Shown piece after piece: positions 1-32,846 of a DNA stretch of 32,846 bases; positions within the stretch are counted from its first letter, which is position 1, and every line of letters starts with the position of its first letter. This DNA is from a filamentous cyanobacterium CCP5 (GTDB lineage Bacteria; Cyanobacteriota; Cyanobacteriia; Phormidesmidales; Phormidesmidaceae). A program made the translations under genes and the position numbers. The stretch is from contig PYEQ01000005.1 of the NCBI GenBank assembly GCA_003017785.1, positions 1-32,846 of the forward strand, written 5' to 3'. The notes beneath the pieces were generated by a model that was not told the DNA's origin, searched no databases, and was given only the letters and a program-made list of their open reading frames with translations.

Positions 1-500
1 ACCAAATGCAGCACGTCCACTAGCTGGGTTAGCCATAGCAGCGCCTGGTGGCTACTGATGGGATGATTCCCTTGCTGTACCATCCACTGTTTGAGATTGG
101 GGCCATCGATTTTCTCCATCTCGATGCAGTGGACTGGCTCAGCTTTAGCGTTAGGACCTGCCTGCGGCGAGTCTGCTGGACAATAGTCGAAATAACCATC
201 CGCCTCTACCCTCGGCACACCAGGATGATTTAGCTGACTCAACACCTCAGCTTCCCGCTTAAAAAGTTCCAGCACCTTGGAATTTTGGTTGTGACTCTCC
301 TTAAGCACCTTGAGAATTTTGGGAACGCTCCGCTCGAAGGCCTCGTATACCTGGCCAAATCCGCTGTGGCTGCTCAGCAACCGCATCACCCGCAAACGCC
401 CTTTTAGGAGTAAATCAGCTCCACAGCTGACACAGTATCGACTCAGACTGTTATCTGGGTGGTCCGGTTGCGGACAGCGGGGGTTGATACAAAGACTCAT
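1..500 (-). CDS. 4-Cys type serine/threonine protein kinase, N-terminal part (cut by window edge)
   Basis: The minus-strand reading frame is open from an ATG at 498-500 to the window edge (about 166 residues). It begins with a zinc-ribbon-like segment having Cys at residues 4, 9, 23 and 26 (C-x4-C, then C-x2-C), the 4-Cys module found before the kinase domain of many cyanobacterial Hanks-type kinases. A glycine-rich loop (SGFGQVYEA, about residues 46-54) follows, then a lysine-rich strand (KILKVLK, about 61-67) that should carry the ATP-binding Lys, then an alphaC-like segment and LNHPGVPRV. The catalytic HRD and DFG motifs would lie outside the window, so activity cannot be judged. The family phosphorylates Ser/Thr on proteins in signalling. 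The gene is probably monocistronic here, because its upstream neighbour is a transporter 131 bp away on the same strand. Confidence 0.85.
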   Translation of the reverse strand, partial: MSLCINPRCPQPDHPDNSLSRYCVSCGADLLLKGRLRVMRLLSSHSGFGQVYEAFERSVPKILKVLKESHNQNSKVLELFKREAEVLSQLNHPGVPRVEADGYFDYCPADSPQAGPNAKAEPVHCIEMEKIDGPNLKQWMVQQGNHPISSHQALLWLTQLVDVLHL

Positions 501-631
501 AGCAGCAGCTAGATAGCATCCCTAATATCTTTTGATTTCCCAAAAGGTTGTCTAGAAACGCAGTGACTCATTCGGGAAGCATCTACCCAGTTTAAGGGAC
601 GCTAGTCGAGCTGATACACCCAGTACAATTC

Positions 632-1492
632 TCACCCGACCGGTTTTTGACTCAAGGCAATCCCAGCCGCAGCAATCATAACCATGGCAATGGCAATCAC
701 CATCCGTAGCGCCAGGGTTTCTCCCAAAAGCCAGAAGCCCAGGCAGGCGGCGATCGCCGGCTCCAAACTAAGAAAAACCCCAAACACGCTCAAGGGCAAG
801 TGGCGCAGAGCGGCCATTTCCAATGAATAAGGCAGCGCCGACGCCAGCAGCGCCACCCCAAATCCTTGGGCCAGCAAGACAGGCTGCCCGAACATACCAC
901 CATCTGTGATAATGCCCAACGGTAATAGGGCAATTGCCCCCACCGTCATGGCTAATGCTAGTCCCTGACTACCCTCAAACACCCTTCCAGTTTGCGCTGA
1001 TAGCAAAATATAAGCCCCCCAGCAGGCTCCCGCTAACAGCGCCAGAATTACTCCAACCGGATCCAGCAAAGAGCCCCGAAAGGGTGCCAACAGGACAATT
1101 CCGATCGCCGCCAGCAGAACCCATACAAAATCCAATCGCCGCTGGGAATTAAACAGGGCCACTACCAGCGGCCCTGTAAATTCCAGGGCCACACCCACAC
1201 CGATGGGAATGCGGGCAATGGCACCATAGAAAAACGTATTCATCGCAGCCAGGGACAGCCCGAACAGCACCAACGTGTAATAACCCTGGCGGCTATAGCC
1301 CCGAATCTTAGGTCGCCACAGCACCATCAGCACGAGGGCCGCAAAGCCAACCCGCAGCGTGGCCATACCCACAGGCCCAACCTGGCCGAACAGGCTCTTC
1401 GCCAAGGCCGAACCTAACTGGGTTGATCCCATCGCCAACAGCACTTGTAGGGTCGCGGGTGAAATTGCGACATGGAACTTTGGACCTGCCAT
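632..1492 (-). CDS. EamA-family (DMT superfamily) transporter, RhtA-like
   Basis: This 286-aa, very hydrophobic protein has about ten predicted membrane segments arranged as two EamA repeats. The N-terminal segment (ATLQVLLAMGSTQLGSALAKSLF) and the phrase GPVGMATLRVGFAALVL match the RhtA/YdcZ-like branch of the drug/metabolite transporters. The second half ends with SLEPAIAACLGFWLLGE, a typical EamA repeat signature. RhtA of E. coli exports threonine and homoserine; substrate assignment here is only by family resemblance, so another amino acid or small metabolite is possible. Length agrees with the family (about 290 aa). It is divergent from the DUF456 gene, sharing an intergenic region of about 170 bp. 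Confidence 0.85.
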   Translation of the reverse strand: MAGPKFHVAISPATLQVLLAMGSTQLGSALAKSLFGQVGPVGMATLRVGFAALVLMVLWRPKIRGYSRQGYYTLVLFGLSLAAMNTFFYGAIARIPIGVGVALEFTGPLVVALFNSQRRLDFVWVLLAAIGIVLLAPFRGSLLDPVGVILALLAGACWGAYILLSAQTGRVFEGSQGLALAMTVGAIALLPLGIITDGGMFGQPVLLAQGFGVALLASALPYSLEMAALRHLPLSVFGVFLSLEPAIAACLGFWLLGETLALRMVIAIAMVMIAAAGIALSQKPVG

Positions 1493-1666
1493 TACTCTCC
1501 CTCCTGCCCACTACCTGCCTACGATCGCCTCAACCCTTAACAAGATTTATAGTCAGCCGGGCTGACGAAAACCCAAGCCGCGCCTACTCACACTGCCCTA
1601 ACCCTAATAGGTTTTGTAGAATCAGCTCAGCAAGTGCTTTCCATTTTCGGATCTTGGACAAATATT

Positions 1667-2398
1667 ATGGCGATCGCCCCCCGGGTTTTACCTCAAGTTC
1701 CTCTATCTGACTGGTTTTCGCGGCTGAGCGATCGCCTTTGGCAGATGTGGCAGCGGGCCGGAGATATCTTAGAGCAGCTTGGAACTGAGCTGGCAACCAC
1801 TTACCATCAGATTTTTCTAGCCGTCACATCTACTTCTATTTCTATTACCTCAATAGATCTATGGCACAGCATTCTCTACTGGGTTTTGCTGCTGGTCATG
1901 GTGTTGGGCATTGCTGGGTCATTTATTCCTGCTCTACCTGGCATCACCCTGATACTAGGTGCTGTCGTTGTTTGGGGACTCGTCCAAGGCTTTAGCAATC
2001 TAGCCTGGGCCCTAGGGGTAGCGATCGCAGCACTGATTGTCAGCATCGCTATTGATTACCTCGCCGGCATTATCGGCGCTCAGCGGGTAGGAGCAAGTTC
2101 TTGGGGACAAATTGGAGCCGTCATCGGCATGCTCTTAGGCTTATTCGGCTTGCTACCAGCTCTGCCTCTAGGAGGGCCCATTTTTGGAATTATTTTTGGA
2201 ACTGTCCTAGGAGCCTTCGCTGGTGAATTCTTGCACAGACACAATCTAGATCTTCCCAAGCGGATAAAGCAGTCTTTCCGTGTCGGCACAGCAATTGTAG
2301 TCAGCAACCTAGTTGGCAACCTCCTGCAGGGCATGCTAGCGCTATTAGCAACCATCGTTTTTATAGCCACAACCTGGTCCAGCGTCTTCGGCAACTAA
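1667..2398 (+). CDS. DUF456 domain membrane protein
   Basis: A 243-aa protein from the ATG at 1667; an in-frame GTG at 1634 would add 11 residues, but the ATG followed directly by a HIP1 octamer is the simpler start. The N-terminal ~65 residues are soluble and amphipathic. The rest is a DUF456 domain: a hydrophobic helix leading to GSFIPALPGI, then four further glycine- and alanine-rich membrane segments including GIIGAQRVGASSWGQIGA and LPLGGPIFGIIFGTVLGAFAGE. The family is small, membrane-embedded and functionally uncharacterised. No Shine-Dalgarno sequence is visible before either start. No partner gene is evident. Confidence 0.85.
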   Translation: MAIAPRVLPQVPLSDWFSRLSDRLWQMWQRAGDILEQLGTELATTYHQIFLAVTSTSISITSIDLWHSILYWVLLLVMVLGIAGSFIPALPGITLILGAVVVWGLVQGFSNLAWALGVAIAALIVSIAIDYLAGIIGAQRVGASSWGQIGAVIGMLLGLFGLLPALPLGGPIFGIIFGTVLGAFAGEFLHRHNLDLPKRIKQSFRVGTAIVVSNLVGNLLQGMLALLATIVFIATTWSSVFGN

Positions 2399-2879
2399 AA
2401 TAATCCACAAGCCACACAGACCGGCGGTAGGATAAATCGCACTACAGCCTAGGAAGCGATAGAGATTAAAAATTACGCCGAATCGCCTAGGTACATTTAT
2501 ACTCCGAAAATTCACGGCTTTCCTAGTGGTTATCCAAAACATACAGACACCATTTTCAACTATTAGCAACATTCGCCTTTAATAGTCCGATAATCTTCCT
2601 GTTAATTCTCCGGGTTTTCACGGAGATGAAATGGTTGCCTCTTTCCTAAATATGATTTAGTAGGGGTTTTACCCCTCTTATAAGATCATTTTTGCTGGGC
2701 TTACCGTGAAAGTGTCGACTCACATAATCCTTGCGATTTTGGAATTGAGAAACCTTGTCTAGTCATTCACCGCCCCCTTAGAGCAGCGAAGCTATTGCTA
2801 GCTTCCTAAATTCAAACCCAAGTTTGGCAATTTTTAACTAGATGACGTTTCATCATTTATCAAATCAGGTGCAACTATC
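2399..2879. other. Intergenic region, 481 bp
   Basis: This gap separates the DUF456 gene from the caspase-nSTAND1 gene and is more AT-rich than its surroundings. A weak inverted repeat (CTCCG...CGGAG, about 2608-2626) and TATGAT/TATAAG hexamers around 2651-2684 could belong to the promoter of the downstream gene, but I cannot pair them with a convincing -35 box. A 75-codon minus-strand frame overlapping the DUF456 3' end does not look coding. No RNA gene is recognised. Confidence 0.4.
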
Positions 2880-5309
2880 ATGTCCAGAGATGCTCTTATT
2901 GTTGGCATTAACCAATACAAACACCTACCAGCCTTAACCGCCCCAGCAGCAGATGCTGAAGCTGTCAGCCAGCGTCTGGAAAGATGGGGAGAGTTCCGAG
3001 TCCATCGGCTACCAGAAGCCATTAAGAATGGCGCACCAACGATTAGCGATCGCACCCCTGTCACCGCTCGAGCGTTAGAGCAGGCTTTAATAAAACTTTT
3101 CAAACCCAGCGGCAAAAATATTCCTCAGACTGCCTTATTTTATTACTCAGGTCACGGCCTTCAGCGCCATGCCGGCATTCGAGAGGGCTTTCTGGCCACT
3201 AGCGATGCAGATCCCGAGCAAGGGAAATATGGTGTCTCCCTATTTTGGTTACGGCGGCTGCTCCAGGAAAGCCCGGTAAAACAGAGAGTGATTATTCTCG
3301 ACTGCTGCCACAGCGGTGAACTGTTGAATTTTTTAGAAGCCGATCCTGGCGCCTGTGACGGCACCGATCGCCTATTTATGGCTGCCTCTCGGGAATATGA
3401 ATCTGCCTATGAGTCTTTAAACAGCCCCAACAGCGTATTTACCCAAGCCTTCTTAAAGGGGTTAGAGCCCCACTCCATCGAGGGAGGAGTCGTTAACAAT
3501 CACCATTTAATCAAGGTCGTTAGCCAGCAACTTAAAGGCGAAATTCAGCAGCCACTGTTTGAGTCATCAGGTAGCTCTATCATCTTGACCCGAGCCTCCG
3601 GAGCAATGGGTGCCATTTATAGCCCCGCAAAAACCATCGTCGAACGGCTACAACAGCTCAAGTATCGATTCTGTCCCTTTCAAGGGCTTGTCCCATTCAA
3701 AGAAGAACATGGTCCCTATTTCTTTGGCCGGGAGGCTGCTACTTCTCAGTTAGTTAATCACACCCATCAGTCCCGCATTTGCACCCTCGTCGGTCCTTCT
3801 AGCAGCGGTAAAACTTCCCTACTCCAAGCGGGCCTCATGTATCAGCTCCGCAAACAGACGAAACAGCCCTGGCAAATCCACTACCTGACTCCCGGATTGC
3901 AGCCTTTGCGACGCCTGGCCACCATCTTCACATCCCCCCAAGCTAATGACGTTCAGCAGGCTGAGCAGATTTACCAGGCAGAATCATTCCTGAGATCGAA
4001 TCCCGCTGGACTTGGGGCCCTCATCCAGTCGACCCTGGGCAAACAGCTAGCGGATCCAAGTCAAAGACTGCTAATCGTAGTCGATCAGTTAGAAGAACTC
4101 TGGTCAGAAGCAATTTCAGAGCAAGATAGGGCGCAATTTTGCAGCTGTCTTGAGATACTTTTGCAAAGTCCTAATTTGCCTATTCACATTGTTCTGGGAG
4201 TCCGATCAGATACTCTCAGTCGGATTAAAACCTATCCAACGCTCTTTTCACAGGCTACCGAACATCGCTTAGACCTAGCCCCTATGACCTACGAAGAGGT
4301 CAAGACTACGATCATCAAACCGCTAGAAAAGCTAGGGCTCGAATATGACGCCAATCTTGTTTATACTTTACTGCTTGATACCGCCGGAGCCCCTGGAGAA
4401 CTCACCCTGCTTCAGCAACTCCTGCGAAAGCTTTGGCAAGAGCGGCAGGTCGATCCCACTGGGGAAGTCCCACCACGGCTAACCCTAGATGCCTATGCCG
4501 CCTTAGGCAATCTGCGGGAAATGCTGAATCAAAAAGCTACTCAGATTTATCAAGACTTGTCTAAAGATCAGCAAGCCGTGGCTCGGCATATTTTTCTGAA
4601 CTTGACAGAGCCTGGAGCGGGCACTGAAGACCGTCGCCGCAAAGTTAGTATTCAGCAACTCGTTACGAAGTCTTTTACCAAAATTCAAATTGAGGCAGTA
4701 CTGGAACAACTGGCTCAGGCGCGCCTAGTAGTACTGGACTATCAGCCCGTTTCAACCGGAGAGCGCGCCTGGAATATGCCTTCTAGCTGCCATTTGCCGG
4801 AAGCTGCCAGTGACTTCGGCCATGAAAATTTACTAAATGCTCAGGCCCTGTATTCTAGCGGTGAGGCTGATATCGTTGTGGACATCACCCATGAATCACT
4901 GATTCGCACCTGGCCTCTATTGCGTGAGTGGCTCGTCAAGCAGCGACCAGCGTTACTACAACAGCGCCGACTGGAAGCCGCTGCTTTGGAATGGCATAGC
5001 CACAACAGGCCTAGCCATCCTGAATATTTGCTCCGAGGCCAGATTCTCCAAGCAGTGTCAGAGTTTCAACAAAAGCAAGGTCAGGAGCTCTCAGTTCTGG
5101 CAGAAGAATACATCCACATTAGCTTGAAAGCTGCCCAACAGCGTCGGCTTAAACGTTGGGCCATTCGCTGTCTGGTGCCTCTATCCCTTGGAGTAGGCAT
5201 GCTGAGTGCCTACGGCTACTACAGTCTCAACACCCGAGTAGTTCAACAAGACTCGCCACTTGGCACATCTCATCTCTTAGACGATACATTCTATCCCTAC
5301 AACTCTTGA
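2880..5309 (+). CDS. Caspase-family (orthocaspase) protein with nSTAND1 NTPase domain and C-terminal membrane helix
   Basis: An 809-aa protein in three parts. Residues 1-240 are a caspase-like (peptidase C14) domain: MSRDALIVGINQY opens the fold, the catalytic His is in YYSGHG (His92), and the catalytic Cys is in DCCHSG (Cys143), so the dyad is intact. Residues ~262-700 are an nSTAND1-type P-loop NTPase: CPFQGLVPF...YFFGRE entry motif, Walker A GPSSSGKT (305-312) and Walker B LLIVVDQLEE (397-406). The conserved DITHESLIRTWP of this family follows near residue 665. A single hydrophobic helix (~760-783) and a 26-residue tail end the protein. Many cyanobacterial relatives continue into WD40 repeats; none are present here. 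Orthocaspases cleave after Arg/Lys, and the STAND module suggests signal-gated activation. The Rad50-like gene starts 94 bp downstream on the same strand. Confidence 0.9.
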   Translation: MSRDALIVGINQYKHLPALTAPAADAEAVSQRLERWGEFRVHRLPEAIKNGAPTISDRTPVTARALEQALIKLFKPSGKNIPQTALFYYSGHGLQRHAGIREGFLATSDADPEQGKYGVSLFWLRRLLQESPVKQRVIILDCCHSGELLNFLEADPGACDGTDRLFMAASREYESAYESLNSPNSVFTQAFLKGLEPHSIEGGVVNNHHLIKVVSQQLKGEIQQPLFESSGSSIILTRASGAMGAIYSPAKTIVERLQQLKYRFCPFQGLVPFKEEHGPYFFGREAATSQLVNHTHQSRICTLVGPSSSGKTSLLQAGLMYQLRKQTKQPWQIHYLTPGLQPLRRLATIFTSPQANDVQQAEQIYQAESFLRSNPAGLGALIQSTLGKQLADPSQRLLIVVDQLEELWSEAISEQDRAQFCSCLEILLQSPNLPIHIVLGVRSDTLSRIKTYPTLFSQATEHRLDLAPMTYEEVKTTIIKPLEKLGLEYDANLVYTLLLDTAGAPGELTLLQQLLRKLWQERQVDPTGEVPPRLTLDAYAALGNLREMLNQKATQIYQDLSKDQQAVARHIFLNLTEPGAGTEDRRRKVSIQQLVTKSFTKIQIEAVLEQLAQARLVVLDYQPVSTGERAWNMPSSCHLPEAASDFGHENLLNAQALYSSGEADIVVDITHESLIRTWPLLREWLVKQRPALLQQRRLEAAALEWHSHNRPSHPEYLLRGQILQAVSEFQQKQGQELSVLAEEYIHISLKAAQQRRLKRWAIRCLVPLSLGVGMLSAYGYYSLNTRVVQQDSPLGTSHLLDDTFYPYNS

Positions 5310-5371
5310 GCTCAAGCCAATAAGCTGTACTGCCGCTGCCACTGCTAGGAACTGAGGAAACAATCTATGCT

Positions 5372-5393
5372 AGTTGGCGAACCCCTGCCAACT
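5372..5393 (+). other. Small hairpin just upstream of the Rad50-like gene
   Basis: AGTTGGC (5372-5378) and GCCAACT (5387-5393) form a perfect 7-bp stem around an 8-nt loop, ending 10 nt before the ATG at 5404. There is no T-run, so this is not an intrinsic terminator. It could affect ribosome access or be coincidental. Confidence 0.3.
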
Positions 5394-5403
5394 GTGTTGA
5401 GCA

Positions 5404-8169
5404 ATGCAAATTCTGTCGGTTACGCTCAAGAACTTTAAGACCCATCGCGATCGCGTTTTTGAGTTTCAGCCAGGAACCAACGCCATTTGCGGAGAAAACG
5501 GCGCAGGTAAAACCAGCATTTTGGAAGCGATCGCCTGGACTCTTTTCAACTACCAGGGAGACTACGCCAAAGAAGACTTGATCCACAACGGCAGCAACAG
5601 TGCTCAAGTTACCGTCGCTCTTGTTTCTAGCCGTGACGGTCGTACCTATGAAGTACAACGCTGCACCCAGCGTGGATACGCCCTGTTTGATCCACAGCTG
5701 GGTAACCGTCTGCCCTATAGCCGTATTCAGGATGAAATCTTACCCTGGCTGCGTCAACATCTAGGGGTTGCTCCCGGGACAGATCTCTCTCGGCTATTTG
5801 CTCGCACAGTTGGTGTTCCTCAAGGAACGTTAACCGCTGACTTTTTGCTGCCAGCTGAGGGACGCCGATCGGTGTTTGATGCCGTTCTTAAAGTCGAAGA
5901 ATATAAAGAGGCTTACAGGCAAACCAATGCTCTGCGGCGTTACGCAGAAGCCCGGGTTGAGACAACCAAACGTGAGCTCGAGCGTTTTAATGAAGAACTA
6001 GCTCCTTGGGAAGACCTAAAGGTCAAGGCGTCAGACCTCGATACAGCGATTCGCAACGATGAAGCCACTCTAAAAGAACTGACGCAAACCCTAAACCTGT
6101 TAGAGCAAAAGCGCCAAGATTTACAGGCTAAAAAACAACAGCTCGACGCTCTACAAGCAGAAAACCAGTCCTTAACCACTCGCCAACAGGGACAGCAAAA
6201 ACTTTTACACCGTCTTCAGAAGGACTTAGAACGGGCAGAAATAGCGGTCAAAATCTGTCAGGTCCATCAGCCAGCCTATGAGCGCTATCGAGCAGCCGAT
6301 CAGCAGCAGCAAGCGCTGGCTCAACAACAGCGTCATCGCCAGGCTCTGGCCGCTAAACAGCGAAAATTAGAGGCTGAGCAGCAAAAGTATGCAGCTGAAA
6401 TGACCCGTATTCAGGTAAAACTAGACGGATTCAAGCAAGCAGAAGCTGAATTGGCCCAGATTGTCCCCCAGGTTGAGTATCAAAAAGCCCTAGAAAGTGA
6501 TGTCATGCATCTTCAACAGCGTCTAAGGCATATCGAGAAGTTACGGATAGAACAGGCAGCCCAGCAGACCCAAGATAATCAGCTAGACCAGCAGGAGCAA
6601 TCTATCAAGGCAGAGCTAAAACGATTAAGTCAACTGGAAGAGCAAACCGTACAAATTCCAACCGTGGAAAAGGAGTGCGATCGCCTCCAAAAGCATCGAA
6701 GCCGCATCGAAGCTGCGCAACAGTTTGAGACTGAACTGCGGCAGCTGAGCAATCAGAGCTCAGAACGCTTGGAGGCTTATCAAGCCCAGGCTGGTAAGGC
6801 CCTTAATAAACTCACGCTCTTACAGGAGTCTGCTCCACTACTAGCAGCGGACATCATTCCGGCTGTGGCACAAGTTCTTGCCGACGGTCAAGAGCTCAAT
6901 CAGCAAACCATCAACACTCTGAATGCCATACTGCAAGATTTAGCTCCCCAGACAGATCGCCTCAAGCTCCACCAGCAGCTAGACAGTCAGCGACAGACTC
7001 TAGAGCACCTTTACCGCCTTCGGGCAGAAATAAATCAGCGGCCCCATCTTGAAGCGCAATATCGACAAATCGCCCAGCAGCGAGAGAATTGCCGGCAGCG
7101 ACTCCAGGATATCGCCCATCAGCTGAAGCCAGCTGCACAACTCGAGCAGCAGCTTCAGGTCCAAACAAAAGCCTTAGCAGCACTCGATAACCCTCGCGGA
7201 CGTCAGCAGTGGTTACGGCAAACTCTCGCAGAAAAACCGGCGGTGATTGCCCAGCAGACTCGTATCGCAGCCGACCAAGAACCCCTATCACAGCGGCTGT
7301 CAATCTGTGCCACCGAACTAAGTACTTACAGCGATCTTGACCAACGTCAGGAAGCATTGCAGTCGGCTAAAGCACAGGACCAGGAAGGCTACACCCAGTA
7401 TCTCCAACAGCAGCAACTGGCCCACCAGGCTCCCCAACTACTAAACGAGCTAACCGCCGCTCAAGCTGAGTTAACTGACCTCGAACAGCTTCTCCAGGGG
7501 GTTCAAGAACGCATTAAAGCGCAGGAGTCTCAGGTCAACCTCCATCCCCTTGCTGACCTCGAAATCCAGTATCAGGAAGCTAGATCTCATTTTGACCGCT
7601 TATCTGGGAGTCTACCAGAGCAGCAGACCCGCTTAGAGGAACTCCATGAACGGCTCACAAAATTAAAAGCCACGGCTGAACAACGCACCCGTACAGAACA
7701 AGACTTAAAACAGTGTGAACGAGTCCGGCGTTTTATCAACTTCGCTCGCAGAACCTATAAAGAAGCCGGACCTCGAATTACCGAGCAGTATGTACACAGC
7801 ATCGCCCTAGAAGCAGATCGACTGTTTCGAGAGCTCATGAACCGCCCCAATTTAGCCTTAACCTGGACTCGTGATTATGAAATTCGGGTACAGGAAGGAC
7901 CTCACGAACGACGCTTCATTAACTTGTCTGGAGGCGAACAGATGTGCGCCGCGCTAGCCGTACGTTTAGCATTACTTAAAGTGCTAGCAGACATCGATAT
8001 TGCCTTCTTCGACGAGCCCACCACCAACATGGACCGGGCTCGCCGGGAAAGCCTCGCTGAGGCGATCGCTCGGATCAAATCCTTTCGTCAAATCTTTGTC
8101 ATTAGCCATGACGACACCTTTGAAAAAGCTACTGAGCACCTCATAATCGTAGATCGAGAAATGGAATAG
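5404..8169 (+). CDS. Rad50/SbcC-like SMC-superfamily ATPase
   Basis: A 921-aa protein with split ABC-ATPase halves around a long coiled coil. The N-terminal half has Walker A GENGAGKTS (residues 30-38) after VTLKNFKTHRD, typical of Rad50/SbcC. Residues ~170-760 are Gln/Glu/Arg/Leu-rich heptad sequence. The C-terminal half carries the ABC signature LSGGEQM (from about residue 841), Walker B with IAFFDEPTTNMD (about 867-878) and a switch His in ISHDD. No CxxC zinc-hook motif occurs in the coiled coil, unlike canonical Rad50/SbcC, and no SbcD/Mre11 nuclease gene is adjacent. Known relatives process DNA ends and hairpins or act in repair. It may be co-transcribed with the caspase-nSTAND1 gene (94-bp gap). 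The name SbcC would be reasonable but I leave the symbol blank because the hook is missing. Confidence 0.88.
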   Translation: MQILSVTLKNFKTHRDRVFEFQPGTNAICGENGAGKTSILEAIAWTLFNYQGDYAKEDLIHNGSNSAQVTVALVSSRDGRTYEVQRCTQRGYALFDPQLGNRLPYSRIQDEILPWLRQHLGVAPGTDLSRLFARTVGVPQGTLTADFLLPAEGRRSVFDAVLKVEEYKEAYRQTNALRRYAEARVETTKRELERFNEELAPWEDLKVKASDLDTAIRNDEATLKELTQTLNLLEQKRQDLQAKKQQLDALQAENQSLTTRQQGQQKLLHRLQKDLERAEIAVKICQVHQPAYERYRAADQQQQALAQQQRHRQALAAKQRKLEAEQQKYAAEMTRIQVKLDGFKQAEAELAQIVPQVEYQKALESDVMHLQQRLRHIEKLRIEQAAQQTQDNQLDQQEQSIKAELKRLSQLEEQTVQIPTVEKECDRLQKHRSRIEAAQQFETELRQLSNQSSERLEAYQAQAGKALNKLTLLQESAPLLAADIIPAVAQVLADGQELNQQTINTLNAILQDLAPQTDRLKLHQQLDSQRQTLEHLYRLRAEINQRPHLEAQYRQIAQQRENCRQRLQDIAHQLKPAAQLEQQLQVQTKALAALDNPRGRQQWLRQTLAEKPAVIAQQTRIAADQEPLSQRLSICATELSTYSDLDQRQEALQSAKAQDQEGYTQYLQQQQLAHQAPQLLNELTAAQAELTDLEQLLQGVQERIKAQESQVNLHPLADLEIQYQEARSHFDRLSGSLPEQQTRLEELHERLTKLKATAEQRTRTEQDLKQCERVRRFINFARRTYKEAGPRITEQYVHSIALEADRLFRELMNRPNLALTWTRDYEIRVQEGPHERRFINLSGGEQMCAALAVRLALLKVLADIDIAFFDEPTTNMDRARRESLAEAIARIKSFRQIFVISHDDTFEKATEHLIIVDREME

Positions 8170-8329
8170 CCCAGATCTAGGACCAGGGAAGAGGCTTGTG
8201 AACTTGACCAAAAACTGAGCAGCAATTCTTAAGATGTCAAGGTTTCAACCGAGTTTTCCCTGATCTTTATCAGAAGTCTGCGTATATTTAAGGAGAGCGA
8301 GAAGCTTCCTGAGCTGCTGGGGGTGTTCA

Positions 8330-8935
8330 ATGTCCTATAGAAGCCAAGATCAAGAACAGATCAGACCAGAGCCCCTAAAGCGTTTATTGGCCAACTATGA
8401 TTCTGGGCAGCGAGTATTTCACGGCCTTGTGATACCTGAGAGCAATCTGGCCCATGCTCGGCTACCCTTCATTGAACTAGTCGATGCCAATTTGCAGAAA
8501 TCTGATTTGAGCCATGCCTTTTTAGTCGGCGCAGAAATGATGCGCATTAGGCTCAGACAGTCTCGACTCGTTAGGACAAACCTGATTGGAGCAAATCTGC
8601 TGAGAGCCGATTTACGAGGATCGTTACTGTATTATGCAATTCTGAGCGGAGCCTGCCTGATCGGTGCCGACTTTGGCGAGGCAAGCCTAAGGGACGCAGT
8701 CCTCAATGGATGTGATTTGCGCGGGGCCAATTTTAAGCAAGCTAACTTGCAAGGAGCTAATTTTCAGGGGGCTAATCTGGCAGGTGCAGACTTCAGAGAT
8801 GCGAACTTGCAAGGAACAAACATCGATCAGGCGCAAACTATCGGCACCTTGATGCCAGATGGAACTTACTTAGATTACTTCTTAGAATTACTACCTCCGG
8901 CTCCGGCTGAGTTGGCATCAAGAGAGACAGAGTAA
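8330..8935 (+). CDS. Pentapeptide-repeat protein
   Basis: A 201-aa protein. Residues ~35-165 are a run of A(D/N)LxG-type pentapeptides (for example ANLLRADLRG, GANFKQANLQGANFQGANL), which should fold into a right-handed quadrilateral beta-helix. The N-terminal ~30 residues are polar, and the C-terminal ~35 residues leave the repeat pattern (GTLMPDGTYLDYFLELLPP). No signal peptide or membrane segment is seen. Such proteins are abundant in cyanobacteria and mostly of unknown function; a few mimic DNA and inhibit gyrase. TATATT at 8283-8288 could be a -10 element, with no good -35 box. It is separated by 160 bp from the Rad50-like gene. Confidence 0.88.
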   Translation: MSYRSQDQEQIRPEPLKRLLANYDSGQRVFHGLVIPESNLAHARLPFIELVDANLQKSDLSHAFLVGAEMMRIRLRQSRLVRTNLIGANLLRADLRGSLLYYAILSGACLIGADFGEASLRDAVLNGCDLRGANFKQANLQGANFQGANLAGADFRDANLQGTNIDQAQTIGTLMPDGTYLDYFLELLPPAPAELASRETE

Positions 8936-8978
8936 GCCTTAAATAATCCTGCTTGGCCTAGGACGCTGATGACAATAT

Positions 8979-9899
8979 TTACCCCATTCCCATAGTGGCC
9001 GAGTCGAACAAAATCAGAGATATGAAAAAGTCCACAACAAACAGCGCAACCCAAGTCGTTACGACAGCTGCCGTCGCTGACTTACCGACGCTTCGGCTAC
9101 AGGTGGTGGTTAGACCCCAGCAGCATCCAGCTAGGGCAGTCATTGCACCAAAAATCACTGATTTCAGCAGCACCGCTGCTAAATCTTTCAAGGTGAGAGC
9201 TTCTCGGATGGAATCTAAGAACTGAGATGTAGTTAAGTCAAATAGATGGGTAGAAATAAAGACCCCTCCCCCGATGCCCACAACTAAACCCAGAACAGTT
9301 AGAACAGGCAGCATGAGGGAGCAGGCCAGTACCCGAGGGACTACTAGATAATCAACGGGATCGGTGCGCAGAACTTTGAGAGCGTCAATTTGATCCGTGA
9401 CTTTCATGCAGCCAATTTCGGCCGCAAATGCTGAACCCACCTGTCCAGCTAAGATAGCAGCCGTCAGAATTGGGGCCAGCTCTCGACAAAACGCTAAGGC
9501 AAATGCGCCCCCCAAAGCGGAAATTGCTCCAAATCTCACCAGTTCTCGGGCAGTTTGCATGGCAAAAATCATGCCTGCAAATAAGTTAGTCATCAGAATC
9601 GGAGTCACGGAGCCGGGCCCAGCCACCGCCATTTGCTCCATGAGATGCTGGCGATCAATTCGCCCTCTCAAAATGCGCATTAGAACCTGCCCCCCCAGAA
9701 ACATCCCCATCAGCAAATGATAGGAACAGGACTTTTGCTTTAATCCAGACTGTTCAGAAAGCTCATAGGCCTGGCTCAGAGACCGAGAACGGTAGCTTTT
9801 AGAGGGTTGCTTATGAGTCCAAAACGTTTTAACCATAAAATTGGCCAGATAGGAACAGCAGCTGTAACACGGCTTAATTCTCCGATCGGTCCTAAGCAT
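8979..9899 (-). CDS. MlaE/YrbE-family lipid ABC transporter permease
   Basis: A 306-aa membrane protein. From about residue 63 it matches the MlaE permease family: FLGGQVLMRILRGRI, AVAGPGSVTPILMTNLFAGMIFAMQTARELVRFGA, then CRELAPILTAAILAGQVGSAFAAEIG, the most conserved block, and VTDQIDALKVLRTDPVDYLVVPR. About five membrane helices follow. MlaE moves phospholipids or other lipids between the inner and outer envelope together with an ATPase (MlaF) and an MCE protein (MlaD); neither is encoded nearby. The N-terminus is longer than usual (family about 260 aa); an internal ATG at 9836 would remove 21 residues. Neither start has a clear ribosome binding site, so the true start is uncertain. It converges with the pentapeptide gene. 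Confidence 0.88.
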   Translation of the reverse strand: MLRTDRRIKPCYSCCSYLANFMVKTFWTHKQPSKSYRSRSLSQAYELSEQSGLKQKSCSYHLLMGMFLGGQVLMRILRGRIDRQHLMEQMAVAGPGSVTPILMTNLFAGMIFAMQTARELVRFGAISALGGAFALAFCRELAPILTAAILAGQVGSAFAAEIGCMKVTDQIDALKVLRTDPVDYLVVPRVLACSLMLPVLTVLGLVVGIGGGVFISTHLFDLTTSQFLDSIREALTLKDLAAVLLKSVIFGAMTALAGCCWGLTTTCSRSVGKSATAAVVTTWVALFVVDFFISLILFDSATMGMG

Positions 9900-10346
9900 T
9901 CAAGGCGGATTACAAGCGAATTTTAAGAATTAGATGGAGCTAAGCCGATAGGCCCAGAATTTTGCCTGCTTTTGCTGATCCTCTCGCACTACTGCAGACC
10001 CCTAGTCAATAGTAAAGGTTTCCTAAGCTAGAGATGTTTTTTATCTCCAGACAGGCTCAGAAGTCTTGAGAGTCGTCGCTACCAGCAACTGAAAGTCAGA
10101 AAGTCTCCCTTGCCAGACTTCCATTGAAATTATTGCGTCGGCCGGACAGGTTAGGGCATAGACGATGGTCGAAGGCCAGCCCTGAAGGGCCATCGCTGAA
10201 ATGCCCAGGAAAAGGGGCTTACCCAATACGCAATCGGTCAGAGTATGGGCTCGATTGCCATACACCAACAAAGACTATCTGCTCAGGGATTCACCAGCTG
10301 CTGATTTTTATAGTAAACTTGTACTAGTACACATTCCCTGACTCCC
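9900..10346. other. Intergenic region, 447 bp, with several inverted repeats
   Basis: This lies between the divergent MlaE permease and the 332-aa coiled-coil gene. It holds a nested inverted repeat (GGGCAT 10154-10159 with ATGCCC 10201-10206, enclosing CGATGG 10163-10168 with CCATCG 10190-10195). A second hairpin pairs GTATGG (10243-10248) with CCATAC (10258-10263), and there is a palindrome at 10320-10331. Short frames on both strands do not look coding. No known RNA family is recognised, but a structured transcript or leader is possible. Confidence 0.4.
10311..10331. promoter_or_regulatory. Overlapping palindromes before the 332-aa gene (possible operator)
   Basis: TGTACTAGTACA (10320-10331) is a perfect 12-bp palindrome, and TAGTA (10311-10315) also forms an inverted repeat with TACTA (10322-10326). 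TATAGT at 10309-10314 could be a -10 hexamer. The cluster ends 15 bp before the ATG at 10347, a position suited to repressor binding. Spacing does not fit NtcA (GTA-N8-TAC) or the usual cyanobacterial LexA box. Confidence 0.35.
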
Positions 10347-11345
10347 ATGGGTAATCAAGAGTTTGACTTTGAAGCTATTCGCACTAAACTGCAGCGGCAG
10401 CAATCCCCTCAGGCCAGGAAAGCAGCCTCTGCAGCCTGGATAGACTGGGAAGCTTCGCCAGGTATTGCTCCTGGCAAGCGCGCCAGTCTGTCTCAGTTGA
10501 ATGGAACCGTCGCGGCGCTTCAGCAGCGTTCTGTAGCCCATCGCGAAAATTCCCCCAGACATGACTACCGGGATGAGGCACTGAATCAACGACACCAGCG
10601 GCTGTCACAAAACCTCCAACTCCATCGCGAAAGACTCTCTCAAAAAGCCCAAGAGATCAATAATCTTTCTGTTCAGCAAGAACGGGCCATGCTGGAAATG
10701 AAGGATGTAGCTGAACGATGGCAAAGGGAATTGAAGGCATGTATCGATTCAGCCGACATCTCCCCGGCGGTAGCGGAATCACTTATGGGTGAATTTCTGT
10801 TTGACTGCGAGTCAGCGGTGCTGGCTTGGGCGGACTCTAGAGCTGATGACATTGTGCTTACCTATCGATCTGCCGACTTAGATCAGGCTACTCGTGAGGC
10901 TAATCAACTGGCCCATACCCTCCGCCAGCAGAGTGTGGCTAATTTTGGTCCAGGAAGCGATCGCTGGCTAGATGAGTGGCAGACCTTCTGGGCAGAGCCC
11001 GTAAATGGCCTTCGGGAAGCTTGGACCTGGCTACATTCATCCCTGCAACAGTGGTGGCAAGCAGCCGCTGGCCAAAGCTCGAGGCGGCCTTATCGTAGGC
11101 CATCTGCCCCATCCTTCACTCTAATTGACGGAGTCATTTGGCTGGGCAGCGGTATTTTTAGCCGGATTATTTTGGATTTTGTGCTCAGCCTCTATCCAGG
11201 CCTATGGTCAGTGGCGGTTGCTATTGTTACGGCCATGACCGCCTACGCTCTTTACCGTGCGACCCTGGCTCCTAAGCTTGACTTTAGTCTGGCCTATCGA
11301 GTCTTGCTGGCCATCGGCGGACTGATCATTGGTGGACGTTTTTAG
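10347..11345 (+). CDS. Uncharacterised coiled-coil protein with C-terminal membrane segments
   Basis: A 332-aa protein I cannot assign to a named family. Residues 1-55 are polar and begin MGNQEFDFEAIRTKLQRQ. Residues ~75-135 have heptad-like, Gln/Glu/Arg-rich sequence consistent with a coiled coil (NLQLHRERLSQKAQEINNLS). A helical middle section follows. From about residue 250 there are three hydrophobic segments (GVIWLGSGIFSRIILDFVL, WSVAVAIVTAMTAYALY and YRVLLAIGGLIIGG). There is no signal peptide, so the coiled coil is probably cytoplasmic with a C-terminal membrane anchor. It heads four co-directional genes (to 14042) whose other products look envelope-targeted; the next gene starts 90 bp downstream. 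Function unknown. Confidence 0.8.
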   Translation: MGNQEFDFEAIRTKLQRQQSPQARKAASAAWIDWEASPGIAPGKRASLSQLNGTVAALQQRSVAHRENSPRHDYRDEALNQRHQRLSQNLQLHRERLSQKAQEINNLSVQQERAMLEMKDVAERWQRELKACIDSADISPAVAESLMGEFLFDCESAVLAWADSRADDIVLTYRSADLDQATREANQLAHTLRQQSVANFGPGSDRWLDEWQTFWAEPVNGLREAWTWLHSSLQQWWQAAAGQSSRRPYRRPSAPSFTLIDGVIWLGSGIFSRIILDFVLSLYPGLWSVAVAIVTAMTAYALYRATLAPKLDFSLAYRVLLAIGGLIIGGRF

Positions 11346-11435
11346 GTCTTCGTTTCATAGGCCCTCGTTTTCAACCGAGCTTCGTTGATATCCAAGTTTG
11401 AGATTGGTTGATTTTAATCGTTGGAGGACGATTCC

Positions 11436-11873
11436 ATGGTTTCTAGCCGCTACCGTCACCCTTCCCAAGTTCAGTCCCCACCAGTGGTGAAACCACTTCT
11501 GGCGGGCTGCCTGATGTTTGCGATTGTCGGCCTGATGTTTGATTTCCACGGTCTGCGCCAGTGGTTATCGCCCTCATCGGCTAGGCGTAGCGGTCAGGTC
11601 AGTCAACCGAGCCAGTGCAACAAAGTGGTTCAGAGTGAGGCGCGCTTGACCCGTGAACAGCTAGCAGAATTGCTGACTGTTCCTGAAAGAGATACTAAAG
11701 AGCGCATCCGAGAGATTGTGGCTGAACCTTACTGTCGGCTACCAGCCATTGATGTGCGGTCTGGGGTCTCTGCCGAGAGGGAATCTTATCCTCTGGCTTT
11801 TGATCCAGAAACGCAGCTAGTGCTGCTATTTGAGAACGATGAATACGCCGGCTATCGGTTCAGCTTTGAGTAG
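11436..11873 (+). CDS. Uncharacterised single-pass membrane protein
   Basis: A 145-aa protein from the ATG at 11436, chosen because GGAGG (11423-11427) sits 8 bp upstream; a TTG at 11421 lies on that ribosome-binding site and is unlikely. One hydrophobic helix (about residues 19-36, LLAGCLMFAIVGLMFDF) is followed by a polar, probably periplasmic domain. That domain holds a conserved-looking segment ARLTREQLAELLTVPERD and a C-terminal block ending YAGYRFSFE. Two Cys (in SQCNKV and EPYCRL) could form a disulfide. I do not recognise the family. The stop is 6 bp from the next start, strongly suggesting an operon with the lipoprotein gene. Confidence 0.78.
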   Translation: MVSSRYRHPSQVQSPPVVKPLLAGCLMFAIVGLMFDFHGLRQWLSPSSARRSGQVSQPSQCNKVVQSEARLTREQLAELLTVPERDTKERIREIVAEPYCRLPAIDVRSGVSAERESYPLAFDPETQLVLLFENDEYAGYRFSFE

Positions 11874-11879
11874 AGCACC

Positions 11880-12416
11880 ATGGTGACGCAGAGCGATGGG
11901 GTTCAGGCAGCCCCCATCAGCCAGTTAGAAGTTTTGACATCAATTCCTCTAAAGCTGCTGCACTGCCTGGTCGCGATCGCCTTGGGCGGCACGGCTATTC
12001 TTGCAGGATGCCAGCTCGAACCGGTTACGCCTGCCCGACAGGTGGCTATTCAGCAAACTTGGGAACTGGCGGCCGGACATCGGGTCGCTGGCCATCTCGT
12101 TGTTGCCAGCCTAGGGGATGTGACCATAGAACTGAGCGGTCACCCAGTCCGAGCACCCTTCTCAGGGAGAGTGGAATTAGCCGCTCAACCGGTCGGCTGC
12201 GTTTATTTTTCCGCCACTGAAATTCCCGCTTATCTATTTCGCTTTTGCGGCTTGCAACATCTACGGCTAGGTCCAATCACTGCAGGTGGAGTGATCGGAA
12301 CAGGTCCAAGGGTTCACTTCACAACTCTACGTCGCCAGCCTGACGGTACTTGGGCCATTGTGGAACCCTCGAGCCAAATTCTGGAGCGAGCGCTCAGTCC
12401 CCAAAACTTTCACTGA
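11880..12416 (+). CDS. Predicted lipoprotein with M23-like beta domain lacking catalytic zinc ligands
   Basis: A 178-aa protein with a hydrophobic stretch (about residues 24-43) ending in the lipobox LAGC (Cys44), so it should be lipidated and anchored outside the inner membrane. The n-region before it is unusually long (about 23 residues). The mature part includes AGHRVAGHLVVASLGDVTIEL, then VRAPFSGRVEL and IGTGPRVHFTTLRRQPDGTWAIVEP. This alternation resembles the beta-sheet core of M23/LytM or lipoyl-like hybrid-motif domains, but the usual HxxxD and HxH zinc ligands are not visible. A catalytic peptidase is therefore unlikely; a binding or activator role, as for degenerate LytM proteins, is a guess. 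It lies 6 bp after the single-pass membrane protein gene. Confidence 0.78.
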   Translation: MVTQSDGVQAAPISQLEVLTSIPLKLLHCLVAIALGGTAILAGCQLEPVTPARQVAIQQTWELAAGHRVAGHLVVASLGDVTIELSGHPVRAPFSGRVELAAQPVGCVYFSATEIPAYLFRFCGLQHLRLGPITAGGVIGTGPRVHFTTLRRQPDGTWAIVEPSSQILERALSPQNFH

Positions 12417-12470
12417 TCAGTTCATCTCTCTTCTTTGTTCTGTTCCCCCTAAAAGCTTCGGTTGAGCCCC

Positions 12471-14042
12471 ATGAAGTCCTTTCCATCCTTATTTGCCATG
12501 AGTGCCCTGCTAGCCCTGGCCGGTCAGGGCATGGCTCAGGCTCAAGATATCGTCCTGAATTTTGAGCTAGAGACCCAGCCAACCTCGCAAAAGGAAGATA
12601 TAGATTCGGAGTTGTCCGCAGGGCCGCAGGATGAAGCTGAGGCCATGGCTGTCCAGTCTGCCGATGGAGTGGCCCCTTTACCCATCCCTGACCATGGCGC
12701 GAATCCACCCATCTCTAGGAATTCGGGGAGTACTATCTCTGCTGGCAAATACGGTGGAGCAAATGCGATCGCTCTTGCCCAAGCTGATCCCACCAGTGCA
12801 GCCAAGATGCTACCCCCGCCACCGCCGATCGAGGAGCCACCGCTCTACATTGTTGCTGAGCCTAAACCAACCTCTACCGCTAAAGCAGTAGCCAGGGAGA
12901 ACTGGGCGTTGGCATTTGATGCTTCCCCTGTTTCCACAACGGCGATCGCCGAAGCTGCTCCAGAGCCAGCTATCAGGTCACAGGAGGAGAAAGCAGCAGC
13001 CATAGAGGATCTGGCTCCTTTCGATCCATTCGCAGGGGGCACCGATTCGTTAGTCGCCCGCATCGTGGGTAGTGCGGAGGGCACCCGTACCCCCAGTGGT
13101 CAGCATACGGCGGCTTACTTTGGCCACCAGGATCCAGGAAACGGTGTCTGGAACATGGGCACATTCTCCTATCAGCATGGGGCTCAAACCCCAGAGGAAG
13201 CGGACCAAAAACAGCTCGCTCGACTGAAGAGACAGACACAAGTACTGATGCAGAAAGCGGCCGATAAAGGAATTGACCTTACCCTGGAGGAAAAGCTAAA
13301 CGGCATCGATCTGGCCAATCAATCGCCTTTAGCAGCCATTGGCCGAGTTGGATACATTGACCGTCTTGCCGAAGCCCGAAAGTCAGGCTTAACCGGAGAA
13401 GCCGCCATCATCAATGCCCGGACTCGGTCCTACCTCAATCCCGATACCAACCGCTGGAATGCCCCTGGCCTAGGTAATACAACTGAAGGCATCACTCGCG
13501 ATCAGACCCGGCGCATGAACGCCATTAGCCAAGCCCTTCAAGCGTATCAACAGGAGAACCCTAGACGCCTCACTCCCCAACTAGCGAATCATTCTAGCCC
13601 CGAGACGACTGCCCAGGCACCCCCCTCTACCTCTGCCGCGATCACCAAAGATACCGTTCCCCTAGAACTGTGGAACACCGATACCGATATCCATCCCCTG
13701 CCCCAGGAGCAAGTCCCTGCGGCTCAGACGGATCCAACCACCATCCTTTCTAGCGATTCACCCACAGCGGCCGCTCCCACCAGTCGAGTATATTTACCTG
13801 AGAACAAGGACCCAGCCCCGGCTAAACGCCCAAAAGAGAAACCAATTTCTGCCCCCATCTCGAAGGAGACAGCGTCTCAAAATATCATGGCTAGTCCTCC
13901 TCGAGAGGAAGCTGAATCAGCGCCAATAGTTGAACTAGGTGCCTCAGAGCAGCCCAATGATGCGTTACCCACTGCTCTGGCCGAGGCCGAAGAACCTATC
14001 GACGCCGCCCTGAAGCAAAGCGTGCCCGCCAATCCGATATAA
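12471..14042 (+). CDS. Secreted Pro/Ala-rich protein with central lysozyme-like block
   Basis: A 523-aa protein from ATG 12471; a TTG at 12462 is less likely because the ATG opens a good signal peptide (MKSFPSLFAMSALLALAGQG, cleavage likely near MAQAQD). Residues ~25-185 and ~365-523 are low-complexity, rich in Ala, Pro, Glu, Thr and Ser, and probably disordered. Between them lies a compact segment starting LVARIVGSAEGTR (Glu203) and containing YFGHQDPGNG and WNMGTFSYQHGAQTPEEAD. It continues with a helical region including SPLAAIGRVGYIDRLAEARKSGL and RRMNAISQALQAYQQ. An early Glu before a Gly-rich loop is reminiscent of lysozyme/transglycosylase folds, but I cannot confirm this. It starts 54 bp after the lipoprotein gene and closes the four-gene run. 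Confidence 0.75.
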   Translation: MKSFPSLFAMSALLALAGQGMAQAQDIVLNFELETQPTSQKEDIDSELSAGPQDEAEAMAVQSADGVAPLPIPDHGANPPISRNSGSTISAGKYGGANAIALAQADPTSAAKMLPPPPPIEEPPLYIVAEPKPTSTAKAVARENWALAFDASPVSTTAIAEAAPEPAIRSQEEKAAAIEDLAPFDPFAGGTDSLVARIVGSAEGTRTPSGQHTAAYFGHQDPGNGVWNMGTFSYQHGAQTPEEADQKQLARLKRQTQVLMQKAADKGIDLTLEEKLNGIDLANQSPLAAIGRVGYIDRLAEARKSGLTGEAAIINARTRSYLNPDTNRWNAPGLGNTTEGITRDQTRRMNAISQALQAYQQENPRRLTPQLANHSSPETTAQAPPSTSAAITKDTVPLELWNTDTDIHPLPQEQVPAAQTDPTTILSSDSPTAAAPTSRVYLPENKDPAPAKRPKEKPISAPISKETASQNIMASPPREEAESAPIVELGASEQPNDALPTALAEAEEPIDAALKQSVPANPI

Positions 14043-14127
14043 CGCTTACTCCGTGGACATTTGTCACTGGTGCAAGCTAAAGTGGTATCGAGTATGATTT
14101 AGCCTCTTCTGCTGTTAGGGATTTTGT

Positions 14128-14153
14128 CAGCTAATCGCTTTGCCAGCTAATCG
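14128..14153. repeat. Short direct repeat upstream of the Fur-family gene
   Basis: CAGCTAATCG occurs at 14128-14137 and again at 14144-14153, a 16-bp period, about 130 bp before the regulator start. It could be a tandem binding site or chance. Confidence 0.3.
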
Positions 14154-14283
14154 GGTAGGCGATACAAGGTGATGTTCAGGCGCTATTGCCGCCGATCTCC
14201 TATTCTCAGGTCAGGAGCCCCAAGTTCATTTGGGGAGCCAGTCACAGCAGTCGCATCATCGTATACGGTCTGGAGCCGATCCC

Positions 14284-14724
14284 ATGCAGGACTCAATTCC
14301 TCTAACTAAACCAATTCGCTCTCTGGAAGATGCCGTTGAGCGATGCCAGGTTTTGGGTATGCGTCTCAGCCGCCAGCGCCGGTACATTTTGGAACTGCTT
14401 TGGCAGGCACGGGAACATCTTTCTGCCCGGGAGATCTATGATCGCCTGAATCGCCAGGGTCGAGAAATCGGTCACACCTCGGTATATCAAAACCTGGAGG
14501 CGCTTTCAGAGCAGGGAATTATTGAGTGTTTGGAACGCTCCGACGGCCGGCTATATGGTCATACCAGCGATTCCCACAGTCACGTCAACTGCCTCGACAC
14601 CGATCAGATTATTGATATTCAGGTTGAGCTACCGGAGGCTTTGATTAGGCAGGTAGAGGCTGAAACCGGTGTCAAGATCAGCGATTATCGAGTGGATTTT
14701 TATGGACGCAAAGAGAAAGCGTAA
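14284..14724 (+). CDS. perR: Fur-family transcriptional regulator, PerR/FurC type
   Basis: A 146-aa regulator from the ATG at 14284 (a TTG 54 bp upstream would add residues that do not resemble the family). The winged-helix domain reads LGMRLSRQRRYILELLW, then HLSAREIYDRL and GHTSVYQNLEALSEQGIIE, with HTSVYQNL as the recognition helix. The dimerisation domain carries the metal-ligand run DSHSHVNC. No pair of CxxC zinc motifs is present. The overall pattern (RSLEDAVERCQVLGMR, LYGHTSDSHSHVNCLDT, DYRVDFYG) fits the cyanobacterial PerR/FurC group, which senses peroxide via a bound metal and represses oxidative-stress genes. Distinction from FurA and Zur rests on my recall of these sequences. Its targets cannot be seen here. 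Confidence 0.82.
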   Translation: MQDSIPLTKPIRSLEDAVERCQVLGMRLSRQRRYILELLWQAREHLSAREIYDRLNRQGREIGHTSVYQNLEALSEQGIIECLERSDGRLYGHTSDSHSHVNCLDTDQIIDIQVELPEALIRQVEAETGVKISDYRVDFYGRKEKA

Positions 14725-15035
14725 ATCAAAGTTGTAGCTATCTCTTGGTGAAGTCTTATTAGTTATTTCCGTTGACTACATCTTTTGTGAACAGGTAAAA
14801 AACCATTCCAAAAACCACTGCTGCGATCGCGATATCCATAACTTTCTCAACATAGACGCCTAAGCTCAGGCTACCCTAAGTCCCACGAATCCGCACGATA
14901 ACCATACTGTTCCGGAATCAGCATTCGACCTGGCGTAAATCTGAAAGAGAGCTAATGGGTCAGACGGCTCAGCTTCATTGGTCTTTAAAAGTTGCTGTGC
15001 TCACCTCCTACCCTTGCTGAATTGAGCAATCCTAT
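14725..15035. other. Intergenic region, 311 bp
   Basis: The gap between the PerR-like gene and the small secreted protein contains one HIP1 octamer (about 14823-14830) and the possible minus-strand small ORF described separately. No terminator hairpin with a T-run or known RNA family is seen. Confidence 0.35.
14759..14839 (-). CDS. Possible 26-aa single-helix membrane peptide
   Basis: A short minus-strand frame from ATG (14837-14839) to TAA (14759-14761). Its sequence is an Asp near the start, a hydrophobic core (IAIAAVVFGMVFYLF, residues 3-17) and a polar tail with KD and Asn residues, the layout of small single-pass proteins common in cyanobacterial photosynthetic and respiratory complexes. 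A weak purine-rich stretch (GAGAAAG) lies just before the ATG. It does not match PetG, PetL, PetM, PetN, PsbT, PsbM or PsaM as I remember them. The HIP1 octamer encodes part of the helix, so chance remains possible. Confidence 0.3.
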   Translation of the reverse strand: MDIAIAAVVFGMVFYLFTKDVVNGNN

Positions 15036-15419
15036 ATGTCCGCACCCCGTCCGTTATCAGCCTTTTTGATCAGTTTAGGCTTGGCAACCTTGGTAGTCTC
15101 ACCAGCCCAAGCTCGGCCCGAAATTGCCAGCGGGGATCGCTTATTGGCAACGGATCCTGAAGGTTGCCTCAGCCGAGTCGATAATTTAATTGCCACCCTA
15201 GATATCGCCTCTGATGCTGGCGTCATTGATCGGACCGGATACTTCGAAGACGGCACCTTTAGAATTCTTTGCTACGGAGCCGGTGATCAAAGCATGGCCG
15301 TCGTTTTTGCCTCCCACGATGAGTCCAAGGACATTGCCACATCATTCGTGCGCATGGCTCTAGAGCGCCTTTCAAGCCCTTCTCCGCCAACCGAGACAAC
15401 CATTGCCCCTAGCCAGTAA
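15036..15419 (+). CDS. Small secreted protein of unknown function
   Basis: A 127-aa protein with a clear signal peptide: RPLSAFLISLGLATLVVSP followed by an AQA-R cleavage site near residue 27. The mature ~100 residues include a segment GCLSRVDNLIATLDIASDAG and GTFRILCYGAGDQSMAVVFASHD, with two Cys that could be paired in the periplasm. The C-terminal ~15 residues are Ser/Pro/Thr-rich. I do not recognise the family. It stands alone, convergent with the GH57 gene (63 bp between stops). Confidence 0.7.
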   Translation: MSAPRPLSAFLISLGLATLVVSPAQARPEIASGDRLLATDPEGCLSRVDNLIATLDIASDAGVIDRTGYFEDGTFRILCYGAGDQSMAVVFASHDESKDIATSFVRMALERLSSPSPPTETTIAPSQ

Positions 15420-15482
15420 AACCACTAACTGGCGAGCTTTTCGGCTGCAAAGCCAGCTCGAAAGCTTGTCGACCAGCAACGA

Positions 15483-16961
15483 TCAGAAGTCGTGACTCAT
15501 GATTGCTTCGCCTCGGCGAAAAATTTCTTGGGCATAGTCTGTCCAAACCCCCTGCCCCCAGTATCGGAAACAGCTGGTTTGCAAGAGCAGGTTATGCAGC
15601 AGCGCCTTCTGATAGCGAATCTGGCGTTTGGAGACGCCCTCATCCGTAGCCGCTTCTGCCACCTGGTGGAAGCGGGCACTCAGGCGCTGCATCGGATCCA
15701 ATACGTTTTCATAGCCGTCAACCCAGCTACGATCATTCGTCCAGGATGCTCCCTCCATTTGCAGACCCTGTTTCTGACGGAGGGTGGCGATCGCCTGGGA
15801 TACCGCCTGAGGGGTTGGATTATCGCCAACAGTAGCCCACAGCATATGCTGTCCCCTGGGCTGACAGGGAACAAAGTCAGCTGGAGAAATCCCTGATGCC
15901 TGGACCATTTCCAGGTATTCGCTACCGCAAAAACCCACGGTAGAGCCTTTCGTGTGGCTCAGCTCATGCCAGGTACGCTTGAAAGCGCTGGGAAACTCGT
16001 TCATCATGACTCCACCGTTTTCCCCATCGCTGATCTGGGTGACCAGAGGAGGTATCCGCTGACCGGCTAGCTCCTCTGGCGACAGGGTCTGGGCTTCTGC
16101 ATAGGGCTGCATCTGACCCACCAGCTTAGTGTCAGATCCTTGGGTCTTGATCAGCACCGACATGGAGAGTACCTGGCCCTGACTATTGCGGGCCACCAGC
16201 CGATGGGGCAGATGGGGCTGGTCAATCGCGCCTCCTGCCATGGACTCTACGGTATGTTCCTGCACCAGCAACCAGCGATAGCCACATTCCAACAGAGCCG
16301 CCAGCAGACTGTATAGGGTGTCAGGATGGTTAGGCAAATGCATTTCCGGTGGGGAAAAGCCGCGCACCCTGGAGAGGGCATCGAGTCCAAACAGGGACGC
16401 AAAGTGATGCTGCCAGGCCCGAATCTGTAGCTTGAAGTCCGGAATCGGCGTCGAGGGGATAACGGCATGGCCCCAAAACGTCCCTAACCATTCCACATGG
16501 GGCTGATAGGTTGGGTTACAGGTAATTATTCTCAGTTTTTCGAGAATGTCGTGGCGCTGCATTTGCTGGAACCCCCACAGTAGGGTACCGGAATAGTCCA
16601 GCATCACTCGAGGATCACAGCCTTGGCTGACTAGATCGGGAATGAAGTCCCCTAGTCGGGCATAGCAGTAGGCGAACGGCCCCGCGTTGTGGTTGTCCCC
16701 TTCGTAGGGATGCTCAAACATATATTGCAAATAGCTAATCAGCTCCCCCTGGGCCCCTGCGGGCACGGTGGGCTGGTGCATGTGGAGAGCGATCGCAAAG
16801 CCAGCCGAAACCTCTTCGAGGCGCCGCCGGCCGCCGCCGGCAAACACCGGCTGATCGCTGGCCATCGCCGCTTTAATCTCGGGTTCCCAACCAGCTAGCA
16901 GAGGGAGACCGTTTTGCCCATCGGGCAGCAGGGATAGCTGTGATGATATAGCAGTAGACAT
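15483..16961 (-). CDS. Glycoside hydrolase family 57-like protein
   Basis: A 492-aa protein starting at ATG 16959-16961, preceded by a good GGGAGGAAT ribosome-binding site. After a ~50-residue N-terminal leader, the GH57 beta/alpha-barrel begins with FAIALHMHQPTVP. Later signatures are GFSPPEMHLP, whose Glu206 is in the position of the family's catalytic nucleophile, then WLLVQEHTVE and ISDGENGGVMMNEFP. GH57 enzymes are retaining alpha-amylase, 4-alpha-glucanotransferase or branching enzymes that act on alpha-glucans; the likely substrate is glycogen or maltodextrin, but the exact reaction cannot be told. No signal peptide, so probably cytoplasmic. No glycogen genes are adjacent. Confidence 0.85.
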   Translation of the reverse strand: MSTAISSQLSLLPDGQNGLPLLAGWEPEIKAAMASDQPVFAGGGRRRLEEVSAGFAIALHMHQPTVPAGAQGELISYLQYMFEHPYEGDNHNAGPFAYCYARLGDFIPDLVSQGCDPRVMLDYSGTLLWGFQQMQRHDILEKLRIITCNPTYQPHVEWLGTFWGHAVIPSTPIPDFKLQIRAWQHHFASLFGLDALSRVRGFSPPEMHLPNHPDTLYSLLAALLECGYRWLLVQEHTVESMAGGAIDQPHLPHRLVARNSQGQVLSMSVLIKTQGSDTKLVGQMQPYAEAQTLSPEELAGQRIPPLVTQISDGENGGVMMNEFPSAFKRTWHELSHTKGSTVGFCGSEYLEMVQASGISPADFVPCQPRGQHMLWATVGDNPTPQAVSQAIATLRQKQGLQMEGASWTNDRSWVDGYENVLDPMQRLSARFHQVAEAATDEGVSKRQIRYQKALLHNLLLQTSCFRYWGQGVWTDYAQEIFRRGEAIMSHDF

Positions 16962-17334
16962 TTGATTCCTCCCAAATCATCCGTACTCGATATGGCCCTC
17001 TCCTAGCTGGGGCCTCAAGGCAATGCCGCCTATGAAGAGCTGCCACGGTTATGTAGCGATCGCACTCATGCTTTGGCCGATTGCACGTCGGATAGGCTAC
17101 CAGTTTCAGGCATTGCAGCCATTCCATAGGAACTAACCTATCGATCAATGCAATATGCCTATGGACTTCAGCTTAGCGATCAGAGCACGCTTATGATCAA
17201 ACTCAAAGATTACAAACCCAGGATTCTGATCCAGCTTGAGTCTCCCAGCACAGGCCTTTTAGGGCGAATTTCTATCGGCAGTTTCTGAGCGGTCTCTATC
17301 CTCAGTTCGAGTTGAATCTCAGTTCAAGCCGCAT
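16962..17334. other. Intergenic region, 373 bp
   Basis: The gap lies upstream of the GH57 gene and downstream of the 130-aa gene, both on the minus strand. It has one HIP1 octamer (about 17057) and a near-repeat CTCAGTTCGA / CTCAGTTCAA near 17300-17327. A 46-codon plus-strand frame (17148-17288) lacks a ribosome-binding site and is not convincing. No RNA gene is recognised. Confidence 0.35.
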
Positions 17335-17727
17335 CTAGGCAGACAGCTCTACCCCTAGCTCATCCTGGAGCCAGTTGATCACCTGCTGCCGCTCTCCCTG
17401 GGTCAGATAAAACCGACCGGTGTACCGCAGTCGATGGTTAAATTCTTCCAAGTCGGACAGGCTAAATAGCTCTGCTGTCGAACCAATGCTGCACAAAATG
17501 TCATCCCGACCCTGTCGATCTAAATCGGCGTAGCGGTAGCGGGCGATTTTTTGACCTAGCTGCTCAAAATCATAGTGCTCTGACGCTAGACGCTGCTTTT
17601 TGTCTTCTGGAATAGCTTCGCCAGCGCTCATCTTGGCATAGTCGGTATCCAACATGTCGAGGTGAACGATTTTAGGAGCGGGGTTACTCGTGGTGAAATC
17701 TGACAAATCAGGCTCTCCTGTGCTCAC
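17335..17727 (-). CDS. Small soluble protein of unknown function, downstream of def
   Basis: A 130-aa acidic protein with a GTG start at 17725-17727; the nearby ATG two bases upstream is out of frame. The sequence has no membrane segment or signal peptide. Its C-terminal half contains DILCSIGSTAELFSLSDLEEFNHRL and ends GERQQVINWLQDELGVELSA, which looks like a compact helical domain. I do not recognise the family. It follows peptide deformylase by 35 bp on the same strand, so the two are probably co-transcribed, which alone does not imply a shared function. Confidence 0.72.
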   Translation of the reverse strand: MSTGEPDLSDFTTSNPAPKIVHLDMLDTDYAKMSAGEAIPEDKKQRLASEHYDFEQLGQKIARYRYADLDRQGRDDILCSIGSTAELFSLSDLEEFNHRLRYTGRFYLTQGERQQVINWLQDELGVELSA

Positions 17728-17762
17728 ACATGGGGTTTGGCTTCATCGGGGGAGGGCAACAC

Positions 17763-18320
17763 CTAGCCCTCCAAAATTCGAGCAAAGTATTCTGCCTCGC
17801 TGATCAGGTCGGCGGGGGTTTCGAGGCGGTCTAGCAGTACCTGCCCTTCGAGGTGGTCGTATTCATGTTGAAAAATCCGGGCCACAAAGCCAGTCCAGAC
17901 CCGTCGCTGGATTTGACCCTGGCGATCGCTATACTCCACCTCGATCTCTCTATAGCGGGGGATCTGGGCCCGCAGTCCAGGTACGCTGAGGCAGCCTTCC
18001 CATCCTCGCTCCAGGCGATCGCCGTGGGCCACTAGCCGGGGATTAATCATCACCTCTGGCTCCATCTGAGGGGCCGTGGGGTAGCGCAAATTTGGGCGGG
18101 AGGCGACAACCAGCAGTCGACAGGGCATTCCTACCTGGGGAGCGGCAATCCCAACCCCATTATTAGCCTGCAGCGTGACTAGCAGATCATCGATCAACCG
18201 CTGTACCCAGGCATCGGCCACCGCCCCGACCGGCTGAGCAATCCGGCGCAATCCCGGATCCCCTAGCTGTAAAACCGGGCGTTGTTCGGGCGAGCGCTGG
18301 GAGGCTTGGATCAAAGACAT
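17763..18320 (-). CDS. def: Peptide deformylase
   Basis: A 185-aa enzyme that removes the formyl group from the N-terminal Met of nascent proteins. All three family motifs are present: GVGIAAPQ (residues 55-62), EGCLS (108-112, with Cys110 as a metal ligand) and QHEYDH (151-156, with His152 and His156 as metal ligands and Glu153 as catalytic residue). Length is normal. Start at ATG 18318-18320. It is divergent from dnaA, sharing a 294-bp region with the dnaA leader, and precedes the 130-aa gene by 35 bp. Confidence 0.95.
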   Translation of the reverse strand: MSLIQASQRSPEQRPVLQLGDPGLRRIAQPVGAVADAWVQRLIDDLLVTLQANNGVGIAAPQVGMPCRLLVVASRPNLRYPTAPQMEPEVMINPRLVAHGDRLERGWEGCLSVPGLRAQIPRYREIEVEYSDRQGQIQRRVWTGFVARIFQHEYDHLEGQVLLDRLETPADLISEAEYFARILEG

Positions 18321-18380
18321 GGGCAGCTATCCCCATCAAACTCATCTCTACCCTAGCGAAGTCTATCGTCTCCGTAGATA

Positions 18381-18402
18381 CTTGAAATATTCTTGAAAGA
18401 AT
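18381..18402. promoter_or_regulatory. CTTGAAA repeat and inverted repeat in the def-dnaA region
   Basis: CTTGAAA occurs at 18381-18387 and 18392-18398 (11-bp period), and ATTCTT/AAGAAT form an inverted repeat around the second copy (18389-18402). This lies between two divergent genes, where an operator would be expected. No known motif is matched. Confidence 0.3.
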
Positions 18403-18561
18403 CCAGCCGGTATTCATCGGCCCAGAGCTCCCTGAGGGCTCCGATTTAAGGCAGGATTTTGGTCTCTACCCCTCTTGCCTCGAGTCATATATCTAGTACC
18501 CTAGATCATCGCAGGGTCGGTCAATACCGCTACCACCGGTGGATCCGTTTTTTATCTTCGA

Positions 18562-18588
18562 CTCTTCCGTACGCAGAGATACGGAGAG
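18562..18588 (+). promoter_or_regulatory. Imperfect hairpin in the dnaA leader
   Basis: CTCTTCCGTA pairs with TACGGAGAG across an 8-nt loop, giving a 9-bp stem with one bulged T. It ends about 26 nt before the dnaA ATG and could affect translation. This is visible structure only; no known regulatory RNA is matched. Confidence 0.35.
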
Positions 18589-18614
18589 GGTTGTCTGCTA
18601 GACATAGGCCGTAC

Positions 18615-20006
18615 ATGGAGAAAGACACCGTGGACAAGGCAGTGGAGGGGTTATGGCAAAAAGTTTTAGAAAAGCTACAGACTCAGCTGAGTCGTCCCAC
18701 CTACGAAACCTGGATTAAGCCTGCCCGGGCTCAAACCCTGGACAAGCATCAGCTAGTTATTTCAACCCCAAATCCCTTTGCCCGCAACTGGCTGCAGAAG
18801 CACTATCTAGAAATGATCACGGGGATTGTTAACGATCTCTTGGATCGGGTCGTTGAGGTCCAGCTGACCGTGGACAGCCCTGAAATTGCCGATGCCGCCG
18901 CCCCCGAGCATACCGCCTGGCCAACTCCGGCCTCCCTACCCCGACCGACCGAACCCACTCCGGCCTCGACCGGCAGCGCCCCCCGCTCCAACGACCTCAA
19001 TCCGAAAGCCGTATTTTCTCGGTTTGTGGTGGGCTCTAATAACCGCATGGCCCATGCGGCGTCCTTGGCCGTAGCCGAGGCCCCTGGACGAGAATTTAAT
19101 CCCCTGTTTCTCTGCGGCGGCGTTGGCCTAGGCAAAACTCATCTCATGCAGGCAATTGGTCACTACCGCATGGATATTCAGGGCTCAGCCCGAGTCTCCT
19201 ACGTGTCGACCGAGCAGTTCACGAACAACCTGATCACCGCCATTCGTAAAGACAGTATGCAGGCCTTTCGAGAGCACTATCGGGAGGTTGACACCCTGCT
19301 GGTGGACGACATTCAGTTTATTGAGGGCAAAGAGTATACCCAGGAGGAGTTTTTTCACACCTTCAACACCCTCCACGAGGCAGGCAAACAGATTGTGCTG
19401 GCCTCCGATCGCCCGCCCCAGCAAATCCCAAAGCTACAGGAACGGCTCTGTTCAAGATTTTCCATGGGGTTAATTGCCGACCTGCAGCCCCCGGACTTTG
19501 AAACTCGTATGGCGATTTTGCAGAAAAAGGCCGAATACGAAAATGTCCGCATTCCCCGGGAGGCCATCGAATACATTGCCTCGGTCTATACCTCCAACAT
19601 TCGGGAACTGGAGGGAGCGTTAATTCGGGCGATCGCCTACACGTCCATTTCCGGGGTTCCCATGACCGTGGAAAACCTGATACCCGTGCTCAATCCCCCC
19701 ACGGAAAAGGTCGCCGCCTCCCCCAGCACCGTCATCAGCGCCGTTGCCACCGCCTTCAGCATTTCCATCGACGACCTCAAAGGCAGCTCTCGCCGTCGGG
19801 AAATCAGCACGGCCCGCCAAATTGCCATGTACCTGATGCGCCAGCATACCGACCTGAGCCTGCCCAAGATCGGCTCAGAGTTTGGCGGCAAAGATCACAC
19901 CACCGTGATGTACAGCTGCGACAAAATCGCCAAGCTGATGAAAACTGACTTTACCCTGGCTCAAACCATTCGAGATATCAGCGATCGGATTAATCTAGCT
20001 GGCTAG
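18615..20006 (+). CDS. dnaA: Chromosomal replication initiator protein DnaA
   Basis: A 463-aa initiator from ATG 18615. The frame stays open upstream to 18459, but those residues do not resemble DnaA, and the family N-terminus ([25 protein letters not shown]) begins just after this ATG. Domain I is ~8-85, followed by a Pro/Ala-rich linker (~90-130). The AAA+ domain has Walker [10 protein letters not shown] (168-176) and Walker [10 protein letters not shown], with an arginine-finger-type box near LCSRFSMGL. Domain IV carries the DNA-binding signature [15 protein letters not shown]. DnaA binds 9-bp boxes and melts oriC. A cluster of such boxes lies directly downstream, before dnaN. Confidence 0.97.
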
Positions 20007-20057
20007 GGCCGTGGGCTGCGCCCTACCAAAGCGATCAACCAATTCCGATCTATTTAC

Positions 20058-20090
20058 ACAGTCCGCCCTGGTCATCCATAGGCGGACTGT
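20058..20090 (+). terminator. Likely dnaA terminator hairpin
   Basis: ACAGTCCGCC (20058-20067) pairs perfectly with GGCGGACTGT (20081-20090) around a 13-nt loop, 52 bp after the dnaA stop. Only a modest T-rich tail (TGAGTTT) follows, so it may be a weak intrinsic terminator or the left boundary of oriC. Confidence 0.55.
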
Positions 20091-20173
20091 TGAGTTTGGA
20101 AATGATACCGTGGGCCTGGAAATTACCATGTAAATTTTCATCAAATCAACCCCCCCAGGCAGACCAAATACCC

Positions 20174-20203
20174 TGTGGAAAACTGTGGAAACCCTGTGGA
20201 AAC
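20174..20203 (-). repeat. Three phased DnaA boxes
   Basis: Three copies of TGTGGAAA(A/C) start at 20174, 20184 and 20195, all in the same orientation (the box TTTTCCACA reads on the minus strand). Such tight, helically phased spacing is typical of DnaA-oligomer assembly sites. Confidence 0.75.
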
Positions 20204-20575
20204 TCCCGGGCATTTCGGGACGCTTCAGCAGGTGAAATGGGGAAACAAAACCACGCGGCCTGAAGGTTGTGGAACATGGACACACTTTTAACGGCTTTTT
20301 CCACAAGATCGTTGAGCGGCTATGGCCGAAGCTGTGGGTGATCCCAGCGCTTTCCTCAGTTTCCACAGCCCCTACTACTACGACTAGTTTTTAAAATTAA
20401 TTCCGGAAATCCGTCTAGTTTTACCCAAGCAGGCTGTGATTGATACCCCCTCTCAACAGTGATAGGATTAGCCTCCAAGGAAGACCAGCCTGCTGGCATA
20501 CCTGGGCTTGCTGCCGGGCAGTAGACTAGGCATGGTAAAGCCATTGATCAGTGCGGTTAAGGATTTCGTTTTCCC

Positions 20576-21709
20576 ATGAAGTTTGTTTGCCCCCAAAGTG
20601 AACTCAACCAACAGCTGTCTCTGGTGAGTCGGGCCGTATCGCCGCGCCCCAATCGCCCCGTCTTGGCTAATGTGCTGCTACAGGTAAATGGGGAAAACCA
20701 GACGGTGACCTTCACCGGCTTTGATGAAACCCTCGGGATTGAAACCTGCTTCCCGGCCCAGGTCGAATCTAGCGGCAGCCTTACCCTGCCCGCTAAGCTA
20801 TTTGGAGAAATCATTTCGAGGCTGCCTGGGGAAGACCTGGAAATCACTGCCGACGGGTCAGAACCTACGGTCACTATCATTTCCTCGTCCGGTCGCTATG
20901 AAGTGCGAGGCCTGAGCGCTGAAGACTATCCGGCGCTGCCCCTGGTGGAGACCGGATCCGCTGCAGAGCTATCGCCGGAAACGCTGATCCGGGGCTTGCA
21001 GGGGTCCCTATTTGCGGCCAGTACGGACGAAACCAAGCAGGTACTAACCGGAGTACATTTGCTGAGTGAACCAGAAATCCTGGAATTTGCTGCCACCGAC
21101 GGTCATCGACTAGCCGTGGTCCAGGCTGTGGATGAGAGTCCGACGGCTGCAGATGCCGAGATGAAAGTCACCGTGCCGGCTAAGGCCTTACGGGAACTTG
21201 ATCGCATGTTGCAGGCCCACAGCACGACTGCGCCGGTGATCTTTCGCTTTGATGACATTCAGGTGTGTTTTGAGCTTGACCATCAGCGCCTGACCTGCCG
21301 CCTACTGGAAGGGCAGTATCCCAACTATCGGCAGCTCATCCCCAAGCAGTTTGCCCGTCAGATGACCGTTGACCGTAAGCTATTTATTTCCAGCCTGGAG
21401 CGAATCGCGGTTCTAGCGAGCCAGAAAAACGACATTGTCAAACTTACTCTGATTCCTGCGGAGGGCTCTGTGGCTCTGTCTGTGGAGGCTCAAGAAGTCG
21501 GTAGCGGACGAGAAGTGGTTCCGGCCCAAATCACCGGGGATGACCTGGATATCGCCTTCAACGTCCGCTACTTGCTCGACGGCCTCAAAGCGTTCCAATG
21601 CTCGGAGGTGCAAATTCAGTGCAACTCTGCCACTAGCCCCTCGGTGTTAATTCCCCTGGGAGAACTAAAAATGACCTATCTGGTAATGCCGGTCCAGATT
21701 CGTGGGTGA
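20576..21709 (+). CDS. dnaN: DNA polymerase III subunit beta (sliding clamp)
   Basis: A 377-aa protein of normal length with three repeated clamp domains. It starts MKFVCPQSELNQQLSLVSRAVSPRPNRPVLANVLLQV, a typical DnaN opening; ATDGHRLAVVQ lies in the middle domain, and the C-terminus is LGELKMTYLVMPVQIR, close to the usual YLVMPMRL ending that forms part of the partner-binding pocket. The clamp encircles DNA and tethers polymerase III and repair proteins. It starts just after the probable oriC. A 160-bp gap separates it from the polysaccharide genes. Confidence 0.97.
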   Translation: MKFVCPQSELNQQLSLVSRAVSPRPNRPVLANVLLQVNGENQTVTFTGFDETLGIETCFPAQVESSGSLTLPAKLFGEIISRLPGEDLEITADGSEPTVTIISSSGRYEVRGLSAEDYPALPLVETGSAAELSPETLIRGLQGSLFAASTDETKQVLTGVHLLSEPEILEFAATDGHRLAVVQAVDESPTAADAEMKVTVPAKALRELDRMLQAHSTTAPVIFRFDDIQVCFELDHQRLTCRLLEGQYPNYRQLIPKQFARQMTVDRKLFISSLERIAVLASQKNDIVKLTLIPAEGSVALSVEAQEVGSGREVVPAQITGDDLDIAFNVRYLLDGLKAFQCSEVQIQCNSATSPSVLIPLGELKMTYLVMPVQIRG

Positions 21710-21869
21710 GCTAGGTTTGGATAAAATAGCCCCAGCTGCTGATTGGCGTTGGGCAGTGCGATCGCTGCGTTTTCTTCTCCGGACCGTAAGACCTAATTGC
21801 TGGAGAGAAGCTACTGGATGCAGAGGGGCATGCTAGGCGTGAACTGAGGAGTTATTCAGACGGTAGTGG

Positions 21870-22661
21870 ATGCAGATGAATCAGCCAGTTGCCTCCAAGA
21901 CCATTCTTGGCATTGAGGTGAACACCACCAGCTACGAAGACTCCTGCGATCGCATCCAGACCTGGGCTCAGAACGGCACATCCTGCTACGTTGTGGCTGC
22001 CAATGTCCATGTGATTATGATGGCGCAGTGGCAGCGGGCCTATCGCCAGGTACTACGTCAGGCGGCTTTAGTCACCCCCGATGGCATGCCCCTTGTGATC
22101 GGCCTCAGGCTGCTAGGGGCCACAGCCCAGCCCAGAGTCTACGGTCCAGACCTGATGCTGGCCTGGTGTGAGCGAGCGGCTGCTACTGGCCTACCTATTT
22201 ATCTGTATGGCGGTTCTGAAGTTCAGTTAGAGAAGCTAGTTGATTTTCTCAGCCACCGATTTCCAAACTTACTGATTGCCGGCACCTATTCGCCTCCCTA
22301 TCGTCCCCTGACGGCAGCGGAAGTTAGAGCAGATGGCGATCGCATTGCCCGCAGCGGCGCGAAAGTGGTTTTTGTGGGCCTGGGCTGTCCCAAGCAAGAA
22401 CAGTGGATGGCCCATCAGCAGGGATTCCTATCGGCGGTCATGATTGGCGTTGGTGCGGCCTTTAGCTTTTTTAGTGGCGAGGTTGCCCAGGCCCCCCGTT
22501 GGATGATGGCCTCGGGGTTGGAATGGCTGTACCGGCTGAGCCGTGAACCGAGACGCCTCTGGCGGCGCTACCTGATTAATAATCCCGTATTTCTCGGGTT
22601 GTTTATGGCCCAGCTGACCCGCTATCACCTCTGTCTCGCCCTCAATCGGGGCAAAAAATGA
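21870..22661 (+). CDS. WecG/TagA/CpsF-family glycosyltransferase
   Basis: A 263-aa enzyme; the ATG at 21870 and an in-frame ATG at 21876 are both possible. Family motifs are ILGIEVNTTSYEDSCDRIQTW, then VAANVHVIMMAQ, VTPDGMPLVIG, RVYGPDLM and GLGCPKQEQWM, followed by GVGAAFSFFSGEVAQAPRWM and the C-terminal GLEWLYRLSREPRRLWRRYL. Members transfer N-acetylmannosamine or related sugars to a lipid-linked intermediate at the cytoplasmic face in capsule, teichoic-acid or exopolysaccharide synthesis. The donor sugar here is unknown. Followed 65 bp later by a sugar-phosphate transferase gene in the same direction, so both likely act in one surface-polysaccharide pathway. Confidence 0.92.
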   Translation: MQMNQPVASKTILGIEVNTTSYEDSCDRIQTWAQNGTSCYVVAANVHVIMMAQWQRAYRQVLRQAALVTPDGMPLVIGLRLLGATAQPRVYGPDLMLAWCERAAATGLPIYLYGGSEVQLEKLVDFLSHRFPNLLIAGTYSPPYRPLTAAEVRADGDRIARSGAKVVFVGLGCPKQEQWMAHQQGFLSAVMIGVGAAFSFFSGEVAQAPRWMMASGLEWLYRLSREPRRLWRRYLINNPVFLGLFMAQLTRYHLCLALNRGKK

Positions 22662-22726
22662 TCGGTTCTCAGGGGATTTGCGGAACACTAGGCCCAGCGT
22701 CTGCTGCCCAGAACTTCTGAACCGGT

Positions 22727-24196
22727 ATGGATTGTCATCGAGCTGCGCCCGTCCCCATTCAGCGCCGCCGCCCTTCGGCAGGCACTCGCCGGGATATTCG
22801 TGCCCCCCGTCGCCTCCGCCTGGAGGACTTCCTCTCTTGGCGGGCCCAGCGATCGCTGGTGTTGGTGCTAAGCGACTGCTTCGCGTTGGCCCTAGCCTGG
22901 CAGATTGCCCGCCTGTTGAATCAGTATTTTTCTCCCATTCCTGCTCAGCTCGTTTGGTGGACCTGGCTCGGGTTGCCGAGTTTGTTTTGGGTGTTTACGG
23001 CCTTTACTCTGGCAGTGTTTGCCCATAATGGTCTCTATGGCCCCATCAATCAGGTTAAAAACTACGTCCAGGCCGGTAAACTGGTCAGCCTGGTCTACTT
23101 GTTTTCTCTGGTCGTAGTTTATATCTATGATCCCAAGCTGGATCCGCCGCGATCGCTGTTTTTCACCGCCTGGTTGAGCAGCGTTGCCCTGGTGATTCTG
23201 GTGCGGCTGCTGGTGACTCGGGTAATGAGGCCCCTGGAGCGGGCCCATGCCCAGACCAAGATTTTTCTGATTGCTCCAGCCACGCGAATTCGGCGGCTCT
23301 CGGACGTGATTGCTCGGCGTTCGGCCCATCCGGTGGTCGGTGCCGCACTGGCCGCTACGGCTAACTCCCCGGCCACCTTTCAAGCTATCTTGGACTCTGG
23401 TGCCCAACAGGTCTTGGCCGACAATTTGCCAGCGGTGGATTTGGCCTCTAGTCTTTATTGGAAGCTACGGCGAGCCGGAATTTCCCTGCAGCTCTTACCC
23501 AACAGCCGCGAAATGCTCTATCGCCGGGGCCAGCCAGAGGTTCTCGCAGGAATTCCTATCCTGCGGCTAGAAGCTCCCCTAATCGGTGGCTGGGACTATC
23601 GAATTAAACGCTGGGTAGATGTAATTGGATCGCTGCTGGGCCTAGTTATACTCTCCCCGCTGCTGGTCGGGATTGCGATCGCTATTCGGCTTGATTCTCC
23701 AGGTCCAGTATTCTTTCGACAAGAACGGGTCGGCCTCCACGGACGAAGCTTCCGAATTTGGAAGTTTCGAACGATGGCCGTTGATGCGGCCCAGCACCAG
23801 CTGATGATGGAGCGTCGTAACGAGACCGCGGATGGGATTCTCTTCAAAATTAAACGCGATCCGCGGGTCACCCGAGTGGGCCATTTCTTGCGGTACACCA
23901 GTCTCGATGAGCTTCCCCAGCTGATCAATGTACTGCTAGGACAGATGAGTTTGGTGGGGCCCCGTCCCCTACCGCTACGGGATGTTGCCCGGTTTGAATC
24001 TTGGCACCATGTTCGCCACCAGGTATTACCGGGGATTACTGGTCTCTGGCAGATTTCTGGGCGCTCTGATATCGAGACCTTCGACGATGCGGCTCGCCTT
24101 GATCTGCACTACATCGATAACTGGTCTTTGAATTTGGATTTAGAAATTTTGCTCGATACGTTTCGAATTGTCTGTCTGAGACAAGGTGCATACTAG
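22727..24196 (+). CDS. Polyprenyl-phosphate sugar-phosphate transferase (WbaP/WcaJ-type priming enzyme)
   Basis: A 489-aa membrane protein. The first ~45 residues are Arg/Pro-rich, then come four to five membrane helices (about residues 40-160), a cytoplasmic region, and a C-terminal bacterial sugar-transferase domain. That domain opens RIKRWVDVIGSLLGLVILSPL (re-entrant membrane helix) followed by SPGPVFFRQERVGLHGRSF and IWKFRTM. It continues with the conserved SLDELPQLINVLLGQMSLVGPRP and LPGITGLWQISGRS. Such enzymes attach the first sugar-1-phosphate to undecaprenyl phosphate to start repeat-unit assembly. The gene is 8 bp from the next start, a clear operon. Confidence 0.93.
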   Translation: MDCHRAAPVPIQRRRPSAGTRRDIRAPRRLRLEDFLSWRAQRSLVLVLSDCFALALAWQIARLLNQYFSPIPAQLVWWTWLGLPSLFWVFTAFTLAVFAHNGLYGPINQVKNYVQAGKLVSLVYLFSLVVVYIYDPKLDPPRSLFFTAWLSSVALVILVRLLVTRVMRPLERAHAQTKIFLIAPATRIRRLSDVIARRSAHPVVGAALAATANSPATFQAILDSGAQQVLADNLPAVDLASSLYWKLRRAGISLQLLPNSREMLYRRGQPEVLAGIPILRLEAPLIGGWDYRIKRWVDVIGSLLGLVILSPLLVGIAIAIRLDSPGPVFFRQERVGLHGRSFRIWKFRTMAVDAAQHQLMMERRNETADGILFKIKRDPRVTRVGHFLRYTSLDELPQLINVLLGQMSLVGPRPLPLRDVARFESWHHVRHQVLPGITGLWQISGRSDIETFDDAARLDLHYIDNWSLNLDLEILLDTFRIVCLRQGAY

Positions 24197-24204
24197 GCTC
24201 ACCT

Positions 24205-26661
24205 ATGCCTCCGATTTGGCTGCCTAGATATGGTTCTGCCTATGCTTTCGGTGTTGCTGTACTGGGATTAGCGGTATTTTCGCCGCTGCCCCAAAGCTAC
24301 TACCGCATGGTCAGCTGGCCCTGGTGCCTGATCTGGCAGCTGAGCTTTTTGCTGCTGGTCGGCATAGCGATCGCGCTCCTGCGCCAGTTTCAGCGTCCGT
24401 TTAGGCCGCTAGGCTATGGCTTAGATGGGTTAGTAATTTTGATGGGAGGGATTTTAGCCTTCTCCTCCCTCGCTACCCAGTTCAAGCCTGTAGCCCTTGG
24501 GAACTGCCTGTTAGTCGCAGGCTATGGGATGTTGGTCTATGTTGGTCGCAACCTTTCCAGTCAGACTCTGCGGCAGTGGCTAGGATGGTTCCTGGTGAGT
24601 TTGGCGGCCGTTACCGCCGTGGTCAGCCTGAGCTATTGGCGCCCTGACTGGGCTATGTGGCGAAGCGGTGATTTTTATAGCGCCATTCGCAATCCTTATC
24701 CCCTGGGACACCATAATTTTGTGGGCGGATACTTTGCTTTGATGCTGCCCCTAGGGGCAACCTTGGCCGTTAGCGATAAAGACTTGGGTCGCTGGCTAGC
24801 AGCCCCAGCGACCGGGCTGATGGGAATAGCCTTGTATGTTAGCGGCTCTCGAGGGGCGGCTTTGGGGGCTACCACATGGATCGCGATCGCCCTACTGATG
24901 TGGGTGATCCGAGGTCAAGGGCGGCGTCTATATCGCCTGCTGTTTACAGGTGGGCTGTTCTTAGCCTTGATGGGCCTGTTGGCTTCAAATCCGCGGGTAC
25001 GCAGCTTGGTAACCGGGATCGATTTAACGGCTCCGCCGGGAACCGGAGTGATCGCCGACGGGCCGGCCATTGATCGCTGGTTCATGCTCAGGATCGCCGG
25101 AAATATTTTGGGAGATCGCCCCCTGGTTGGGGTCGGCCCTGGCACCCTAGGGCGAGTCTCCAATCTCTATCGCCCCATTGAAGCGGGGGCTGGGCTTGAT
25201 CACATTCAGCAGCTGCACAATCTACCCGCCCAGCTGCTGGCAGAACTGGGTATAGGGGGCGGAGTTTTGTACGTCGGTGGGATCGTGCTGGTGGGTAGGT
25301 TAATTTGGCGGTTGCTGAAAGTGCCGCTACCCGCCCAAGAACGGGGACTAGTGTACGGCATCAGCGGTGGTTTCCTGGCCTACGGCGTTTCTAGTCTGAC
25401 CGACTATCAGCTCGAAAATATCCCGATCTCCCTGGCTTTGACCCTATATGGGTTGATTCTGATAGCCTTAGCCGATGCTCACTTAACGCCACCGGTGTTG
25501 CTCCAAAAGCGATCGCGGCGGTATGCCAGCCTAGGGATGATCGGGCTTGTTGGATTGATGGTTTATGCTTGGCTGCCTTTTGATTTGTCCTTAGCTCTGG
25601 GGCAAAGCGGTATCAGGGCCTTCCAGCGACAGCAACTCATCACTGCCGAAAATCGCTGGCTGAAGGCTACCTCCATTGCCCCCTGGGATCCTACCTTTAG
25701 CGCTCTGGCTACCCAGGAAATTTTAGAGGTGACCTCCCTGACAACGACTTCTGACAACCAAGAATCCCTAAAAGATCTGGCCCTGGAATATGCCCGCGCC
25801 GCTCAAAAAGCCGCCCCCAACGACGCCTGGTTCAACCAGAATCTGGCTGTGCTGCTGGCCGAGACCGATCCTGCTGCGGCCATCCCCTATGCAGAGCGCA
25901 CTGCTCAGCTCTTACCCCGCAGCGAGAACTACACCTACTTTTTGCTAGGTCAGCTCTATCTCGCTCAAGGGCAAAGGGAACGGGCGATCGCCGCCTTTAC
26001 CCTAGAAGCCCTAGTGCGCCCTGAAATTCTCACCTATCCACTGTGGCAAGAGACTCTGTTTTCTGAATTGCAAACAGCAGTCGTTACAACAGCTTTTGCT
26101 GAGTATGATCGGTTGCTAGCCATATTGTCGCCTGATGCCAAAGGCTACCAGCCCCTCGCTGAGATCCGCACGTTTCTATCTTGGTGGTTTAATTTTCCAG
26201 AGATGGGCCAACTTGATGCAGCACTCCGGCCCATTACAAAAGCCGTTGTTTTAGCAGATACAAATCCTGATGCAGCTTTAGAGCAGCTAGAACCCCTCAC
26301 GACAGAATCCCCCTTGCCTCATCGGCTGCTTGCAGCCTGGCTAGATCCGGACCGCTATCTGGATGTTTATTTGACTTCCTTGCCCGAAGGAGATCTCCCC
26401 CACTCAGAACAACTCATGGCGCAGTTGCAGAACTTTAGGGTGTGGCTATCGTCCACGCTCTTTACTCCTAATCAGATGTTTCGTGGAGCCTTGGCCTTTG
26501 CTTATCGCAACCAATCCGCCAATGAAATTCGCCTGATGCTTCGCCCTCAGGGAATACAGGCGTATGAAGTGCTATCTGAGTTAGGGCTATTCCCAACTTG
26601 GCCCAGGGAGTTTCCAGAACTAGACTCTCGGCTCCAAACCCTGAGAGCTGAACGACTCTAA
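24205..26661 (+). CDS. O-antigen ligase/polymerase-like membrane protein with TPR-like C-terminus (copy 1)
   Basis: An 818-aa protein. About residues 1-460 form some ten to twelve membrane helices with a Wzy_C/O-antigen-ligase core: PYPLGHHNFVGGYFALMLPLG, then VSGSRGAALGA and DRWFMLRIAGNIL...LVGVGPGTLGRVSNLY with HIQQLHNLPAQLLAELG. The rest (~490-818) is soluble and TPR-like (for example NDAWFNQNLAVLLAETDP, LLGQLYLAQGQRERAIAAF). These proteins polymerise or ligate lipid-linked sugar repeat units at the outer face of the inner membrane, with the TPR part probably mediating protein contacts. It follows the priming transferase by 8 bp and is followed by a paralog 73 bp later. Confidence 0.88.
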   Translation: MPPIWLPRYGSAYAFGVAVLGLAVFSPLPQSYYRMVSWPWCLIWQLSFLLLVGIAIALLRQFQRPFRPLGYGLDGLVILMGGILAFSSLATQFKPVALGNCLLVAGYGMLVYVGRNLSSQTLRQWLGWFLVSLAAVTAVVSLSYWRPDWAMWRSGDFYSAIRNPYPLGHHNFVGGYFALMLPLGATLAVSDKDLGRWLAAPATGLMGIALYVSGSRGAALGATTWIAIALLMWVIRGQGRRLYRLLFTGGLFLALMGLLASNPRVRSLVTGIDLTAPPGTGVIADGPAIDRWFMLRIAGNILGDRPLVGVGPGTLGRVSNLYRPIEAGAGLDHIQQLHNLPAQLLAELGIGGGVLYVGGIVLVGRLIWRLLKVPLPAQERGLVYGISGGFLAYGVSSLTDYQLENIPISLALTLYGLILIALADAHLTPPVLLQKRSRRYASLGMIGLVGLMVYAWLPFDLSLALGQSGIRAFQRQQLITAENRWLKATSIAPWDPTFSALATQEILEVTSLTTTSDNQESLKDLALEYARAAQKAAPNDAWFNQNLAVLLAETDPAAAIPYAERTAQLLPRSENYTYFLLGQLYLAQGQRERAIAAFTLEALVRPEILTYPLWQETLFSELQTAVVTTAFAEYDRLLAILSPDAKGYQPLAEIRTFLSWWFNFPEMGQLDAALRPITKAVVLADTNPDAALEQLEPLTTESPLPHRLLAAWLDPDRYLDVYLTSLPEGDLPHSEQLMAQLQNFRVWLSSTLFTPNQMFRGALAFAYRNQSANEIRLMLRPQGIQAYEVLSELGLFPTWPREFPELDSRLQTLRAERL

Positions 26662-26734
26662 ATTCTCGTAACCGCTTATCCTCTCGTGCGGTCTGGTTAC
26701 TGAAATACGACTAATTTTTTAAGGATATTTGGAT

Positions 26735-29326
26735 ATGAATAAGATCATTTCTGATAGCAATTCGACTGAAAACTCTGAATATCGGTGGCGAGGCCACTGG
26801 TTATTGATAGTTAACTTTTGCTGTCTAGCAGTTTTCTTTTGGCTGCCTAATAGCTACCTTCGAATGGTGGGATGGCCCTGGATGTTAATTTGGCAGCTTG
26901 GCTTTTTGTCTATTGCAATATTAACTATCTGGATGTTGCGTCAAATCCAGATTCCCTTTGAACCCTTGGGCCATGGATTTGATTGGTTAACAGGAGGATT
27001 TACTCTTTTAATTCTGCTATCGATATTTAAGGCACCAGTTCCTCAATTAGCAGTTTGGTATGCTGCCATGGCTGGTGGATATATCTGTTTGATCTATGTT
27101 TTGCACAACTACATGAGGTTAAGGACTCAATACTTACAGCATCTTTGGCTAGGAATAGTGGCTGTTGGTTTAGGCACTAACGTCATTTCACTATCGCTTT
27201 GGCGCCCGTCTCTATCCATGTGGCTGTCCAATGATTTCAGCGAAGCCGTTCGTAATGCTCAACCACTAGGGCATCACAATTTTGTAGGCGGCTTTGAATT
27301 GCTTGTGCTACCTCTGAGTGCTACCTATGCGCTCTCGAAAAACGGCTGGCAGCGACGACTAGGGGCGATCGCTAGCATCCTGTCTTTGATTATTCTGTTT
27401 ATCTCGGGATCTCGAGGGGCTCTATTAGGGGTCATTGTAATGGGGTTGGCAGCTTGCTGCTTTTTGATCACTCAAGCGCCTCCTAAGCATCGATTAACGC
27501 TTGCGGGATTAGGATTACTAGCATTGTCTGGATTCATTGTGGCGACCCTGGCTAATCCTCGAATGAGGCAAGTGTTGTCTCTGATTAGGAATGCAATAAG
27601 CACGCAGTCTAACCCTTTGGCAGCTGTATTGCTTGATGGCCCAGTGCTTGATCGATGGCAAATGCTCAGAGCTGCGGGTAATATTCTCAAGGCTGAGCCC
27701 TTGACCGGAGTAGGGCTTGGCAATATGGCGCGAGTCTACAGTCTCTATCGGTCTGAGACCATCGGAGCCCTAGGCGATAATATCCAGCAGTTACACAACA
27801 CACCGGCTCAGATTCTCGGCGAGCTGGGACTTGTTGGATTTTCAATCCTGATTGCATTGATCTTTTGCGCAGGTAGGCTGTGGTTATGTCTCAGCAAGCA
27901 GCCCTTGTCTCAGCAAGATAGATTGTTGCTAGTGGGTGTTGGTTTGAGCTTGCTATCGTATGGATTTTTCAGCCTCACGGACTATCAGGTAGAAAATATA
28001 GCGATTTCAGCGCTGTTGACGTTTGACTTAGTTGTGTTGCTAAGCCTGGCTAAATCCTATCTTCCGGCCTCAAAGCTATCGTCATCTAGTTTTCCACAGC
28101 AAATACGAAAGCCAGCTAGCATTGTGGGCTTGTTAATAATTGGAATCATTCTGCGAATTTGGGTCCCCATGGACATCGCTGCTTGGTTACAAAATAGTGC
28201 TGCTACTTCATCGCTTGCTGAAAATCCTGTTCAAGCTGATGCTCAATGGGATCGGGCTTCGAGGTTCACCCCTTGGGATCCCGTTCCCCCGATGCTAGCG
28301 GCCCACAATCTGAGAACACTAGCCCAAACAGCTGCTTCTACCGATCAAGAAGTTTTGAGGAGGCAGGCTATTGAGTATTACAACAGAGTTGTTGAGGCGG
28401 CTCCCAATGACGGGGAGTTTCACCATAATCTAGCCAACCTCCTCTTACCAGTGGATTCTCAGCAGGCTGAAATTCATGCCGGTAAAGCGATTCAGCTGAT
28501 GTCCCGCGATAACTATTATGCTTACTTTCAGCTTGGATTAGCCTATCTCTTGCAGGAAAAAATGGACCAAGCGATTGATGCGTTTGCGTTAGAGATTTTG
28601 GCTAATCCAAGCTCAGCGGCTATCAATGGCTGGTCCGATCAGCCTTTTCTATCGCGAATATCTGAGCCAGTCATGGCGATGACGGTTGACTTATATGACC
28701 AGCTACTAAGCCAGCTAGATTTAAATCTACCAACCCATCAAAGCGTATATGAGCAGAGTCTTTTAGTCCGATGGTGGCATAATTTCCCGTTGCCTGAGTA
28801 TGAGGCTCAATATTTACGACCTCTCGTGCGTGCTCTGGTTGTAGCAGAAACAGAGCAATCATCTGCACTAGAGATACTCAATGATCGGATTCAAGCCGCT
28901 GAAGCGGGAGAAGGTGAGTGGCTACTAAGGGCCTGGATAGATCCAGTTCGATACCTAGAGCCTTATATTCAGCGATTTCAAGTATCTCCAGACGAGGCGA
29001 AAATAATTGAACAGAGCATAGACCAACATCGAAATATTCGAGACTGGCTGAATGCTGATCCTGTTACTGTCGATAATCGGGCTCGCGTTGCGATGTCCTT
29101 TACCTATCGCAATCGCTGGGCCCAGGGGAGATATGATATTTTCCGACCTGAGGGCATTGCGCTTGGGAGGATGGCTTCTAAGCTACAGCTATTTATCCCT
29201 CATCCTCATGTGATGGTTCCCTTGGATGATTTAATTAATCGCTACCAGGCAGATGAGTTAGGTTTCCCCCATCCCGCGACTGTTGGGTTTCAGCTAGTTC
29301 AGACGATGAATTTTAGAACAAATTAG
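26735..29326 (+). CDS. O-antigen ligase/polymerase-like membrane protein with TPR-like C-terminus (copy 2)
   Basis: An 863-aa paralog of the preceding gene. The start is ATG 26735, with AAGGA (26721-26725) as ribosome-binding site; an in-frame TTG at 26729 is less likely. Shared landmarks are WLPNSYLRMVGWPWMLIWQL, then LGHHNFVGGFELLVLPL, ISGSRGALLG and DRWQMLRAAGNILKAEPLTGVGLG with NIQQLHNTPAQILGELG, followed by TPR-like repeats (FHHNLANLL, FQLGLAYLLQEKMDQAIDAF). By eye it is clearly more AT-rich than copy 1 and uses AT-ending codons more often. Its stop overlaps the stop of the convergent 262-aa gene by 4 bp. Its specific acceptor is unknown. Confidence 0.87.
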   Translation: MNKIISDSNSTENSEYRWRGHWLLIVNFCCLAVFFWLPNSYLRMVGWPWMLIWQLGFLSIAILTIWMLRQIQIPFEPLGHGFDWLTGGFTLLILLSIFKAPVPQLAVWYAAMAGGYICLIYVLHNYMRLRTQYLQHLWLGIVAVGLGTNVISLSLWRPSLSMWLSNDFSEAVRNAQPLGHHNFVGGFELLVLPLSATYALSKNGWQRRLGAIASILSLIILFISGSRGALLGVIVMGLAACCFLITQAPPKHRLTLAGLGLLALSGFIVATLANPRMRQVLSLIRNAISTQSNPLAAVLLDGPVLDRWQMLRAAGNILKAEPLTGVGLGNMARVYSLYRSETIGALGDNIQQLHNTPAQILGELGLVGFSILIALIFCAGRLWLCLSKQPLSQQDRLLLVGVGLSLLSYGFFSLTDYQVENIAISALLTFDLVVLLSLAKSYLPASKLSSSSFPQQIRKPASIVGLLIIGIILRIWVPMDIAAWLQNSAATSSLAENPVQADAQWDRASRFTPWDPVPPMLAAHNLRTLAQTAASTDQEVLRRQAIEYYNRVVEAAPNDGEFHHNLANLLLPVDSQQAEIHAGKAIQLMSRDNYYAYFQLGLAYLLQEKMDQAIDAFALEILANPSSAAINGWSDQPFLSRISEPVMAMTVDLYDQLLSQLDLNLPTHQSVYEQSLLVRWWHNFPLPEYEAQYLRPLVRALVVAETEQSSALEILNDRIQAAEAGEGEWLLRAWIDPVRYLEPYIQRFQVSPDEAKIIEQSIDQHRNIRDWLNADPVTVDNRARVAMSFTYRNRWAQGRYDIFRPEGIALGRMASKLQLFIPHPHVMVPLDDLINRYQADELGFPHPATVGFQLVQTMNFRTN

Positions 29327-30111
29327 TCTTGTTCTGGCAAGATGATACTGAACCTACCAGCTGAGTCAATTTCGACTTTGCCTCCTAGAGCTTGAATGTT
29401 TCTGATGGCTAAAGCCTGGGTTCTTTCATGGGAACTGTTGCCCAAAACAATGGACCAGGCATTAATCTGAGCACGCCTGCTAGATGGGTTGCTGGCTAGT
29501 GCCTGGGCTGTTTCTTCAGAGAGTGCAGCGATACTTCTGGCTTCAGGAGTATCACTCTGCATTGCCCAGTCTGCAGCCATTTGAAAAGACGCCTGAGCCA
29601 GTGATGGGGCACCCAAGAATAAGAGTTCATCGGTTCCCTTATAGCGCCAGACGTAATACCCACGCTCAGGAACACCTGGGGATAGATGGCGCAGACCCTC
29701 TTCAATCAGCGCAATCGTCTTATCTGGTAAACCGGCATAAAGACTGGTGCTACTCGAGAGCATGAGATAGTTGTGTACATAGTAAGGATCTTGACGAATG
29801 ATGATCTCGAAGAAATCCGGGCTGAGTCTATAACCCTGCGTATTTCTGATTTCGTCGTCTCCGAAATATTGAAGAAATTCTAATAGGAACCAATCTGAAA
29901 TGAGGTTGCTGTATCCAAAACTAGGTAGCTTCTTCCAGATAGAAAGACGCGCAATTTGACTTATATCGTCTTGTGGCTGTTGGCTAGCAGCGCCTGAATT
30001 TAGAGAATTTTTCAATGAGGCTGTTTGCAATGCAAGAATACCCGTAGTTGCACAGATAAAGCTGACGCAATAAGTAAGCTTTCGTAATCCCAGACGTATA
30101 AATTTCTTCAT
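29323..30111 (-). CDS. Membrane-anchored TPR-like protein of unknown function
   Basis: A 262-aa protein starting at ATG 30109-30111. An N-terminal helix (about residues 12-32, LTYCVSFICATTGILALQTAS) anchors it. The rest resembles helical repeats: SDWFLLEFLQYFGDDEIRNTQGY, then DPYYVHNYLMLSSSTSLYAG and RGYYVWRYKGTDELLFLG, ending with GGKVEID and a short beta-like tail. I recall similar conserved hypothetical proteins in cyanobacteria near pilin or polysaccharide genes but cannot name a function. It lies 161 bp downstream of the pilin gene, same strand, with a strong terminator in between, and converges with copy 2 of the O-antigen-ligase gene (4-bp overlap). Confidence 0.78.
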   Translation of the reverse strand: MKKFIRLGLRKLTYCVSFICATTGILALQTASLKNSLNSGAASQQPQDDISQIARLSIWKKLPSFGYSNLISDWFLLEFLQYFGDDEIRNTQGYRLSPDFFEIIIRQDPYYVHNYLMLSSSTSLYAGLPDKTIALIEEGLRHLSPGVPERGYYVWRYKGTDELLFLGAPSLAQASFQMAADWAMQSDTPEARSIAALSEETAQALASNPSSRRAQINAWSIVLGNSSHERTQALAIRNIQALGGKVEIDSAGRFSIILPEQD

Positions 30112-30132
30112 AGCTTTATTTGCTGAAAGGCA

Positions 30133-30141
30133 TGTGGATAA
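30133..30141 (-). other. Consensus-type DnaA box upstream of the 262-aa gene
   Basis: TGTGGATAA here reads TTATCCACA on the minus strand, a perfect match to the general bacterial DnaA-box consensus. It lies between the pilin terminator and the start of the 262-aa gene. A single isolated box can occur by chance or mark DnaA control. Confidence 0.35.
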
Positions 30142-30149
30142 TGCAATAA

Positions 30150-30187
30150 ATACAAAAGCGGATAGAAACCTCTATCCGCTTTTGTAT
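30150..30187. terminator. Strong hairpin terminator after the pilin gene
   Basis: A perfect 17-bp stem (30150-30166 with 30171-30187) and a 4-nt loop AACC. The inner stem GCGGATAGA/TCTATCCGC is flanked by AAAA on one side and TTTT on the other, so it can work as an intrinsic terminator in both directions. It most likely ends the pilin transcript, read on the minus strand. Confidence 0.85.
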
Positions 30188-30204
30188 CTTTATGACCTGC
30201 ACAA

Positions 30205-30241
30205 GCTAATAATAAAATGCCTTGAGGCTGTTATTATTAGC
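30205..30241 (-). other. Second hairpin in the pilin 3' region
   Basis: GCTAATAATAA (30205-30215) pairs perfectly with TTATTATTAGC (30231-30241). Inside, GCC (30219-30221) and GGC (30226-30228) can form a small stem around TTGA. It starts about 30 nt after the pilin stop and precedes the terminator in the pilin transcript. A role in mRNA stability is plausible. Confidence 0.6.
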
Positions 30242-30271
30242 AATTCAGCTGGTAGCTGAGATTACTAAGCA

Positions 30272-30865
30272 CTACTCGATTGTCTGGAATTCGCCAGCGC
30301 ATTCCGGGCCAGTAGTGGCGTCATAGGTAATGCTGTTAGCGAATGAATAAGGAGCCACAGTATCTAATGCGCCATCAGCTTGAACAGGGGTGTCTACAGT
30401 CTCACACAGTACGGCCAGAGTCGTTGCTTCGTTCGTAGCCTGAACGTTGCCAATACCGAAACCACCGACATACCCTTTCAAAGATGAATCGGCATCGTAT
30501 ACATCGTTATCTACATCCCATGGTCTGGCTGCATTGACGCCGGCTGGATCGGTGGTATCCAACTCAATTTCATAGGAATAGAATTGAGTGAGAGGCTTAA
30601 TACCGAGTCCTAGCTGACCCAGGTCAGGTGTGAATTCTGATCTTTCTAGGTAATAAGCCTGCTGGGCGCGGTTCATAGAACCGACATAGGTCTTGGCTTC
30701 AGACTGGCGGGCTTTGTTAGCCTGGTTGAGGAAGGAAGGCAGAGCAATGGCAGCCAGAATGCCGATGATGATGATAACAACCAGCAGCTCAATTAGGGTG
30801 AAGCCGCCTTCTTCTTTCTTAGTGATGAAATGCTGTAGAAGTTTGGTTTTCAGAGTAGATTTCAT
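30272..30865 (-). CDS. pilA: Type IV pilin-like protein (PilA family)
   Basis: A 197-aa prepilin. The leader is basic (KSTLKTKLLQHFITKKEEGG) and ends at a class III cleavage site G21-F22, followed by TLIELLVVIIIIGILAAIALP with the conserved Glu5 of the mature protein (Glu26). The globular part contains QANKARQSEAKTYVGSMNRAQQAYYLE, typical of cyanobacterial PilA-type pilins, and two Cys near the C-terminus (AVLCETVD, GPECAGEF) that could form the disulfide-bonded loop. A good ribosome-binding site (AAGGAG) lies 11 bp before the ATG at 30863-30865. The product would be processed by PilD and assembled into pili used in motility, adhesion or DNA uptake; whether it is the major or a minor pilin cannot be told. 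Two strong hairpins follow the stop codon. Confidence 0.92.
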   Translation of the reverse strand: MKSTLKTKLLQHFITKKEEGGFTLIELLVVIIIIGILAAIALPSFLNQANKARQSEAKTYVGSMNRAQQAYYLERSEFTPDLGQLGLGIKPLTQFYSYEIELDTTDPAGVNAARPWDVDNDVYDADSSLKGYVGGFGIGNVQATNEATTLAVLCETVDTPVQADGALDTVAPYSFANSITYDATTGPECAGEFQTIE

Positions 30866-31049
30866 GGTTTAGGTGTCTCCTTGATTTAGAAGCGGGGTAT
30901 GGTTTGCTGCGCTTCTTGGCTTAGCCTACCCAGCTCAAATTCAGCAGCGATCACCTGGGGTAAAAAAAGTTGCTGGAATGTTTGCGTAGGCTGGAGTGCT
31001 TGCCAGGGAAGCCATTCTCTGGGTAACTAGAGGGAACTCCTTAGCTGAA

Positions 31050-32033
31050 GTGAGCAACTTGAGTTTTTCAGAGCATCCCAGAACGGCTGACGCGAAGCGG
31101 ATTTTCATGACCGGAGCGAGTGGCTGCGTGGGCCATTATCTGGTGGAACGGCTGCTGAATCAGACTGCCCACGAACTGTTCTTGCTGGTGCGAGATCCGG
31201 GGCGGCTGCGCCTGCCAGTCCAGGAGCATCCAAGGGTCAAGATTTTGCAGGGAAGTTTGGAAGATATTGGCCGTTTCGCTGAGTCGCTGGGGCAGATGGA
31301 CGTGGCAATCCTGGCAGCAGCGGCCTGGGGCGGCGATCAAGATGTGATGGATATTAACGTCAATCGCAATCTGGAGCTATTGCAGCTGCTAGATCCTGGG
31401 CGGTGTCAGGTGATCTACTTTTCTACGGCCAGCATTCTCGATCGCCAGGGACAGCCCCTGCGGGAAGCGGGGGAAATTGGCACCGACTACATTCGCAGCA
31501 AGTATGAATGTCACCAGCAACTGCCAGAGCTGGAGATTTATCCGAAGATCACGACCGTATTTCCGACCTTAGTGTTTGGGGGGGACAAAGACAAGCCCTA
31601 TTCGTTTATTTCGGCAGGGCTACCAGAGGTAGTGAAATGGATGGGGGTGGCCCGGTTCTTGAGTGCTGACGGCAGCTTTCATTTCATTCATGCTCAGGAT
31701 ATTGCTCAGGTGGTGGTGCATTTGGTGGATCATCCGGGCGAAGGCTACCGGGAATATGTATTGGGAAATCCAGCGCTAACGGCAGATGAGTTGGTGGAGA
31801 AGGTGTGTGACTACTTGGGGTTGCGGATTTGGTTCCGGATACCGCTGTCGTTTTGGTTAGCACGGGTGATAATTCGGGTGTTTCGGATTGAGATGGCGGA
31901 TTGGGACTATTTTTGCCTGAGCTACCGACATTTCGTCTATGCGAATGCAACGAATCCGAGTCGGTTTGGCCGGGTGGCTTACTGTGCAACCCTGGCGGAT
32001 CTGCTGCGAATCCACGGAATTGAGGCTGGATAG
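31050..32033 (+). CDS. NAD(P)-dependent epimerase/dehydratase-family protein
   Basis: An extended short-chain dehydrogenase, 327 aa from the GTG at 31050. The Rossmann motif is TGASGCVGHYL (TGxxGxxG) after the first strand KRIFM. The region YFSTASILD is followed by YIRSKYECHQQL, giving the YxxxK-like catalytic pair, and later segments are TTVFPTLVFGGDKDKPYS and FHFIHAQDIAQVVVHLVDHPG. Relatives act on nucleotide sugars or other ring substrates; the substrate here is unknown. The start is uncertain: a GTG at 30996 adds 18 residues, and the first ATG (31107) would remove the first strand. It is divergent from the pilin gene and followed 51 bp later by ruvB. Confidence 0.82.
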   Translation: MSNLSFSEHPRTADAKRIFMTGASGCVGHYLVERLLNQTAHELFLLVRDPGRLRLPVQEHPRVKILQGSLEDIGRFAESLGQMDVAILAAAAWGGDQDVMDINVNRNLELLQLLDPGRCQVIYFSTASILDRQGQPLREAGEIGTDYIRSKYECHQQLPELEIYPKITTVFPTLVFGGDKDKPYSFISAGLPEVVKWMGVARFLSADGSFHFIHAQDIAQVVVHLVDHPGEGYREYVLGNPALTADELVEKVCDYLGLRIWFRIPLSFWLARVIIRVFRIEMADWDYFCLSYRHFVYANATNPSRFGRVAYCATLADLLRIHGIEAG

Positions 32034-32084
32034 TGCTGTTGAACTATTCTATGATGGGGCCACTGCGTGTTTGCGGATGGCACT

Positions 32085-32846
32085 ATGGCGATTATTTCTT
32101 CGAAGCAGCCGGACAAATCGAGCGATCCGCCGTTGGATTCTGAAGCTCATAATCGTCAGCTTGGCAAAAAAAACGCCAGCAGAAAAAAGGCGTCTGATCC
32201 AGCCAGCCAACTGGAGGCTGAGCAAGATTTGGTCGAGGCAAGCGGATCACAGCCGCAGCTATCTCTCGTCCGGGGGGGACAGGTAGAGGAAGAGAAAGAG
32301 GCGGTTGCTCAAGACGATGGTTTGAGGCCGAAGCGTTTAGGAGACTACATTGGTCAGAAGGCGCTAAAGGAAGTGCTGGATATTGCCATCAAGGCGGCGC
32401 AGTCGCGGCAAGAGCCGATGGATCACCTGCTGCTGTATGGGCCACCGGGACTGGGTAAGACCACGATGGCGCTGATTTTGGCCCAGGAGATGGGAGTGGA
32501 GTGCAAGATTACCACGGCCCCTGCTCTGGAGCGGCCCAGGGACATTGCGGGGCTGCTGGTGAATCTGAAACCGGGGGATGTGCTGTTTATCGATGAGATT
32601 CATCGGCTCCCCAGGGTAACGGAGGAGATTTTGTATCCGGCGATGGAGGATGCGCGGCTGGATATCACCATCGGCAAGGGACAGGGGGCCAGAACCCGGA
32701 GCATTCCCCTACATCCGTTTACCCTGGTGGGGGCGACGACGCGGGTGGGGGCGCTGACCTCGCCGCTGCGCGATCGCTTTGGCCTGATCCAGCGGCTGCG
32801 GTTCTACGAAATTGACGAGCTGACGGAGATCGTCAAACGGACGGCC
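32085..32846 (+). CDS. ruvB: Holliday junction branch migration ATPase RuvB, N-terminal part (cut by window edge)
   Basis: The plus-strand frame from ATG 32085 runs open to the window end (254 residues). The conserved core starts near residue 80 with [19 protein letters not shown], followed by Walker [10 protein letters not shown], Walker [11 protein letters not shown], and [19 protein letters not shown] with the sensor and arginine-finger region. RuvB drives Holliday-junction branch migration with RuvA during recombination and repair. The first ~80 residues are hydrophilic, rich in Lys, Glu, Gln and Ser, longer than in E. coli, as in other cyanobacterial RuvB proteins. The C-terminal winged-helix domain is outside the window. 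Confidence 0.93.

Follow-up and report, generated by a model that had tools for sequence, protein, structure and literature searches.

Regulation of amidases is a known role of degenerate LytM proteins. EnvC and NlpD, whose targets are amidases, both carry a degenerate LytM domain, and NlpD is also a lipoprotein. Two further systems connect such domains to glycan-cleaving enzymes. The LytM domain of DipM stimulates the lytic transglycosylase SdpA through its degenerate groove, and DipM is reported to be the first protein that activates a lytic transglycosylase through protein contact (PMC10336132). In PrgK, a protein of pCF10 conjugation, a degenerate LytM domain down-regulates the muramidase domain (PMC11323569).

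The locus described here is an undescribed row of four genes, A to D, carried by most genomes of a filamentous cyanobacterial group. Like DipM-SdpA, it pairs a non-catalytic LytM protein (C) with a candidate glycan cutter (D), and DipM is among the fold matches of C. However, DipM is soluble, contains LysM domains and serves several enzymes, whereas C is lipid-anchored and its gene lies next to that of a single, unrelated lysozyme-like protein; C also has a partner, B, to which it is fused in some loci. The resemblance to PrgK lies in the combination of a degenerate LytM domain and a muramidase, here a putative one, in one control unit. PrgK, however, belongs to a Gram-positive secretion system and is a single polypeptide that also contains a CHAP domain, whereas the parts of the cassette are separate genes. 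EnvC, too, is found among the fold matches of C, but the cassette contains no amidase gene. In structural terms C, a lipid-anchored LytM domain without an active site, is of the EnvC/NlpD/DipM regulator type. The interest of the locus is that next to the gene of such a degenerate LytM protein lies that of a single candidate glycan-cutting partner.

Layout of the cassette

The window, that is, the whole stretch of 32,846 nucleotides analysed, contains the genes A-B-C-D on the + strand with gaps of 90, 6 and 54 bp (Table 1). These gaps apply with ATG 11436 as the start of B, which is better than TTG 11421 and is preceded by GGAGG, and with ATG 12471 as the start of D, which is better than TTG 12462. 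Scans of the cassette for promoters and terminators performed no better than on shuffled sequences, and the short gaps are the only operon signal. The original prediction of four closely spaced same-strand genes is thus borne out, as are the features it described: a coiled-coil A with C-terminal membrane segments, a single-pass B, a lipoprotein C and a secreted D. Its statement that none of the four is recognised also holds, since A, B, C and D have no family match in Pfam, NCBIfam or PHROGs. When members of the family alignments of A-D were scanned against the curated families, only scattered sub-threshold matches were obtained, and sequence searches of the PDB with A-D returned nothing credible. 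The PDB matches of a larger C profile were rejected as repeat artefacts that sum very weak matches, no single domain exceeding 2.3 bits.

Table 1. Features of the cassette and its flanks (window positions)
Feature	Position	Strand	Description
Gene A	10347-11345	+	332 aa; variable N-terminal coiled-coil/linker part, conserved C-terminal membrane domain
A, C-terminal membrane domain (res 255-332)	11109-11342	+	three hydrophobic stretches
Gene B	11436-11873	+	145 aa; single-pass, TM res 17-35; conserved C-terminal domain res 61-145
B, segment between invariant Cys61 and Cys100	11616-11735	+	alignment of 31 relatives
Gene C	11880-12416	+	178 aa; lipoprotein, predicted degenerate LytM/M23 domain
C, lipobox cysteine Cys44	12009-12011	+	kept in 79/81 relatives
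C, LytM-like beta domain (res 61-165)	12060-12374	+	block pLDDT 94-98
C, Cys123-Gly124	12246-12251	+	both 81/81; Gly124 at catalytic His position of M23 enzymes
C, His146	12315-12317	+	remnant of second His of HxH
Gene D	12471-14042	+	secreted; signal peptide 12471-12542, Ala/Pro-rich linker, conserved domain, Ala/Pro-rich tail
D, conserved lysozyme-like domain	13029-13559	+	predicted fold
D, invariant Glu of AEGTR	13077-13079	+	end of first helix; 78/78; candidate catalytic acid
MlaE-family permease gene	8979-9899	-	divergent, upstream, outside cassette; neighbour in 29/56 ABCD loci
Fur-family regulator gene	14284-14724	+	flanking gene, outside cassette; neighbour in 16/56 ABCD loci

The N-terminal part of A is helical, and its hydrophobic stretches fall within the last 75 residues, where R273, P284, Y303, R318, G325 and G330 of the membrane domain are invariant. 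The hydrophobic segment of B is N-terminal and is the only one in the protein; its two invariant cysteines possibly form a disulfide. B and C constitute one open reading frame in two loci (L252 and L253).

C as a degenerate LytM/M23 domain

The hydrophobic segment of C ends in the lipobox LAGC. The AlphaFold model of C has an overall pLDDT of 87.7, with the blocks of the beta domain at 94-98. A Foldseek search of the PDB gave E 1.6e-4. The matches with E<=0.001 are lysostaphin, the LytM domain of PrgK (the second best match) and the M23 domain of EnpA; M23/LytM structures also make up nearly the whole of the top 45, zoocin A, DipM and EnvC among them. The profile of C aligned with that of M23 domains taken mostly from the genome of the window at a profile-profile P of 2.2e-5, and with mostly D-associated M23 domains at P 5.8e-7 across 100 columns, where control pairs of unrelated profiles gave P 0.04-0.67. 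Pfam M23 does not detect C. With the predicted fold and the profile comparisons in agreement, the beta domain of C is to be read as a degenerate LytM/M23 fold.

As judged from the alignment of 81 relatives, C is devoid of the M23 protease active site. Gly has taken the place of the catalytic His in all 81. None of the 81 has the first zinc His, the motif appearing substituted in an ungapped alignment and lying in or beside a deletion in profile and BLAST alignments. The first His of HxH survives in 9 of them at most. Position 146 is His in 40 of the 56 complete-cassette rows and Gln in 10 of the 11 stand-alone BC copies. One zinc ligand might survive as the invariant D80 near the first zinc motif, the full set being present in no alignment. 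The invariance of both Cys107 and Cys123 suggests a periplasmic disulfide. The M23-like, apparently non-catalytic beta domain proposed for C is therefore upheld, both in predicted fold and in the residues lost.

The residues lost by C can be read from an intact relative. On the 411-kb plasmid of Leptolyngbya boryana (AP018204.1), NIES2135_61530 encodes a 457-aa M23 protein (L061:9786-11159) that matches the C profile at E 1.3e-7 within the set searched and the C protein of the window at a BLASTP E of 8e-8 in one single comparison. Its HNGVD, MCH and HLH motifs are intact, and GDTVAG, APFDGEVQP and the Cys positions are common to both proteins. The BLASTP alignment places a gap over the HNGVD region and MCHFS opposite FCGLQ, so that Gly124 of C corresponds to the His of MCHF. 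The plasmid protein differs from C in having no lipobox but a transmembrane segment, and in its C-terminal region, which a sister record annotates as DUF2927. It was missed by tblastn with C of the window and found only with the C profile. A D-type gene lies downstream, with two annotated genes between. Clearest among the evidence for C being a decayed peptidase, of a lineage that travels with D, is this intact, C-like protein near a D-type gene; with it, the passage from enzyme to regulator can be tested directly.

D and its lysozyme-like domain

The signal peptide of D ends in AQA|QD. The structure of the conserved domain was predicted with a pLDDT of 93.5 and a pTM of 0.89. In a Foldseek search of the PDB, the first 22 matches are all of lysozyme type or contain a T4-lysozyme part; the best E is 0.035 and TM is about 0.40-0.45, which is a resemblance at the level of the fold only. 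The SpmX muramidase domain is the best match, and phage endolysins and the T4 and goose lysozymes also appear. Against a viral structure library, the domain's own phage homologue ranks first (9e-9), and most of the matches after it are lysozymes and endolysins. An alignment of 78 sequences, drawn from cyanobacteria and viral contigs, has 15 invariant positions, including the AEGTR Glu, His45 and Asp47.

The predicted fold of D resembles that of GH24 phage-type lysozymes and SpmX at E 0.035 or worse, with a candidate catalytic Glu at the end of the first helix, but there is no sequence-profile similarity. Membership of GH24 was rejected, as hhalign against cyanobacterial GH24 gave P 0.12, which is at background level, and 25 members searched against Pfam, including GH24 (PF00959), produced no credible match. 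Consequently, D is called lysozyme-like in fold and not GH24, and the lysozyme-like block of the original prediction is supported at the predicted-fold level. The SpmX muramidase domain serves localisation more than catalysis, and since it is the best fold match of D, a non-catalytic role stays a candidate. The domain also occurs in phages and is absent from the searched releases of Pfam, NCBIfam and PHROGs, so its description could improve the annotation of cyanobacterial and phage cell-wall enzymes.

Linkage of D domains to M23 domains

Fusions of the D domain with M23 are found in a plasmid protein (L062), in L080, in L252 and L256, and in the viral contigs L183/L184 and L185. The protein of L080 combines it with an M23 domain (under the Pfam cut-off) and a peptidoglycan-binding domain. 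The fusions of L252 and L256 are cyanobacterial, HxxxD being missing from the M23 part of L252, and those of the viral contigs occur in both orders. Part of a D-like region lies inside a phage M23 protein (L064), and in two further loci (L196, L197) an M23 gene directly adjoins a D-domain gene. In several of these phage or plasmid copies, the M23 domain to which the D domain is joined, or beside which it lies, has intact motifs. D domains are also present in phage virion-like proteins. These independent cases of M23-D and B-C linkage argue for a physical or functional partnership.

Conservation, selection and distribution

The 65 genomes of the order contain matches to A in 59, B in 63, C in 64 and D in 62. 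Conservation of the gene order was the test set beforehand for the original prediction, and the row A-B-C-D was found adjacent on one contig in about 53 of these 65 genomes, a count made by reading coordinates in which several of the remaining genomes are split by contig ends. The 80 GTDB loci fetched with the C profile comprise 56 A-B-C-D, 7 ABC, 6 BCD and 11 BC arrangements, every one of them on a single strand. Two further families also have the complete cassette (L254, L257, L260, L261). Carriers are Leptolyngbya-like and related filamentous lineages, e.g., Nodosilinea, Phormidesmis, Oculatella, Elainella and Halomicronema. The assembly of the window is fragmented (906 contigs, 5.7% contamination); because the row is conserved across isolates, an assembly artefact is unlikely.

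The cassette is restricted within the phylum: among 244 phylum genomes, the 9 that have B are precisely the 9 that have C, and D domains occur in 20, of which 11 are without C. Between close relatives, dN/dS is 0.03-0.29 for each of the four genes, and all four are under purifying selection. Together with the presence of the proteins in 59-64 of the 65 genomes of the order, this goes far beyond chance. The evolutionary distances of A-D correlate beyond MlaE with a partial r of 0.65-0.75, a weak signal. In Leptolyngbya sp. BL0902, A, B and C were not found and only a plasmid M23-D fusion is kept; the cassette is consequently dispensable and not essential.

In two genomes (G034 and G040; locus L026) the row consists of A, B and D, the interval between B and D being too short to contain C, and both have a C paralogue elsewhere in the genome. 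These rows without C, the BC copies without D in 11 of the 80 loci and the missing A, B and C of BL0902 speak against the module proposed below, as do the resemblance of D to lysozymes at fold level only, the promoter and terminator scans, and structural assignments that cover C and D alone. Additional BCD copies lie close to transposase- or partition-like genes (L068, L069).

Proposed function and alternatives

The reading preferred here, at a probability of roughly 0.6, is that A-D form one cell-envelope module for controlled peptidoglycan cutting, with C as the regulator, D as the cutter and B and A as membrane partners. Computed for it were the gene order, selection, the LytM fold with its active-site loss, the predicted lysozyme-like fold, and the fusions and adjacencies. 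In this module, D would be exported to the periplasm, where its lysozyme-like domain would be the working part and would most likely cleave glycan strands; the invariant AEGTR Glu would then serve as the catalytic acid. C, anchored in the membrane and deprived of its protease site, may offer a docking and control surface to which D binds, so that D would cut only where and when C is present. This control of D by C is proposed by analogy with DipM-SdpA and PrgK. B would be bitopic, its periplasmic domain probably binding C, as the two are one protein in another lineage, and A may anchor or position the complex through its coiled coil and C-terminal membrane domain. C and D would descend from a pair made up of an active M23 peptidase and a D-type domain that acted jointly, as still found on cyanobacterial plasmids and in phages.

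The regulatory role may also be of the opposite sign. C could be an inhibitor or immunity-like lipoprotein directed against D, the two forming a self-restrained lytic pair derived from phage or plasmid exolysins. The lowering of muramidase activity by the LytM domain of PrgK (PMC11323569) provides a precedent, and the D domains in phage virion-like proteins and beside M23 genes, as well as the extra BCD copies near transposase- or partition-like genes, would fit such an origin. However, BC pairs exist without D, two genomes have D with no adjacent C, and of the 20 genomes of the phylum in which a D domain occurs, 11 lack C; this explanation is improbable. As BC without D and D without C are awkward for a pure inhibitor, recruitment or activation of D by C is favoured over inhibition. 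Somewhat less doubtful, although still unlikely, is a cassette that acts as a peptidoglycan-binding scaffold, in which the lysozyme-like domain of D has been repurposed for binding or localisation and C and B are structural. The top rank of SpmX among the PDB matches of D, its long Ala/Pro-rich linkers, which suit a wall-binding protein, and the missing sequence link to the catalytic GH24 family all agree with it, but the invariant Glu, His, Asp and Ser of D are kept across viral contigs, plasmids and chromosomes, and the phage and plasmid copies joined to or beside M23 domains with intact motifs fit a hydrolase. The least probable alternative holds that A-D are neighbours without a joint function, C acting on another hydrolase (e.g., an amidase) and D acting alone. 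BC does stand alone elsewhere in many genomes, D domains occur without BC, and the operon signal is limited to the short gaps; nevertheless, the gene order is kept across genera and families, and both B-C and M23-D fusions exist.

Of all readings, the best supported is now the one in the original prediction: a peptidoglycan-remodelling complex whose degenerate M23 domain would regulate a protein resembling a hydrolase. The prediction is upheld in part, since its support covers this regulation and not a septal site of action. Its structural check for envelope folds yielded two predicted cell-wall folds, LytM/M23 in C and a lysozyme type in D, and further support comes from the M23-D fusions and adjacencies, from NIES2135_61530 near its D-type gene, and from the published precedents (PMC10336132, PMC11323569). 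A more far-reaching proposal is put forward tentatively, with confidence well short of even: the D domain may represent a new family of enzymes that cleave peptidoglycan, and the cassette may have arisen by domestication of a phage or plasmid wall-cutting pair, its protease half, C, having decayed into a regulator devoted to the lysozyme half, D. Filamentous cyanobacteria would then have a lineage-specific machine for remodelling the wall.

Flanking genes

The flanks of the cassette are ordinary chromosomal genes, and for this reason the copy in the window is not taken as derived from a phage or prophage. No secretion genes were seen among the window ORFs. A PrgK-type conjugation hydrolase was likewise rejected, as the window ORFs include no type 4 secretion set and the flanking genes encode the MlaE permease and the Fur-family regulator. 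Control of the cassette by the neighbouring Fur-family gene was set aside because the two are neighbours at 16 of 56 loci only. In Anabaena, wall genes are among the targets of FurC (PMC10936207), a finding that is at most suggestive for the cassette. The best NCBIfam matches of the Fur-family gene are PerR models, at scores far under their cut-offs.

Additional Copies of the Cassette Genes and Occurrence of the D Domain

A second B gene and a second C gene are found on other contigs of the window's own genome (G000), and together they probably represent the stand-alone BC pair known from relatives. Additional BCD copies occur in one genus (loci L068 and L069 of genome G014, L070 and L071 of G019); in L069, C is divided by a transposase-like ORF that lies between its N-terminal and its C-terminal portion.

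Phage proteins of approximately 950–1020 aa end C-terminally in the D domain (L063, L188–L195, L198, L200), and in L063 a terminase gene lies near the gene of such a protein. On these podovirus-like contigs, the domain is a candidate virion-borne wall-cutting domain. On a plasmid of Leptolyngbya boryana NIES-2135 (AP018204.1), small unannotated genes surround a D-type gene and the gene of an intact M23 protein; this cluster may serve, in part, transfer or entry. G066, which lacks both B and C, encodes a fusion of the D domain with an S-layer homology domain.

Other Genes of the Window

A Fur-family regulator gene lies directly downstream of the cassette. In Anabaena, wall-remodelling genes are controlled by FurC (PerR) (PMC10936207); on this precedent, the neighbouring regulator could conceivably act on the cassette. 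Elsewhere, a type IV pilin-like gene adjoins the gene of an unannotated secreted/membrane protein.

Coordinates of the features described
Feature	Location	Strand
Second B	G000:C186:1354-1746	
Second C	G000:C867:2411-2872	
Plasmid cluster	L061:9786-12492	
S-layer homology/D fusion	L262:4644-6167	
Fur-family regulator	window 14284-14724	
Pilin-like gene and neighbor	window 29323-30865	
Type IV pilin-like gene	window 30272-30865	minus
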